Shown here piece by piece: positions 1 to 64,000 of a stretch of DNA of 64,000 bases. The stretch is taken from NCBI GenBank assembly GCA_025782575.1, contig JALGYY010000046.1:124001-188000 (forward strand), in the 5' to 3' direction. The position numbers were made by a program, and so were the translations under genes. The DNA comes from a bacterium. Lineage in GTDB: Bacteria > Orphanbacterota > Orphanbacteria > Orphanbacterales > Orphanbacteraceae. The notes under the pieces are model-generated. The model was not told where the DNA came from, made no database searches, and was given only the letters and a program-made list of their open reading frames with translations. Position 1 is the first letter of the stretch. Each line of letters begins with the position of its first letter.

Positions 1-2
1 TT

Positions 3-698
3 GCCCATGATCTCCATGACGGATTTGAAGCGGGTGTTCGGGCGCTGCTCCAGTCCATACCGGAGACGATGACCGACGTGCAGAATCTCGTCGGCCGAAA
101 CCGGATCTTTCTCGATCGGGTTATCGGTGTCGGCGTCATTTCGAAGGAGGACGCGATTTCGTACGGGTTTACCGGTCCCTGTCTCCGAGCATGCGGGATC
201 CCGCATGATCTCCGGAAAGACGAACCCTATTATGGTTACGAGGAGTACGACTGGGATGTCGTGATCGGAGAGAACGGAGACACATACGACCGGCTCTGGG
301 TGCGGTTCGAAGAGGTGAACCAGTCTGTCCGGATCATCGAGCAGGCATTGTCGAGCATGCCGGGCGGACCTGTAAATGTCGATGACAAGCGAATCACGCT
401 TCCTCCAAAAGATGCCGTTCACGGCAACATCGAAGCGCTTATGAACCACTTCATGTTGATCATGAATGGGGTGGCGCCGCCGGCCGGAGATTCTTATCGT
501 GCTGTTGAGGCGCCGAATGGTGAGCTTGGATTCCTGATCGTGAGTGACGGCAGCCCCAAGCCGTACAAGATCAAAGTCAGGCCTCCCTGTTTCATGATCT
601 TCTCGGCGTTCGACGAGATGATCGAGGGGGGGATGGTGCAAGACGCCATCGCGACTCTTGGCAGCCTGAATGTCGTAGCAGGAGAACTGGATCGCTGA
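3..698 (+). CDS. nuoD: NADH-quinone oxidoreductase subunit D (NuoD), C-terminal part
   Basis: This is the 49-kDa-type subunit of the peripheral arm of complex I, which helps form the quinone site. The frame is open to the left edge, so the start lies outside the window. About 231 residues remain. Recognisable family blocks are NRIFLDRVIGVGVISKEDA, then GFTGPCLRACGIPHDLRKD, then GDTYDRLWVRFEEVNQS and the closing GELDR. An internal ATG at 69 is not the start, because the family sequence continues upstream of it without a break. The stop codon overlaps the nuoE start by one base (TGATG), so translation is probably coupled. No catalytic change is visible in the part present. Confidence 0.95.
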   Translation, partial: AHDLHDGFEAGVRALLQSIPETMTDVQNLVGRNRIFLDRVIGVGVISKEDAISYGFTGPCLRACGIPHDLRKDEPYYGYEEYDWDVVIGENGDTYDRLWVRFEEVNQSVRIIEQALSSMPGGPVNVDDKRITLPPKDAVHGNIEALMNHFMLIMNGVAPPAGDSYRAVEAPNGELGFLIVSDGSPKPYKIKVRPPCFMIFSAFDEMIEGGMVQDAIATLGSLNVVAGELDR

Positions 699-1195
699 TG
701 GCAACGACAGAGAAAACAGAGGTGAAGTTCAGCGAGGCACGCAAGCAGGAGATCGAGCGGATTCGCGGCCGATATGAGACTCCTCGCGGGCTCATCATGC
801 CTCTTCTCTGGATGATTCAGGACGATTACGGCTGGATCTCGTACGACGCGATGGAATTGATCGCCGGAGAGTGTGAAACGAGTCCGGCATGGGTCTACTC
901 CATTGCCACTTTCTATACGATGTTCGAGTTGGAAAAGCCGATTCGCTATCACCTGCAAGTCTGTAATACGCTTTCCTGCGGGCTCTGCGGCTCGGAGAGC
1001 ATTCTCGCTCATCTGGAAGACAGGCTTGGAATCCAGGCGGGCGAGTCGACAGAGGACGGCCGGTTCCGTCTGACCGCGGTCGAGTGTCTCGCCTCATGCG
1101 GAACGGGTCCCATGATGCAGATGAACGACGAATACTATGAAAGCCTGACCACGGAAAAAGTCGACGCCATGCTCGAGGAGTGGAACTGTGATTGA
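698..1195 (+). CDS. nuoE: NADH-quinone oxidoreductase subunit E (NuoE)
   Basis: This is the 24-kDa-type thioredoxin-fold subunit, which carries the N1a [2Fe-2S] cluster in the NADH-oxidising module with NuoF and NuoG. The 165-residue length is normal. The four cluster ligands fit the family spacing: C89 and C94 in VCNTLSCGLCG, and C130 and C134 in ECLASCGTGP. One more cysteine, C97, lies in the first motif. The ATG overlaps the nuoD stop by one base and the 3' end overlaps the nuoF GTG by eight bases, as expected for a tightly coupled operon. Confidence 0.96.
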   Translation: MATTEKTEVKFSEARKQEIERIRGRYETPRGLIMPLLWMIQDDYGWISYDAMELIAGECETSPAWVYSIATFYTMFELEKPIRYHLQVCNTLSCGLCGSESILAHLEDRLGIQAGESTEDGRFRLTAVECLASCGTGPMMQMNDEYYESLTTEKVDAMLEEWNCD

Positions 1196-2468
1196 GGAAA
1201 CCAAAGTCCTCACGAGCCGAATTCATAAGAAGGATTCCCACACTCTCGAAAGCTATCGGGAGGACGGCGGATACGAAGCGGCCGCGATGGCGCTCGCCAT
1301 GGATCCCGATGAAGTGACTGCCATAGTCAAGGATTCCGGCCTTCGCGGACGGGGTGGGGCCGGTTTTCCAACAGGTCTCAAGTGGACTTTCCTGCCCAAG
1401 GATCGTGACTTTACTTATCTGTGTGTGAATGCTGATGAGAGCGAGCCCGGTACCTTCAAAGACAGGGTTATCCTCGATCTCGATCCTCACCTCATGATCG
1501 AGGGAACTGTCATTTCGTGTCACGCTCTCAAGAGCGAACATGCCTTTATCTACATTCGAGGCGAATTCTGCAGGCCCTATCGCCGTCTCGTTGCGGCCGT
1601 TCAGGAAGCCTATGAGGCGGGGATCCTCGGTGACAACGTACTCGGTACAGGGCGGAAACTGGATATCACGATTCATAAAGGGGCGGGTGCCTACATATGT
1701 GGCGAAGAGACGGCGCTCCTGAATTCGATCGAAGGACTGAGGGGACAACCTCGAATCAAGCCTCCGTTCCCGACAAATCATGGTCTCTTCGGTCGTTCAA
1801 CGGTAATCAACAACGTCGAGACTCTCGCGAACGTGCCTGTCATCCTGAAGGAAGGCGCCGAAGTGTATCGGAGTCGGGGCACGGAGAAGAGCCCGGGTAC
1901 AAGGCTGTTCAGTGTCTCCGGGCATGTGGAGAGACCGGGGGTCTATGAACTGGAGCACGGTGTCTCTTTCAAGGACATGTTGAACGACATTTGTGGAGGT
2001 GTGAAGGGGGGGCGTGCGCTCAAAGCAGTCGTTCCCGGCGGATCATCAGTACCGGTACTTACGGCCGAAGAGTCGATGAAACTTCAGATGGATTTTGAGT
2101 CGTGCCAGGAATGCGGTACCATGCTCGGCTCCGCCGGCGTAATCGTCATGGATGAAACAACTGACATGGTCTGGGCACTCGATAAGCTTACACATTTCTA
2201 CGCCCATGAATCATGCGGTCAGTGCACACCGTGCCGTGAAGGGACCGGTTGGGTGGCCGAACTCGTCCATCTGATCAATCAAGGGCGGGCGAAGAGTGCC
2301 GATTTCGATAAGCTCATCGATCTGGGGACACAGATCTGCGGGAATACCATCTGCGTGTTCTCCGACGCCGTTTTCATGCCGGTCATGAGTTACACGACAA
2401 AATTCCGAAGCGAATTCGAGTCGAAGCTGATTGACAGCGCTCCTGTTCATGAAAAGGTGGGGGCCTGA
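1188..2468 (+). CDS. nuoF: NADH-quinone oxidoreductase subunit F (NuoF), NADH- and FMN-binding
   Basis: This 51-kDa-type subunit takes hydride from NADH onto FMN and passes electrons to the N3 [4Fe-4S] cluster. The 426 residues include the FMN/NADH glycine-rich motif GRGGAGFPTG (54-63), the second nucleotide motif GAGAYICGEETAL (165-177), and the N3 ligands C343, C346 and C349 in SCGQCTPC plus C389 in GNTIC. The start is GTG at 1188, overlapping nuoE by eight bases. The N-terminal sequence IEETKVLTSRI looks natural from that codon. The nuoG start follows seven bases after the stop. Confidence 0.96.
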   Translation: MIEETKVLTSRIHKKDSHTLESYREDGGYEAAAMALAMDPDEVTAIVKDSGLRGRGGAGFPTGLKWTFLPKDRDFTYLCVNADESEPGTFKDRVILDLDPHLMIEGTVISCHALKSEHAFIYIRGEFCRPYRRLVAAVQEAYEAGILGDNVLGTGRKLDITIHKGAGAYICGEETALLNSIEGLRGQPRIKPPFPTNHGLFGRSTVINNVETLANVPVILKEGAEVYRSRGTEKSPGTRLFSVSGHVERPGVYELEHGVSFKDMLNDICGGVKGGRALKAVVPGGSSVPVLTAEESMKLQMDFESCQECGTMLGSAGVIVMDETTDMVWALDKLTHFYAHESCGQCTPCREGTGWVAELVHLINQGRAKSADFDKLIDLGTQICGNTICVFSDAVFMPVMSYTTKFRSEFESKLIDSAPVHEKVGA

Positions 2469-2475
2469 GGCGGAT

Positions 2476-3984
2476 ATGGCAAAAATTACGATCAACGGTG
2501 TCGAACAGGCAGTTGAGGACGGTCTCTATCTGATTGAGGCGGCCAGGCGATGCGGTGTCGACATTCCTCACTATTGCTATCATCCCGGCCTTCCGGTCGA
2601 GGGAAACTGCCGCATGTGTTCCGTCGAGGTGGAAGGCATTCCGAAGCTTCAGACCGCTTGCACGACTATCGTGCAGGACGGAATGGTAGTGATTACGGAT
2701 AGCGAGAAGGTAGTCGGCGAACGAAGTGACGTGATGGAGTTTCTCCTTCGTAATCACCCCATCGATTGCCCGATCTGCGACCAGGCAGGGGAGTGCGGTC
2801 TCCAGGACTATTACATGGAGCACGGACTTCACGATTCGCGGATCACCGTGAGCGAAAAGGTCAAGAAAAAGAAACGCGTCGATCTCGGACCGAATGTGGT
2901 GCTCGACAGCGAAAGGTGCATTCTTTGCACCCGCTGTGTTCGATTCTGCAAGGATGTAGTGGGTACGGAAGAACTGGTGATCAAAAACCGGAGCAATCAC
3001 GCGGAGATCACCACGTTCCCAGGTAAAGGCCTTGTAAACCCCTATGCGTTGAATACGGTCGACATCTGTCCTGTCGGCGCGCTTACAAGTCGTAAATTCC
3101 GATTCCAGTGTCGTGTCTGGTACATGAAGAACGCGACGTCGATCTGTCCCGGATGTGAGCGGGGCTGCAATATCTGGATCGATCACCACGAAAACAAAAT
3201 CCAGCGTCTCCGTCCTCGCCTGAATCCGGATGTGAACAACTACTGGATGTGCGATGAAGGGCGGCTCGACTTCCACTGGATCAACGACGATCGAGTGCTC
3301 CGAGCGGAAGGACCGGATGGATTGATGCGCCCGGATGAAGCGGACCGTGCCGTTCTGGCTCTCCTCTCCAATCCGGGCGATGTTCTGATCGTCGCTTCTC
3401 CCCGAAGTACGAACGAGAGCCTGTTCGCTTTGAAACGGTTTGTAGAGGTCGCCCTTCCCGGGGCTGCCCTGACGGGCGGCTCGTTCCGTCCGACCGGTGA
3501 TGATGACGGCTTCCTTCGCCTCCCGGACAAGAACCCGAACAGCCGGGGTATGAGAGAGATCGGCATTGCAGGCGACCTTGAAAACAGACTGAACGGGTCG
3601 GCCGGAGTGGTTCTTGTATTTGAGAACGATCTACTGGGTGACCGCCCCGACCTGGAATCGGTTCTGGCAGGGAAGAAAGTCGTCGCATTCACTTCGAACC
3701 GTACGGCAACGGCCAGGGGAGCCGATCTCGTCGTCCCGGTCACGACCTACGCGGAATTGAACGGTTCCTTTACGAATCACGCCGGCCTGAGGCAGGAGTT
3801 CCGCAGCGCTATCCGCCCTCCGGGTGATTCCCGGAGTGTCTTCGATGTAGTGAAATCGCTGTCGGGCCTTCTCGGCAAGGAACTCGGATGGGAGAGTGAA
3901 ACCGCTCTCACGAAGGAAATGACCGACGTGATCACCGGATGGGGAGTCAGGGTGGAAGAGGAGACGGAACTCCATGCCGGCTGA
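2476..3984 (+). CDS. nuoG: NADH-quinone oxidoreductase subunit G (NuoG), short form with N7 cluster motif
   Basis: This is the electron-wire subunit of the NADH module. I place the start at ATG 2476 (MAKITINGVE), behind GAGGCGG, rather than at the in-frame ATG 2431 inside nuoF. The protein is 502 residues, against about 780-910 in Thermus or E. coli. Ligands are visible for N1b (C34, C45, C48, C62), N5 (H94, C98, C101, C107), N4 (C138, C141, C144, C188) and the optional N7 (C214, C217, C221, C249, spacing C-x2-C-x3-C-x27-C). About 250 residues of a reduced molybdopterin-oxidoreductase-like domain follow, still ending in the ADLVVPVTTYAELNGSFTN block. The 3' end overlaps nuoH by 11 bases. Confidence 0.95.
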   Translation: MAKITINGVEQAVEDGLYLIEAARRCGVDIPHYCYHPGLPVEGNCRMCSVEVEGIPKLQTACTTIVQDGMVVITDSEKVVGERSDVMEFLLRNHPIDCPICDQAGECGLQDYYMEHGLHDSRITVSEKVKKKKRVDLGPNVVLDSERCILCTRCVRFCKDVVGTEELVIKNRSNHAEITTFPGKGLVNPYALNTVDICPVGALTSRKFRFQCRVWYMKNATSICPGCERGCNIWIDHHENKIQRLRPRLNPDVNNYWMCDEGRLDFHWINDDRVLRAEGPDGLMRPDEADRAVLALLSNPGDVLIVASPRSTNESLFALKRFVEVALPGAALTGGSFRPTGDDDGFLRLPDKNPNSRGMREIGIAGDLENRLNGSAGVVLVFENDLLGDRPDLESVLAGKKVVAFTSNRTATARGADLVVPVTTYAELNGSFTNHAGLRQEFRSAIRPPGDSRSVFDVVKSLSGLLGKELGWESETALTKEMTDVITGWGVRVEEETELHAG

Positions 3985-5254
3985 GCTCTTCATGCCTTTC
4001 GTAATGGTCCTCGTCGCCGCGCTGCTGCCGTTGCAGCTTTTGCCGGCGATGATCTGGGCCGAGCGGAAAGTGTCGGCATTCATCCAGGACCGGACCGGCC
4101 CCAACCGAGCCGATATTCTGGGGATTCGGCTCGGCGGAGTCATTCACTCCATCGCTGACGTGGTCAAGTTGATCGCCAAGGAAGACATGACCCCGTCGAA
4201 GGTCAACAGCTTCTACTACAGCCTGGGACCGTTTCTCGCTCTTTTTATCTCGCTCATTCCCTTTTCGATCATTCCCCTCGCTGACACCCTTAAGATCGGC
4301 GGGGCTGCGATCCCCCTTCGGGCGGTTACGCTCGATGTCGGGATTCTCTTTATTCTCGCTATTACATCGTTCCATGTTTACGCCGTCGTGTTCGCCGGTT
4401 GGGCGTCGAACAACAGCTTCAGTCTTCTCGGCGGGCTCCGGTCGGCTGCGCAGATGGTGAGCTACGAGCTTGGTCTCGGCCTGTCGCTAGTCGGTATGAT
4501 CATGGTTGCCCAGACACTTGATCTGAATGAGATCGTGCGGCAGCAGGGTGGGACGATCTTCGGAATCCTGCCCGCGTGGAATGTCTTTCTCCAACCGCTC
4601 GGATTTCTGATATTCGTAGTCAGCATATTCGCTGAAACGAATCGGAATCCCTTCGATCTTCCCGAAGGGGAATCGGAGATCATCGGCTTCCATGTGGAGT
4701 ACTCGAGCATGCGGTTCGCGTTCTTTTTCATGGGCGAGTACATCGCGATCATCGGAGGAAGCGCGGTAGTGGCGACATTGTTCCTCGGAGGATGGCAGGT
4801 GCCGTTCTTCGACACGGAAATGCTACGGGAGAACGCCATGCTCGCTGCCCGGATCGCGTTCGGATCGACCGCGGCGCTCTGCGTTCTTCTATCGATTATC
4901 CTGATGGCATACGACAAAAAACTACAGGCGTTGTATACGGACAAACGACGCTTTGAGGCGCGCGTGCTTCTCGGCATCGTCGTCACTCTCGGTGCCGGCG
5001 CCGTCGGTGGACTCCTGTTTCTGCCGACACTCTCTAGCCTGGGTGAACAGATCGTCACGGCAATCGTGCAAAACACCTTCCTCGTCGGGAAAATCCTGCT
5101 ATTCTGTTTCTTCTTCATCTGGGTGCGGTGGACGCTCCCGAGGTTCCGCTATGACCAGCTCATGAACCTCGGTTGGAAGACGCTTATTCCACTGGCTCTT
5201 CTGAACATTTTCCTGACGGGTGTGGCGCTCGTCCTGTTCGATCGGGGTGCATGA
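3974..5254 (+). CDS. nuoH: NADH-quinone oxidoreductase subunit H (NuoH)
   Basis: This multi-spanning inner-membrane subunit joins the peripheral arm to the membrane arm and forms part of the quinone cavity and proton entry. It has 426 residues with about eight or nine hydrophobic segments. The diagnostic block AERKVSAFIQDRTGPNRADI (about 29-48) is present. The acidic loop AETNRNPFDLPEGESEIIGF, which lines the quinone tunnel, is also present and intact. The ATG lies inside the end of nuoG and its stop overlaps the nuoI start (ATGATG), so expression is probably translationally coupled. Confidence 0.96.
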   Translation: MPAELFMPFVMVLVAALLPLQLLPAMIWAERKVSAFIQDRTGPNRADILGIRLGGVIHSIADVVKLIAKEDMTPSKVNSFYYSLGPFLALFISLIPFSIIPLADTLKIGGAAIPLRAVTLDVGILFILAITSFHVYAVVFAGWASNNSFSLLGGLRSAAQMVSYELGLGLSLVGMIMVAQTLDLNEIVRQQGGTIFGILPAWNVFLQPLGFLIFVVSIFAETNRNPFDLPEGESEIIGFHVEYSSMRFAFFFMGEYIAIIGGSAVVATLFLGGWQVPFFDTEMLRENAMLAARIAFGSTAALCVLLSIILMAYDKKLQALYTDKRRFEARVLLGIVVTLGAGAVGGLLFLPTLSSLGEQIVTAIVQNTFLVGKILLFCFFFIWVRWTLPRFRYDQLMNLGWKTLIPLALLNIFLTGVALVLFDRGA

Positions 5255-5727
5255 TGATCGGCGTAAAGAAAATCGGAAAGCCGATGGATATCAAAGAGCG
5301 TTCGTATCTCTTCGAGATTGCGCGGGGCATGATGACGTCGATCCGACATTTCATCAGGAATGTGCTCAATCAGGGGGCGATGCCGACTCTGCAATACCCG
5401 GAAGAGAAGCGCGTGCTCCCGGAGCGATTCCGCGGACGCCATCGCCTGATGCAGCGCGAAGATGGAACGCCTCGTTGCGTGGCGTGCTTCTGTTGCCAGA
5501 CCGCCTGCCCCGCGGATTGCATCAGCATTGAAGCGACTGAGCGGGACGATGAGGGAGAAAAAGTAGCCGCGCGGTTTGATATCAACATTCTCCGCTGCGT
5601 ATTCTGTGGTTTGTGTGTCGAGGCGTGTCCGTGCGATGCGATTCGCATGGATACGGGTATGTACGAACTCGCGGATACGAATCGCGAGAACCTGATCTAC
5701 GATCTGAACACACTGTTGAGGCACTGA
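5251..5727 (+). CDS. nuoI: NADH-quinone oxidoreductase subunit I (NuoI), two [4Fe-4S] ferredoxin-like
   Basis: This 23-kDa-type subunit carries clusters N6a and N6b between NuoG and the terminal cluster N2. Both motifs are complete: CVACFCCQTACP and CVFCGLCVEACP. The longer open frame starts at 5173 inside nuoH. I prefer ATG 5251 (or the adjacent 5254), which overlaps the nuoH stop and gives a normal length of about 158 residues. ATG 5284 (MDIKERSYLFE) is a further possible start. No helical N-terminal extension is needed for the family. Confidence 0.94.
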   Translation: MMIGVKKIGKPMDIKERSYLFEIARGMMTSIRHFIRNVLNQGAMPTLQYPEEKRVLPERFRGRHRLMQREDGTPRCVACFCCQTACPADCISIEATERDDEGEKVAARFDINILRCVFCGLCVEACPCDAIRMDTGMYELADTNRENLIYDLNTLLRH

Positions 5728-5733
5728 AGCAAG

Positions 5734-6231
5734 ATGGGACCCCTTCTATTCTGGATTCTATCCGCCGTCGCGGTCGGGTCCGCTCTCGCAACCATCGTAC
5801 AGCGTAGTCCACTCTCCTCTGCGCTCACTCTGACTCTCTGCCTCGTAGCGGTGGCCGGGCTCTTCGCAACTCTATCGGCCGACTTTCTCTTCGTAATCCA
5901 GTTGCTTGTCTATGCGGGAGCCGTGATGGTGCTCGTTATCTATGTCATCATGCTCCTTAATCTCGGTGATCGTGAGCTGAAGCCGCTCGGGCTCTCACGC
6001 CCTCGCACGTTTGTTTCAGGGCTGGTCGGCATCCTGCTCCTCGCCCTGCTTGCCCGGGCACAGGCGGGCGCAGCCGGCATCTCCATGGGAGACGTGCCTG
6101 ATGGTTTCGGCGGTGTGCGATCGATTGCCGGCACGCTCTTTACTTCTTATCTCTATCCCTTCGAGATCGTATCCGTGCTCTTGATGGCGGCGCTCGTAGG
6201 AGTCGTCGTTCTGGCGATGAAGAGGTTCTGA
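5734..6231 (+). CDS. nuoJ: NADH-quinone oxidoreductase subunit J (NuoJ)
   Basis: This small membrane-arm subunit lies between NuoH and the antiporter-like subunits. Its third helix takes part in coupling through a pi-bulge. It has 165 residues with five hydrophobic segments. The family block [20 protein letters not shown] (about 52-71) is clear. The start is ATG 5734, six bases after the nuoI stop. The stop overlaps the nuoK ATG by one base (TGATG). Confidence 0.94.
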
Positions 6232-6533
6232 TGGCACCTACCGAACAATACTTGCTGGTCAGTGCGGCGCTCTTCGTGATCGGCTGTGTCGGCGTGCTCT
6301 CGAGGCGTAACCTGCTAGTTGTTCTGATGTCGATCGAGCTGATGCTGAACGCGGCCAATCTGACATTCGCCACGTTTGCCCGCGCGTCCGGCCTGATTGA
6401 CGGCCAGATCGTGGTCTTCTTCGTGATTGCCGTTGCCGCGGCTGAAGCGGCCGTCGGCCTCGCGATCGTTGTGGCGCTATTTCGTAAGAAAGAGACAGTG
6501 AACCTTGATCGGTTCACCATGCTTCACCAATAG
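6231..6533 (+). CDS. nuoK: NADH-quinone oxidoreductase subunit K (NuoK)
   Basis: This three-helix, MrpC-like subunit of the proton-translocating membrane arm has 100 residues, the usual length. The two membrane-buried glutamates needed for proton transfer sit at the same numbers as in E. coli NuoK: E36 in [12 protein letters not shown] and E72 in [11 protein letters not shown]. It overlaps nuoJ by one base. The next gene, nuoL, follows after 11 bases containing AGGAAC. Confidence 0.96.
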
Positions 6534-6544
6534 GAACGGTTATT

Positions 6545-8515
6545 TTGACGCCCGAAAGTTCACTACTCTGGATCGTGCTTCTACCGCTGATCGGCGCGAC
6601 GGTCAACGGGCTGATCGCTCTCGTTGCCGCGGCGAATGACCGGCCTGTTCCTCGGACGCTTTCCGCTGTTATCGCCTGCGCGGGGCCGACCATCGCCTTT
6701 CTTCTCGCTGTCGGTGTCTTTCGGCAACTTCAGGGGATGGACGAGGAAAGCCGGGTTCTCGTAAACGAAGTGTACCGGTGGATCGAAGCGGGCCGTCTTC
6801 AGATCAATTTCACACTGCTCGCGGATCCTCTTTCTTCCGTCATGCTGCTTGTAGTAACCGGGATCGGCGGATTAATCCACTACTACTCGATCGGTTATAT
6901 GCGCGAGGATCAATCACACACACGCTACTTCAGCTATCTGAACCTGTTCCTCTTTTTCATGCTTGTTCTCGTACTGGGTGATTCGCTTATCACGCTCTTC
7001 GTAGGCTGGGAAGGTGTGGGACTTTGCTCCTACCTCCTGATCGGTTTCTGGTTCCAGGACTCGGAAAAGGCTGTGGCCGGAATGAAGGCGTTCGTCGTCA
7101 ACCGGATCGGCGACTTCGGATTTCTGCTCGGTATGCTTCTCGTTGTGGCGACCCTCTCACAGAGTGGCCTCCCTACATTGGAGATCCGCGAAATCGCTCA
7201 CCGGATCGGCGAATTCCCGCCAGGTGTTATCGAGGCGGTCGGTCTTCTTCTCTTTGTCGGCGCCATCGGCAAGTCGGCGCAGATCCCGCTCTATATCTGG
7301 CTGCCCGACGCGATGGCAGGACCCACCCCTGTCTCCGCATTGATCCACGCGGCAACGATGGTAACCGCCGGGGTTTACATGATCGCCCGCATGGGCTTTC
7401 TCTATGAGCTGGCGCCGCTCGCCTCCGGAGCGGTTTTGCTTGTCGGGGCGGCGACCGCATTCTTTGCAGCGACGATCGGCGTGGCTCAACACGATATCAA
7501 GAAAGTGCTCGCCTACTCGACTGTAAGTCAACTCGGGTACATGATGATCGGTGTCGGGATCGGCGCCTATGCCGCCGGCATCTTCCATCTCTTTACGCAC
7601 GCTTTTTTCAAGGCCTGCCTCTTTCTGGGCGCCGGTTCGGTAATCCACGCGCTTCATCATGAGCAGGATATTCGCAATATGGGCGGCCTGCTGAAGAAGA
7701 TGCCCCTCACCGGTTGGACATTTCTGGTATCCACAGCGGCGATTGCCGGATTCCCGCCGCTATCCGGATTCTTCTCCAAGGACGAGATTCTATGGCTGAC
7801 ATTCAACGGGACGAACGAAGCTCTTCCCTGGGCTCCCAAACTTGCCTGGGGCCTCGGGACGGCTGCCGCCCTTCTCACCGCGTTCTATATGTTCCGTCTG
7901 TTCTTCACCGTATTTACGGGGAACCCGCGGGCCAAGGCTGAACACGCACACGAATCCCCCCCGTTCTTTACAGTCCCGCTGATTATCCTCGCGGCAGGAG
8001 CCGCACTGACCGGATTACTGGGAATACCCGCGGTGCTCGGTGGCTCGAACAAGTTCGAGCATTGGCTCGCTCCTGTATTTGCAGGGGCTCACGGCGCCGG
8101 CCATGGAGCGGAGCATGGTAGCGCTCACTCCGCCGGTCTCGAGATGGGGCTCATGGCACTCGCCGTCGCGATCGCCGTAGCGGGAACGCTTCTGGCGTAT
8201 TTCTTCTACGTGAAGCGCCGTGACATACCGGAAAACTTCGCCATCAAACATCCCGCGCTGTACGCCCTCGTTCGAGACAAGTACTACGTGGATGAAATTT
8301 TTTACGCCGTGATCATCTTCCCGCTCGTTCTCTTTTCGCGGAAGGTACTCTGGCGCATCGTGGACATGAAGATCGTGGACGGCATGGTTAATCTGGTCGG
8401 CTATTTATCGCGAGGAACGAGCTACGTGGTTCGATTCGCAGAGACCGGCCAGGTGCAGACCTATGGTGTCATGGTCCTCGCGGCAGTCGCCGTGATTCTC
8501 TGGAAAGTGCTTTAG
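6545..8515 (+). CDS. nuoL: NADH-quinone oxidoreductase subunit L (NuoL), antiporter-like
   Basis: This is the distal antiporter-like proton channel with the long lateral helix. It has 656 residues with many hydrophobic helices. The conserved blocks GWEGVGLCSYLLIGFW (with the key glutamate), KSAQIPLYIWLPDAMAGPTP and HAATMVTAGVYMIARMG are present. The start is TTG 6545, giving MTPESSLLWIVLLPLIGA; no ATG is available nearby. A histidine-rich stretch (GAHGAGHGAEHGSAHSAG) sits in the loop before the C-terminal helices, next to AEHAHESPP further upstream. It could bind metal or simply be a flexible linker. Confidence 0.95.
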   Translation: MTPESSLLWIVLLPLIGATVNGLIALVAAANDRPVPRTLSAVIACAGPTIAFLLAVGVFRQLQGMDEESRVLVNEVYRWIEAGRLQINFTLLADPLSSVMLLVVTGIGGLIHYYSIGYMREDQSHTRYFSYLNLFLFFMLVLVLGDSLITLFVGWEGVGLCSYLLIGFWFQDSEKAVAGMKAFVVNRIGDFGFLLGMLLVVATLSQSGLPTLEIREIAHRIGEFPPGVIEAVGLLLFVGAIGKSAQIPLYIWLPDAMAGPTPVSALIHAATMVTAGVYMIARMGFLYELAPLASGAVLLVGAATAFFAATIGVAQHDIKKVLAYSTVSQLGYMMIGVGIGAYAAGIFHLFTHAFFKACLFLGAGSVIHALHHEQDIRNMGGLLKKMPLTGWTFLVSTAAIAGFPPLSGFFSKDEILWLTFNGTNEALPWAPKLAWGLGTAAALLTAFYMFRLFFTVFTGNPRAKAEHAHESPPFFTVPLIILAAGAALTGLLGIPAVLGGSNKFEHWLAPVFAGAHGAGHGAEHGSAHSAGLEMGLMALAVAIAVAGTLLAYFFYVKRRDIPENFAIKHPALYALVRDKYYVDEIFYAVIIFPLVLFSRKVLWRIVDMKIVDGMVNLVGYLSRGTSYVVRFAETGQVQTYGVMVLAAVAVILWKVL

Positions 8516-8524
8516 GAGGCGGCG

Positions 8525-10063
8525 GTGGGTATTCTCTCCCAATTGATCTTTCTACCGGCCATCACGGCGCTGGTACTCCTGCTGATTCCCCGTCTGCCGG
8601 AGAAACTAAGCCGTCTGATTACTTTTGCCGTTACCGTGGTCGTCTTCTTCATCTCCGTACAGCTTCTCGGAGACTTTGCCGGGACAGGTGCATTCGAGTA
8701 TGAAGAACGGGCGAGCTGGCTCCCCTCACTCGGCATTTCGTATCATCTCGGGATCGATGGGATTTCGCTGTTTCTCGTCCTTATGACGACTTTTCTGTCC
8801 CCCCTCGCCTATCTCTCGGCATGGAAATCAATCAATAAGCGGGTGAAGGAATTTTCGATCCTCTATCTCCTGCTTCAGACCGGCATGATCGGCGCATTCG
8901 TTTCGCTCGATCTGTTCCTCTTCTATTTTTTCTGGGAGCTGATGCTGGTCCCGATGGTGTTTATCATCGGTGTGTGGGGAGGGGCGCGCCGGATCTACGC
9001 GGCGATGAAGTTCGTTCTCTATACGATCGTCGGTTCTCTTCTTATGCTCGTCGCCCTTCTCTTCCTCGTGAGGTACGCCGCCGGTGTGAACGGGTATGTA
9101 TCATTCGATTTTGAAGATCTGCTTCGTGTTTCGATTCCGGCGCGGGGGCAGATGCTGCTTTTCTTGGCTTTCGGCCTCGCTTTCGCGGTGAAAGTACCGC
9201 TTTTCCCGTTTCATACATGGCTTCCCGATGCTCATGTGGAAGCGCCTACCGCAGGTAGCGCGATTCTGGCCGGAGTTCTGCTCAAGCTGGGCACATACGG
9301 TTTCATCCGTTTCGCCATGCCCCTCTTTCCCGACGCCGCTCACGCCATGGCGCCGGTAATCGCGATTCTCGCTCTCATCGGGATCGTCTACGCCGCCCTT
9401 GTGGCCATGGTGCAGCAGGACATCAAGAAGCTCGTCGCCTATTCCTCCGTCAGCCACCTCGGCTACGTAATGTTAGGCCTGTTCGTGTTCAATATGACCG
9501 GTACGGTGGGCGGAATCTTCGGCATGGTGAGCCACGGTCTGACCTCAGCCGGTCTCTTCCTTCTTGTCGGTGTCATATACGAAAGGCGCCACACGAGAGA
9601 GATCTCCGAGTATGGCGGCATCGCCCGCACCATGCCGGTCTTCGCGACCATGTTCTTTCTCGTCACGCTCGGTTCGATCGCTCTTCCGGGAACGAGCGGC
9701 TTCGTCGGAGAGTTCCTCGTGCTGGTCGGTGCGTTTCGTTTCTCGCCTCTCTATGCCACCATCGCCGCAACCGGCGTGGTTTTCGGCGCCGTCTACATGC
9801 TCTGGATGGTGCGGCGCGTCTTTTTCGGCCCGGTTACGAAAGAGGCGAACCGGAAAATTCCTGACATGAATCTTAGGGAGCTTGCCGTGATCATTCCGAT
9901 AGTGATCGGCATTATTGTCATGGGCGTCAAGCCGGCACCGATCCTCGATCGAATGGAAAGCGCCGTATCTGTCCATCTGGAGCGGATGGGCATTACCGAG
10001 ATTGTGGAAGCAGGCGGAGCAGACCACAGCACGGTCGAACATGCTTCGACGGAGGGAGATTGA
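8525..10063 (+). CDS. nuoM: NADH-quinone oxidoreductase subunit M (NuoM), antiporter-like
   Basis: This is the second antiporter-like proton-pumping subunit. It has 512 residues. Family landmarks are FFWELMLVPMVFIIGVWGG (buried glutamate), KVPLFPFHTWLPDAHVEAPT (with the channel lysine) and AYSSVSHLGYVMLG. The start is GTG 8525 behind a strong AGGAGGCGG ribosome-binding site that begins at the nuoL stop. The C-terminal tail (ADHSTVEHASTEGD) is hydrophilic and variable in the family. Confidence 0.95.
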   Translation: MGILSQLIFLPAITALVLLLIPRLPEKLSRLITFAVTVVVFFISVQLLGDFAGTGAFEYEERASWLPSLGISYHLGIDGISLFLVLMTTFLSPLAYLSAWKSINKRVKEFSILYLLLQTGMIGAFVSLDLFLFYFFWELMLVPMVFIIGVWGGARRIYAAMKFVLYTIVGSLLMLVALLFLVRYAAGVNGYVSFDFEDLLRVSIPARGQMLLFLAFGLAFAVKVPLFPFHTWLPDAHVEAPTAGSAILAGVLLKLGTYGFIRFAMPLFPDAAHAMAPVIAILALIGIVYAALVAMVQQDIKKLVAYSSVSHLGYVMLGLFVFNMTGTVGGIFGMVSHGLTSAGLFLLVGVIYERRHTREISEYGGIARTMPVFATMFFLVTLGSIALPGTSGFVGEFLVLVGAFRFSPLYATIAATGVVFGAVYMLWMVRRVFFGPVTKEANRKIPDMNLRELAVIIPIVIGIIVMGVKPAPILDRMESAVSVHLERMGITEIVEAGGADHSTVEHASTEGD

Positions 10064-10064
10064 G

Positions 10065-11546
10065 ATGAAGCCTCCGGTCATAACGCCTGAAATAGTTCAG
10101 GCTATCCTACCCTTCGTGATTCTCGCTCTCGGCGCTACGGCGATCACGATGACCGGGATCTGGAAATCGAAACGGGGCGCTCTGCTCTCCCTGATCGTAC
10201 TCCTGATTTCGGCCTGGAAACTGGGACCTCTCGTCGAGGGGGGACCGACGATTACCTGGGCAGGGGCGATCGTAGCTGATCGACTGAGCATGCTGCTCTC
10301 CGCCGTTCTCGTCTGTTCCGGTCTGCTGACCGTTCTTATCGCCCGCCCGGTCCTTCGCCGTGAGAACAACGATCGCCCGGAGTTTTACGGATTACTTCTC
10401 TTTTCTCTTTCTGGAATGCTGCTGATTGTATCGACCACCAATCTGCTGGTGATCTTTCTTGCACTCGAGCTCCTTTCTTTGCCGCTCTACATACTCTGCG
10501 GTTACAACCGTGAGGACGCCAGGGGAGGGGAAGCCGCGCTCAAGTACTTCCTGCTCGGCTCTTTCTCGTCGGCCATCTTTTTGTACGGTACGGCGCTACT
10601 CTTCGGCGCAACCGGAACGATCGACCTCGCCGCGATGGTAGAGGGGGACCGCCTGCTCTCTATAACGGGAGCTCTTCTTGTGCTCAGCGGTTTTTTGTTC
10701 AAGGTCGGAGCGGTGCCGTTCCACATGTGGGCGCCTGATGTTTATGATGGCGCGCCGACTCCGGTGACGTCATTCATGGCGACATCAGTCAAGGTCGCCT
10801 GCTTCGGAGTTCTGCTTCGGCTCTTTGCTCTCGCCGGTGAGGCGGGAGGGCCGTTCGCCCTTCTCATGCGAGGGGAGAACATGGGGAATGTTCTCTGGTG
10901 GATCGCTGTTCTCACGATGACTGTCGGTAATATTTCAGCCCTCACCCAATCGAACATCAAGAGAATGCTCGCCTTTTCTTCCATAGCTCATGCCGGTTAC
11001 ATATTTCTGGGGCTCATTCCCGGATCCGGATCTGTTGATGTGCGGGGTGTACTCTATTATCTGATCGCTTATGTGTTCATGACCACGGGTGCGTTCGCCG
11101 TGGTGGCGGCCCTCAGCTCGCGCGATCGCGGCCGGGAGGTTACGGGCGTCGAGCGTTATGCCGGACTTGGATTCCGGCGGCCCTATCTGGGTCTGGCCAT
11201 GACAGTCTTCATGATCTCCCTTGCCGGCATTCCGCCGACAGCCGGTTTCTTCGGCAAGTATCTCCTCTTCAGCTCGGCACTTGACCGGGGCTTGACGCCG
11301 CTGGTCGTGATCGCCGTTCTGAACAGTGCCCTCTCTGTGTACTATTACCTCCGGCCTGTTGTTGTCTTTTACATGAGAGACACCGACCGGCCGGTTCAGG
11401 TTGACGATTCAATCACACTCAAGCTGGCTGTCTTCATCGGCGTGGTCTGTGTCCTCTGGGGAGGATTCGCCCCCGATCTAGGAAGCCTGCCAGGAGTTCC
11501 TACCATTCTGGGTTGGGTGGAGGCATCGGCAGCCGCACTTCCATAA
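10065..11546 (+). CDS. nuoN: NADH-quinone oxidoreductase subunit N (NuoN), antiporter-like
   Basis: This is the third antiporter-like subunit and the last gene of the nuo operon. I start it at ATG 10065 (MKPPVITPEIVQAILPF), behind GGAGGGAG and right after the nuoM stop. The open frame extends back to 9915, but that part reads through nuoM and lacks family character. From 10065 the protein has 493 residues, a normal size. Landmarks are LALELLSLPLYILCGYNRED (buried glutamate), FKVGAVPFHMWAPDVYDGAP and FSSIAHAGYIFLG. The gene is followed by a convergent minus-strand gene 52 bases later. No clear U-tailed terminator is visible in that gap. Confidence 0.94.
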   Translation: MKPPVITPEIVQAILPFVILALGATAITMTGIWKSKRGALLSLIVLLISAWKLGPLVEGGPTITWAGAIVADRLSMLLSAVLVCSGLLTVLIARPVLRRENNDRPEFYGLLLFSLSGMLLIVSTTNLLVIFLALELLSLPLYILCGYNREDARGGEAALKYFLLGSFSSAIFLYGTALLFGATGTIDLAAMVEGDRLLSITGALLVLSGFLFKVGAVPFHMWAPDVYDGAPTPVTSFMATSVKVACFGVLLRLFALAGEAGGPFALLMRGENMGNVLWWIAVLTMTVGNISALTQSNIKRMLAFSSIAHAGYIFLGLIPGSGSVDVRGVLYYLIAYVFMTTGAFAVVAALSSRDRGREVTGVERYAGLGFRRPYLGLAMTVFMISLAGIPPTAGFFGKYLLFSSALDRGLTPLVVIAVLNSALSVYYYLRPVVVFYMRDTDRPVQVDDSITLKLAVFIGVVCVLWGGFAPDLGSLPGVPTILGWVEASAAALP

Positions 11547-11598
11547 CAACCCTTCCCGGCCGACGGACACTTCTCGACTGACGGCGAGACGGGTTCGT

Positions 11599-13317
11599 TC
11601 AAGCGCTCGTGGTTCGCTTCTTCCGCTCTCCAAGCCAGTCTGTCACCTCGTCCCGCCCCATGGTGTTCAGCACAGCTTCTTTGGTGAGCCATCCCTTACG
11701 TGCGATCCGGATTCCCATGTCCAGAGTCTCAAGGCCCCGGCGATCATGGGCGTCCGGCCCGATCGAGATCAGAAGGTGCCGCTCCCGAACGGCGGGGATA
11801 TCACGCCAGTCGACGTCCAGACGCTTCTCGTGAGCGTTCAGTTCGATTACTGTGTCGTTCGTACGGGCGGCGTCCCATACCGCTTCGGAGTCAAATTCAT
11901 ACGGTTCGCGGGCGAGCAGAAGCCGGCCGCTCGAATGGCCCAGAATCGTGGTATGGGGGTTCTGTACTGCCCGAATGAGCCTCGCGGTCTGCGCTTCTCT
12001 CTCCAGTCCGAACCGGGAGTGAATAGAGGCGACGACGAAATCAAGAATCCCGAGCAGCTCGTCTTCATAGTCCAGTTCCCCCTCGGCTAGAATATCCGAC
12101 TCGATTCCATGGAAGATGCGGAAAGGGGCGAGCTTCTCGTTCAGGCGGGCCACTTCTTCCGATTGTGCCCGAAGTCGATCGGGGGAGAGTCCCCCAGCAT
12201 ACCCTGCGCTCCTGCTGTGATCGGCGAGGCCTATGTATTCGAGCCCGAGGGAGATCGCGTGTTCGGCCATCTCCTCGATGGTCGCTTTGCCGTCACTCCA
12301 CGTTGAATGCATATGGAAGAGACCGCGAATGTCCGGAGATTCGAGCAGGCGGGGGAGTCTCCCCTGCTGCGCCGCTTCGATTTCGCCACGCCCTTCCCGA
12401 AGTTCCGGGGGAATCATAGGTAGACCGAGAGCCTGATAGGCTTCCGCCTCGTTAGACGCTTCGAGAGGAGCGTCCCCCCGCGCTGGAGAAAGACCGGACA
12501 GTTCAACGCCGGCCGTCTCCGCGATCGGTTTCAACTGCTCCAGGTGAGCGGCGCTCCCGGTCAAGAGGAGTAACTTCCCGCCGAACCGGGCGGGAGGGAC
12601 AGTGATAATCTCGATCGGGAGTTCGCTCCTCCCGGTATAGCAAAGTGTCTCCGCTGTTTGATCGGTCCCGGTCAGACCGGCGGCCAGGCGGTTCAGCAGG
12701 GGGGCCGGTTCGTCTATTGCGATCACAACGGTCACTCGATCGATCGTCTCCATTCCGCGGGCGATTCCCCCCGCCGGGGCTGCTGCAGGAGCACCGGATT
12801 CGAGCGCCCGCGAGACGATTTCTTCCGCTTCCCGCCTGCCCGCCATGTGGAGCCGGAGGCCTCTGACCCGTTTCCAGAGATCGATCCCGCTTCGTAGATT
12901 TTTCAGCAGCTTGGGCCCGAATCCTTTGATGTCGGCCGCTTGACCCGATTGAATCGCCGCCTCAAGCGCCTCCACCGACTCGACCCCGATTTCATCACGC
13001 AGCTTTCTCACACGCCCGGGACCGAGCCCCGAAAGCCCGGCCAGGTCAATCACGCCCTGCGGGATCTCCCTCCGAAGCTCCTCCAATTGTGGAATCGCCC
13101 CGGTTGCCATGAAGTAACCGATTTTTTCGGCCATCGCCTTCCCGATCCCGGGGATATCAGTCAATTTTCCCTCACGGATAAGTTCGGCGAGATCCCCCGC
13201 TTCGACCAGGCGGTCAGCAGCCTTCCCATAGGCTCTCACCTGGAACAGGGACTCCCCTTTCAGCTCCAGGAGCCTTCCGATCTCACGGAACGCACTGGCG
13301 ATCTCTTCGTTTGCCAT
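11599..13317 (-). CDS. polX: PolX-type protein: HhH repeats, degenerate polymerase palm, intact PHP nuclease domain
   Basis: The architecture is that of bacterial family X DNA polymerase. It has an N-terminal 8-kDa-like region, helix-hairpin-helix motifs (IPGIGKAMAEKI, LSGLGPGRVRKL, KGFGPKLLKNL), a nucleotidyltransferase palm (about 160-300) and a C-terminal PHP domain (about 330-560). I start at MANEEIASAF; an upstream ATG at 13344 adds nine residues. The palm keeps the framework ETI and VPPARFGG, but the usual DxD is R194/T196, the third aspartate is E236 and the GS motif is GG. The PHP metal ligands look complete: HMHSTWSDG, ADHS, GIE, SIHS, GHSSGR, PDAH. It is therefore probably a repair nuclease without polymerase activity. 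It is the only minus-strand gene in the window. Confidence 0.88.
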   Translation of the reverse strand: MANEEIASAFREIGRLLELKGESLFQVRAYGKAADRLVEAGDLAELIREGKLTDIPGIGKAMAEKIGYFMATGAIPQLEELRREIPQGVIDLAGLSGLGPGRVRKLRDEIGVESVEALEAAIQSGQAADIKGFGPKLLKNLRSGIDLWKRVRGLRLHMAGRREAEEIVSRALESGAPAAAPAGGIARGMETIDRVTVVIAIDEPAPLLNRLAAGLTGTDQTAETLCYTGRSELPIEIITVPPARFGGKLLLLTGSAAHLEQLKPIAETAGVELSGLSPARGDAPLEASNEAEAYQALGLPMIPPELREGRGEIEAAQQGRLPRLLESPDIRGLFHMHSTWSDGKATIEEMAEHAISLGLEYIGLADHSRSAGYAGGLSPDRLRAQSEEVARLNEKLAPFRIFHGIESDILAEGELDYEDELLGILDFVVASIHSRFGLEREAQTARLIRAVQNPHTTILGHSSGRLLLAREPYEFDSEAVWDAARTNDTVIELNAHEKRLDVDWRDIPAVRERHLLISIGPDAHDRRGLETLDMGIRIARKGWLTKEAVLNTMGRDEVTDWLGERKKRTTSA

Positions 13318-13460
13318 CTGTTCTCCCGGCCCGGAGGGCCTCAAAAAATCAGGTCTGGCGGACGACGATGAGTATACACTCTTGATGGGCGGAGCCCGAA
13401 ACGAAGCCTACATTCCGGGGTCTGTCGGGATTCGACCCCATTGCCCTGTGGAGAAAAGAG

Positions 13461-14156
13461 ATGAGTGACCCTACAACCCGGGCGGACGATTCTGTGTTGA
13501 TCGAAGTCCATCTCCACACAAAATACTCGATGGACTCCCGGTCAGAGCTCGAAGAGATAGAGGACCGGGCGCTCACGTGCGGTCGCGATTGGCTGGCGGT
13601 GACCGATCATGACACGATTGCAGGTGCGACACGTCTTCGTGATCGCGGACGAATTCCTATTGTGGTGGGTGAGGAGGTTTCGACTTCACTCGGCGACGTG
13701 ATCGGTCTGTTCTTAAAGGAGGAAATCGAACCAGGATATTCTCCTGAGGAGACGATGATGGCGATCAAGGAGCAGGGGGGATTGGTTTACATCCCCCATC
13801 CATTCGATCGTCAGCGCCGGACCAGACTGTTCAAGGAGGCCCTCGATAACCTGATCGGTTTCATTGACATTATTGAGGTGTGGAACGGGAAGACCCGTTA
13901 CGTCGAAGACAATGACAAGGCGGCCGCCTATGCTGCTGATCATGGGGTTGTAGCCTGTGCGGGGAGTGATGCACATCGCGTTCTCGAACTGGGGCGGAGT
14001 GCCATGGAGGTGAATTCGTTCGAAACCGCTTCCGAGTTCCTCGACGCCCTTCGCTGCGGTCGTCAGGTTCTCGAGCAAATGACTCCTCTCAAGACATTCA
14101 GGAAGCGAATGAACGGCATGTTCGGCCGGGGTGACTCGAAACCGGGGACCGGATAG
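13461..14156 (+). CDS. PHP-domain metal-dependent phosphoesterase
   Basis: This is a compact 231-residue PHP (polymerase and histidinol phosphatase) protein. Metal ligands appear in order: HLHTKYSMD (about 18-26), TDHD, GEE, IPHPFD and GSDAH. Relatives include RNase AM-like 5'-3' exonucleases and nucleoside 3',5'-bisphosphate phosphatases. The sequence does not fix the substrate. The start is ATG 13461 behind GAGAAAAGAG. It is transcribed divergently from the PolX-like gene, with 143 bases between the two starts. A short GC-rich inverted repeat follows it (14165-14181). Confidence 0.8.
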   Translation: MSDPTTRADDSVLIEVHLHTKYSMDSRSELEEIEDRALTCGRDWLAVTDHDTIAGATRLRDRGRIPIVVGEEVSTSLGDVIGLFLKEEIEPGYSPEETMMAIKEQGGLVYIPHPFDRQRRTRLFKEALDNLIGFIDIIEVWNGKTRYVEDNDKAAAYAADHGVVACAGSDAHRVLELGRSAMEVNSFETASEFLDALRCGRQVLEQMTPLKTFRKRMNGMFGRGDSKPGTG

Positions 14157-14164
14157 CCGGCAGA

Positions 14165-14181
14165 CGGCCCTCGACGGGCCG
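14165..14181. repeat. Small inverted repeat after the PHP gene
   Basis: CGGCCC and GGGCCG are separated by five bases. There is no T-run after the stem, so it is at best a weak or factor-dependent transcription end. It sits directly before the -35 element of the next promoter. Confidence 0.35.
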
Positions 14182-14182
14182 A

Positions 14183-14211
14183 TTGACACCTCTTTCCCCG
14201 TTTGCTACATT
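14183..14211 (+). promoter_or_regulatory. Sigma70-type promoter for the outer-membrane protein gene
   Basis: A perfect TTGACA (14183-14188) is followed by exactly 17 bases and TACATT (14206-14211), which matches four of six -10 positions. Transcription would start near 14218. That leaves a leader of about 70 bases before ATG 14288, which has GGGGAGAG as its ribosome-binding site. This is the best sigma70-like promoter in the intergenic regions I read. Confidence 0.65.
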
Positions 14212-14287
14212 CCGCGGGCCGGGATCTGCTCATGTCGGATTTCCGGTATGGATCCGGCCCGTTACCTCCCCGGGGAGAGTCGCCGTC

Positions 14288-15067
14288 ATGTATCTCCGAT
14301 TCCTTGTTATTGCGCTGCTTCTGCTCGCCTCGCCTCGATCTGCCCGGTCCCAATACGCTGACCCGCTCCGCCTGATCGAGATGCCCACTGCGGGAGTTCT
14401 CGCCCACGGTGCCTACAGCATGGATCTCAGGTTGTATTCAGGTGGAGGGGTATTGGCCGGCATCGGCGTCGGTCTTCGGGACGCCATTCAGTTCGGATTT
14501 GCATTTGGAGGAACAGGGGTGCTGGGCGCCGACGATCCGGAATGGAATCCCCGTGCGGAGTTCCAGTTCAGATGGCGGGTTTTGCGGGAGTCCTTCATGG
14601 GGCCGGCTATCGGTCTTGGATTCGACTCCCAGGGGCACGGCTTCTATGATGAAGAAACAGACCGTTATCAGGTAAAATCACGGGGTTTCTACGGCGTGGC
14701 GAGCAAGCATTTTATCTTTCTCGGGGAATTGGGACTGCACGGCGGAATGAACTACAGCCTCGAGAGAGATGATGATGATGAGGATCTCGATCTGTTTCTG
14801 GGAATCGAGAAGTCCATCGGCCCGGACCTGGATTTCATTACCGAGTACGACCTTGCAACGAATGACAATAAGGACGACGGACTCTTCGGGGAAGGCAAGG
14901 GGTATCTGAGCGCCGCGATCCTCTGGAGGGTTTCCCAGAATTTCCAGTTGCAGTTCGATTTCAGGAACCTGCTGGAAAACCATGAAGGGACGGACGACCG
15001 GCCCGAGCTCGCCGGTCTCGGCGACTGGAGCCGTGAAATTCAGATCCGTTACGTGGACTATTTTTAG
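14288..15067 (+). CDS. Exported outer-membrane beta-barrel protein, function unknown
   Basis: The protein has about 259 residues. I chose ATG 14288 because it begins a clean signal peptide (MYLRFLVIALLLLASPRSARSQ) and has GGGGAGAG upstream; the open frame back to 14183 spans the promoter. After the signal come alternating amphipathic strands typical of a small barrel, for example VLAGIGVGLRDAIQFGFAFG and FQLQFDFRNLL. The C-terminus is IQIRYVDYF, with the terminal aromatic residue used by the BAM insertion machinery. No known family is recognised. An acidic patch (ERDDDDEDLDL) may form an extracellular or periplasmic loop. Confidence 0.7.
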   Translation: MYLRFLVIALLLLASPRSARSQYADPLRLIEMPTAGVLAHGAYSMDLRLYSGGGVLAGIGVGLRDAIQFGFAFGGTGVLGADDPEWNPRAEFQFRWRVLRESFMGPAIGLGFDSQGHGFYDEETDRYQVKSRGFYGVASKHFIFLGELGLHGGMNYSLERDDDDEDLDLFLGIEKSIGPDLDFITEYDLATNDNKDDGLFGEGKGYLSAAILWRVSQNFQLQFDFRNLLENHEGTDDRPELAGLGDWSREIQIRYVDYF

Positions 15068-15130
15068 GTAGCATTCGCCGAGCATGGCTCGACGGGTGCC
15101 CCCTTTCCTATACTTTGAGGATACCTCCCC

Positions 15131-16084
15131 ATGGCCAACTGGCTCGAGTTTGAAAAGCCGATCATCGATCTTGAAAAGCGAATAGACGACCTCCGTCAAC
15201 TGGCCAAGCAGGAACATCTCGAAGTCGGAGACGAACTCCGCAAGCTGGAGAAAAAGGCTGACAAGCTGAGGCAGGACATATTCTCGAAGCTCAGTCGCTG
15301 GCAGCGGGTGCAGCTCGCTCGCCACCCCCTCAGGCCATTTACGCTCGACTATATCTCCAGGCTGACGACGGAGTTCATCGAACTTCACGGTGACCGGCTC
15401 TTTGCCGAAGACCCTGCCCTTGTGTGCGGTCTCGGGAAGATTAGCGGAAGACGGGCGCTCCTGATCGGCCATCAGAAGGGGAGGGATACCAAAGAGAAGT
15501 TGCGCCGAAACTTCGGCATGGTTCATCCCGAGGGATATCGCAAATCGCTCCGCCTCATGAATATGGCGAGCAAGTTTTCATTACCGATCGTGTCCTTTAT
15601 TGATACGCCGGGCGCCTACCCGGGGATCGAGGCCGAGGAGCGGGGCCAGTCGGTAGCTATCGCGGAGAACATCATTTCCATGGCTGCCCTTCGGACGCCG
15701 ACGGTCGCCGTGATTATCGGCGAGGGGGGGAGTGGGGGTGCCCTTGCCATTGCGGTGGCAGACAGGGTCCTCATGATGGAGAACGCCATCTACTCTGTCA
15801 TCTCCCCCGAAGGGTGTGCCGCCATTCTCTGGAAGGACAGGACGAAAGCGGAAGAGGCGGCTGAAGCCCTCCGGGTCACCGCGGATGATCTCCAGGAACT
15901 AGACGTCGTGAACGAGGTGATTCCCGAGCCGATCGGCGGGGCTCACAGGGATCCGACCGCCGCGGCCCGCCTTCTCGGGGAGAGTATTGAGCGCAACCTC
16001 GCGGAGCTCATCCAGATTCCCCTGGATCGGCTGATCGAGGAGCGGCGGGAACGGTACCTCAAGATGGGAGTTTTTACGGATTGA
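15131..16084 (+). CDS. accA: Acetyl-CoA carboxylase carboxyltransferase subunit alpha
   Basis: AccA pairs with AccD to move the carboxyl group from carboxybiotin to acetyl-CoA, giving malonyl-CoA for fatty acid synthesis. The 317-residue length is normal. Family features are the N-terminal LEFEKPIIDLEKRIDDLRQL helix, IGHQKGRDTKEKLRRNFGM, FIDTPGAYPGIEAEERGQ, and the oxyanion/CoA-binding segment GEGGSGGALAIAVADRVLM. accD is not in the window, as is common when the two subunits are unlinked. TATACT at 15109-15114 could be a -10 element just upstream, but no convincing -35 accompanies it. Confidence 0.96.
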   Translation: MANWLEFEKPIIDLEKRIDDLRQLAKQEHLEVGDELRKLEKKADKLRQDIFSKLSRWQRVQLARHPLRPFTLDYISRLTTEFIELHGDRLFAEDPALVCGLGKISGRRALLIGHQKGRDTKEKLRRNFGMVHPEGYRKSLRLMNMASKFSLPIVSFIDTPGAYPGIEAEERGQSVAIAENIISMAALRTPTVAVIIGEGGSGGALAIAVADRVLMMENAIYSVISPEGCAAILWKDRTKAEEAAEALRVTADDLQELDVVNEVIPEPIGGAHRDPTAAARLLGESIERNLAELIQIPLDRLIEERRERYLKMGVFTD

Positions 16085-16126
16085 TGGGGAAAGGGCGTCC
16101 CCAGGAGACGACAATTGTGCCTTAGA

Positions 16127-16151
16127 GGGGACACTCCACTGGTATGTCCCC
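16127..16151. repeat. Inverted repeat in the accA downstream spacer
   Basis: GGGGACA (16127-16133) and TGTCCCC (16145-16151) form a perfect 7-base stem around 11 bases, inside the 233-base gap between accA and the next gene. No T-run follows. The rest of the gap contains two ACGTTC copies (within 16199-16216) and no ORF, tRNA or recognised RNA family. It may be an mRNA end or an operator. Confidence 0.35.
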
Positions 16152-16317
16152 GCCGGGTGCTGTACCCAACCCCCTGTATCATTAGAGGTTAGCCCGTACG
16201 TTCTGCGGACGTTCGGGGCATGACCCTTGCATTCGTATGAAGGGAATTGCTCCCTCCGCCGACGGGGGATGGGAGGTGGCGCCATAACCCTTCGTTTCCC
16301 AAAGGCTTAGAGCAGGA

Positions 16318-16701
16318 ATGACCACGTTCACTCATACGGCGGTGGGAGGTGCGCTCGGTTGCGCCGGCCTCGGGTCGGCCGGATCGTTCGCCGCCGGGTT
16401 TGTTTCCCATTTCCCCCTCGATCTTATTCCCCACTGGGACCTGAAAAGCAAATGGATGGAATCGTGCCTGACATTAGGTGCTCTCGGACTGCTCTTCGCC
16501 CTGTTCGGGCCGACGCCTGTCTTCTGGGGAGCTCTGGGGGGGGCGCTCCCCGACCTGGAACATCTTCTCCCGTTCTCGAGAAAGTTCTATCCCAGCCACG
16601 GCCGGTTACACGGCAAAGCGCTCGGGCCGACTCACGCACTGGTGCAGGCGGGGATCGTTCTTGTCTGTGCGGGGCTCATTTACCGGGTGGGCCTCTCTTG
16701 A
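16318..16701 (+). CDS. Small membrane protein resembling YdjM/DUF457-type metal-dependent hydrolases
   Basis: This is a 127-residue protein with three or four hydrophobic segments. It has polar clusters rich in His, Asp and Glu facing what would be one side of the membrane: FTHTAVGG, SHFPLDLIPHWDLKSKW, GALPDLEHLLPF and YPSHGRLHGK. The combination of such His/Asp motifs with short transmembrane helices recalls the YdjM/DUF457 group of membrane-bound hydrolases, but the protein is shorter than most. The assignment is tentative and no substrate is implied. Its stop overlaps the TTG start of the C25 peptidase gene (TTGA). Confidence 0.6.
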   Translation: MTTFTHTAVGGALGCAGLGSAGSFAAGFVSHFPLDLIPHWDLKSKWMESCLTLGALGLLFALFGPTPVFWGALGGALPDLEHLLPFSRKFYPSHGRLHGKALGPTHALVQAGIVLVCAGLIYRVGLS

Positions 16702-19700
16702 GACGGGCATTTCTCTTTCTTCTTGCCGGCATGATCAGCGCCGGGTTGCTCCCTTTTGAGGTGAACGCCGAAACCCGTCTGGTTCGGGAGGATCGAACCG
16801 GTCTCTCCATCGATTTTGAACTGCCGTCAGTTCGCAGCGAACCAGGTTTTGACGGCTCCGTGATTCTGAGTGCCCCCGGGGCTCCGACGATCGGCCGTTC
16901 CGGCTTCCCGTCAGTGCCTGCAGAAAGCTATCTCATCGCCATCCCCCCGGGTGCCGTCGTCTCGGTTTCGTTCAGCAATCTGCGAGTCGAGGAGACAGAT
17001 CGCTACCCGGTGGCGCCGTATCCATGGTCCGATGACGAAGGGTTCATACCGGCGGAATGGGATCCTTCCCTGTCAGGAGGGCTCTGGCCCGTTTCATGGT
17101 TTGAATTATCCTCACCTAAGAGAATGCGCGATCAAGCCGTGGTCAATCTGACGATCTATCCGGTCCGCCATGATCATTCGACCGGCCGGACGGACATTTT
17201 GCGTTCCGCACGAATCGATGTTCATTTCGCCGGTGGTAAGGATCAGGCGATCCGCCCGCCCGCCTCCCGTTCGCCTGCGTTCGAGACTCTCTACGATCGA
17301 GTCCTGCTGAATGCCGGATCGAGCAGGTCGTGGCGGACTCTTCCGGCCCCTTCGAAGACCGCCCGATCGGGCGATTCATTTCATTCGAGCGACCAATGGA
17401 TGCGGGTCGGGATCGACACGACCGGATTTTATTCCATCGATTACGCGCAGTTCGTGGCGGCAGGAATCACGGATCCCCGTACAGCAATCGGTGACCCGCG
17501 GACGATTCGCGTCTACACGGGAACCGGGCGGGAACTTCCCGAAGCGATCGACGGAGAACGGGACACATGGATGAAACAGACGGCGGTTCTTGTTCGAGGA
17601 GAGAATGACGGTTCGTTCGATCCGGGTGACAGGATCGAGTTCTTTGCGCTCGGGCCCATCGCCTGGGAGGGGGAATACGCCACCGGAGCGGACCCTTACT
17701 ACAATCATATTGAGCATACCTATTCGATTGAGAACGTGTATTGGATCACGTGGAACGGCTCGTTCGAAGAGCCGCAGGCCCCGAGAATGGGAGAATTCGA
17801 CGGGGGGGCAGAAAGCCCCGGCGCGACGAATTCGACGGTCCTGGAGACGTTTCCGGAGTGGCGCCATTTCGAGAAGGACATTTTTGAGGATCTCACACGA
17901 TACGGGACGGACGGCTGGTTCTGGGATCGCTATACCCAGAACGCCACGGACAAATCGTTCCGTAATCTGGCCACCCCCTCTGTCGATTCGACGCAGCCTC
18001 AGAAGCTTCGTGCCTCCTTCATGCACTATGACGAAGGCCGGAATACGGGCGGTACTCAGCGTGCCATTTTCTGGGTAAACGGTGTTCCGGCGGATACACT
18101 CCGATGGAACAGCGCTGATCGGGGGAGCGGAAGCATCCTGTCCGGTGTCCACTCTGCAGAGGGGAACTGGGGGCTTTCTAACAGTACTGTCGTGCGTATC
18201 CTTGTCGATCAGCGCCCGCTTGTGTACCTGGATTGGATTGAGATCGGATACGAACGGCGGTTCACGGTGTCTAATGGCCCGATTCGATTCCGCCTGGAGA
18301 CACCGGGCGATTTCAGCATCCCTATTTCGGGTCTGGGGGGCGAATCGATCCGTCTGTTCGATGTGAGCGAACCGTTCGTTGTAGGAGAGCTGGTCGGTTT
18401 CGAGCAGGACGGAGCGACCGCGGAAGTTTTCATCCGGGTGAGCGAGGCGTCCACCTATCGAACGGTAAGCGAGTCCGAATGGAAGACGCCCGCCAGTTTC
18501 GAGCGAAAAAGCATGCCGGATCTCCGCGAGCCGTCAGAAGGAGCGGAGTATCTCGTGATCGTTTACGACGAATGGGAAGATGAGATTGCTCCGTTGGTCG
18601 AACATCGATCCGGCAAGTATCTAACGAAAACCGTACTCCTCAGCGACGTGTTCGATCAGTTTTCCTGGGGACTCGAGGATGCCATGGCGATTCGTGATTT
18701 CATCGCCCACGCTTATCATAACTGGCCCACACGACCGATATTCGTGCTTCTTGCCGGGGATGCCTCTGCCGATTTCAAGGGGCGCCTCCGATCGGAGATT
18801 TCGAATGACCTTCACACGTTCTTCCGGATCAGCCGCACAGGCGTGGAGGAACTCACCTATCCGACAGACGATCTCTTCACTTATGTAGACCCCCTCGATG
18901 ATCCTGACGATCAGATTCCCGATCTTGCCATTGGCCGATTGCCGGCGAATTCTATCCGCGAGATGGAAATCATGGTCGACAAGCTGGTTCGATATGACCA
19001 GGATCCCGAATTCGGATTGTGGAAGAACAGGATCCTCTTGCTGGCTGATGATGAATTGAAGCCGACCGGAGGCGTGCTTGCCGGAGATTGCGCGTTCCGC
19101 TGGGTTCATACGGTCGACACGGAGACAGCGTCGAAGCTGATTCCCGTTTGCTTTGATATTCAGAAGGTCTATCTGATGGAGTTTCCATTGTCGGCGAACC
19201 TGGAAAAACCGCTCGCACGCGACGCTTATATTGACTGGATCAACGAAGGCTACTTGCTCTCATCCTATATCGGACATGGCGGTTTTCAAAAGATGGCTGA
19301 CGAGAATCTCTTCAATGCCTCACTCGCGACGACTGAGAATATCAGGAACGGTCGGCGGCTCCCTCTCTTTACCGCCTGGTCCTGCTCGATCGGGAGTTTC
19401 GATGTGCCTGACGATAACTCCCTGTCTGAAATTTTTCTTAAGCTGGATACCGGCGGGGCCATCGGCTCCTTCTCCTCGGGGGCGCCTGCATTCGGAAACC
19501 CGAGCGCCCAATTGAATCAGCTCTTTTTCGACCACCTGTTTCCCGCCTGTGGAGTCCGCGTACCGATCGGCCTCGCTGCGATTGCCGCCAAGTCGATATT
19601 CACGAGCGCGACAATCCGTAAATCAAACGACGAGAAGTACAACCTGCTGGGCGATCCCGCGCTCGAGCTGGCGTTCCCCACTTACGGCGTGGAGTTCGAC

Positions 19701-20804
19701 GATCTGGAATCGCTCCGGTTTCAGCGGGGAGCTGAAACAAGCATCCGGGGGACCGTCCTTGATGAAACAGGCGCACCCGCACCGGGATTCAACGGAGATT
19801 GCCTGTTTACGGTACAAGGCATGGCCGACACTTCGGGATATGCATACGATGACAGCCTCTGTCTCGGAACCCCTGAGCGGCCCCGCCCCGAACGGGCGCC
19901 TTACAAGCTTGGCGGGCCTGTCTTCTTCAGGGGGACGGCCGATGTAGTTGCGGGCCGGTTCGAAGTGCCGTTTTTTGTTCCTCTTGATACCCGGATCGGC
20001 GATCTCGGTCAGATCAGGGCATACGTTTTCTCCTCTTCTGCCGCGATAGACGGTGCCGGTGGCTACGATTCGATCGCTGTCGTCCCGGAACCGCCGAACA
20101 GTGAATTCGAGGACCAGGCCGGACCGGATGTGAAAGTAACTGTAGACGGTGCCGAGATACGAGACGGTACATCGTTTACTTCTGAATCGATCTGGCGAAT
20201 CGACCTGGAAGATGAAAGTGGAATCAATTTGCAGGAATCTGACGATTTCTTCAGCATTCATCTCGTATTTGACGGAGGCCGGCCCATCGACCTGACCTCT
20301 CTGTTCGAGTATGACAAGGGAAGCTATCAGAAGGGATCGATCTCATTTCAATTTGTCGATCTTCCCGATGTGTCTATTCGGGAGGGGGGGCATGAGTTCG
20401 CGTTCCGAGCGTCCGATAATCTGAATAACCGGGTCGAAGTCGATCACCAGGTTGTTCTTGTGGCCGAGGGTTCGGAGCTCGAGTTCAATGATATCGTACT
20501 CAGCTACCCCAATCCTTTCGACCCGCGGGAAGAGGAAACGACTTTTTATGTCGACCTTTCGCAAAGCGCCGACATTTCGATCGAGATCTTCACGATTACC
20601 GGAAGGAGAATCAGGCGATTTGAGCGTTGTGCCGCCTTCCCCGGCCAGACGGCACTGGTAGAATGTGTCTGGGATGGTCGGGATCAGGACGGCGATCCGG
20701 TCGCCAACGGGACTTACTTGATCCGTGCCATAGCCGAATCACCGACAGGCGCCCCTCGCGTCGAGACAATCGGAAAGGCCGTGGTACTTCACGGAACGGA
20801 TTGA
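16698..20804 (+). CDS. porU: Exported C25 (gingipain-type) cysteine peptidase, PorU-like, with C-terminal FlgD-like Ig domain
   Basis: The open frame runs from 16359, but I place the start at TTG 16698. It overlaps the upstream stop and begins a proper signal peptide (LRRAFLFLLAGMISAGLLPF). That gives 1368 residues. The catalytic dyad of clan CD peptidases is visible: H860 in SYIGHGGFQ and C896 in FTAWSCSIGSFD. The last 100 residues form an Ig-like domain of the FlgD/sorting type (YPNPFDP, then ISIEIFTITGRRIRRF, GVYLI-like end). In Bacteroidota, PorU is the C25 sortase that removes type IX signals and works with PorV. Here porV is the next gene, which supports the PorU assignment over a simple secreted gingipain. 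Length is within the PorU range. Confidence 0.75.
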   Translation: MRRAFLFLLAGMISAGLLPFEVNAETRLVREDRTGLSIDFELPSVRSEPGFDGSVILSAPGAPTIGRSGFPSVPAESYLIAIPPGAVVSVSFSNLRVEETDRYPVAPYPWSDDEGFIPAEWDPSLSGGLWPVSWFELSSPKRMRDQAVVNLTIYPVRHDHSTGRTDILRSARIDVHFAGGKDQAIRPPASRSPAFETLYDRVLLNAGSSRSWRTLPAPSKTARSGDSFHSSDQWMRVGIDTTGFYSIDYAQFVAAGITDPRTAIGDPRTIRVYTGTGRELPEAIDGERDTWMKQTAVLVRGENDGSFDPGDRIEFFALGPIAWEGEYATGADPYYNHIEHTYSIENVYWITWNGSFEEPQAPRMGEFDGGAESPGATNSTVLETFPEWRHFEKDIFEDLTRYGTDGWFWDRYTQNATDKSFRNLATPSVDSTQPQKLRASFMHYDEGRNTGGTQRAIFWVNGVPADTLRWNSADRGSGSILSGVHSAEGNWGLSNSTVVRILVDQRPLVYLDWIEIGYERRFTVSNGPIRFRLETPGDFSIPISGLGGESIRLFDVSEPFVVGELVGFEQDGATAEVFIRVSEASTYRTVSESEWKTPASFERKSMPDLREPSEGAEYLVIVYDEWEDEIAPLVEHRSGKYLTKTVLLSDVFDQFSWGLEDAMAIRDFIAHAYHNWPTRPIFVLLAGDASADFKGRLRSEISNDLHTFFRISRTGVEELTYPTDDLFTYVDPLDDPDDQIPDLAIGRLPANSIREMEIMVDKLVRYDQDPEFGLWKNRILLLADDELKPTGGVLAGDCAFRWVHTVDTETASKLIPVCFDIQKVYLMEFPLSANLEKPLARDAYIDWINEGYLLSSYIGHGGFQKMADENLFNASLATTENIRNGRRLPLFTAWSCSIGSFDVPDDNSLSEIFLKLDTGGAIGSFSSGAPAFGNPSAQLNQLFFDHLFPACGVRVPIGLAAIAAKSIFTSATIRKSNDEKYNLLGDPALELAFPTYGVEFDDLESLRFQRGAETSIRGTVLDETGAPAPGFNGDCLFTVQGMADTSGYAYDDSLCLGTPERPRPERAPYKLGGPVFFRGTADVVAGRFEVPFFVPLDTRIGDLGQIRAYVFSSSAAIDGAGGYDSIAVVPEPPNSEFEDQAGPDVKVTVDGAEIRDGTSFTSESIWRIDLEDESGINLQESDDFFSIHLVFDGGRPIDLTSLFEYDKGSYQKGSISFQFVDLPDVSIREGGHEFAFRASDNLNNRVEVDHQVVLVAEGSELEFNDIVLSYPNPFDPREEETTFYVDLSQSADISIEIFTITGRRIRRFERCAAFPGQTALVECVWDGRDQDGDPVANGTYLIRAIAESPTGAPRVETIGKAVVLHGTD

Positions 20805-20817
20805 ATCTGTCCGTTCC
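20793..20817 (+). terminator. Stem-loop across the end of the C25 gene, possible weak terminator
   Basis: GGAACGGA (20793-20800) and TCCGTTCC (20810-20817) form a perfect 8-base stem with a 9-base loop that contains the stop codon. It is followed by a T-rich but interrupted stretch (TGTATTTGTTTG). It could attenuate transcription before porV or stabilise the mRNA end. Confidence 0.4.
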
Positions 20818-20881
20818 CTGTATTTGTTTGTAGAATAGAACGATCCGGCCCAGCGCCGGTTCCTGAGAGGAGCAGATAGTC

Positions 20882-21850
20882 ATGTTTCATTGTCGTTACG
20901 GGATGGTCGCCCTGTTATTGCTGCTGGCGCCTTCCGCATTCGCTGTTTCAACGGGAGCTCCCGCGTCGATCGCTCCGCTTCTGACCCCCAATGCAAGGGC
21001 GGCCGGAATGGGTCAGGCCTTTGTCGCGGTCGCGGACGATGCGTCGGCCACGTTCTGGAACCCGGGTGGTCTAGCCTGGCAGACCAAGCCGGATATTACC
21101 CTCATGTACTCGAAGCTGGCGGAGGGGCTGGCCGATGACATTTCGTACAACTACCTCGCTTACTCCAAGCCGATGTGGGGTGGTGGTGCCGGATTCAGCA
21201 TTCTTTTTCTGAATCTCGGTGAGTCGGATATCGTTCTGGAAGACGGCGAGACGATTGACCAGTTCAATTCCTTCGACTTCATCCCCATGGTCTCATACGG
21301 TGCGCTGCTCACACCGAATCTCGCGTATGGTGCATCGTTCAAGTTTATCTATTCCAAGCTCTCTCCGCAGATCAAGGAACTGGGGATCGATGACGGAACC
21401 GGGATCTCGGTGGGAGGCGATGTATCCCTTCTCTACCGGATGCCGGACTGGAATCTGCGATTCGGTCTTCTCGTGCAGAATCTAGGGCTGGATATCGTTT
21501 ATAACGATCAGAACCAGGCTGAACCGCTTCCCCGCAATACAAAGGCGGGCGTAGCGTGGTATGCGTTTGACTCGGTCCTGCACCATCTGCTTCTCGTCGC
21601 AGAGGTAACCAAGGACCTCGTGTTTCTGGACGGCGACGTGATTGACAAATTCGGGCTCGAATACGAGTACTACGATATGGCGGCAGGCCGGATCGGGTAT
21701 ATCTACGACACCGAGGGAAACATCACGGATCTGACCTACGGTGTCGGTCTGAACATCAAGTCGATCAATGCGAGGTTCGACTATGCATCGGTTCCGCAGG
21801 CGGAAGGACTGCCGAGAGTGAATCGGTTCGCGCTTGGTTTTACGTACTAG
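20882..21850 (+). CDS. porV: PorV/PorQ-family outer-membrane protein
   Basis: The 322-residue barrel protein has a signal peptide (MFHCRYGMVALLLLLAPSAFA). It then has the hallmark N-terminal sequence of the PorV/UPF0164 family: PNARAAGMGQAFVAVADDAS, followed by ATFWNPGGLA. The C-terminus RVNRFALGFTY ends in an aromatic residue, as in BAM substrates. In Bacteroidota, PorV shuttles type IX cargo from the translocon to PorU at the outer membrane. The gene lies 77 bases after the PorU-like gene with AGGAG upstream, and is followed by a sorted M6 peptidase. PorQ or a FadL-like porin is the main alternative; the neighbours favour PorV. Confidence 0.78.
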   Translation: MFHCRYGMVALLLLLAPSAFAVSTGAPASIAPLLTPNARAAGMGQAFVAVADDASATFWNPGGLAWQTKPDITLMYSKLAEGLADDISYNYLAYSKPMWGGGAGFSILFLNLGESDIVLEDGETIDQFNSFDFIPMVSYGALLTPNLAYGASFKFIYSKLSPQIKELGIDDGTGISVGGDVSLLYRMPDWNLRFGLLVQNLGLDIVYNDQNQAEPLPRNTKAGVAWYAFDSVLHHLLLVAEVTKDLVFLDGDVIDKFGLEYEYYDMAAGRIGYIYDTEGNITDLTYGVGLNIKSINARFDYASVPQAEGLPRVNRFALGFTY

Positions 21851-21902
21851 CGTCTTTTATAGAAATCGGATCTGGTCGGGTTCGAACGACGAGGGGAAAA
21901 GG

Positions 21903-24900
21903 GTGAACCGGATCGGGATTCCTGCTTCATTGCTTCTGGGCGGACTGCTCCTCCTGCCCGGGATTGGTGCGGCGGAACCTGATGGCTTGCCCCTCTCACG
22001 GCTCGCTCCCGAAACAAGAGCCGAAATTCTGAAGCAGCTCCCGAAAAAGAGTATGGGCTGTGTGATCGGCGACGGACCTCTCCGTTCTCCTCTTCGGGGA
22101 GCGGGACGAACCTATGCCGACCTCCTCAAAGGTGTAGGCGAGTCCGGGCCGGACACGATCCGGGTGGCTCTCTTCCGCATTGAGTGGGAGGAAGACAGTG
22201 CCGGGGATCTGACGACCGCGGATAACGGGCGTTTCCTGGTCGAGCCTGATCCAGACTGGCCGAATATAGTGGATGCTCCGCCTCATGACTCGGTCTACTT
22301 TCATACCCATATGGAAGTGCTCCGGACATTTATCCGTGAACAGTCCTACGGCAAGCTTCATGTGGAATGGGATATCTATCCCAAGTCTCTCTCCGGTGCG
22401 TACCGGCTTCACGACACATCGGACTACTTGCCGGAGGGTGATCCCTCCGGGTGGGATTTGATCCAGCGATCGGATCTCCTCGTCAAGTTCAGTACGGATG
22501 CAATCGTCCTCGTCGACACTGTCGATCCATCCGTCCGTTTTTCCGACTATGACGGGTATCTTCTCTTTCATGCGGGCCCGGATGTCCAGACCGATATCAA
22601 CCGCGATTCTCCCGGTGATATTCCCAGTTTCTTTCTCACGCTCGGGGACAGCGACTTCGTTCTTGTCGACATCGATGCGTCGGCCGGCACAGCCGATACG
22701 GTTTGGAACATGACCGTTGTTCCGGAGTACGATAGCCAGGACGGTTTTATATTCGGTGTGAACGGTGTTCTGGCCCACGAGTTCGGCCATCAACTGGGAC
22801 TTCCCGATCTTTACAATACGAATACGTTCTGGCCCGCTGTCGGGCAATGGGATCTGATGGACAGTGGCGGACTGGTTTCGATCGATGGAGGAGGCGTTTT
22901 CCTGACCGGGATCATTCCGGGTTCGTTCAGCGCCTGGTCAAAAGTCTATCTTGGCTGGGTTACGCCCCGAATCATGAACTCTCCCGGCTCGTTCTCCCTT
23001 GCAGCCGCTACTCATCCTTCTCCCCCGGAAGATTCTGATCGGTACGCCCTGATTCCGCTGAACGATCAGGAGTATTACCTGCTGGAGAACAGGATGGGTC
23101 TCGCTCCTGTGGATCGATTCGCCGCTCGTCAGGATACGGTGAACGGCGTCATTCTCGGGCCGGTCGACTTCGATGACAGCGATACCTTTACTTTTGATTA
23201 CGACTTCTCCCTTCCCGGCTGGGGGACGTTGATCTGGCACATAAACGAACGCCACTTCGATCCTTTCAGTCTTGCGGCAAACATTGTAAACGTGAACTTC
23301 TTCGACCGGGCCCTCGAACTGGAAGAAGCTGACGGCATCAAAGATCTGGGGAATCCCTTCTCGGCTTTCTGGGACGGGAGTTCCCAGGATCCCTGGTTCG
23401 AGGGGAATGCCACGCGGTTCGGGCCGGATACGCGGCCGAACAGCGATCTGACCGACGGCGCGCGATCGATGGTAGAAGTGAACGTCTTCGGCGAAGCGGA
23501 TTCCCTGATGACGATCCAGGTCGATCTCCGGCCGAATATTCCCGGGTTCCCCCTCCCCCTGACCGCCGATTCGACGATTGTCGAGCCGGCCGGTCTGCTG
23601 CAGCCGGCTGTTGATCAGCTGCTTGCGTTCTGGATTTCGATCGACTCGCTCGACGAGCTGATCGGGGGGGTGACATCGGCGCAAGTGAAAGGGGACGAGC
23701 TGATCGTACGGCGAGCGCTCTTTCCGGAGCTGCCCGTTACATTTGCGGTGGCCGGTGAGCTGCGGGTGGAAGGGAAAAGCATTCCCGTTCCATTCAATGA
23801 AGCGGTTACGATTGCGGGTGGCCGGCTTTATGAAATCGATCCTGCTGAGGACGACCTGATTCGTGATGTCGGACCGATCCGCCCGGGGAATGTTCAGGCC
23901 GACCCTCTATTGCTGGATACAGACGGGGACGGGTTTGACGAGGTCATTATCGCGGTCGGAGATTCGATCGCGGCGTATCGCCTGGTGGCCGATTCGCTCG
24001 AGATTATTTGGGAAGCGGCTCTCGCGGGAACGCTTGCATCCAATCTTTCCGCTTACAGGAACGAATCGACGATCGACATTCGTTACGTAACGACCGCCGG
24101 CGGTTTTTACCGGCTGGACTTCACCACGGACGGCCCTGACTATCCGGCGACCGTCTCTGTGGCCGATCTGGGCCGCACTGTTTACGCCAGTCTGGTTAAT
24201 GGCGATCTGGCTAGAGAGGGTAATCGCGACTGGATCGTAGCGCTGGCCGAAGGGTCCGTGCATGCCTGGAATTCCAGAGGGGAGATTCGCGATGGTTGGC
24301 CGGTTGAACTCGTCCGGCCCTTGACCGGAGATCTTTTCTTTTCTGATGAAGATGGCGACGGTTTTCCCGAAGTGGCTGTTCCGTCTGACCAGTCTCTTCT
24401 GCTTCTCGAGAGAAATGGTGTCCCGTCGACCGATACTCCTCTTCGGATTCCGACGATTCTCGATCTGGGATTCCCTCTCGTCGCGAACGGATTGTCCGGC
24501 CCGGTGAGTCATGATGGTCGCTCGCTCCCGATCATGGGTGATGCTGGTGGACGGATCTGGAGCTGGGTCTCAGGGGAAAAGGTATTAGACGGCTGGCCGG
24601 TCTCTACAGGAACGTGGAGCACGATTCTGAACGCCGGGCCTCTGCTACGGAATCATGAGGAGTGGAGTCTCTATGCTGAATCGCGGGACGGCTTCGTCTA
24701 TGCATTTCCCCTCGGCATTGACAGGGATGAACCCTTCCTCTGGACCGGGCCGGGAGGGGGCGCGGCCGGTCGGAACGGGCTCGTGACTGACCTTCTCGAT
24801 CCTGCTGAAAACCCGGCAGGCGGACCGGCGCGAATTCTGGAAGCTTACTGCTACCCCAATCCGGTACGGAGGGGGCGGCCGTTACTTCGATACGAGCTTT

Positions 24901-25091
24901 CCGCTGACGCGGATGTTAAAGTGGATCTGGTCGATCTTGCGGGACAGCAACTCAGCGCATTTCGAGCGGCGGGTCGTTTCGGTTCGAATGAACTCGTACT
25001 CGAAACCGATCATCTTGCCAGTGGCGTCTACTATCTCCGCGTCGAAGCGGAAGGGGATGTGGAGTTCGTAAAGATGGCGATCATTCGATGA
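21903..25091 (+). CDS. Secreted M6-type metallopeptidase with C-terminal type IX sorting domain
   Basis: The start is GTG 21903 behind GAGGGGAAAAGG, giving VNRIGIPASLLLGGLLLLPG as the signal peptide; the frame upstream reads through the end of porV. The protein is 1062 residues. The zinc site is HEFGHQLGLPD (292-302), as in immune inhibitor A-type (M6) peptidases. A long beta-rich middle follows, with FG-GAP/propeller-like repeats such as DTDGDGFDEVIIAVG and SDEDGDGFPEVAVPS, which suggest calcium-binding loops. The last 85 residues match a type A sorting domain: CYPNPVRRGRPLLRYEL, then VDLVDLAGQQL, then ASGVYYLRVEAEG and the KMAIIR end. It is the obvious client of the adjacent PorU/PorV pair. 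Confidence 0.85.
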   Translation: MNRIGIPASLLLGGLLLLPGIGAAEPDGLPLSRLAPETRAEILKQLPKKSMGCVIGDGPLRSPLRGAGRTYADLLKGVGESGPDTIRVALFRIEWEEDSAGDLTTADNGRFLVEPDPDWPNIVDAPPHDSVYFHTHMEVLRTFIREQSYGKLHVEWDIYPKSLSGAYRLHDTSDYLPEGDPSGWDLIQRSDLLVKFSTDAIVLVDTVDPSVRFSDYDGYLLFHAGPDVQTDINRDSPGDIPSFFLTLGDSDFVLVDIDASAGTADTVWNMTVVPEYDSQDGFIFGVNGVLAHEFGHQLGLPDLYNTNTFWPAVGQWDLMDSGGLVSIDGGGVFLTGIIPGSFSAWSKVYLGWVTPRIMNSPGSFSLAAATHPSPPEDSDRYALIPLNDQEYYLLENRMGLAPVDRFAARQDTVNGVILGPVDFDDSDTFTFDYDFSLPGWGTLIWHINERHFDPFSLAANIVNVNFFDRALELEEADGIKDLGNPFSAFWDGSSQDPWFEGNATRFGPDTRPNSDLTDGARSMVEVNVFGEADSLMTIQVDLRPNIPGFPLPLTADSTIVEPAGLLQPAVDQLLAFWISIDSLDELIGGVTSAQVKGDELIVRRALFPELPVTFAVAGELRVEGKSIPVPFNEAVTIAGGRLYEIDPAEDDLIRDVGPIRPGNVQADPLLLDTDGDGFDEVIIAVGDSIAAYRLVADSLEIIWEAALAGTLASNLSAYRNESTIDIRYVTTAGGFYRLDFTTDGPDYPATVSVADLGRTVYASLVNGDLAREGNRDWIVALAEGSVHAWNSRGEIRDGWPVELVRPLTGDLFFSDEDGDGFPEVAVPSDQSLLLLERNGVPSTDTPLRIPTILDLGFPLVANGLSGPVSHDGRSLPIMGDAGGRIWSWVSGEKVLDGWPVSTGTWSTILNAGPLLRNHEEWSLYAESRDGFVYAFPLGIDRDEPFLWTGPGGGAAGRNGLVTDLLDPAENPAGGPARILEAYCYPNPVRRGRPLLRYELSADADVKVDLVDLAGQQLSAFRAAGRFGSNELVLETDHLASGVYYLRVEAEGDVEFVKMAIIR

Positions 25092-25897
25092 TTGATGGAA
25101 TGAAAGGGAAGATGAACAGGTTACTCCTGCTCTTGCTGCCGGCCGCTATTCTGGTGGCCTCCCCCTGGGCGGCGAGCGCCGGAGCTGATGACCTGGACGG
25201 CGCGATGCGAGTGGCGATTCACTCTCTCCCGCCGCCGGAGGACGCTTTTGAAGTCGGATCCCGGTCAGCCCATCCGTCTCCCAGAAACGCGTTCATCATG
25301 TCACTTGCTGTGCCTGGCCTCGGGCAGCTCTATAACGCGGGATGGAATGTTCTGAGCTACGACGGTCTCCGCGCCGCCGGCTACGCCACGTTCGAGGTGG
25401 TCGGATTCGTTCAGCATGCGGACTATCAGGATCGCGGAGACGCCCAGCAGGTGACCTACCGGGCTTTCGCTGATACAGCCTGGGACTGGAAGGAAGAGTG
25501 TGCCAGTTTCAACGGGGGAGACGGCGCTCTGCTTGAAGATCCGCGCCCCGGATTTACCGGCGAGCCGGACTGGCTCGAATTCTATGAAGACATACACAAG
25601 CTCGACAAGTGGGTCTGCGGCTGGCACGATTTCGAAAGCTATTCCGAGTACGAGCCGAACACGGGGACGCCCAACAGACGGGAGTACACCGAGATGAGAC
25701 GAAAGCAGAACGATCTGCTTGGAACATCAAGGAACTGGATCGTCGCGATCGGAGTGAACCATTTCGTATCCGCATTCGACGCATTCTTCACGGCTCGGAA
25801 CCGTGCGGGCGGCGGCGATGATGAAGGCCTCACCATCGACTTCGGACGGCCCGGCACCGGCACGGGTGGCACCTTGTCGCTTGCCTGGAAATTTTAG
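25088..25897 (+). CDS. Exported protein of the DUF5683-like type, copy 1
   Basis: This 269-residue protein has a signal peptide (ending near PWAASAGA) and the core AFIMSLAVPGLGQLYNAGW. That core is the 'PGLGQ-x-YNG' signature seen in DUF5683-type envelope proteins of the FCB group. A central hydrophilic region rich in Trp, Asp and Glu follows, then a hydrophobic stretch (NWIVAIGVNHFVSAFDAFF) and a tail ending LSLAWKF, an outer-membrane-style terminal aromatic. ATG 25088 overlaps the M6 stop (ATGA). It is paralogous to the next gene. Function is unknown; envelope location is inferred. Confidence 0.6.
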   Translation: MIDGMKGKMNRLLLLLLPAAILVASPWAASAGADDLDGAMRVAIHSLPPPEDAFEVGSRSAHPSPRNAFIMSLAVPGLGQLYNAGWNVLSYDGLRAAGYATFEVVGFVQHADYQDRGDAQQVTYRAFADTAWDWKEECASFNGGDGALLEDPRPGFTGEPDWLEFYEDIHKLDKWVCGWHDFESYSEYEPNTGTPNRREYTEMRRKQNDLLGTSRNWIVAIGVNHFVSAFDAFFTARNRAGGGDDEGLTIDFGRPGTGTGGTLSLAWKF

Positions 25898-25906
25898 GGG
25901 GATCAT

Positions 25907-26668
25907 TTGAAACGGCGTTTCTTCGTACTGGTTCTCCTCTTGCTCACGCTCCCGGTGACGGCGGCGAGCGGCGATCTGGATCACGCGTTCCGGACGGCAT
26001 GGCAGCAGGATTCGGATCATTTTGAAATCAGCGAGCCTCAGTCAGGTGAATCGGTCAACACGAAGCAGAAAGCGCTCCTCTATTCCGTGCTCCTCCCCGG
26101 TCTCGGCCAGTATCACAACGGCGACCGAACCAAGAGCAAAGTCTTCTTCGGGTTAGAGGCGGCGATATGGGCCAGTTTCATCGTATTCAAATCCCAGGAG
26201 GCTCTTCGAACGAACGACTTCGAAGAGTACGCCGGCGCTTTCGCCGAAGTCGACCCAGGTGATTATGATGAAGAGTTTTATCGAATCCTTACGATCTATG
26301 ACGATGTAGGGGACTACAACACCTCCGTCGCGATCGATGCGCGTGCCATATTCGGTTCAGAAGCATCAGAGTCGAAGTCGGCTTACATTGCGGAGAACAG
26401 CTTCGGATCGGACAAGAATTTCAGATGGAGTTCGAATGGACATCGACTCGAATATCGTTTGATTCGTAACGACGCGCGGGATTCGGGGCAGCGGGCGGAC
26501 TTCTCGATTGTCGCCGCGGTGATCAACCGGGCGATCAGTGCGGTTGAAGCGACGCGGAGTGCGGGCAAGCTGCAGGCGCTCAGCCGTGCGGCCAGTCACC
26601 TTCGTGTCCTGCCCCCGGAGGAGGGAGAGCCGGCGCGGCTCCGATTCGCCCTCCGCACGACATTCTGA
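25907..26668 (+). CDS. Exported protein of the DUF5683-like type, copy 2
   Basis: The start is TTG 25907 behind AGGGGGATC. The protein has 253 residues with a signal peptide (MKRRFFVLVLLLLTLPVTAASG) and then ALLYSVLLPGLGQYHNGDRT, the same 'LPGLGQ-Y-NG' core as the preceding gene. A hydrophobic segment follows (VFFGLEAAIWASFIVFKSQ). A second helical, Ala-rich part (AVINRAISAVEATRSAGK) precedes a C-terminus rich in Arg that ends LRFALRTTF. The gene pair looks like a tandem duplication that has diverged strongly. Function unknown. Confidence 0.6.
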   Translation: MKRRFFVLVLLLLTLPVTAASGDLDHAFRTAWQQDSDHFEISEPQSGESVNTKQKALLYSVLLPGLGQYHNGDRTKSKVFFGLEAAIWASFIVFKSQEALRTNDFEEYAGAFAEVDPGDYDEEFYRILTIYDDVGDYNTSVAIDARAIFGSEASESKSAYIAENSFGSDKNFRWSSNGHRLEYRLIRNDARDSGQRADFSIVAAVINRAISAVEATRSAGKLQALSRAASHLRVLPPEEGEPARLRFALRTTF

Positions 26669-26676
26669 GTACTCTC

Positions 26677-27627
26677 ATGATACCGATTCGATCGATCGTG
26701 GTTCTCCTCCTGCTGGCCGGGGTGGCGGCCCCCGTTCGGTCAACGGGTACCGGCGGGCCCGGTCCCGAATTGATCGCCGTTGTTCATACCATGCCTGACG
26801 ACCCCGATGGTCCCCTCTCCCGCCCCCGGGGAATCGCCATCGGGTGGGAAGGGCAGATCTACGTCGCCGATTCCGGGAACGATCGTGTCGTTGTTCTCGA
26901 TTCCCTCGGCGGTTTCGTCTCACAGATCGGTTTCGCCGGTTCGGGAGACGGCCGTTTTGTCGATCCGTCCGACGTCGCGGTTGAAGGGCTTCATCTGTTC
27001 GTTCTCGATGAGGGAAACGAGAGAATCCAGGTATTCGACCGCTATGAGGTCTTCTCTCAGGTCATTCTTTCACGCGAAGGGGGAGGGATCGGGATTCCTC
27101 TTCGCATGGCGGCGGATCCATTCGGACGAATCTATGTTTCCGACCGGGAAGAAGACCTGATCCGAGTCTTTCGATCCTTTACGAGGGAAGAGGAGATGCG
27201 GGTTGGTGGTTATGGTTCTCGGAGCGGCCAGTTCCGCCACCCTTCCGATATCGATATAGACAGGGAACGCCGCATTTATGTTGCGGACACGGACAATGAT
27301 CGAGTTCAGATATTCGATCCTCTCGGAGGATTTTTGCGATCGATCGGGAAAGAGTCCCCATCCCCGGAAGGGAGTCTTCGCGCGCCGGCAGCCGTTGCCG
27401 TTGATCGTCGGGGGGGGGTTCTGGTGGCCGATACCGGGAACGACCGAATTGCGTTTTTCGATTCCGAGGGGGCGTTCGTAGGAGAGTTTGACGGCCGGAA
27501 GTACGGCCTGGCGCTCCGTGGTCCCGAAGACGTCGCCGTGACGGACCACGGTCTGATCTATATCAGCGATACCGGAAACGACCGACTTCTGATCCTACGC
27601 GAACAGCCGTCCGATGACAAACGGTAG
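26677..27627 (+). CDS. Exported NHL-repeat beta-propeller protein
   Basis: The 316-residue protein has a signal peptide (MIPIRSIVVLLLLAGVAAPVRS) and about six NHL-type blades. Each blade carries a recognisable tail: QIYVADSGNDRVVVLD, LFVLDEGNERIQVFD, RIYVSDREEDLIRVF, RIYVADTDNDRVQIFD, VLVADTGNDRIAFFD and LIYISDTGNDRLLIL. Such propellers usually form protein- or ligand-binding scaffolds. The gene overlaps the start of the large barrel gene by 14 bases, so the two are probably made together and may act together at the outer membrane. Confidence 0.8.
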   Translation: MIPIRSIVVLLLLAGVAAPVRSTGTGGPGPELIAVVHTMPDDPDGPLSRPRGIAIGWEGQIYVADSGNDRVVVLDSLGGFVSQIGFAGSGDGRFVDPSDVAVEGLHLFVLDEGNERIQVFDRYEVFSQVILSREGGGIGIPLRMAADPFGRIYVSDREEDLIRVFRSFTREEEMRVGGYGSRSGQFRHPSDIDIDRERRIYVADTDNDRVQIFDPLGGFLRSIGKESPSPEGSLRAPAAVAVDRRGGVLVADTGNDRIAFFDSEGAFVGEFDGRKYGLALRGPEDVAVTDHGLIYISDTGNDRLLILREQPSDDKR

Positions 27628-30600
27628 GGCGGCCTTACTTTCTGCGCTCCTTCTGATCGGAAATCACAACGCTGCGTCGGGCGATAACGTCTCCCCTCGA
27701 ACCTATCGTCTGGGCGATGGGTCGGCCACGATTATCGGCGAGAGCAGGACCGGTCCCTATCCCCTTCCCCATCGGACGATTTTGTTTTCTACGGAGCATC
27801 TGACTTTACGGGGTATCACACTCGTTTCCGAGGAAGACTATTGGCTCCGCAGAGACCTTGGAGAGGTCACTTTCTCCCAGTCCCTCTCACCGGCCGACAC
27901 TGTGTATGTCCTGTACCGCTACTTCCCCCTCGAACTTCCGGCCGAGCGGTTTCTCCATCGCCTTCGCATGGCGGGCGATGACAAACTGGCTGTCCTGGAA
28001 CACGTTTCGCCTTTCCTGCAAATGTCAGGTCCCCTCGATCGGGGGTCGCTCCGTGTAGGGGGGAGCAAATCCTTCGCCGTTCTCATCGGCTCCGGTCAGG
28101 AGTTGAAGCTCGAGCAGGCACTACGGGTGAGCGTGAACGGCAATCTGACGCCTGACATCAAAGTGACCGCACGGCTTTCGGATGAGAATCTTCCCTTCCA
28201 GCCGGACGGCCGATCCGAACGACTCGAAGAGCTTGATGAAGTGCTGATTCGAATCGAGTCACCTACGGCGGAGGCGACTCTCGGTGACTACACGGTTCAA
28301 TTCGATCAATCGGAATTCGGAGCGTACGAAAGAGTTCTTCAGGGGGCTCTCGGTCGTTACAAGCGAGAGCATTTCGATTTCGAAGTTTCGGGCGGAGCGG
28401 CGAGAGGGGAGTTTCTCTCCATCGAAATCCGCGGTGCGGAGGGTAAGCAGGGACCATACGAGCTATTCGAGCCGGACGGCAGCCTTGTCGTGATCGCAGG
28501 GAGCGAGACGATCTGGCTCGAAGGGGAAAGACTCGTTCGGGGTGAAGAGAACGACTATGTGATCGACTACGACCGGGGAACGATCACACTCACTCCATCA
28601 AGACCGGTTCATTCCGAAACGAGGCTCGCCGCTGATTTTCAGGTTTCCGGAGAAGAGTACAAACGAAGTTTTTTTACTAATCGATTCGAACTCCGGACCG
28701 GGGACGGTCGCTTTCGCTTCGGCGGAACTCTACTATCGGAGCGGGACGACGATAACAGCCCGGAAGCCTTTACGCTGAATGAGGAAGATCTCGATTCGCT
28801 CGCCGCTTCCGGCGACAGACGTGCGTTCGTGCCGAGTGCCCGCGTCGTGGAAGAGGGAGGGGATTACGACACGACGGGTGGCCATTTCGTATTCGCCGGT
28901 CCGGGGCGGGGAGAGTTTCGAGTCACGTTTCGGGTCAAAGGGATGGGAGACGGTTCGTATGTCAAGGAGATCGATCCGGCGTGGGCTGTCGAATCATTCC
29001 GATTCGTCGGAGCGGGGGCGGGGGACTATGAGCCGATCATACTTCTCCCCCTTCCGTCCTCACACGACCTGTTTGCGTTGCGGGGTGAGGCGCGCCCCTT
29101 GCCGGCTCTTCGAATCGGAGGCGAGCTCGCCTGGTCCGACCGGGATGAAAATGTGCTCTCTTCAATTGATGACGATGACAACAGCGGCACCGGTGCGAAA
29201 GCGGAACTGCATCTCGCTCCGGTAGCTCCATGGGGAGATGGGGTATACGGCAAAGTGAGTCTGGATGCGACCCTCCGCCATGTGGGGGATCACTTCCAGA
29301 CTCTCGGCCGCTCACGAAATCCCCATCGAGACGCAAAGTGGATGACCCCCGCTCTTCGTTCCGTCCTCACTCAGGAAAGAACAGAGAGTGACCGCCTCGG
29401 AATCGGCGAGGCATTGTCTGTTGCAGAAGGAGAGACGATGGGAGAAGCCTCTCTTCGCTGGAACCGAAAACTTTCTCTCACAGCATTACAGGTCTGGGGA
29501 GAGGGAGGGTTCCTGGAGAGAGGGTTCTTCGACGCGGATCGCTGGAGCGGGGGAGGATCGTGGGCGGGCGAGTCTCGACATTCCCTCCGGTACCGGGAGG
29601 AGCGCGTCTCCACTCATGATGATAGTGCATCGGGAGTGGACGGGACGACGACCATCCGCCAGGTAGATGGCTGGGTGAGAGTGGGACGGTTTAAACCAAT
29701 AGCAAACCGCTCGACCGAGGAGAGGGCGTTCGAACGAGCCGGGAGTTTGATCAGCGGTGTTCGCTCGGAAGGGGAACGAGTCGGTCTCCTGATAGACGAG
29801 GGTGGGGCGTTCGAGACCGAGTTCGGCGTTCTGTTCGAGGATCGTGACTTCGTCGATTCCGTCGCTTCGGACTGGGCCCCCTGGTACGAAGGTCAGACGG
29901 AAGAACTCCGCCTCCGATGGCGGAGTGCGGTCTCCCTCGAAGGGCTGTATCGTCATCGTGCGATTGATTACAGCGGACAGGCGGACCGGGGGAACGAGTC
30001 GAGTGATCTCGGCCGTGTTTCCGTGAGACATGGGGGATTCGGAGGGGCGCTACGAGGGACTTGGAACTACCAGGTCAGTTCCGAAGAGCGGCGCCGGATC
30101 GAACGCGTCTTCCGCCGACCGACAGACCCGGAGGCGGAGGCGGATTACGATAGTCTCGGTAACTTTTTCCCCGACGAAGGGACACATAACCTGATCCTCG
30201 TGGAACGGGACCCGGAAGCGGTCGTCGACCTCGAGGTGAGCGGTAGCATTCGACTGGAGCCCCGAAGACGGAGAGGGAGCGAGCTGGGCCGATTCTGGGA
30301 GGGACTGCGGTTCGATACCTTCCTGCGGGCACGAGAGCTCTCGAATACGACCGATCGTTCAGATCTTCTGCTCCTCAATCCGCGGGCATTTCAGCGAGAC
30401 GCCACTACGTTGGAAGGGACGATTCTTATCCGTCAGGAATTCCGGTGGACCGACCGGGAGACGAGCGGCAGCGTGCAGATCCGTTGGCAGAGAGAAGACC
30501 GGGAACGGAATGACTTCGAAAACACCAGGCGGGAAGATCTGATCCACACGATTCTCGTTCGGGGCAAGGTTCCGCTGGGTGACCGCTTCACCGGTGAGTT

Positions 30601-31039
30601 GGAGTGGAACCGACGCCTCGAGGAAGAGTGGGCCAATGACGACCGCGCAGTCGATCTTGTCAGCGACGATGGTGAGGGATCGATCGTCTACCAGCCCGAT
30701 CCACGATGGAGATTCCGTTTGCCCGTGGCCTACCGTGTGGAGCAGGAAAATGTGCGGGTAGACCGAATAGAATCAATACGACTCGCCCCGGAAGCTACGG
30801 TGAATCTATCCAGAAGAGGAAGGCTGGACGCCAATCTGTCATGGACTCAGTTTCTCTCCGAAGAACTTGACCGGAGTGCGTCGTTTCTGCGGAGCCGGAA
30901 AGAGGGCATTCGGTGGCGCTCCCAGTTTGCATACGAATGGAATCAGGTCCTTCGTTCTTCGATATCCTATGTCGGTGACAATCTGAAAGGGAAGTCGGCG
31001 GAGCATCGATTCCGGGCGGAAATGAGGGCGTTCTTCTAA
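27614..31039 (+). CDS. Very large outer-membrane beta-barrel protein (SprA-like motif, tentative)
   Basis: The protein has 1141 residues. It has a signal peptide (MTNGRAALLSALLLIGNHNAASG), long runs of amphipathic strands rich in Arg, Glu and Trp, and a barrel-type end (HRFRAEMRAFF). The motif RGEENDYVIDYDRGTITL (about 306-323), preceded by IAGSETIWLEGERLV, resembles the 'GSe-V-L-G-L-RG-DY-IDY-G-I-F' segments that I associate with SprA-type translocon proteins and related giant barrels. It is only about half of SprA's usual length, so homology is uncertain. It lies between PorU/PorV and an Omp85 gene. Conservative call: large outer-membrane barrel of unknown function. Confidence 0.6.
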   Translation: MTNGRAALLSALLLIGNHNAASGDNVSPRTYRLGDGSATIIGESRTGPYPLPHRTILFSTEHLTLRGITLVSEEDYWLRRDLGEVTFSQSLSPADTVYVLYRYFPLELPAERFLHRLRMAGDDKLAVLEHVSPFLQMSGPLDRGSLRVGGSKSFAVLIGSGQELKLEQALRVSVNGNLTPDIKVTARLSDENLPFQPDGRSERLEELDEVLIRIESPTAEATLGDYTVQFDQSEFGAYERVLQGALGRYKREHFDFEVSGGAARGEFLSIEIRGAEGKQGPYELFEPDGSLVVIAGSETIWLEGERLVRGEENDYVIDYDRGTITLTPSRPVHSETRLAADFQVSGEEYKRSFFTNRFELRTGDGRFRFGGTLLSERDDDNSPEAFTLNEEDLDSLAASGDRRAFVPSARVVEEGGDYDTTGGHFVFAGPGRGEFRVTFRVKGMGDGSYVKEIDPAWAVESFRFVGAGAGDYEPIILLPLPSSHDLFALRGEARPLPALRIGGELAWSDRDENVLSSIDDDDNSGTGAKAELHLAPVAPWGDGVYGKVSLDATLRHVGDHFQTLGRSRNPHRDAKWMTPALRSVLTQERTESDRLGIGEALSVAEGETMGEASLRWNRKLSLTALQVWGEGGFLERGFFDADRWSGGGSWAGESRHSLRYREERVSTHDDSASGVDGTTTIRQVDGWVRVGRFKPIANRSTEERAFERAGSLISGVRSEGERVGLLIDEGGAFETEFGVLFEDRDFVDSVASDWAPWYEGQTEELRLRWRSAVSLEGLYRHRAIDYSGQADRGNESSDLGRVSVRHGGFGGALRGTWNYQVSSEERRRIERVFRRPTDPEAEADYDSLGNFFPDEGTHNLILVERDPEAVVDLEVSGSIRLEPRRRRGSELGRFWEGLRFDTFLRARELSNTTDRSDLLLLNPRAFQRDATTLEGTILIRQEFRWTDRETSGSVQIRWQREDRERNDFENTRREDLIHTILVRGKVPLGDRFTGELEWNRRLEEEWANDDRAVDLVSDDGEGSIVYQPDPRWRFRLPVAYRVEQENVRVDRIESIRLAPEATVNLSRRGRLDANLSWTQFLSEELDRSASFLRSRKEGIRWRSQFAYEWNQVLRSSISYVGDNLKGKSAEHRFRAEMRAFF

Positions 31040-32806
31040 ATGGGAGTATGGGGTAAATCGATCGTTGTCCTGGTTGCCATGCTCATCGGTTGGACAGGCC
31101 TGCCGAATCGAGCGATGGCAGACTCCGGGGAGAGGATCGTTCGGATCGAGGTCGTGGGGAACCGCCTGATGTCGCAAGAAAAGGTCGGCGATCTTCTTGG
31201 TTGGGTCAGGAAAGAAGAGTGGGTGCAGGGGGGAGAGGAAGAGGCGGTGAAAGGTCTTCTCCTGGAATATGCTCGCCGGGGGTACCCGGAAGCATCCATC
31301 ACTGTGCGAACCGATCAGGAGGAAGGGGGCGGGATCGCCGTTTCGGTTTCGATAGTTGAGGGAGCCTATCTCCCTCTCGTGGTGCTGGAGATCGAAGGGG
31401 CGTCGTCAATATCGGAAGCCGATATCAGAGACGGGATGGAGACCAGAACCGGGCGCCATCTCGAGCCCGAATCCCTGATTCGTGATCTCGATCGGCTTCT
31501 CGGAATCTACGCCCGCACGGGACATCCGTTTTCCCGCGTTCTCGTCACCGGTATTAGCCGTGAACAGGAACCGGAAGGATTCCGGCTTTCACTTCACATT
31601 GTAGAAGGGCCGCCCCTCACTATGGGAGGTCTTCGAGTGACAGGTAATCGCTCGACCAGGCGGCGAACGGTGGAACGACTGGCGGGGCTGCGAATGGGCG
31701 AACTCTACGATCAGAGCGCGGTTGATGCTGTCCCGGAAAGGCTCCTTCGCTCCGGACTCTTCCGGAAGGTTCTCCCGCCCCTGACGAGTATCGACTGGAA
31801 AGAGAAACGTGCTGTCGTTCAACTGGAGGTGGAAGAGGCGCAAGCGAATCGGGTGGTCGGTGTGATCGGTTTCGCCCCCGGCCCGGATGGAGAGGATCCG
31901 GTTATCAGCGGCTTTTTCGACGTGTCGTTTCCCAACATCCTCGGGACAGCCCGTCGAGGGGAAGCGCATTGGGAGCGCATCTCCCCTGAGACGAGAAGCA
32001 CCAGTGTTTCCTACCGGGAGCCATGGGTTTTCGGGACCCCCTTCGGAATTGGCGTGGCCGGTGAGCAGGAACTTCGTGATTCCACCTACCGGCGCGCGGC
32101 GGCCAGCGGTACGATCGATCTCGATCTCTCCCGCCGGGTGACCGCTTCGTTTCTTATCGGTACTGAAACGATGAGACCTCGCGGAGACCGGAGCCTCGTT
32201 CCTAGAAGCGGTAAGACGTGGGGCACGATGGGAATCGTCTACGATGGGAGAGACCGGCCGGGAAATCCGTCGGCCGGGCTCTACTTCCGCTTTGCCCCCG
32301 GTTATGCGGAAAGGGACATCGAAGGAGACGAGGAGAGGGGCATTCGGAAAGAGCGAATCCGTCAATCCACGATTGATGCCGGGTTCGGTGTGTATCGGCG
32401 GGTTTCGAGAAACAGCGTTCTCGCCTTTGAATTGAACACGTTGGTCCGATTCAGCGATGCCTCTTTCATTCCCGACTACGATCAGTTCTATCTCGGCGGT
32501 GCGCACACACTCCGTGGATACGATGAAGATCGATTCAGGGGTTCGCGGATCGGATGGTCGAGGTTCGAACTCCGGTATCTTCTCGGCGTGCAATCGCGGG
32601 TGTTTCTTTTCCATGATAGCGGTTACATATTCGCGCGAATACCGGAAGCGGAGACCCTCCGAACCAAAGAAACATGGAAAAACGGTTTCGGCGTCGGGTT
32701 ACGGATCGAAACGGCCGCCGGGCTTCTTGGAATCGACTACGGGCTGGGAGAAGGGGACTCGTTTCAGGAAGGTAAAATCCATGTGAGTGCGGGAGGCGCT
32801 TTCTGA
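31040..32806 (+). CDS. Omp85-superfamily outer-membrane assembly protein (TamA-like size)
   Basis: The 588-residue protein has a signal peptide (MGVWGKSIVVLVAMLIGWTG). Three POTRA-like units follow (RIVRIEVVGNRLMSQEKV, PLVVLEIEGASSISEADI, LTMGGLRVTGNRSTRRRTV), then a C-terminal barrel. The barrel has the Omp85 motif LGGAHTLRGYDEDRFRG, with the lid-lock RGY. The three-POTRA layout and length match TamA or short BamA-like proteins better than canonical five-POTRA BamA. It begins one base after the giant barrel's stop, so it may help insert the barrels encoded just upstream. Confidence 0.85.
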   Translation: MGVWGKSIVVLVAMLIGWTGLPNRAMADSGERIVRIEVVGNRLMSQEKVGDLLGWVRKEEWVQGGEEEAVKGLLLEYARRGYPEASITVRTDQEEGGGIAVSVSIVEGAYLPLVVLEIEGASSISEADIRDGMETRTGRHLEPESLIRDLDRLLGIYARTGHPFSRVLVTGISREQEPEGFRLSLHIVEGPPLTMGGLRVTGNRSTRRRTVERLAGLRMGELYDQSAVDAVPERLLRSGLFRKVLPPLTSIDWKEKRAVVQLEVEEAQANRVVGVIGFAPGPDGEDPVISGFFDVSFPNILGTARRGEAHWERISPETRSTSVSYREPWVFGTPFGIGVAGEQELRDSTYRRAAASGTIDLDLSRRVTASFLIGTETMRPRGDRSLVPRSGKTWGTMGIVYDGRDRPGNPSAGLYFRFAPGYAERDIEGDEERGIRKERIRQSTIDAGFGVYRRVSRNSVLAFELNTLVRFSDASFIPDYDQFYLGGAHTLRGYDEDRFRGSRIGWSRFELRYLLGVQSRVFLFHDSGYIFARIPEAETLRTKETWKNGFGVGLRIETAAGLLGIDYGLGEGDSFQEGKIHVSAGGAF

Positions 32807-32862
32807 GTGGGCAGGCAAGCGTTTTGTGATCGCAGGAGTATTCCACGAATGGAGGTGCTACC

Positions 32863-32955
32863 ATGGCCTACGGCATGGCACCGAGAAAACATCTGTTTCG
32901 GGTTGGGGCAATGTTCCCTTGTGGTCTGAGAGGCGGGTCCCGGTTCTTCCCATGA
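32863..32955 (+). CDS. Possible 30-codon leader ORF upstream of the YfhO-like gene
   Basis: ATG 32863 has a near-ideal GGAGGTG ribosome-binding site (32851-32857) and opens a 30-codon frame (MAYGMAPRKHLFRVG and so on). It ends at TGA 32953-32955, overlapping the tandem ATGATG where the YfhO-like gene starts. The arrangement suggests translational coupling or a regulatory leader peptide. The peptide is basic and shows no known motif, so it could also be a chance ORF. It occupies most of the 145-base gap after the Omp85 gene. Confidence 0.4.
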   Translation: MAYGMAPRKHLFRVGAMFPCGLRGGSRFFP

Positions 32956-35435
32956 TGGATCGTAACCACTCCATTTTAGGAACGACTCTGCCGGTTGCCG
33001 GAATTGTCCTGATGGCCGCCGCGTTTCTAGCATCTTCCCTGTTTACCAGCAAAGTGATCTGGACCTCCAGTAAGACAAACTGGAATCCGTGGGCGGAGTC
33101 GGTCCCGGCCGGCTCAGTTCAGAATCCCGGATTCAACCCGGACTTCTGTCTGTCGTATTACCCCCGCCGGGTGATACTGGCGGAGGCGTGGGAGAAGAAG
33201 GAGTGGCCATTCTGGAATCCCTATTCTTTCTGCGGCACGCCGTTTCTGGCTGACATTCAGGCGGGCGTTTTCTATCCGGTGAACTGGCTCCTGCTTCCCC
33301 TTGATCCGATCGACCAGTTCCCCCCTTTCCTCTTCTTTCATATGGCATGGGGAGGGATCGGGATCTTTCTGCTGATGCGAAGGCTCGGTGTGCCAGGACC
33401 GATAGCCTGGGGGGGAGGGATCGCATTTGTATTGAACGAGTACTTCGTCAAGAATCTGGGGCTCCCCACATTTCTCGCCACGGCGTCCTGGGTTCCCTGG
33501 GTGTTTCTCGCCACAGAAAATCTTTTCTCCGGAGTGACGGCAAGGAGAATCGCCTTACTCTCTCTCGCCTGGGCTCTCCTTTTTCTTGCGGGTCAGCCGC
33601 AGATCGCGATTCATACATTTTATGCCGCCGTTCTCTTTGTGATCTTTCGGGTCCTGCCGGGAGGATTCGGGAAACGCCCTGAGTGGGGAGTCGGGAGTCT
33701 GGTGGTGGGGCTCGCCCTCGCAGCGGCATTGGCGCTTCTTCTGGCATCCGTTCAGCTGATCCCGACGGCCGGGCTCGCCGCCCGCTCAGCCCGGACCTCG
33801 TTCTCTTACGCCACGATACTATCCGGCGCCTTCCACCCTGTTGACGCCCTTCGTATGCTGGTGCCCGACTTTCTGGGGACTTCTCTTAATTACACTTCTT
33901 GGTCGAACCTGTTTCCCCGTGGAAACAGCCACTTTCTTAGAATCTCGTTCAGCGCACTGTTCGCGGGAACCCCCCTCGTTTTTCTTGCGCTCTGGGGAGC
34001 GGTGGCGAAGGGGTCATGGCGGAGGGCGTTACCGGTTACCGTAATCCTTCTCCTCTTCGCCGCGCTCGCTTTCGGCACGCCGTTAAGCCGGTTCGCCTAC
34101 GATCACTTGCCCGGTTTCCGATTTTCCCGCATAGACAGGGCGGGCCTGTTCTTGATTTTCGCTCAGTTCATACTAGCCGGACTAGGGGCGGCCCACCTCG
34201 CCAGAGTTCGAGGCCGCGCCTCTCGTCTGTTCGGCCTGATCTGTCTCCTGCTGATTGCAGGCGGTGTCGCGTGGGTGGAGCGCTATGCTCCGTATGCCCC
34301 TTACTATCTCGGTTCCTATAAGGCACTCCCCCCACCTGCATCGATTTCCCCCGAGCAGTTTGGTGAAATGATTCAGAAGACCCGGCTAGCCGCTCTCTAC
34401 GGCGGAATTTCCGTGGTGGCGGCCTTTCTTCTTCCCATGAGACTTCCTCTCCTGGTCATCCCGTTTCTTCTCACCGTCTTGCAGCTCTTTCAATTCGGGA
34501 TCCCCTATGGCGGGACGAAAGAGAGAACGGCGGTCTATGAAGAGACAGATTCGATTCGTGCCCTTCGAGCGTCATTGAATGAGGGGGAGCAGGGGGGAGG
34601 TCGGCTGATCCGTTTCAAAAGAAACGTGGGAGGGTACTACCATTTCTCCAGCGTACTTCCCCCCTCAACCAATGTCCCGTTTCATCTGCGGGATGCTCAG
34701 GGGTATAACGCTCTGTCGGAAAGAACCGTGGGTGAGGCGCTGCAGGCCTGTCTGGAGAAGGACATGTACTCCAATGGGATGTGGTCAGGGAAGAGAATTC
34801 TGGCACCCAACGATAAGTCGAGCCTGGGACATCCGATCCTCGACCTCCTCTCCGTTCGGGCGGCGGTAACGGCACTTCCCCAGACGGTGGGCAGGCTCCA
34901 GGCCGTAACCGCAAGTGGGTGGGATTTGAAGGGGAGGAAGGGGTTCCGACGCTGGGAGAACGGGGAGGCTCTTCCCCGGGCCCGCATGGTTCCTCACGGA
35001 ACCGGCATGGATGAAGAAACGGTTCGAAAGATCCTCGTGGAGGGCGCGTTCGTTCCAGGCAGGGAGGCGTACTGGGTGGGGGAGGGTGAAGTAGGCGATT
35101 CAAACTCCTTCCCCGGCGCTGTCCGTCTTCTATCGGATTCCTGGAATCGGATGCTCATGGAAACGGAATCCGTCGGCGAGCAACTTCTCGTAGTGGCCGA
35201 CACCTACAGCCCTGGTTGGAAAGCGGAGATCGACGGCTCTCCGGCTCCGATCCTTTCCGTCTTCGGCCTGATCCGAGGGGTTGTGGTTCCGCCGGGCCGT
35301 CACGAAGTGATGATGAGCTATGAACCTCCCCACTTCAGGTGGGGTGTTCTGGCCACCCTGTCGGGACTGCTGATCACCGGCATTTGCATTGGTCGGCGCG
35401 GAAGAAAATCAAACTTCACGGGCGAGGCCGGATAG
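32952..35435 (+). CDS. YfhO-family polytopic membrane protein
   Basis: The open frame starts at 32787, but the first hydrophobic segment and family sequence begin after the tandem ATG at 32952/32955 (MMDRNHSILGTTLPVAGIVL), giving 828 residues. There are about twelve or more transmembrane helices. The first large loop holds NPYSFCGTPFLADIQAGVFYP, typical of GT-C-like YfhO proteins. The soluble C-terminal part ends with TYSPGWKAEIDG, then GVVVPPGRHEVMMSYEP, then a last helix. YfhO proteins are linked to glycosylation of envelope polymers in Gram-positives; the substrate here is unknown. The stop overlaps the next GTG (TAGTG). Confidence 0.8.
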   Translation: MMDRNHSILGTTLPVAGIVLMAAAFLASSLFTSKVIWTSSKTNWNPWAESVPAGSVQNPGFNPDFCLSYYPRRVILAEAWEKKEWPFWNPYSFCGTPFLADIQAGVFYPVNWLLLPLDPIDQFPPFLFFHMAWGGIGIFLLMRRLGVPGPIAWGGGIAFVLNEYFVKNLGLPTFLATASWVPWVFLATENLFSGVTARRIALLSLAWALLFLAGQPQIAIHTFYAAVLFVIFRVLPGGFGKRPEWGVGSLVVGLALAAALALLLASVQLIPTAGLAARSARTSFSYATILSGAFHPVDALRMLVPDFLGTSLNYTSWSNLFPRGNSHFLRISFSALFAGTPLVFLALWGAVAKGSWRRALPVTVILLLFAALAFGTPLSRFAYDHLPGFRFSRIDRAGLFLIFAQFILAGLGAAHLARVRGRASRLFGLICLLLIAGGVAWVERYAPYAPYYLGSYKALPPPASISPEQFGEMIQKTRLAALYGGISVVAAFLLPMRLPLLVIPFLLTVLQLFQFGIPYGGTKERTAVYEETDSIRALRASLNEGEQGGGRLIRFKRNVGGYYHFSSVLPPSTNVPFHLRDAQGYNALSERTVGEALQACLEKDMYSNGMWSGKRILAPNDKSSLGHPILDLLSVRAAVTALPQTVGRLQAVTASGWDLKGRKGFRRWENGEALPRARMVPHGTGMDEETVRKILVEGAFVPGREAYWVGEGEVGDSNSFPGAVRLLSDSWNRMLMETESVGEQLLVVADTYSPGWKAEIDGSPAPILSVFGLIRGVVVPPGRHEVMMSYEPPHFRWGVLATLSGLLITGICIGRRGRKSNFTGEAG

Positions 35436-35920
35436 TGGACAGAAGTTATAGAATCCGACAGGCGACCGAAGCCGATCGGGACTGGATTACATACGCGGTC
35501 AAGCGATGGTGGGGATCGACTGAAATGGTCTCCCGGGGGAGGCTTCACGATCTGCTCTCTCTCTCCTCGTTTGTGGCGGATACCGGGAGCGGGTGTGCCG
35601 GGCTGATCACATACAGGATCGATGGCGGGGGGTGCGAGGTTACATCACTGAACAGCTCGTTCGAACGGAGGGGGATTGGTACGGCCCTTCTCGATTCAGT
35701 GAGCGCGGTCGCCCGAACGAGTGGTTGCGTCCGTGTCTGGCTCGTGACCACGAACGACAATCTTCCCGCCCTCGGCTTCTATCAACGTCGGGGATTCACG
35801 ATCGCCGCGATTCATGTGAACTCTCTTCGGGAGTCCCGTAAGATCAAGCCAGATATTCCGCTGACAGGGCTTGGCGGAATCCCGCTTCGTGACGAGGTCG
35901 AACTCGAACGAAGAATCTGA
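35435..35920 (+). CDS. GNAT-family N-acetyltransferase
   Basis: GTG 35435 overlaps the stop of the YfhO-like gene and begins VDRSYRIRQATEADRDWI, the usual first strand and helix of GNAT proteins. The longer open frame back to 35339 is part of the upstream gene. The 161 residues include the acetyl-CoA pyrophosphate-binding loop ERRGIGTALLDSV (Q/R-x-x-G-x-G/A type) and the C-terminal NDNLPALGFYQRRGFTI block. The acceptor substrate cannot be told from sequence. Confidence 0.85.
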   Translation: MDRSYRIRQATEADRDWITYAVKRWWGSTEMVSRGRLHDLLSLSSFVADTGSGCAGLITYRIDGGGCEVTSLNSSFERRGIGTALLDSVSAVARTSGCVRVWLVTTNDNLPALGFYQRRGFTIAAIHVNSLRESRKIKPDIPLTGLGGIPLRDEVELERRI

Positions 35921-38031
<2,111 letters not shown>

Positions 38032-38032
<1 letters not shown>

Positions 38033-39552
38033 TGAAAGCTGTCCGCCTGAATGGGGAAAGTCTGACGATTCGAGAGGTGGCCGGCGTCGCGGCGAGAGAG
38101 CGGACCGTAGTTATCGATGGAGGTGCCCGTAACCGGGTCGATCGCGGCGTGGAAACAGTTGCGAAGGCGCTGGATGAGAAGCGTGTGGTTTACGGCGTCG
38201 ATACCGGTTTCGGCGAGCTTGCTCATGTCTCGATCGGCGAAGACGATCTGGCGGCACTTCAGCTTAATCTGATTCGAAGCCATGCAACGGCGACCGGGGA
38301 TGAACTGGGTGCCCATGAGGTGAGGGCCATACTGCTTGCCAAGGCAAACGCCCTTCTGATCGGCTTGGACGGTGTCCGCTGGGAAGTGATCGAGCTCCTC
38401 GTCAAATTGATTGAAAAAGACATTCTGCCGGTCATTCCGGGAATCGGTTCGCTCGGGGCGAGTGGTGATCTTGCGCAGCTCGCTCATCTTTCGCTCCCCC
38501 TCGTCGGGGAGGGGACGGTTCGATCGAACGGCGGTATCATGCCCGCCGCCGAAGCGCTTGCAAAAGCGGGGCTCGCTCCCGTCGTTCTGGGACCGAAAGA
38601 GGGACTCGGCCTGATCAACGGCACCCAGGGGATCACAGGTCTCCTGTCGGTCGCCCTCGGAAAGGCGCGAAACGTACTGGCCCATGCGGAAATCGCAGCG
38701 GCACTCTCCACGGAAGCGCTTCTCGGTACGACCGCTGCGTGGGACGAGAGACTCCATGCGGCCCGCCCCCATCCAGGGGGGATGGCCGTAGCGGCCCGTC
38801 TTCGGGCACTCATGAAGGGGAGTGAGATCCTGAAGTCCCATGCGGAGTGCGGCAAGGTGCAGGATGCCTATTCGGTTCGATGCGCCCCGACTGTTCTCGG
38901 CGCCGTTCAGGATGTTCTCGATCGAGAGAGTGAGGTTGTCGAGAGGGAACTGAATTCGGCTACGGGAAATCCACTTTGCTTCCCCGATGAAGGGGATATT
39001 ATTTCAGGTGGCAACTTTCATGGTGAACCGGTCGCCTTCTCCGCAGACTTCACATCCATCGTTCTCACTGAAGTGGCGAGTATCGCCGAACGACGAGTGG
39101 CCCGGCTTGTCGACCCCAAGCTCTCCGGACTGCCGGCGTATCTCGCCGGGAATCCCGGTCTGGAGTCGGGCTACATGATCGCTCACTACACGGCCGCGGC
39201 TCTTGTGGCGGAGTGCAAACTCCTCGCTCATCCGTCGTCTACCGACTCGATCCCCACTTCCGGCAATCAGGAAGACCATGTCAGCATGGGATTTCATGGG
39301 GCAAGAAAGGCTCTTCAGATCGTGGGGCATGTGGAGCGAACGGTGGCGATCGAAATGCTCGCTGCCGCCCAGGGCATAGAATACTTGAGACCTGATCGTT
39401 CGAGCGAACCTCTCGAAGCGGCGATGGCCGTCATCCGTGAAGTCGTTCCCCCTCTTGACGGGGACCGATCCTTGTCACCCGATCTGGACCGATTGCTCGC
39501 GAAGATGAGTACAGGTGAAATCGTACGGGCCGCCGGCATTCATGATTTGTAG
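38032..39552 (+). CDS. hutH: Histidine ammonia-lyase
   Basis: HutH deaminates histidine to urocanate. The self-forming MIO cofactor triad Ala-Ser-Gly is at 143-145 in LGASGDLAQLAHL. Other family blocks are YGVDTGFGELA, NGTQGITGLLSV and SATGNPLCFPDEG. The 506-residue length is normal. ATG 38032 overlaps the ligA stop by one base, placing the catabolic genes in the same transcript as a DNA ligase. hutU follows after 12 bases with AGGAG. Confidence 0.96.
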
Positions 39553-39564
39553 GAGACACAAAAG

Positions 39565-41232
39565 ATGAAACTGACCGAAACGGTTCGCGCTCCGAGGGGA
39601 TCGAAGCTCACGTGCAAGGGGTGGGTGCAGGAAGCAGCTTACCGCATGATTCAGAACAACCTCGATCCCGATGTCGCCGAGCGGCCGGATGAGCTCATTG
39701 TCTATGGAGGAACGGGTAAAGCGGCTAGAAATCCCGAAGCGTTCCGCGCCATACTTCGCAGTCTGAAAGCCCTCGAGGATGATGAGACGCTTTTGGTGCA
39801 ATCGGGCAAGCCGGTCGGCATCTTTCGGACCACTCCGGAAGCGCCCCGCGTGCTCATTTCGAATGCCATGCTCGTTCCCGCGTGGGGCAACTGGGACGAG
39901 TTCCGGCGCCTCGAAAAACTGGGGCTGACCATGTACGGCCAGATGACGGCTGGTTCCTGGATCTACATCGGTACCCAGGGGATCATCCAGGGTACATACG
40001 AAACGATGGCCGAACTGGCCCGTCAGGAGTTTCAAGGCGATCTCGGCGGGAGACTCGTCGTGACGGGAGGACTCGGTGGAATGGGAGGCGCCCAGCCTCT
40101 CGCCATCACCATGGCCGGCGGGGTCTGCCTGGCGATCGAAGTCGATCCGACGAGGATCAAGCGGCGTGTGGATATGCGGTTCTGCGACGAGTGGACTGAC
40201 AGTCTCGACGAGGCACTTCGCCTTGTCACGGGATACAAAGAAAGCCGAGAGGCACGATCGGTCGCTCTGCTCGGAAACTGCGCGGATGTGATCCCCGAAC
40301 TGGTTCGCCGCGGTTTCGTGCCCGATGTTCTGACCGATCAGACCTCCGCCCACGATCTACTGAACGGCTACGTGCCGAACGGTATGTCTCTCGATGACGC
40401 GATCGCTCTCCGCGATTCCGACCCGGAAGAATATGTGCGCCGCTCCGGCGCGTCTGTCGCCGCCCATGTAGAAGGGATGCTCGCTCTGCAGAAAAAAGGG
40501 GCGGTAACATTCGACTACGGCAACAACATCCGGGCATTCGCTAAAGAGTATGGCGTAGAGAATGCATTCGACTTCCCGGGCTTCGTACCCGCCTATGTGC
40601 GCCCTCTCTTTTGCGAAGGAAAAGGACCGTTCCGTTGGGTGGCGCTCTCCGGTGCTCCGGCGGACATTCACGTCACTGATCGACTGGTTCTCGAAACTTT
40701 CCCTGACGACGAACCGCTTGCTCGATGGATCCGAATGGCGGCCGAAAAAATTGAATTTCAAGGGCTACCCGCAAGAATCTGCTGGCTCGGTTACGGCGAG
40801 CGAGCGCTTCTCGGTGACAAAATCAATCATGCTGTGCGGAAGGGGACGATATCCGCGCCGATCGTGATCGGTCGTGATCATCTGGACACGGGGTCGGTCG
40901 CCTCTCCTTATCGAGAGACAGAAGGGATGAAAGACGGGTCCGACGCGATCGCAGACTGGCCGATCCTGAACGCTCTTCTGAACGCTGTCTCCGGCGCATC
41001 GTGGGTCTCCGTTCATCATGGAGGGGGTGTCGGGATCGGGTATTCCGTGCATGCCGGTATGGTGATTGTCGCCGACGGGACCAAGCGGGCGGAGAAGGCG
41101 CTCCGATTGGTGCTGACCTGCGATCCGGGAACCGGAGTGGCCAGGCATGCCGACGCCGGATACGAAGATGCGATCGCCGTGGCCCGCGAGAAGGGTATTC
41201 GCATTCCCATGAGAGAAGGGGATAACGGGTGA
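39565..41232 (+). CDS. hutU: Urocanate hydratase
   Basis: HutU uses tightly bound NAD+ as an electrophile to hydrate urocanate to imidazolonepropionate. The 555-residue protein contains the NAD+-binding run [19 protein letters not shown] (about 172-190). It also has the family blocks [34 protein letters not shown] and [19 protein letters not shown]. The sequence is complete from ATG 39565, with AGGAG upstream. The stop overlaps the hutI GTG (GTGA). Confidence 0.97.
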
Positions 41233-42500
41233 GCTCGAAAGGGACATACGATCTTCTGATTCGAAATGTCGACCGTATTGCGACGATGAACGGGGGGGAA
41301 CCCGGCCCGATCGCAAATCCGACGGAAGCGGATCTCGGGATGATCGAAAACGGCGCGCTCGTCGCTCTTGCGGACGAAATTCTTGCTGTCGGCGTAACGA
41401 GCGAGATCGAAGCGTCCTATGATCCTGCGCCCGGCGCCGTAGTTCTCGAGGGAGGCGGCCGCTGTCTCCTCCCCGGCTTTGTCGACCCCCACACCCATTT
41501 CCTGTTTGCCGGAATTCGGGATGAAGAATACGCGATGCGCGTGGCAGGCGTGGACTACCAGGAAATACGCCGGCGCGGGGGAGGCATTCGCTCGACAGTT
41601 CGTTCTTTCCGGGAGGCGAGCGACGAGACTCTCTTCGAGACCGGCCGCCGCAGGCTCGACACTTTTCTCGCGAACGGCACTACTACTGTGGAGGGGAAGA
41701 GCGGCTACGGACTCTCGACGACACACGAACGGCGTGCGCTCGAGATCATGGACCGCCTGCACCAGGATCATCCCATCGACGTTGTCACCACTTTTCTCGG
41801 CGCACACGACATCCCCCCCGAGTACGACGGCCGGAAAGATGACTATGTCCGTCTTGTCATCGAGGAGATGATCCCGGCGATGGCCCCTCTCGCCCGATTC
41901 TGTGACGTCTTCTGCGAAGAGGGTTATTTCGATGTCGAACAATCCCGCGCGATTTTCGAAGCGGGGAAGAAGCATGGATTGATACCTAAATTACACGCGG
42001 AGGAATTCGTTCCCATGGGAGGAGGAGAGCTCGCGGCCGAGGTAGGGGCGATCAGCGCCGACCACCTGCTCGTCGTGACCGATCAAGGGGTCGAAGCGAT
42101 GGCTGCCGCCGGAGTGATCGCTATTTTTCTCCCCGGTACCACGATCGGCCTCGCCCGTCCGGGATGGGCCGATCCTCCAAAGTTCCGCCGTCACGGACAG
42201 CCGATGGCTCTCGCCACGGATTGCAATCCGGGAAGCTCCTACACGGAATCCATGCCGTCAGTCATTTCCCTTGCCTGTTCCCTTCTGCGAATGACGGTTC
42301 CCGAGGCTCTTCTGGGGGCCACCCGCAATTCCGCGGCCGCCATCGGTGTTCTCGACCATGTCGGAACTCTGGAGCCCGGGAAGAAAGCGGATTGCATTTT
42401 GATCTCATCTTCCCATCCCTTCTCCATTCCGTATCGATTTGGTTCTAATCTGGTCGAAACGGTCATCAAGAATGGCCGTGTGGCGGTCACCGCCGGCTGA
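41229..42500 (+). CDS. hutI: Imidazolonepropionase
   Basis: HutI, an amidohydrolase, opens imidazolonepropionate to N-formimino-glutamate. It has 423 residues from GTG 41229. The metal-binding HTHFLFAG motif, the substrate region [32 protein letters not shown] and the late [10 protein letters not shown] block are all present. No hutG, hutF or ftcD gene follows, so the last step of the pathway must be encoded elsewhere. Confidence 0.95.
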
Positions 42501-42541
42501 CCGATCCAGGTCCCCGCGACAATGTTCATTGATTCTCCGGG

Positions 42542-42569
42542 TCAAGTTCCGGGGCTTCCATGCCGAAAT
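42542..42569 (+). promoter_or_regulatory. Candidate sigma28 (FliA)-like promoter
   Basis: TCAAGTT (42542-42548) and GCCGAAAT (42562-42569) resemble the TAAAGTTT and GCCGATAA elements of sigma28 promoters. The spacing is one base longer than the consensus. It lies in the 138-base gap before the TPR gene at 42639, which also has AAGGAGA upstream of its TTG. The match is moderate and no flagellar gene is in the window. Confidence 0.3.
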
Positions 42570-42638
42570 TCACCTTAGTGGCACGGCTCAATCTGACTGC
42601 GCCCAATCTGCATTTCGTCCTCCACAAGGAGACCGTTC

Positions 42639-43832
42639 TTGGCTTCGGTATCTGAAGTCCTTAAGAAGGCCCGCGAACTCGAGAAGAGGGGTGACTGGGA
42701 GGCGGCTGCTTCAGAATACAAGCAGCTTCAATCTCTGGAACACCCTCCGCCTATTGCCTTTAACCTCCTTGGTGACCTCTATCAGAAGAAAGGGGAGACG
42801 GAGGAAGCATACATCTGGTATGAAAAGGCGATCGAAACGTACGCTGGTGAGGGGCTCTACGCCAATGCAATCGGCATCTGTCGAAAGGCGCTCAGACAAG
42901 ACAGGGACCGGCTCGAAGTGCTGCAGCAGCTCGGCGGCCTCTTCCACTCCCAGGGCCTTGCCCGCGAGGCGGTCAATCATTACCTGCTCTTTGCCTCTTC
43001 AGTGGCGAAGAGAGGGGATCTGGAAGCAGTAGTCGAGGCCTCGGTACGGGTCCGGGAGATTCTGCCCGACGATCCTGCCGTCCGGGAAAAGATGGGACAA
43101 CTCCTGCACGCCATCGGTGCCAATGACGAAGCGATGCTCGAGTTCGAAGCGGCTGCGAGTGGCTATAACGCGTCCGGCGATGTGGAAGAGGCGGATAGAA
43201 TCCTGGCGATCTCGAAGGAAATCGCCGCGGCAGCCGGGATCGAGATGGGGCAGGAACCTGTTGTCGAGGATGACGTCTTTGCAGGGGAGAGCCTGGAGAT
43301 GGCCAGCGGCATCGAGGCGACCATTGAACCTCTGAGCGGGATAGAGCCGAGCAACAAGCCGGTCGGCGAAATCGCAATCCCCGAGTCGATCACGGCGCCT
43401 CACGAAGACACGGATTTCGTCCCGGTTAGCGAGATACTCAGGGAGTTCCAGGAAGGGGTCGAGCGGATCCTTGACGAGAACGACTATCAATCCCATTATG
43501 ATATAGGTATGTCATACAAGGAGATGGGGCTCTTCGAAGAGGCGCTGTCGGAATTTGACGCCGCTTTACCCTCGGCCGATCTTCGCACTTCCTGCATGGA
43601 AATGAGGGCATCGGTTCTCATTGAGCTAGGCCGGTACGAAGAGAGCGTGCGTATCATCGAGGAACTGATCGAGGATCAGAGCGAGAATGAGGCGGGCGGC
43701 TACTATCTGATGGGAACCGCGTTCGAGCGCCAGGGGAATGCGAAGAAAGCTCTCGCTCAGTACCGAATAGTCGAGCAACTCGATCCTCACTTCAAGAACG
43801 TAAAGGAACGAATCGCGCGCGTTGCCGGCTGA
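42639..43832 (+). CDS. TPR-repeat protein
   Basis: The start is TTG 42639 behind AAGGAGA (42626-42632). The protein has 397 residues with no signal peptide or membrane segment, so it is probably cytoplasmic. Several 34-residue TPR units are visible, for example LGDLYQKKGETEEAYIWYEKA, LGGLFHSQGLAREAVNHYLLF and a C-terminal group from YDIGMSYKEMGLFEEALSEF onward. An acidic, Pro/Glu-rich linker (about 205-265) separates the N- and C-terminal repeat groups. It probably acts as a protein-interaction adaptor. No partner is implied by the neighbours. Confidence 0.75.
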   Translation: MASVSEVLKKARELEKRGDWEAAASEYKQLQSLEHPPPIAFNLLGDLYQKKGETEEAYIWYEKAIETYAGEGLYANAIGICRKALRQDRDRLEVLQQLGGLFHSQGLAREAVNHYLLFASSVAKRGDLEAVVEASVRVREILPDDPAVREKMGQLLHAIGANDEAMLEFEAAASGYNASGDVEEADRILAISKEIAAAAGIEMGQEPVVEDDVFAGESLEMASGIEATIEPLSGIEPSNKPVGEIAIPESITAPHEDTDFVPVSEILREFQEGVERILDENDYQSHYDIGMSYKEMGLFEEALSEFDAALPSADLRTSCMEMRASVLIELGRYEESVRIIEELIEDQSENEAGGYYLMGTAFERQGNAKKALAQYRIVEQLDPHFKNVKERIARVAG

Positions 43833-43852
43833 CCGGGCGGGCGCCTCGGAAG

Positions 43853-44689
43853 GTGCCCGAAGCCGTGATCAAAATTCACGCCGATCTCCATACCCACACC
43901 AATTTTTCGGACGGCATCTTGAGTCCGAACGAACTGATCGCCCGGGCGGTGGACGCCGGTCTTTCCGTTCTGGCACTTACCGACCACGACACTGTCGACG
44001 GCTGCACGCCTCTTGCAGAGGCGGCGAGAGGCGGTCCGGTCGAGGTCATCCCGGGGATTGAGCTCTCCACCACAGAGGGCCTGCATGAGATTCATCTGCT
44101 TGGTCTCCATGTGGACGTCGAACATCGGCGACTTGGTGAGGAAATCGCACGAATGCGCCATCTCCGCCTGGTTCGGGCGGAGAAAACGGTTGACCGGCTG
44201 AAAGAGCTTGGGATAGTTTTGGATCTCGATGAGATCCGCGCATCGACTCGAAACGGCCTTATTGCGAGACCCCATATTGCCGCGGCCATGGTGCGGGCCG
44301 GATCGGTTCGTAACCAGGCCCAGGCGTTTGACAAGTACCTGGGTGACGGCCGGCCCGCCGCAGTACCGAAGAACTTCCTTACCCCCCAGGACGGGATTCG
44401 CCTGCTTCGGGAAGCCGGAGCGTTCGTTTCGGTGGCCCATCCGGGCGCGACAGGTGTGGAAGGGATCCTGGAGGAGCTGCGCGACTGCGGAATGGGTGGC
44501 GTGGAGGTATGGCATCCGACACATACGCCCCCCCAGGCGGAACGCCTGCTTCAGCAAGCCGAGTCTCTCGGCCTTGTCCCCACAGGTGGATCGGACTATC
44601 ACGGATACGACTACAAACGTTCGTCAATCTTCGGCCGTTTCGGCCTTACAGAAGAACGATATCAGAAGCTCGCCAAAGCCTGGCGGTAA
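43853..44689 (+). CDS. PHP-domain phosphoesterase of the YciV/RNase AM type
   Basis: The 278-residue protein (GTG 43853) has all PHP metal ligands: DLHTHTNFSDG (about 11-21), LTDHDTVDG, PGIELST, RPHIAAAM, AHPGA and GSDYHG near the end. The full-length layout, with the insert between GIELS and RPHIA, matches RNase AM/YciV, a 5'-3' exonuclease that also acts on pAp. This is the third PHP domain in the window and is unlike the shorter one at 13461. Its 3' end overlaps the next reading frame. Confidence 0.85.
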   Translation: MPEAVIKIHADLHTHTNFSDGILSPNELIARAVDAGLSVLALTDHDTVDGCTPLAEAARGGPVEVIPGIELSTTEGLHEIHLLGLHVDVEHRRLGEEIARMRHLRLVRAEKTVDRLKELGIVLDLDEIRASTRNGLIARPHIAAAMVRAGSVRNQAQAFDKYLGDGRPAAVPKNFLTPQDGIRLLREAGAFVSVAHPGATGVEGILEELRDCGMGGVEVWHPTHTPPQAERLLQQAESLGLVPTGGSDYHGYDYKRSSIFGRFGLTEERYQKLAKAWR

Positions 44690-46544
44690 GCACGCCGGTG
44701 CGGTTCTCTTCTCCCTCCTCCTCCTTTTCACGACTACGGGCGCATTCGCCCAGTTGGCGACAGTTTCCCCCGCCCCACCTGATTCTGCAGAGATAATTTC
44801 ACCTGAAAACACTACCGAACCGATTGATTCGATTACCGTGATTCAGGATCCGGAGCCACCGCCCCCTCTATGGATGCCTGCTCCCGCGATCGGACCATCT
44901 CCGTTTGCGGTGATCAGAAAGACGGAGGATTTTCGAGAATATGGCATGCGGACCTGGGGCGATCTCTACGCCGCTCTCCCGTTCATGCGGGTCGACCGCT
45001 TCGGTCCCCCTGCTTTCTTCGAGACTGCGCGATACGGGGGGACCGGGCGGCCTCTGGTACTACTGGATGGTCAGACCCGTCAGACCGCCGTCAGCGGGCT
45101 TCCCAATCTGCAGACGTTCCCCCGGGCGGGAGTGAGCCGGGCGGCAGCCGGATCACCCCGCCTTTTCGCTCATCTGGCGGAGGCGGCTCCCGACGGCTTT
45201 CTGGCGCTCGAAACGGAGCGATGGGAGGGGGGTGTCCCTCAGAGTACGATCAGTGCGGTTCAGGGTGAAAACGGATACGGCACCTATTCATTCGGATTCA
45301 TGAGGGATCTCGGCCCCCGTCTGTGGGTCAATCTGAACGTGGACACTCGCCAGGCGGACTCTTTCGTGCTGGAGAGCTACGACGGCTTCGGTACTTCCAC
45401 AATTCTCGGCTGGCGGCTGAATCCCAACTACAGAGTAAGGGCGGGCGTTCGGATCTATCGGGATGAACAGGCGTTTTTTGAGCCGGGCGAATCGCTGGTT
45501 AACCTGTCGATCACTCGCCGAGGACTCGACGAACGTCGCACGGTCTGGCTGGAGGGGGAGGGTCCCGGGGGGCGCCTGGTTCGCCTCTATCAGTCCAGGA
45601 TCGACGGGAGCACGGGGATGCTCGGTTCTCAAGTGATCGAAGGAAAGATCGAGGAGAAAATGCGGGGCGTTCTCCTGAGCGGTGCCCGCCCCTGGAGAAA
45701 GGGAGAGTGGACGCTTTCCGCCCGTCTGGAGGAGCGTGAAGCGGCCGCGGAGGGGATGAAACGTTCTGCATGGCATACCGGCCTTGCCGCCGGCATCCGG
45801 TCGCCGGTTCTCTCCCGCCTGGACGGCGAGGCGACTGTTCTGCAGGGTTTTCTATCGGATGGGGATGACGTGACGAACCTGGACGGCACTCTCACGTGGC
45901 GGGGGACGATCCCATTGAGCGTCCGGCTCGTCCGCGCACGCCGCTCTCCTTCTGCGAAGCGCTTTGCGGCCGGCCATGACAACGACGGCATTGTTCATCA
46001 TGCCGAGTGGGGCGCGACGATTCATGCCTGGCCGGGAGAACATCGGCTCCGTATTTTTCGGCGAGAAGTGGATGGTGTGGGCTTCGATATACCGACGGAT
46101 GCATTTACGGAGAATCGGATCCGTCTGGATGAGCGTACTACCGGACTGGAATGCTCTTTTACCGGGGAAAGAGGACCCTTCGAGATAGAAGGGGCCTATA
46201 CGTGGTCGAAAGTACGGGACAGCGAAGACAGGGGCCGGCTTCCGTATCATTCCGATCATCTGCTTCGCGGCAGGATTGCCTGGGCGGGAATGGTCCCGTA
46301 TATTGAGACCCTGGCTCGTCTAGATCTTCTCGGCGAATGGCGCTCTGATCGGACGGGACCGGGCCGGACCGTGCCGCTGGAAAGCTGGCACTATCTTCGG
46401 GGCCGAGCGACCATGGATGTGAATGGAGCTGACGTGTTCATCCAGGCCGAACAGGCTCTGGGCCATCAACTCGAATACGTTGAAGGTCTGCTCTCAGGCA
46501 CTTTGAGGCTCTATTTCGGGCTGCTCTGGCGTATGGAGGATTAG
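44586..46544 (+). CDS. Exported outer-membrane protein with TonB-plug-like domain; start uncertain
   Basis: The coding frame clearly begins near 44660-44700. It reads RSSPKPGGKHAG and then a hydrophobic signal core ending GAFAQ, but no ATG, GTG or TTG lies there in frame. The nearest usable codon is GTG 44586, inside the PHP gene, which would give an unusually long basic n-region; a non-standard ATC at 44661 is the alternative. After the signal comes a Pro-rich linker, then a plug-like segment (YGMRTWGDLYAALPFMRVDR, RPLVLLDGQTR) and a barrel-like remainder of about 500 residues. No TonB box was identified. Ligand unknown. Confidence 0.65.
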   Translation: MDRTITDTTTNVRQSSAVSALQKNDIRSSPKPGGKHAGAVLFSLLLLFTTTGAFAQLATVSPAPPDSAEIISPENTTEPIDSITVIQDPEPPPPLWMPAPAIGPSPFAVIRKTEDFREYGMRTWGDLYAALPFMRVDRFGPPAFFETARYGGTGRPLVLLDGQTRQTAVSGLPNLQTFPRAGVSRAAAGSPRLFAHLAEAAPDGFLALETERWEGGVPQSTISAVQGENGYGTYSFGFMRDLGPRLWVNLNVDTRQADSFVLESYDGFGTSTILGWRLNPNYRVRAGVRIYRDEQAFFEPGESLVNLSITRRGLDERRTVWLEGEGPGGRLVRLYQSRIDGSTGMLGSQVIEGKIEEKMRGVLLSGARPWRKGEWTLSARLEEREAAAEGMKRSAWHTGLAAGIRSPVLSRLDGEATVLQGFLSDGDDVTNLDGTLTWRGTIPLSVRLVRARRSPSAKRFAAGHDNDGIVHHAEWGATIHAWPGEHRLRIFRREVDGVGFDIPTDAFTENRIRLDERTTGLECSFTGERGPFEIEGAYTWSKVRDSEDRGRLPYHSDHLLRGRIAWAGMVPYIETLARLDLLGEWRSDRTGPGRTVPLESWHYLRGRATMDVNGADVFIQAEQALGHQLEYVEGLLSGTLRLYFGLLWRMED

Positions 46545-46548
46545 GCTT

Positions 46549-47103
46549 TTGCTCGGGTTTTCCGTGATCCAGTTGCTGGACATTCTGATCGCTATTATTC
46601 TGGTCCTTTTTCTGGTTCGGGGCGTCGTGCGTGGCATTGTGCGGGAGCTCTTTTCTCTCGCTTCGGTCGTCATCGGCTGGGTCATCGCTTCCCGCTATCA
46701 CATGGAGTTGAGCGCCTATATACCATCCGTCTCCGGTGAGACGCAAATCGGGAACGCCGCGTTGTTCGTTCTTACATTTCTCGGCGCGGCTCTGGTCATT
46801 CGGATTCTGGGCGTTCTGTTCCACAAGATCGTCACCGGAAGTCCTCTGGGAATCGTGAACCGATTGATCGGCGGAGTATGCGGTCTTCTGATCGGTACAA
46901 TTTTGATCGGCCTTATTCTGATGGTAACCACCGTTTATCTACCCTATGGCAGGACGATCAAAGAGGAGTCAGTCCTTTTTCCTCACTTGAAGGGCGTGAT
47001 CGAACTCCTCTCCCGCGCGCTTCCCGAAGAGGGGCGGCAACTGTTTGATGAACACTGGAAGAACAGAGGGGCCATCCCCGATAACCTTGATGATTACATC
47101 TGA
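46549..47103 (+). CDS. cvpA: CvpA-family inner-membrane protein
   Basis: The 184-residue protein starts at TTG 46549 (MLGFSVIQLLDILIAIILVL), four bases after the previous stop. Four hydrophobic segments and the motif FLVRGVVRGIVRELFSLASV, the R-G-x-x-R-G turn between helices 1 and 2, are typical of CvpA/colicin V production proteins. The family is linked to envelope homeostasis, with no known enzymatic activity. The C-terminal cytoplasmic part is short. Confidence 0.85.
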   Translation: MLGFSVIQLLDILIAIILVLFLVRGVVRGIVRELFSLASVVIGWVIASRYHMELSAYIPSVSGETQIGNAALFVLTFLGAALVIRILGVLFHKIVTGSPLGIVNRLIGGVCGLLIGTILIGLILMVTTVYLPYGRTIKEESVLFPHLKGVIELLSRALPEEGRQLFDEHWKNRGAIPDNLDDYI

Positions 47104-47139
47104 CCGCCTGGCGGTTTTGACGGCGTGGAAGGAGAAATG

Positions 47140-48516
47140 ATGAATCCGGAGATTTTTCGGGAGTATGACATCCGAGGAGTGGTCGACAAGGATCTGACCC
47201 TCGACGGTGTGGAGACGATCGGGCGGGGTATCGGAACGTATCTGAAAGAGCGTTATAAAGGTGAAGTGATGGTAGGGCGGGACGTTCGGCTCAGTTCCGA
47301 TGACTTCGCCGCCGCACTCATGAGAGGATTGAATTCGTGCGGCTTCGATTGCGTCGATCTGGGCATGGTCCCTACGCCACTCCTCTATTACGGGGTGACA
47401 AGAGGGGGGATCGATTCCTTCGCAGGTGGCGTCATGATCACGGGAAGCCACAACCCACCCGAATTCAACGGCTTCAAGATCTGTCACGGCCCTGTACCGA
47501 TCTTCGGAGCGGAGATCGGTAAGATCAGGGACATTATCTCGTCGGGAAAGTTTGCAGCGGGCGAAGGATCAGTTCGCACGATGGACATCATCCCGGAGTA
47601 CATCGATGAGGTCGCATCGGGAATCAAACTCGAGCGGCCGGTCAAAGTAGTGGTTGACTGCGGGAACGGCGTGGCCGGTCCGGTGGCCATCCCGCTTCTC
47701 GAGAAGATCGGTTGCGAAGTAGAGCCGCTCTTTCAGGAACCCGACGGAAACTTTCCCAATCACCACCCCGACCCCACAGTGGTGAAATACATCCAGGCAC
47801 TCATCTCAAAGGTCAAAGAAGGGGACGCCGAATTCGGAATCGGTTACGACGGAGATGCAGACCGGATCGGCGCAGTCGACGAGAATGGAGATATCCTCTT
47901 CGGCGATATCCTGACAGGTGTCTTCGCTCAATCGATTTTGAGCGACAAGCCGGGTACGATTATATTTGATGTCAAGTGTTCACAGGGTCTTGTGGAGGCG
48001 ATCGAGAGCGCGGGGGGGAAGGCGCTGATGTGGAAGACCGGCCACTCTCATCTGAAAAACAAGCTAATAGAAGAAAAGGCGCCGATGGCGGGCGAGATGA
48101 GCGGGCATATCTTCTTCGCTGATCGTTATTACGGCTATGACGACGCGATTTATGCCTCCTGCCGTCTGGCGGAGATCATGTCCCGGGAGAATCGTTCTCT
48201 TTCCGCGGTCGCTTCCGATATTCCGCGATATCATTCGACGCCGGAAATCAGAATTGACTGTCCCGATGCGATCAAATTCGATGTAGTAGACAAAATGGCC
48301 GCCCGCTTCAAAGAAACCCATGATGTCGTCGATATTGACGGAGCGCGAATTCTATTCGATGAAGGCTGGGGGTTGATCCGTTCGTCGAACACCCAGCCCG
48401 TTCTGGTCCTTCGTTTCGAGGGGAAGTCCGAAGAGGCGCTCGTCTCGATCCGGGACGAAGTAGTGGCTGCGCTCCGGGAACACGTTGAGGTTGATGACGA
48501 GGCGATCGGGGTATGA
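47140..48516 (+). CDS. manB: Phosphomannomutase/phosphoglucomutase (AlgC type)
   Basis: The enzyme converts mannose-6-P to mannose-1-P (and often glucose-P likewise) through a phosphoserine. I prefer ATG 47140 over GTG 47125 because AAGGAG lies five bases upstream; this gives 458 residues. The phosphoserine is S103 in MITGSHNPPEFNGFK. The magnesium loop is D237-G-D239-A-D241-R. The sugar-binding loop is GEMSGH (318-323), whose GEMSG form is typical of dual-specificity PMM/PGM. It overlaps the next gene, mannose-1-phosphate guanylyltransferase, by four bases, so together they make GDP-mannose. Confidence 0.93.
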   Translation: MNPEIFREYDIRGVVDKDLTLDGVETIGRGIGTYLKERYKGEVMVGRDVRLSSDDFAAALMRGLNSCGFDCVDLGMVPTPLLYYGVTRGGIDSFAGGVMITGSHNPPEFNGFKICHGPVPIFGAEIGKIRDIISSGKFAAGEGSVRTMDIIPEYIDEVASGIKLERPVKVVVDCGNGVAGPVAIPLLEKIGCEVEPLFQEPDGNFPNHHPDPTVVKYIQALISKVKEGDAEFGIGYDGDADRIGAVDENGDILFGDILTGVFAQSILSDKPGTIIFDVKCSQGLVEAIESAGGKALMWKTGHSHLKNKLIEEKAPMAGEMSGHIFFADRYYGYDDAIYASCRLAEIMSRENRSLSAVASDIPRYHSTPEIRIDCPDAIKFDVVDKMAARFKETHDVVDIDGARILFDEGWGLIRSSNTQPVLVLRFEGKSEEALVSIRDEVVAALREHVEVDDEAIGV

Positions 48517-49583
48517 TCGCCGTAATCATGGCGGGGGGGACCGGATCGCGCTTCTGGCCTCGGAGCCGACGAAGTGAACCGAAGCAGTTTCTCCCGCTGG
48601 TGGGCGAAAAGACCCTCCTTGTAGAAACGGTCGAGCGTATTGAGCCGCTCATTCCTCTGGAGAAAATCCTCATCGTTACCGGGGCGGCATTTGTCGATCG
48701 TGTGAAGCGCGATCTGCCGGGAATTCCCGCGGAGAACATACTCGGGGAGCCGGTGGGGCGGAACACCGCTCCCTGTATCGCTCTCGCGGCCGCCTGCTCG
48801 GAGGCACGCTGGGGGGCCGGCGAGGTAATGGCGGTTCTGCCCGCCGACCATCACATTGCGGACGGAGAACTGTTTCGCGAGCATCTTCGAATAGCCGCCG
48901 AAGCGTGCCGGGACGATTCCGTGCTCGTTACGATCGGCATCGAACCGGCCCGTCCGGAAACCGGATACGGTTATCTGGAACTCGGCGATGTCTGCCAGAC
49001 TGCCCGGGGGCGGGAAATCAATCGTCTGAAAAGATTTGTCGAAAAACCGGATCGAACGACCGCGGAGTCCTATGTGCAGGCCGGTAACTATCTCTGGAAC
49101 AGTGGAATGTTTCTCTGGCGGGTCGGGGCGATTCGAGCTGCACTGGAGCAACATATTCCGGAGCTGGCCGCTCCGATGGCCGAATTCCGGAAAGCAGACA
49201 GGGCCGGGCTGCCGGCAATTCTCGAACGTATCTATCCCGGACTTCCTTCTCTATCGATCGATTACGGCGTGATGGAAAAAGCGGCTGACGTCGTCGCTCT
49301 TCCCGGCCGCTTCCCCTGGAACGATGTGGGGAGCTGGGAGGCGATCGGGGATCTCGTTCCTGTTGATCAGGCGGGGAATTCGGTCGTAGGGGAGCATATC
49401 TCGGTCGAAAGCCGGGGTTGCATCGTACATTCCACAGGGAAGCCGGTGGCGACAATCGGCGTGGAAGATTTGATCATTGTCGAGACCGAAACCGCACTTC
49501 TCGTCTGCCCGAGGGACCGGGCCCAGGATGTGCGTCTGATTGTTGATCGCCTTGCCGAGGCGGGCCGGGACGATCTGCTCTGA
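48513..49583 (+). CDS. manC: Mannose-1-phosphate guanylyltransferase
   Basis: The enzyme forms GDP-mannose from GTP and mannose-1-P. It has 356 residues, a single-domain nucleotidyltransferase without the phosphomannose isomerase fusion. The signature is MAGGTGSRFWPRSRRSEPKQ (7-26), followed by GEPVGRNTAPCIALAA, LPADHHI, FVEKPD and NSGMFLWR. ATG 48513 overlaps the manB stop (ATGA). GDP-mannose may feed glycan synthesis; no glycosyltransferase locus is in the window. Confidence 0.95.
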   Translation: MIAVIMAGGTGSRFWPRSRRSEPKQFLPLVGEKTLLVETVERIEPLIPLEKILIVTGAAFVDRVKRDLPGIPAENILGEPVGRNTAPCIALAAACSEARWGAGEVMAVLPADHHIADGELFREHLRIAAEACRDDSVLVTIGIEPARPETGYGYLELGDVCQTARGREINRLKRFVEKPDRTTAESYVQAGNYLWNSGMFLWRVGAIRAALEQHIPELAAPMAEFRKADRAGLPAILERIYPGLPSLSIDYGVMEKAADVVALPGRFPWNDVGSWEAIGDLVPVDQAGNSVVGEHISVESRGCIVHSTGKPVATIGVEDLIIVETETALLVCPRDRAQDVRLIVDRLAEAGRDDLL

Positions 49584-49597
49584 AATAAATACCGGAA

Positions 49598-49612
49598 GGG
49601 GAAAAATTCCCC
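49598..49612 (+). terminator. Short perfect stem-loop after manC
   Basis: GGGGAA (49598-49603) and TTCCCC (49607-49612) pair around AAA, 15 bases after the manC stop. There is no T-run, so it is a weak candidate for transcript end processing. It opens a 310-base non-coding stretch (49584-49893) before the pilus cluster. Confidence 0.4.
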
Positions 49613-49727
49613 GTCGGGATCGTGCCAGGATTGTCAAAAGGCCTTCAGGATTGCTGCAGGGGTCGATCGTTCTATCCCATTTTCCAACCATTGATCATCT
49701 TTGATCTGATCGGGTCTTTCCGGTTTG

Positions 49728-49791
49728 CCTCTTAAGAGGGAATCCGCGCTCGTTGATTCGAATCGATCCGAATTGATTGAAACTATTTCAA
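49728..49791. promoter_or_regulatory. Palindrome-rich region upstream of the pilus cluster
   Basis: Within 64 bases of otherwise empty, AT-richer sequence lie three perfect palindromes: CCTCTTAAGAGG (49728-49739), GATTCGAATC (49755-49764) and TTGAAA-CTA-TTTCAA (49777-49791). This is the main gap upstream of comEA-pilBTC, so it probably contains the cluster's promoter and operator sites. No convincing -35/-10 or -24/-12 pair was identified. Confidence 0.4.
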
Positions 49792-49893
49792 CTCTCGATT
49801 TTGGAGTGCTTTAGCAGCATTCCTCGGTGCCGATTCCTTGAGATGAGAGGATGCTCACCGAACGCTGTCGAATCGCTCCCTGGAGGTGCGATC

Positions 49894-50286
49894 GTGACAT
49901 CACGGGAACGGTGGGCCATTGCGGGAATTTGCTTCCTGATTCTCTTCGGAGGTGTAGCGGACTGGTATCGAAAGAGCCGCCCGTTGCCCGAGTTCGAATT
50001 GGTGCCTGTTCGGGAAGCGGCCGCGACCCAGGACTCGACAAGCCCGTCCGAACCGGAAACGCCCATTGTCGATCTCAACCGATGCGGACCGGAGGAACTC
50101 ATCCGGCTCCCGGGGATCGGCGAGAAGAAGGCGGATCTCATTCTGCGGAAACGTGGAGAAGAAGGTCCGTTCAAACGCGTGGACGATCTCCTCTCAGTCA
50201 AGGGGATCGGGCCGAAGACGCTGGAGAGGCTACGACCCTATCTGACCGTCAATCATGTAACGCAGGTTGATTCGAGGGAAGAATGA
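49894..50286 (+). CDS. comEA: Membrane-anchored ComEA-like helix-hairpin-helix protein
   Basis: GTG 49894 sits behind GGAGG (49880-49884) and gives 130 residues; the open frame back to 49777 lacks a ribosome-binding site. There is an N-terminal membrane anchor (RWAIAGICFLILFGGVADWY), a linker rich in Glu, Pro and Ser, and a double HhH unit: VDLNRCGPEELIRLPGIGEK and then DDLLSVKGIGPKTLERL. This is the ComEA DNA-binding fold. ComEA binds incoming DNA in the periplasm during pilus-driven natural transformation. Heading a pilus operon rather than sitting beside comEC is unusual. It overlaps pilB by four bases. Confidence 0.85.
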   Translation: MTSRERWAIAGICFLILFGGVADWYRKSRPLPEFELVPVREAAATQDSTSPSEPETPIVDLNRCGPEELIRLPGIGEKKADLILRKRGEEGPFKRVDDLLSVKGIGPKTLERLRPYLTVNHVTQVDSREE

Positions 50287-51971
50287 GTTTTGATCTGGCC
50301 GAACTTCTGGTAGAGGCTGAGCTTATTAGCTCGGATCAACTGAAGAAGGTTCGTAAGCAAGGCGAATCGTCGGGGGAATCATCCGACAGTTCCATCGTCA
50401 AGCTGGGAATTCTCTCCGAGCCTGACATTCTCAGATTCTTAAGTCAGCATTTTAAAGTGCCCAAGGTCGACCTTGAGTCGATTGAGCTGGACCCGGTGGT
50501 GATCGAACTCGTGCCGAGTGAGATCGCTTCCAAGTTCAGTGTGATCCCTGTCGGGCGGCAGGGGCGGGTTCTCCATCTGGCCATGGCGAATCCGAGCAAC
50601 ATCTATGCGGTAGAGGATATCAAGTTCCTGACCGGATACGAAGTTCAACCGGTTGTGGCGCCCGAATCGCGGATCAAGGAAGCGATCGGAACGTACTACG
50701 ACAGTTCCTCCGAAGCGCTCGAAAACCTGATGAAGGATTTCGAGGAGGAGGATGTCGAGGTCGTCGAAGCGGAGGAGGAGACAGATACCGGTGGAGACGA
50801 TGCCTCCGACGCACCGGTAGTAAAGCTGGTCAACTCCATCATTGCCGAGGCTGTGCACCGGAGAGCGAGCGACATCCATATTGAGCCCTTCGAAAAGCAG
50901 CTCCGCATCCGCTTTCGAATCGATGGCACACTTTACGAAGTGATGAGGCCGCCGTACAGAATGAAGAACGCAGTCACGTCGCGGATGAAGATCATGGCGG
51001 AGCTGGACATTGCCGAGCGCCGGTTGCCGCAGGACGGCAATATCAAGCTTCGTGTACAGAGTAAGACGATTGATCTTCGTGTCTCCACGCTGCCGACCCT
51101 GTACGGAGAAAAAATTGTACTCCGTATTCTCGATCAGTCGAACCTGAGCGTCGATCTCCAGAAGCTCGGCTTCTCCGAAGAGGGAATGAAGGAATTTGAA
51201 GCAGCGATCCGGGCTCCCTGGGGCATGGTACTGGTTACAGGTCCTACCGGCAGTGGAAAAACGACCACTCTCTATTCGGCGCTCTCGACACTCAATTCCG
51301 TCGACACGAATATCATGACGGCCGAGGATCCGGTGGAGTACAACCTTCACGGGATCAACCAGGTCGGAATCAAGGAACAGGCGGGGCTCAACTTCGCTTC
51401 CGCTCTTCGTGCCTTCCTGCGACAAGATCCGAATATCATCATGGTCGGTGAGATCCGGGATCTGGAAACCGGTTCGATCGCCGTGAAGGCGGCCCTTACA
51501 GGACACCTGGTGCTTTCGACACTTCACACGAATGACGCGCCCAGCACAATCAATCGTCTGATCGATATGGGTCTCCAGCCGTTTCTCGTCGCCTCTTCAG
51601 TACGACTGATCCTGGCGCAGAGACTGGTTCGCAAAGTCTGCGACAAGTGTGGCGAAAACATCGATCCCCACCCGGAGGCTCTCGCGGAGCTCGGCGTGGA
51701 TTCAGAGTACGCACGGAACGCTACGTTTCGAGCGGGCAGGGGATGTGAATACTGCAACGACTCAGGGTACGCCGGTCGGATCGGCCTCTATGAAGTGATG
51801 CCGGTCACTCCGGCGCTGACCCAGATGATTCTGGACAAAGTGTCGACAGAAGCCATTCGTGCTCAGGCGAAGAAGGACGGCATGGACACGCTTCGTGCCG
51901 ACGGGATTCGCAAGGTCGCGAAGGGTATGACGACAATCGAGGAGATATTGAGAGAGACAGCGGCGGTTTAG
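50283..51971 (+). CDS. pilB: Type IV pilus assembly ATPase PilB
   Basis: PilB drives pilus extension at the inner membrane. The 562 residues comprise an N-terminal MshEN domain (about 1-150), an acidic linker (EEEDVEVVEAEEETDTGG) and the secretion ATPase domain. That domain has Walker A GPTGSGKTT (320-328), the Asp box TAEDPVEYNL, Walker B-type IIMVGEIRDLET and a His-box LSTLHTNDAP. The zinc-binding tetracysteine is present (C453, C456, C488, C491), which separates PilB from PilT. It overlaps the ComEA-like gene by four bases. Confidence 0.96.
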   Translation: MSFDLAELLVEAELISSDQLKKVRKQGESSGESSDSSIVKLGILSEPDILRFLSQHFKVPKVDLESIELDPVVIELVPSEIASKFSVIPVGRQGRVLHLAMANPSNIYAVEDIKFLTGYEVQPVVAPESRIKEAIGTYYDSSSEALENLMKDFEEEDVEVVEAEEETDTGGDDASDAPVVKLVNSIIAEAVHRRASDIHIEPFEKQLRIRFRIDGTLYEVMRPPYRMKNAVTSRMKIMAELDIAERRLPQDGNIKLRVQSKTIDLRVSTLPTLYGEKIVLRILDQSNLSVDLQKLGFSEEGMKEFEAAIRAPWGMVLVTGPTGSGKTTTLYSALSTLNSVDTNIMTAEDPVEYNLHGINQVGIKEQAGLNFASALRAFLRQDPNIIMVGEIRDLETGSIAVKAALTGHLVLSTLHTNDAPSTINRLIDMGLQPFLVASSVRLILAQRLVRKVCDKCGENIDPHPEALAELGVDSEYARNATFRAGRGCEYCNDSGYAGRIGLYEVMPVTPALTQMILDKVSTEAIRAQAKKDGMDTLRADGIRKVAKGMTTIEEILRETAAV

Positions 51972-51996
51972 CAGCCCACTCGATATTCGGGCTGCT
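51970..51996 (+). repeat. Stem-loop between pilB and pilT
   Basis: AGCAGCCC (51970-51977) and GGGCTGCT (51989-51996) pair perfectly around 11 bases, starting at the pilB stop. No T-run follows, so it may stabilise or process the mRNA, setting different PilB and PilT levels. Confidence 0.45.
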
Positions 51997-52038
51997 TGAA
52001 TCGGTAACGATTTATTCCGGAAGAGAGAGAAGATAAGA

Positions 52039-53166
52039 ATGTCGTCATTAAGAGTTTTATTGGAAGAGATGTTGGAAAGGGATGGATCGGATCTTCATCT
52101 TTCCGCCGGGCAGCCGGCTCAGATCCGGATCGATGGACGACTCGCCCCGAGCCGGTCAGAACCGCTGACGGCCGAAATGACAGCCCAGCTGGCCTACTCG
52201 ATTCTGACAGAAGAACAGAAGAAGAAATTCGAGAACACGAAAGAACTGGACCTCTCGTTCGGCATCCAGGGGCTTTCCCGGTTCCGTGCGAACATCTATC
52301 AGCAAAGAGGTGCGGTGTCAGTGGCGATCCGGCGGATTCCATTCCAGATTCTCTCGTTCGAGGAGCTCGGCTTGCCTCCCATTGTCAAGGAGCTGGCTGA
52401 GAAGCCGAAGGGTTTGATTCTGGTCTGCGGACCGACGGGAAGCGGGAAATCGACGACGTTGGCTTCGATCATCGACAAGATCAACCAGGAAGAAGCAGTG
52501 CATATCGTGACGGTCGAAGACCCGATCGAATACGTACATAACCACAAGACAGCCACGATCGATCAGCGAGAGGTCGGTGCGGATACTGACAACTTCCAGG
52601 CGGCACTGAAATATGTGCTGCGACAGGATCCGGACGTCATTCTGATCGGTGAGATGCGCGACCTCGAGACGATCAAGGCGGCGTTGACGATTGCCGAAAC
52701 CGGGCACCTGGCGCTTGCTACTCTCCACACGAATTCAGCGTCCGAATCGATCAACCGGATTGTCGATGTTTTCCCCCCCGGCCAGAAATCGCAGATTCAG
52801 GCTCAACTCGCTTTCGTGCTCGAAGGAGTTCTCTGCCAGCAGCTCCTTCCCAAGTCTCACGGTACGGGCCGTGTGATGTGTGCCGAGGTCCTGGCCTGCA
52901 CACCGGCGATTCGGGCCGTGATCAGGGAAGGAAAAATTCATCAGATCTACGGAATGATGCAGGCGGGTACGAAGTACGGCATGCAGACCATGAATCAATC
53001 GCTCCTCAATCTCGTTCGCAAGCGCGCCCTGACGAGAGACGGGGCACTCGAATACAGCCCCGATCCCGTCGAACTGGAACAGCTGATGGGAAGACCCCAG
53101 GCAATGCTGGGGCCCGGTAGTCGGGGGAAGCCTGAATCGGCGCGCACCACCGCCGGCAAACGCTAG
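52039..53166 (+). CDS. pilT: Type IV pilus retraction ATPase PilT
   Basis: PilT powers pilus retraction, and thus twitching and DNA uptake. It has 375 residues without the tetracysteine motif of PilB. Walker A is GPTGSGKST (131-139). Further blocks are VEDPIEYVHNHKTATIDQRE, VLRQDPDVILIGEMRDLETI, ATLHTNSASESINRI and the retraction-specific C-terminal AIRAVIREGKIHQIYGMMQ (with the AIRNLIRE-like motif). The start is ATG 52039 behind AGAGAGAAG. Confidence 0.96.
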   Translation: MSSLRVLLEEMLERDGSDLHLSAGQPAQIRIDGRLAPSRSEPLTAEMTAQLAYSILTEEQKKKFENTKELDLSFGIQGLSRFRANIYQQRGAVSVAIRRIPFQILSFEELGLPPIVKELAEKPKGLILVCGPTGSGKSTTLASIIDKINQEEAVHIVTVEDPIEYVHNHKTATIDQREVGADTDNFQAALKYVLRQDPDVILIGEMRDLETIKAALTIAETGHLALATLHTNSASESINRIVDVFPPGQKSQIQAQLAFVLEGVLCQQLLPKSHGTGRVMCAEVLACTPAIRAVIREGKIHQIYGMMQAGTKYGMQTMNQSLLNLVRKRALTRDGALEYSPDPVELEQLMGRPQAMLGPGSRGKPESARTTAGKR

Positions 53167-53184
53167 CTTAGGGGGGTAGGGATC

Positions 53185-54393
53185 GTGTCGGTCACATACG
53201 CGTGGCAAGGAAAAAGCGCCACAGGAGACAAGGTGAGCGGTGAACTCACGGTCGAGAACCGGGGTGAGCTGAACCACATCCTGCGGAAGCGCCGAATTAT
53301 TACGTCGCGGATCGTCGAGCGCAAGGCAAGAAAGAAGAAAAAGATGAGGGGAACGGTGAAGACGCATGATCTTGCGATCTTCACGCGCCAGTTCGCCACC
53401 ATGATCAATGCCGGCCTGCCGATCATCCAGTGCCTGGATACGCTTTCCAAGCAGGTGTCGAAGGATATGTTCCGCGATGTGATCGCCCAGATCACCAAAG
53501 ATGTGGAATCCGGCTCCACGCTCGCAGAGGGACTTGCCAAGCATCCGAACGTATTTCCCGGTCTCTATGTGTCCATGGTGGAAGCGGGGGAACTCGGCGG
53601 AATCCTCGATGTGATTCTTCTCCGGCTCTCTACGTTCCTGGAAAAACTGGATGCCCTGAAGCGCAAGGTGCAGACCGCCATGATGTATCCGTCGGTCGTC
53701 CTCACCGTCGCTTTGATGGCGACTGCGTTTCTGCTCATCTTCGTGATCCCCACGTTTGCCAAGCTATTCTCTGATTTCGGGGGGACACTGCCGCTACCCA
53801 CGCGGATCGTGATGGTGATGAGTAATTTTCTGCGAACGAAGTGGTGGCTGCTAACCGGGATCATCACCGGAGCGATTTTCCTGTTCAAGAAATACAGGGC
53901 CACCTCGAACGGAAGACTGAAGACAGATGCATTTCTTCTGAAGATTCCGGCGATCGGCAATATCATTCGGAAGGCCGCGGTAGCCCGCTTCACCCGGACA
54001 CTCGGGACACTCATCTCGAGCGGTGTTCCCATCCTGGACGGTCTCAAGATTACGGCGAAGACATCCGGAAACCGTGTGGTCCATGACGCCATCATGAATA
54101 CCCGTGCCAGTATCCGTGAGGGACAGACTATCGCCGAGCCCCTCCGCAAGAGCGGAGTTTTCCCGCCGATGGTTGTACAGATGATCTCGATCGGTGAAGA
54201 CACCGGTGCGTTGGATAATATGCTCGATAAGATCGCCGACTTCTATGAAGAAGAAGTTGACACGGCAGTGGATGGACTGACGTCCATCATTGAGCCGGTG
54301 ATGATCGTCTTTATGGGCGGCATGGTGGGAACGATGGTCGTAGCGATGTATCTGCCCATCTTCAAGATGGTCAACGTCATCATGGCGAACTAG
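53185..54393 (+). CDS. pilC: Type IV pilus inner-membrane platform protein PilC
   Basis: This 402-residue protein has two T2SS-F domains, each with a cytoplasmic helical bundle and membrane helices. Landmarks are FTRQFATMINAGLPIIQCLD (first domain), FTRTLGTLISSGVPILDGL (second domain) and the C-terminal PVMIVFMGGMVGTMVVAMYL helix. PilC couples the PilB/PilT motors to pilin. The start is GTG 53185 behind AGGGGGGTAGGG. pilS follows after 29 bases. Confidence 0.96.
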   Translation: MSVTYAWQGKSATGDKVSGELTVENRGELNHILRKRRIITSRIVERKARKKKKMRGTVKTHDLAIFTRQFATMINAGLPIIQCLDTLSKQVSKDMFRDVIAQITKDVESGSTLAEGLAKHPNVFPGLYVSMVEAGELGGILDVILLRLSTFLEKLDALKRKVQTAMMYPSVVLTVALMATAFLLIFVIPTFAKLFSDFGGTLPLPTRIVMVMSNFLRTKWWLLTGIITGAIFLFKKYRATSNGRLKTDAFLLKIPAIGNIIRKAAVARFTRTLGTLISSGVPILDGLKITAKTSGNRVVHDAIMNTRASIREGQTIAEPLRKSGVFPPMVVQMISIGEDTGALDNMLDKIADFYEEEVDTAVDGLTSIIEPVMIVFMGGMVGTMVVAMYLPIFKMVNVIMAN

Positions 54394-54422
54394 GCGCACA
54401 CACAGGAAGGGGAGTCGGACTC

Positions 54423-56135
54423 GTGCGGGCAGGGTTTTTCAGGGGTGAAAATACGACGAAACGCGCGCTTCTGACCCTGATCTGGGGACGGCTTCTTGTC
54501 GTATCCGTAATTCTCGGGCTTGGCATTGTGATTCTTCATGGCCGGGGGTCGGAATCGGTCGAGCCGTTGATCGCGCTTCTGGGCATTACTTTTCTGCTCA
54601 GCTTCGTCTATTGGATCGGCGCTCACAGGGGGGACAGTCCTCGGTTTCAAGTCATTTGCCAGATGCTCGCCGATGTGATGCTCGCTTCCGCCATTATCCA
54701 CTTTACAGGAGGAGCGGCTTCTCCGTTCGCTCTCCTCTATGTCCTCATTATTTCGGCCGGGTCGGGATTCTTTCTCGTTCGGGGAACGATGACCGTTGCC
54801 ATACTCTGCACGGTGTCGTACGGCATGCTTTTGACGGCCGAACAGAGCGGCCTGATCGGTCGAATCGACACTTTTGTCCCGTTTGCCGGGGCGGATACGA
54901 ACAGCTTGGTTGTTCTTCAGGTCTCTCTATACGGGATGACATTTCTTTTGCTGGCCCTTCTTTCCGGCTATCTGTCATTCCGCGTCTATCGCAGGGGCAT
55001 CGACCTCGCGAATGTGAAATCCCGTCTCCGCCAGGTCAATCTCGATACGGATCAGATCCTTCGGTCAATGTCGAGCGGAGTGATCACGGTCGACCGGGAC
55101 GGCTTGATCGTTCATTTCAACCGGGCCGCCGAAGAGATTTTTAATTTGAACACAGGTCGCGTGATCGGCCGTCAGTGCAGGGAACTGTTTGCATCTCGCT
55201 CCAATGCCCTCGTATCCATGATCGAGGGAACTCTCCAGGGGGGAGAGGACGTCCTTCGCCAGGAGACAACCGTACTCGTCGATGACAACCGGCCGATTCC
55301 GATCGGCGTGAGCGTCAGCAGACTTGTGGACGAATCGGAGGAGACCGTCGGTGTGGTTGCCATCTTTCAGGATCTTACGGATGTCAGGAAGATGGAAGAG
55401 CAGATACGAACCGCGGACAGGTTGGCGGCGATCGGTGAACTCTCCGCCGGGATTGCGCACGAAATCCGCAACCCTCTCGCGACGATCAGCGGATCGATAC
55501 AGGTTCTGCAATCGGAGCTGCAGGTTGAGGGAGAGCAGGTTCACCTGCTCGGTCTCATTGTAAAGGAATCTGACCGCCTCCATCGTATTGTCGAGGATTT
55601 CCTCGATTTCGCGCGGACCGGTCCGGCCAATCGCCGGGAGGTCAATCTGGCGAAGCAACTGGAAGAGATGGTACGGCTGATCGAAAACCACCCGAAGAGA
55701 CATCCGGCGGTGAAGATCCGATTCAGATCGGAAATCGAGAACCCCCTGATTATTGCGGACGATGAACAGGTAAGAAGGGTCTTTCTGAATCTGGCAGTCA
55801 ATGCGCTGGAGGCGATGCGCCATGGGGGGGAACTTGAGATTCGGATTCATGAAGGATCACCACTTCCCGATTCGTCGGGGGAAAGCGCTTCTCGATCGAT
55901 TGCAGTCTCCATCCGCGACACGGGTGTCGGAATCCCGGATAGCGCGAAAGATGATCTTTTCAGGCCGTTTTTTACGATGAAGAAGGGGGGCACAGGCCTC
56001 GGGCTCGCGATCGCGCAGAAGATCGTGCTCAGCCACTGCGGAAGGATCGAAGGATTCAGTGATGAAACGGGGACCACCTTCCAGGTGCTTTTCCCCTGGG
56101 AAGAGGCGACCATAGCGAGCGCCTGCGTTGCATAG
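54423..56135 (+). CDS. pilS: Sensor histidine kinase PilS
   Basis: The 570-residue kinase (GTG 54423) has about six N-terminal transmembrane helices. A PAS domain follows (QILRSMSSGVITVDRDGLIV onward), then the HisKA H-box with H346 in GIAHEIRNPLATI, and the ATPase domain (NLAVNALEAM, DTGVGIPDSAK, GGTGLGLAIAQKIV). In other bacteria PilS senses pilin levels in the membrane through its transmembrane helices and phosphorylates PilR. The gene order pilC-pilS-pilR-pilA supports this role here. Confidence 0.93.
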   Translation: MRAGFFRGENTTKRALLTLIWGRLLVVSVILGLGIVILHGRGSESVEPLIALLGITFLLSFVYWIGAHRGDSPRFQVICQMLADVMLASAIIHFTGGAASPFALLYVLIISAGSGFFLVRGTMTVAILCTVSYGMLLTAEQSGLIGRIDTFVPFAGADTNSLVVLQVSLYGMTFLLLALLSGYLSFRVYRRGIDLANVKSRLRQVNLDTDQILRSMSSGVITVDRDGLIVHFNRAAEEIFNLNTGRVIGRQCRELFASRSNALVSMIEGTLQGGEDVLRQETTVLVDDNRPIPIGVSVSRLVDESEETVGVVAIFQDLTDVRKMEEQIRTADRLAAIGELSAGIAHEIRNPLATISGSIQVLQSELQVEGEQVHLLGLIVKESDRLHRIVEDFLDFARTGPANRREVNLAKQLEEMVRLIENHPKRHPAVKIRFRSEIENPLIIADDEQVRRVFLNLAVNALEAMRHGGELEIRIHEGSPLPDSSGESASRSIAVSIRDTGVGIPDSAKDDLFRPFFTMKKGGTGLGLAIAQKIVLSHCGRIEGFSDETGTTFQVLFPWEEATIASACVA

Positions 56136-56203
56136 GTTTCGAAACGGCCGCTCAGCGGTCGGCCGATCACGAATGAACCGATCATACCGGGGAAGGAGAT
56201 AGG

Positions 56204-57553
56204 ATGCCGGAAGGGAAAGTCCTGATCGTCGATGACGAAGAGAGTATGTGCCAGTTCCTCTCGATCATGCTTCGAAAGGAAGGCTACGACGTCAAGACGA
56301 CAACATCGGGCCAGGATGCGATCCGGATGGTTTCCTGTGGATCCTTTGAAGTCCTCATTACGGACATTCGTATGCCCGATATTGACGGTCTCGATGTACT
56401 CGCCGGCGTCAAACAGGCCGATCCTTCCGTTCCGGTAATCATTCTGACCGCCTATGCCTCTCAAGAGACAGCCATTGAAGCTGTTAACCGTGGTGCGTTC
56501 TACTATTTGACGAAGCAAGCAAAAAACGATGAGATCAAGCTGGTTGTGCGAAAAGCATTGGAAGACAGGCGTCTTCGTAACGAAAACCGATTGCTGAAGC
56601 GAGAGCTTCGACTTCGGCATAATTCCAAAACGATAATTGGAAAGAGTACGTGTATTCAGGAAGTGTTTCGCATGGTTCACCGGGTCGCTCCGGCCGATTC
56701 GACCGTCCTGATTCATGGTGAGAGCGGTACCGGCAAGGAACTGATCGCCAGGGAAGTCCACTACAGTTCCCATCGATCGAACGACGCATTCGTAGCGATC
56801 AATTGCGGCGCTCTTCCGGAGACGTTACTGGAAAGCGAACTATTCGGACATGTCCGCGGATCATTTACAGGCGCTATCAAGGATAAGGAAGGGCTCTTTG
56901 CGGTGGCTCATGGCGGCACGATTCTCTTGGACGAAGTGGGCGAATGCTCGCCGGCAATCCAGGTCAAGCTTCTTCGCGTTCTTCAGGAGCGTGAGATCAT
57001 TCCTGTCGGGGGGACCAGGCCGATTTCGGTCGATGTTCGGCTTGTGGCTGCGACGAACGCTGATCTCGAGCAGATGGTGCAGGATGGGACGTTCCGGGCG
57101 GATCTCTTCTATCGCCTGAATGTAATCCCCATTCACCTCCCGCCACTCCGGGACAGGCGGGACGACATCCCCCTGCTTGTAGACCATTTTCTCGGTGCCC
57201 TCGATGTGAAGGGGCAGAAAACCATGACGCCTGAAGCGCTCGACCTTCTGGTGAAATATGACTGGCCCGGAAATGTGCGGGAACTGGAGAACATCGTCGA
57301 GCGAATGGTCATTCTGCAGGAAGGAAACTCCCTGGAGGTTGACGATGTCCCTCCTCGTCTGCGCACACGCTGGGAAGGTTCAGACAAAGATGAGCCCGAT
57401 GTCAGCAACATGTCGCTGGAAGACCTGGAAAAACGTCATCTCTTGCGTGTTCTGAATGAAACAGGGTGGCAGAAGAGAAAAGCTTCTTCCATTCTCGGCA
57501 TCAATACAAGCACACTCTATCGTAAGCTCCAGCGCTATGGTATCGAGCGCTGA
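56204..57553 (+). CDS. pilR: Sigma54-dependent response regulator PilR
   Basis: The 449-residue NtrC-family activator has a receiver domain with D10, D11, phosphoacceptor D54 (TDIRMPD) and K104. The usual LTKP is LTKQ here. The AAA+ domain has Walker A GESGTGKE (172-179) and the sigma54-contact loop as GSFTGA (219-224), a Ser variant of GAFTGA. A Fis-type helix-turn-helix ends the protein (KRKASSILGINTSTLYRKLQ). With PilS it should activate the sigma54 promoter 141 bases downstream of its own stop. Confidence 0.93.
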   Translation: MPEGKVLIVDDEESMCQFLSIMLRKEGYDVKTTTSGQDAIRMVSCGSFEVLITDIRMPDIDGLDVLAGVKQADPSVPVIILTAYASQETAIEAVNRGAFYYLTKQAKNDEIKLVVRKALEDRRLRNENRLLKRELRLRHNSKTIIGKSTCIQEVFRMVHRVAPADSTVLIHGESGTGKELIAREVHYSSHRSNDAFVAINCGALPETLLESELFGHVRGSFTGAIKDKEGLFAVAHGGTILLDEVGECSPAIQVKLLRVLQEREIIPVGGTRPISVDVRLVAATNADLEQMVQDGTFRADLFYRLNVIPIHLPPLRDRRDDIPLLVDHFLGALDVKGQKTMTPEALDLLVKYDWPGNVRELENIVERMVILQEGNSLEVDDVPPRLRTRWEGSDKDEPDVSNMSLEDLEKRHLLRVLNETGWQKRKASSILGINTSTLYRKLQRYGIER

Positions 57554-57693
57554 CCCGAAAGCGCATTGCAACTCCCCCCTTTCCTCTCGCAATCTGCGAC
57601 GACTCCCAGGGACACTCGAAGCATCCAATGAATAGGTCCATTTCAATCGCTGGTATTTCAATACGTTACAGATGCGTATCGATGGTGGCCGTC

Positions 57694-57709
57694 TGGCACG
57701 TCGATTGCT
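57694..57709 (+). promoter_or_regulatory. Sigma54 (-24/-12) promoter of the pilin genes
   Basis: TGGCACG-N4-TTGCT matches the sigma54 consensus exactly, with the GG and GC dinucleotides ten bases apart. Transcription should start near 57720, leaving a leader of about 120 bases before pilA1 (ATG 57841). The gene directly upstream encodes PilR, a sigma54 activator. PilR sites would be expected within 57554-57690. That part contains no ORF and I saw no clear paired operator in it. Confidence 0.85.
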
Positions 57710-57743
57710 CTACCTAGGCACGAGTGGAAAAGCAGGAGATGGT

Positions 57744-57825
57744 GCCCCAGGGTCCGGAACGGACACCACCTAAAGAAGAGCAACAGTGACCCTGGGGCCT
57801 ACTCCAAAATTGAGGCTTAGCCTCA
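57744..57825 (+). promoter_or_regulatory. Structured 5' leader of the first pilin mRNA
   Basis: Two stem-loops precede the first pilin. GCCCCAGGGTC (57744-57754) pairs perfectly with GACCCTGGGGC (57788-57798) over 11 bases. TGAGGC-TTA-GCCTCA (57811-57825) forms a small hairpin directly before the AAGGGGG ribosome-binding site (57826-57832). The layout suggests mRNA stabilisation or translational control of an abundant pilin. No known riboswitch family is recognised. Confidence 0.6.
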
Positions 57826-57840
57826 AAGGGGGAATACAAC

Positions 57841-58269
57841 ATGAAGGGCAACCGAGGCTTTACACTGATCGAACTCATGATCGTCGTTGTGATCATCGGT
57901 ATCCTCGCGGCTATTGCAATCCCGAACTTCCTTTCCATGCAGAGCCGTGCTAAAGAAGCGGGCGTGAAGGGGAACATGCACACGATCCAGCTCGCGTTCG
58001 AGGACTTCAATGTTCTTACGGACGGAGTCTATCCGGCGAGTGCGGCGGCCACGACTCCTGGCGGCGATGCGGTCGTCGATCTGCTTCCGGGCGGCGTCTT
58101 CCCGAACAACCCGTTTAACGGTGCGGCCACCCCGTTCGCATGGGGCGCCGGTGCGGCTGCTTCCACGGGCGCTTGCGCAGCGACTGCTGTCTCCATCAGC
58201 GGATACACGATTCAGGGGCGTGGTGCCGATACGGCGGCGTATCTCAGCCTCAGTCTCAGCAACTCGTAA
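57841..58269 (+). CDS. pilA: Type IV pilin, copy 1
   Basis: The 142-residue prepilin has a six-residue leader cut at G6/F7 and the class a N-terminus [20 protein letters not shown], with the assembly glutamate at mature position 5. The mature protein is about 136 residues. It has a Gly/Ala-rich C-terminal part and only one cysteine (GACAAT), so there is no C-terminal disulfide loop. It is preceded by AAGGGGG and expressed from the sigma54 promoter. The prepilin peptidase PilD is not in the window. Confidence 0.93.
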
Positions 58270-58289
58270 GCGGGCCATTTGAACCTCAT

Positions 58290-58325
58290 GGCGCGGGTCC
58301 CGCATACGGGACCCGCGCCTTTTTT
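58290..58325 (+). terminator. Rho-independent terminator between the pilin genes
   Basis: A perfect 13-base GC-rich stem (58290-58302 with 58307-58319) around the loop CATA is followed by six T residues (58320-58325). It should end most transcripts after pilA1. Copy 2 begins only 23 bases later. Confidence 0.92.
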
Positions 58326-58348
58326 AAGCGTGTGAAGGGGGACGGATC

Positions 58349-58777
58349 ATGAAGGGCAACCGGGGTTTCACTCTGATCGAGCTCATGATCGTGGTTGTGA
58401 TCATCGGTATCCTGGCGGCGATTGCCACACCGAATTTTCTCGCCATGACAGACCGGGCACGCGAAGCGAGCGTAAAGGGAAACCTATACAACATCCAGCT
58501 GGCCTTTGAAGATTTCGGTATCCAGACGGATGGTATCTATCCGACCGGCGCCGGGGATACGACCCCTGGGGGAGATACGCTTGTTGATCTGCTCTCGGGA
58601 GCCGCTTTCCCGAAGAATCCGTTCGACGGGGGCCTGACCCCGTTCGCGTGGGGGGCCGCAGCGGGAGCATCTGCGGGCGCATGTGCCGCGACCATAGCAG
58701 GAGCGTCGACATACACGCTCCGCGGGCGGGGCGCGGACTCCGCCATTTACATGCCGCTGATTCTCACGAACTCCTGA
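58349..58777 (+). CDS. Type IV pilin, copy 2
   Basis: This 142-residue paralogue is nearly identical to copy 1 in the first 26 residues ([21 protein letters not shown]6/F7 cleavage, Glu5). It stays similar along the whole length: both have QLAFEDF, TDG-YP, TTPGGD, NPF-G and a single Cys in GACAAT. Thr replaces Ile before PNF (AIATPNF). It follows the terminator with GAAGGGGG as ribosome-binding site and has no separate sigma54 promoter. It may therefore be a minor pilin made by read-through, or have its own weak promoter. Confidence 0.92.
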   Translation: MKGNRGFTLIELMIVVVIIGILAAIATPNFLAMTDRAREASVKGNLYNIQLAFEDFGIQTDGIYPTGAGDTTPGGDTLVDLLSGAAFPKNPFDGGLTPFAWGAAAGASAGACAATIAGASTYTLRGRGADSAIYMPLILTNS

Positions 58778-58853
58778 TATCGATCCCCTTTTGCCCCTGC
58801 GTGATCCTGCCGATACTCGGATATGAGGAACCGTACCGCCTGAAGGGGACATC

Positions 58854-59777
58854 GTGGCCAATCGCATCGAATTCAAAGGTGTTTCGAAGGAATTCCGGAG
58901 TGACATGCTCCGCCGCCGAAAAACCGTAATCCATGATCTTGCTTTTGAAGTACGCCCTGGTGAGACGTACGCGATTCTGGGCGCCAATGGGGCGGGGAAA
59001 ACCACCACTTTGAAAATGCTCCTCGATCTGATCAGCCCATCGAAGGGAGAGATCCGAATCGATGGACGCCCTTCGAACGACCCGCTCTCCAGGCGCATTC
59101 TGGGATTTCTGCCTGAACAACCCTACTTTCTTCAGCATCTTACCGGCGGGGAACTCATTCGTTACTACGCCGTCCTCTCCGGTGTTGACCGGGGGGAGGC
59201 GGCTCGCCGGAGTAAAAAACTGCTAAACCGTCTCGGCCTGAAGAGCGCAGGAGATCGTCGGATCAGAACGTACTCGAAGGGGATGATGCAGCGGCTCGGA
59301 TTTGCGCAGGTGCTCGTGGCGGAACCGGAAATCCTCGTCCTCGATGAGCCTCTCTCCGGACTCGATCCGATCGGCAGGCGGGAGATACGGCAGCTTCTTC
59401 TGGATCAAAAAGAGAGGGGGAGGACGATCCTGCTTTCTTCTCACATTCTGGAAGATGTGGAGCGGGTCTGTGATCGTGCCGGATTTCTGGTGAACGGTAC
59501 GATAAAGCGGGAGGTGGATGTGGGTGCGGCCGATCTGCTGGAAGTGCTCGCCGAAGGGATGGGGGGGGGAGATATGTCCGAGGCCGATCACATCGCCGAC
59601 ACGATCGTCCGGCAAGGGGAACTCGTCCAGTTTGCTCTCCGAAATGAGGAAGATTTTCCGAAAGTACAACAGGTCGTCCAGGCACGGGGTGGGAGGATTG
59701 TTTCGGTCAATCGCCGCCGGAAGACTCTGGAAGATCTGTTCGTGGAAAACGTCAGTGCCGTGGAGGATCGTGACTGA
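58854..59777 (+). CDS. ABC transporter ATP-binding protein in the pilus cluster
   Basis: The 307-residue ATPase (GTG 58854) has Walker A GANGAGKT (43-50), the signature YSKGMMQR (140-147) and Walker B ILVLDEP (160-166), plus an SSH switch and a C-terminal extension typical of drug/Nod-type exporters. With the next gene it forms an exporter. The position right after the pilins matches Myxococcus pilH, which is needed for pilus formation there. That link is by gene order and is inference. Confidence 0.93.
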   Translation: MANRIEFKGVSKEFRSDMLRRRKTVIHDLAFEVRPGETYAILGANGAGKTTTLKMLLDLISPSKGEIRIDGRPSNDPLSRRILGFLPEQPYFLQHLTGGELIRYYAVLSGVDRGEAARRSKKLLNRLGLKSAGDRRIRTYSKGMMQRLGFAQVLVAEPEILVLDEPLSGLDPIGRREIRQLLLDQKERGRTILLSSHILEDVERVCDRAGFLVNGTIKREVDVGAADLLEVLAEGMGGGDMSEADHIADTIVRQGELVQFALRNEEDFPKVQQVVQARGGRIVSVNRRRKTLEDLFVENVSAVEDRD

Positions 59778-60565
59778 TGAAGAGCTGGTCAGGGCGGGCT
59801 TCACGCACATGGGCGGTAGCGACGCATACGCTCCGGGAGACAGTGCGCGATCGTGTATTCGCGGTTTCACTCATCTTTGCTGCCCTCCTGCTCACGGTCT
59901 CTCTCGTCCTCGGGCCGCTCGTCGCGGGTCAGCAGGATAAGCTGATCCAGGACTTCGGACTCGCTTCTATTTCCGGGATCGGTATCATGCTGGCGGTATT
60001 CGTCGGGACGAGTCTTGTCTATCGGGAAGTGGAAAGGCGGACCATCTACACTCTGCTCGCTCGCCCAATCGGCCGTGGGGAGTACTTGATAGGCAAGTAC
60101 GCAGGGATGGTTCTCACGCTGCTTCTGAATATCGGACTCATGGGATCCCTCTTTCTCCTGCTTGTCCATTTCCACCTGGGGGCGTTCTCGCCCGGCCTGC
60201 TGGCAGCGATCTATCTGACCGCGTGGGAACTCGCCCTGGTAGCCGCCTTCTCCATTCTATTTTCGGTCGTCTCGTCTCCGTTTCTCGGAGCCTTCTTCAC
60301 TTTGATCGTTTTTGTTATGGGGCATCTGTCCCGTGACATTCTCTATTTCGCGAAGATGCTCCCGGAAGGGGCGGGCCGAACGCTGGTCGAGTGGTCCTCT
60401 TACCTCCTTCCTAATCTGGAATATTTTAACGTAAAGGGAATGGCGGTCTATGGAAAGCCGATCAGTTCATCCATTCTGGGTGGCGCCACGGTGTATGGAG
60501 CTCTTTACATAACGGCGGTCATTTCTCTTGCCGTTATTCTCTTCCAGAGAAAAGATCTGAAGTGA
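59777..60565 (+). CDS. ABC-2-type transporter permease in the pilus cluster
   Basis: The 262-residue protein has six hydrophobic segments. It also has the ABC-2 features VYREVERRTIYTLLARPIGR and EYLIGKYAGMVLTLLLNIGL, typical of NosY/GldF-like permeases. Its ATG overlaps the ATPase stop by one base, so the two are co-translated partners. In Myxococcus the matching position is pilI. The exported substrate is unknown. Confidence 0.88.
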   Translation: MKSWSGRASRTWAVATHTLRETVRDRVFAVSLIFAALLLTVSLVLGPLVAGQQDKLIQDFGLASISGIGIMLAVFVGTSLVYREVERRTIYTLLARPIGRGEYLIGKYAGMVLTLLLNIGLMGSLFLLLVHFHLGAFSPGLLAAIYLTAWELALVAAFSILFSVVSSPFLGAFFTLIVFVMGHLSRDILYFAKMLPEGAGRTLVEWSSYLLPNLEYFNVKGMAVYGKPISSSILGGATVYGALYITAVISLAVILFQRKDLK

Positions 60566-60574
60566 TGGTGAGAG

Positions 60575-61618
60575 ATGTGGACTAAGCCGTGGTCAGCCGC
60601 AGCGCTCAGCATCGCGCTCATTGCCACCGCCAACGCAGGCGTCGGCCCCTTGATCGACAGCCACAAAATCTCCACAGCCAAGGAAGAGGAACTCAGCTAT
60701 TTTCCGTCCGGACTTTATCTGAAGCAGATCGCTTGCGGTTACCGGAACATCATGGCCGACATGCTCTGGTTGCGATCCATTCAATATTATGGGAAGCATC
60801 GGCAGACCGACCTCGTTTTCCACAAGGCGGCCCATGTCTTCGAAACACTGACAGATCTCGATCCGGGATTTGTGGAGGCCTATCGATTCGGCAGTCTGGT
60901 TCTTGTCGAGGATGCCGGGGACCAGGCGGGCGGAATCGAACTTCTGCAGAAAGGGGTTCGGAACAATCCCCGCGAATCAAGTCTCTACTTCGACCTCGGT
61001 TTCCATACGTATATGAGTCATCAGTTCGATCTGGCGGCCGCCTACTTTGAAAGAGCCTCCCGGCTTCCCGGGGCGAACATCAAAGCGGCCCGTTTCGCGG
61101 CGTATGCGGAGAGCAGGCGGGGCGCGCTCGATGTAGCCGAGGAAATGTGGCTCGAAATTGCGGAAACGACGACGAACAAGAATACCAAGGCTTCGGCCGA
61201 ATTCGCGCTCAAAGGGATTGCGGCCAGGCGAGACACGATTTTTCTTGCGGAGCGGGCAAGAGCATTCAAAGACCAGTACGGCCGTTTCCCCGCTGCGTTG
61301 GAGGAGATGGTATCGGGCGGTGTTATTCGTTTCATTCCCGATGATCCATTCGGGACCCGGTATGTAGTCAACGCGAAAAGCGGAGAGGTTCGCTCGTGGT
61401 ATCTGCTGGCGAGAGAGATGAAGCGTGATATGAGTATCATCGAGAATGGCTCATCCAGGTTTCGCGATGAGCGAGGCTTCTATCCCTCCTCTCCGGATGA
61501 GCTCGTCCGGTTGGGTTATCTCGATGCAGTTCCAGCCCCCTTCGGCGCAGTTTACAAGATTGATCAGTCCACAGGAGTAGTGGAGCCCCGCATCGGCTCT
61601 CATGGAGGGCGGGACTGA
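60575..61618 (+). CDS. TPR protein with two pilin-like C-terminal segments
   Basis: The 347-residue protein has a weak hydrophobic N-terminus (SAAALSIALIATANAGVG) that may be a signal or anchor. A TPR-like helical middle follows (about 70-225, for example DPGFVEAYRFGSLVLVEDAG). Two similar C-terminal units come next: AFKDQYGRFPAALEEMVSGG with PDDPFGTRYVVNAKSGEVRS (about 229-279), and RFRDERGFYPSSPDELVRLG with PAPFGAVYKIDQSTGVVEP. Each unit resembles the globular end of type II secretion pseudopilins. It lies between the ABC permease and a kinase and overlaps the latter by one base. It may link the exporter to the pilus. Confidence 0.7.
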   Translation: MWTKPWSAAALSIALIATANAGVGPLIDSHKISTAKEEELSYFPSGLYLKQIACGYRNIMADMLWLRSIQYYGKHRQTDLVFHKAAHVFETLTDLDPGFVEAYRFGSLVLVEDAGDQAGGIELLQKGVRNNPRESSLYFDLGFHTYMSHQFDLAAAYFERASRLPGANIKAARFAAYAESRRGALDVAEEMWLEIAETTTNKNTKASAEFALKGIAARRDTIFLAERARAFKDQYGRFPAALEEMVSGGVIRFIPDDPFGTRYVVNAKSGEVRSWYLLAREMKRDMSIIENGSSRFRDERGFYPSSPDELVRLGYLDAVPAPFGAVYKIDQSTGVVEPRIGSHGGRD

Positions 61619-62976
61619 TGGACCTGGCCAAACTGCTTCCGGCTCTTCTGATTTTCGGGGGACTCTTCTTTTTCGTGATTGTCTATGCGTTCAGCCGGTT
61701 CGCCAAGTCCTGGGGGAAAGGGGAGGAGAAAAAGGACGAAACCGCTCTCATGCTTCGCACGGTAGACGACGTGGTACGGGGGATCCGGGAGAGTGAGACC
61801 GGGCTTCGCGATCTTTACTCGCGGGCGGAGCGGAAGGCATCTTTCCTCGAGCGCTATCATCATTCAATTCTGGAATCGATGAACACCGGGGTTCTCGCCT
61901 GTAACCGGCAGGGGCAGATCACGGCGATCAATCTCGCTGCGGCGACTATTCTAGGTCTTGGGTCGGACGGTGCGCGGGGAGAACGGCTTGATGTTGTTCT
62001 CGGTCCGCGCAATCTCTTCGGTCGCTTTCTCGACAGGATGAACCAGGGAGAGGAGATAGAAGATCGACTCGAGCTCCGCATCGACAAGAAGGAGGAGGAA
62101 CCGCGGTGGATCGAATTGCGTACTTCCTGTCTGCGAGGCCGTGCCAGGCAGCCGGCCGGGATCACTTTTCTGCTTGACGAAATCACCGAGCGAAAGATGC
62201 TGCGCCGCCAGGTGGAGCTCAAGAACCGTCTGGCGGCGATGGGAGAGGTCACCGCCGGACTTACTCATGAATTTCGGAATGCCATACACGCGATCAATGG
62301 AATGGCGAAGCTCATCGCAAGACGGTCGGAAGGGGCCGATCGGATTGAGCCGCTCGCTCATGACATCCTGGATGAAACGGCACATCTCGAAGCGTCGCTC
62401 AATCGGTTGCTGAACTTCGCGAAGCCTGAAGAAATTCACATGGAGCCGATCAATCTGCCCAACCTGCTCGATTCCGTCATCAGGCCCTTTAAAGAGAGCG
62501 AGCACTATTCTGAAGTCCGATTCGAAGCAGTGGTCGAACCCGGCGTTCCCCCCCTGCTTGCCGATCGGGCCCTGATCAATCAGATACTCCGTAATCTGAT
62601 CCAAAACGGCCTCGATGCCATGGGTGCGAGGGGGGATCTTCGACTTCACGGAACTTGTCTCCCCGCAATTCACAACAACGTCGACGGGATGGGTTCCGCA
62701 TATGTGGTGATCCAGGTCGAAGACAGCGGACCTGGTATTCCGGAAACGGTTCGACAGAAGATTTTCACCCCATTCTTCACGACTAAGAAAGAAGGGACGG
62801 GGCTCGGCCTTCCCCTGGTGCAGAAGCTGGTCTCCGCCCACGGCGGTAGCCTGGATGTGGAGTGCCCCCCCGGGGGGGGGACAACCATGTCGATCTACCT
62901 GCCGGCGAAGGAGCGAAAGGCCGGGCGGCCCGGCGATCCGCCGGAGAGATCGAAGAGAAGGGCCAGGATGATCTGA
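61618..62976 (+). CDS. Membrane-anchored PAS sensor histidine kinase (NtrB-like)
   Basis: The 452-residue kinase starts with one transmembrane helix (LLPALLIFGGLFFFVIVYAF). A PAS domain (SILESMNTGVLACNRQGQIT onward) comes next, then the H-box with H217 in GLTHEFRNAIHAI, and the ATPase domain (NLIQNGLDAMG, DSGPGIPETVRQ, GTGLGLPLVQKLVS). It overlaps the TPR gene by one base and is followed by an NtrC-type regulator, its likely partner. It lacks the multi-helix PilS sensor. The C-terminal tail is basic (ERSKRRARM). Confidence 0.92.
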   Translation: MDLAKLLPALLIFGGLFFFVIVYAFSRFAKSWGKGEEKKDETALMLRTVDDVVRGIRESETGLRDLYSRAERKASFLERYHHSILESMNTGVLACNRQGQITAINLAAATILGLGSDGARGERLDVVLGPRNLFGRFLDRMNQGEEIEDRLELRIDKKEEEPRWIELRTSCLRGRARQPAGITFLLDEITERKMLRRQVELKNRLAAMGEVTAGLTHEFRNAIHAINGMAKLIARRSEGADRIEPLAHDILDETAHLEASLNRLLNFAKPEEIHMEPINLPNLLDSVIRPFKESEHYSEVRFEAVVEPGVPPLLADRALINQILRNLIQNGLDAMGARGDLRLHGTCLPAIHNNVDGMGSAYVVIQVEDSGPGIPETVRQKIFTPFFTTKKEGTGLGLPLVQKLVSAHGGSLDVECPPGGGTTMSIYLPAKERKAGRPGDPPERSKRRARMI

Positions 62977-63041
62977 TTTCGATCTATCCTCATTGATTTT
63001 CCGTCCCTGTCCGATGATAGAAGAGAAGGGAAGGATCTCGG

Positions 63042-64000
63042 TTGACTCGAAGAAACATACTGATAGTTGAAGACCGCGCGGGAACGAGGCGCATGCTGGA
63101 AGAGACGCTTCGTGACGCCGGCTACGCCGTACTAGGCGTGGATGACGGGGGGAAGGCGATCGAATGTCTCCGAAAGGAGAGTTTCGATCTGATCGTCACG
63201 GATCTTGAGCTCCCGACTCGAGACGGTTTCGAGGTTCTGGCAGGAAGCAGAGAAAACGATCCCCTCGCTCCGGTCATCGTGATGACTGCCCACGGCACTG
63301 TGGAAAACGCGGTTCGTGCGATGAAAGAGGGTGCCTACGACTTCCTGACGAAACCGGTCGACACGGACCGGCTCATCCTGCTGGCTCAGCGGGCGCTCGA
63401 ACGAAGAGCTCTTGAAGTGCGAAGCCGGGTTCTGGAAGAGGGCGTTTCGCCGCCGATCATCGCGGGAACGAGCCGCGCCATGGAGCGTGTTCTTCGTCTC
63501 GCGGACAAGGTCGCGTCGAGTGATGCGGCCGTTCTGCTTCTCGGTGAGAGCGGGACAGGCAAAGAGCTCTTCGCCAGGCACATTCACTTCGCGAGCCGGC
63601 GATCACGAAACCAGCTTGTGGCACTCAATTGCGCCGCTATTCCGGCGACTCTCATAGAGTCGGAGTTATTCGGAGCGGAAAAGGGGGCGTACACGGGTGC
63701 CGATCGGCTGAGAGTCGGCAAGTTTGAACTGGCCGATGGGGGAACGCTTTTTTTTGATGAGATCGGCGATCTTGAAATCAGTCTGCAGTCCAAGCTGCTC
63801 CGCGTGCTCGAGGAAAAGACGGTCACCCGGGTGGGAGGGAACAGATCGATCCGAGTGGACGTCCGCCTCATTACGGCGACGAACCGGTCCCTCGAGGAAG
63901 CGATCGCTGCCGGAACATTCAGGGAAGATCTCTTCTACAGGCTCAATGTGTTCCCTATCCATCTTCCCCCTCTCCGGAAGAGGATGGAGGATGTTTCCAT
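63042..64000 (+). CDS. Sigma54-dependent NtrC-family response regulator, truncated by the window edge
   Basis: The start is TTG 63042 behind AAGGGAAGGA. About 319 residues are present and the frame is open at the right edge. The receiver domain has E10, D11, phosphoacceptor D54 (VTDLELP) and K104 (LTKP). The AAA+ domain has Walker A GESGTGKE (168-175) and GAYTGA (195-200) as the sigma54-contact loop. The DNA-binding domain lies beyond the window. It is probably phosphorylated by the kinase just upstream. It is a second sigma54 activator within 8 kb of PilR. Confidence 0.92.
   Translation, partial: MTRRNILIVEDRAGTRRMLEETLRDAGYAVLGVDDGGKAIECLRKESFDLIVTDLELPTRDGFEVLAGSRENDPLAPVIVMTAHGTVENAVRAMKEGAYDFLTKPVDTDRLILLAQRALERRALEVRSRVLEEGVSPPIIAGTSRAMERVLRLADKVASSDAAVLLLGESGTGKELFARHIHFASRRSRNQLVALNCAAIPATLIESELFGAEKGAYTGADRLRVGKFELADGGTLFFDEIGDLEISLQSKLLRVLEEKTVTRVGGNRSIRVDVRLITATNRSLEEAIAAGTFREDLFYRLNVFPIHLPPLRKRMEDVS

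Follow-up and report, generated by a model that had tools for sequence, protein, structure and literature searches.

The polX gene of the window, by which is meant the whole stretch of 64,000 nucleotides that was analysed, codes for a protein which, judged by its sequence features, is a member of the noncanonical PolX class already published by Prostova et al. in 2022 (PMC9226535). This class is defined by an altered catalytic triad and dNTP site combined with an intact PHP domain, and it makes up 27.5% of prokaryotic PolX sequences (PMC9226535). The preferred reading, with a probability of about 0.86, is that the window protein is a noncanonical PolX in which the helix-hairpin-helix (HhH) parts hold DNA, the PHP domain trims 3′ ends and the palm is no more than a spacer or scaffold. 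New with respect to the 2022 class are the palm-only genes of a sister genus, in which loss of the cutting part is combined with a dead palm.

Identity of the protein and its polymerase site

The reading frame starts with an ATG at position 13317, and an in-frame TTG is found 27 nt upstream. In a search of solved structures, the protein matched T. thermophilus PolX (3b0x) over residues 1-566 with an E-value of 6e-104 and D. radiodurans PolX (2w9m) over nearly its whole length with an E-value of 2e-97. The Pfam families HHH_8, HHH_5, DNA_pol_B_thumb and PHP scored above their cut-offs (Table 1), and this is the sole polymerase-beta-thumb protein found in its own genome.

Table 1. Features of the polX locus and of related loci in the sister genus g3 (window positions unless a locus is named)
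Feature	Residues	Position	Strand	Basis or genome
polX, 572 aa, predicted polymerase-dead noncanonical PolX		11599..13317	-	ORF, structure-database match, Pfam, alignment
8-kDa domain and thumb with helix-hairpin-helix motifs, predicted DNA binding	1-150	12868..13317	-	PF14716 HHH_8 E 5.6e-16, PF14520 HHH_5
Degenerate palm	153-246	12580..12861	-	Alignment, model, lowest family identity of all domains
Palm metal position 1	R194	12736-12738	-	Alignment
Palm metal position 2	T196	12730-12732	-	Alignment
Palm metal position 3	E236	12610-12612	-	Alignment
Fingers (Pfam "DNA_pol_B_thumb"), dNTP-contact residues lost (LLTGSAAHL)	247-308	12394..12579	-	PF14791 E 1.7e-10
PHP domain, predicted nuclease, nine metal ligands all present	330-560	11638..12330	-	PF02811, alignment
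TGTATACT, -10-like element upstream of polX		13371..13378	-	Read directly from the sequence
Divergent stand-alone PHP protein, 231 aa, PHP and PHP_C		13461..14156	+	Pfam, synteny
Free-standing dead palm-fingers PolX remnant, 167 aa		L034 1498-2001	-	G002, orthologous locus
Free-standing dead palm-fingers PolX remnant, 174 aa		L035 676-1200	-	G005, orthologous locus
Ku beside three-domain LigD (Prim-Pol, 3′-phosphoesterase, ligase)		L104 9308-12567	-	G002

The polymerase site was read from an alignment of 73 PolX proteins, with the metal positions D198, D200 and D243 of the Thermus enzyme (counted along the PDB chain) as reference. These columns hold R194, T196 and E236 in the window protein. 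A canonical triad needs three acidic residues, and with non-acidic residues at the first two positions the window triad is altered and not canonical; the third change, from aspartate to glutamate, is conservative and leaves the position acidic, whereas the first two are not conservative. The first-pass annotation had stated that both metal-binding aspartates were replaced by R194 and T196 and the third by E236, and its residue numbers proved exact, although the last of these is a mild substitution.

The dNTP site is degraded as well. The palm GS motif is GG, as the same annotation had read it, with GSARR changed to GGIAR; the fingers motif YLTGSKAHS has become LLTGSAAHL, in which the GS is retained. 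Residues Y258, K263 and S266, which contact the incoming nucleotide in the Thermus enzyme, correspond to L, A and L. A hydrophobic residue occupies the position of Pol beta N279, as it does in almost all altered PolX proteins (PMC9226535). Compared with the Thermus enzyme, the palm is about 3 residues shorter from its GS motif to the third metal position and the fingers are equal in length, so that neither subdomain shows a large deletion; such deletions are frequent in noncanonical PolX and are not required (PMC9226535).

Modelling of the palm, which had been proposed along with the earlier claims, placed the strands where the alignment predicts them. In an AlphaFold2 model from five rows (mean pLDDT 82, pTM 0.71), T196 lies in strand 195-200 with R194 just before it, E236 lies in strand 235-240, and loop 217-229 is poorly modelled. 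The best whole-length match of the model was the Thermus ternary complex 3au6 (TM 0.84, rmsd 4.2 Å). The match to the Deinococcus structure as a whole was lower (TM 0.65), possibly because its domains are arranged differently.

The nuclease part and the proposed mechanism

In the same 73-protein alignment, the PHP ligands H335, H337, H367, E406, H433, H461, E492, D522 and H524 match the HHHEHHEDH consensus in full. Together with the Pfam matches to HHH_8 and HHH_5, these residues uphold the earlier statement that the HhH repeats and all PHP ligand motifs are kept. Six residues of B. subtilis PolX guide DNA to the PHP site, namely F440, R469, R474, N498, R503 and K545 (PMC6616362). They correspond approximately to F436, R465, R470, N494, R499 and K541 of the window protein, a correspondence drawn from motifs and a constant numbering offset of four, not from a sequence alignment. 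A survey from 2026 found the PHP site of PolX better conserved than the polymerase site (PMC12926913).

With these residues in place, the PHP domain of the window protein is predicted to be active. In the proposed mechanism, the HhH parts would grip DNA that is damaged or contains gaps. Removal or trimming of 3′ ends would fall to the C-terminal PHP domain as a Mn2+-dependent 3′-5′ exonuclease, which probably acts also as an AP endonuclease and in 3′-end cleaning. The palm would be unable to coordinate the two catalytic metals. The PolX proteins of D. radiodurans (triad AEE) and D. gobiensis (ARE) showed no polymerisation and were strong Mn2+-dependent 3′-5′ exonucleases (PMC9226535), and by analogy with them the window protein itself is expected to have exonuclease without polymerase activity.

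Relatives in the phylum and origin of the polymerase loss

The phylum was represented by seven genomes, all of one family, which include the window genome (G000) and one known at NCBI as Candidatus Eisenbacteria Dive96_bin2.117. Full-length PolX was found in four of them, with the triads RTE (window), ADR, DSR and VRE and with the full PHP consensus in each; the family members are 50-56% identical to the window protein. Since the triad is altered across the whole family, chance or sequencing error is excluded as the source of the window palm. In one further genome, G006, polX is split over two contigs (C48:4-504 and C197:4-918) exactly in the palm, and the palm sequence is absent from the assembly.

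The domains of these proteins have not diverged at the same pace. Mean identity within the family is lowest in the palm (0.35), followed by the fingers (0.42), the HhH part (0.59) and the PHP domain (0.61), while palm identity in three canonical clades of similar depth is 0.43-0.54. In genus g5, comparison of the species G004 and G006 gave a dN/dS of 0.11 over the HhH part and 0.09 over the PHP domain; over the fingers, for which 56 codons were available, it was 0.34. These values indicate strong purifying selection at both ends of the protein and relaxed constraint in the middle.

A PolX tree was built after removal of the palm and fingers columns from the 73 sequences, which are the best matches to the query and not an unbiased census. 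In this tree, the four proteins of the family group together on a single starred branch, as a clade of their own. Altered triads occur in 15 of the 73 sequences, scattered over the tree, and the starred branches force at least five changes. The quick tree separates the family from D. radiodurans, but a tree joining both scored better and was not rejected (p-AU 0.688). The data neither support nor reject a union of the family clade with D. radiodurans, and a polymerase loss independent of Deinococcus could not be shown.

Palm-only genes of a sister genus

The sister genus g3 comprises G002 (95% complete, 10 contigs) and G005 (82% complete, 830 contigs), both of which gave weak partial PolX matches only. 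At the orthologous place, which is flanked by the stand-alone PHP gene, with accA further on (and in G002 also a C25-type peptidase homologue), each genome has a short open reading frame. Its product comprises only the palm with the helix that precedes it, followed by the fingers, and stops at the PHP linker, so that both cuts fall on domain borders. The immediate flanks of about 80-130 bp on either side are too small for the lost domains, and HHH_8 gave nothing over its cut-off in the g3 genomes. The triad columns read VTA and GSS, and the polymerase site is not conserved. As the borders are common to both species, the truncation is most likely older than their split.

The palm-only gene is under purifying selection. 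Its dN/dS between G002 and G005 is 0.24 (bootstrap 0.15-0.34), a rough estimate from one species pair with synonymous divergence above 1, and its indels are in-frame only. The fingers half has a lower dN/dS (0.18) and a higher identity (73% versus 50%). The gene as a whole is 61% identical between the two species, compared with 87% for the neighbouring PHP gene, and so evolves faster than its neighbour. Among the 193 genomes sampled, no other free-standing palm-only PolX was seen.

Neighbourhood of polX

The TGTATACT element is found upstream of the gene in the window genome and also upstream of the palm-only genes in G002 and G005. In each of the seven family genomes, polX or what remains of it is adjoined by a stand-alone PHP gene with the usual PHP motifs, and no homologue of this gene was found beside the other PolX loci compared. 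By its constant position, its product is a candidate partner of the palm module.

Further along the window, a protein without a Pfam match (14183-15067, + strand) is conserved across the family at about 57-64% identity, and its gene invariably lies between the stand-alone PHP gene and accA. A large C25-type, gingipain-like peptidase with a FlgD-like Ig domain near its C-terminus (16359-20804, + strand) lies beside accA across the family.

Relation to NHEJ

NHEJ is encoded in 46.5% of the genomes with altered PolX, which is a statistical association only (PMC9226535). Neither Ku nor LigD_N, the 3′-phosphoesterase domain of LigD, was found in the window genome or in the four other genomes with PolX of the full-length type. 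As the window genome is about 95% complete, this absence is not absolute; the four other genomes lack both genes too. The published link therefore does not hold in the window genome, where an NHEJ partner for PolX was rejected with neither Ku nor LigD_N found. A role in base excision or in break-end clean-up outside NHEJ is likelier for the window protein than one in NHEJ. More generally, the occurrence of noncanonical PolX without NHEJ in the full-length genomes of this phylum argues against NHEJ as the general purpose of the class.

Two of the seven genomes, those of genus g3, are the only ones that encode Ku and a LigD with the 3′-phosphoesterase domain. The simplest account is that a complete NHEJ system with its own 3′-end nuclease made the PolX nuclease dispensable in g3 and that the dead palm-fingers module was kept for some non-catalytic use. 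The truncation is a single evolutionary event, and its coincidence with Ku-LigD is therefore suggestive and no more.

Alternative explanations

Weak polymerisation by the window protein would require E236 to act with D193, E190 or another acid close by. E236 is acidic, and polymerase activity was once claimed for D. radiodurans PolX with its AEE triad; this claim was not reproduced (as cited in PMC9226535), and the window protein has lost its dNTP site too. Acids that might stand in at the metal positions were looked for in the alignment and in the model. D193 is not kept in the relatives, each of which has a different and not fully acidic set, and no acidic residue near the site is common to the full-length proteins, so that a residual metal site made of neighbouring acids was rejected and polymerisation by this route is very unlikely. 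A decaying pseudogene or an assembly artefact is more improbable still: the palm evolves fast, but the full-length frame is intact, the same pattern recurs in several independent assemblies and dN/dS of the HhH and PHP parts is low, and this explanation of the window gene was rejected as well. It is unlikely, although less remote than either of these, that the PHP domain works less as a nuclease than as a phosphatase or phosphodiesterase, with 3′ ends or something else as its substrate. Both 3′-phosphatase and 3′-phosphodiesterase activities have been reported for PolX PHP sites (PMC6616362), but the DNA-path residues of the nuclease and the DNA-binding HhH parts are kept and constrained. With these alternatives weighed, the earlier claim that the protein would bind DNA and cut it without polymerising is well supported by the dead triad, the degraded dNTP site, the PHP ligands, the selection on the HhH and PHP parts and the biochemistry of the Deinococcus proteins (PMC9226535).

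A different kind of explanation, compatible with the preferred one, is that the dead palm-fingers part has a non-catalytic job of its own, such as docking of protein or DNA, possibly with the stand-alone PHP protein, and has outlived the nuclease. Purifying selection on the dead palm and fingers retained in g3 suggests that the palm region has a use of its own other than catalysis. The clean cut at both domain borders, the in-frame indels, the better conserved fingers half and the retention of the divergent PHP gene beside the remnant all point this way. On the other side, the selection estimate is rough, the remnant evolves faster than its PHP neighbour and a second lineage with such a gene was not seen among the genomes sampled; taken together, the odds of such a job fall just short of even. 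Somewhat more tentative is the fuller proposal that palm and fingers are now a functional unit and that in g3, where Ku occurs together with a three-domain LigD, the HhH and PHP parts were discarded and the dead palm lived on as a free-standing protein of 167-174 residues under purifying selection. If it is true, g3 offers a natural experiment in which a nuclease role passes from PolX to NHEJ, and the g3 proteins mirror the known PHP-only PolX-like proteins.

These results bear on the suggestion of the first-pass annotation that a branch of PolX has been turned into a nuclease dedicated to repair. The suggestion suits the four full-length proteins but not the whole branch, as both the HhH and the PHP part are gone in g3. 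With the window protein, a small and poorly sampled phylum joins the lineages that keep the PolX nuclease and lose the polymerase. Genus g3, with its nuclease lost, its dead palm kept and Ku-LigD present, bears on the question raised in 2022 of what purpose the polymerase domains serve in a PolX that does not polymerise, a question that can be tested directly on a protein of 170 residues.

Comparison with known PolX proteins

Compared to the canonical PolX proteins of T. thermophilus (3au2, 3au6) and B. subtilis, the window protein shares homology over the whole length, the fold, the PHP ligands and the DNA-path residues, but it is without catalytic aspartates in the first two positions. Canonical-looking palms were also seen in two PolX-PHP proteins on IMG/VR contigs of 113 and 416 kb (L109 501-2150, GDIDF; L110 501-2147, GDVDF), which are possibly virus-encoded.

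The noncanonical PolX of D. radiodurans (2w9m) resembles the window protein in its altered triad, degraded dNTP site, HHHEHHEDH consensus, length and domain order. In Deinococci, too, altered PolX often has a stand-alone PHP gene nearby (PMC9226535), as in the window. The Deinococcus proteins differ in their triads (AEE or ARE, versus RTE in the window) and in a palm or fingers deletion of a size that has no counterpart in the window protein. Unlike the association described for the noncanonical class, NHEJ genes were not found in the window genome.

The palm-only genes of g3 have their nearest parallels in the domain-reduced PolX relatives named PolX-like and PolX2 (PMC12926913). PolX-like proteins have kept the PHP domain and lost the polymerase, the opposite of g3. 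PolX2 proteins have lost the PHP and N-terminal domains, kept the polymerase site and carry a helical C-terminal domain. The g3 genes, with neither PHP nor HhH and with a dead site, represent a combination that occurs in neither PolX-like nor PolX2.
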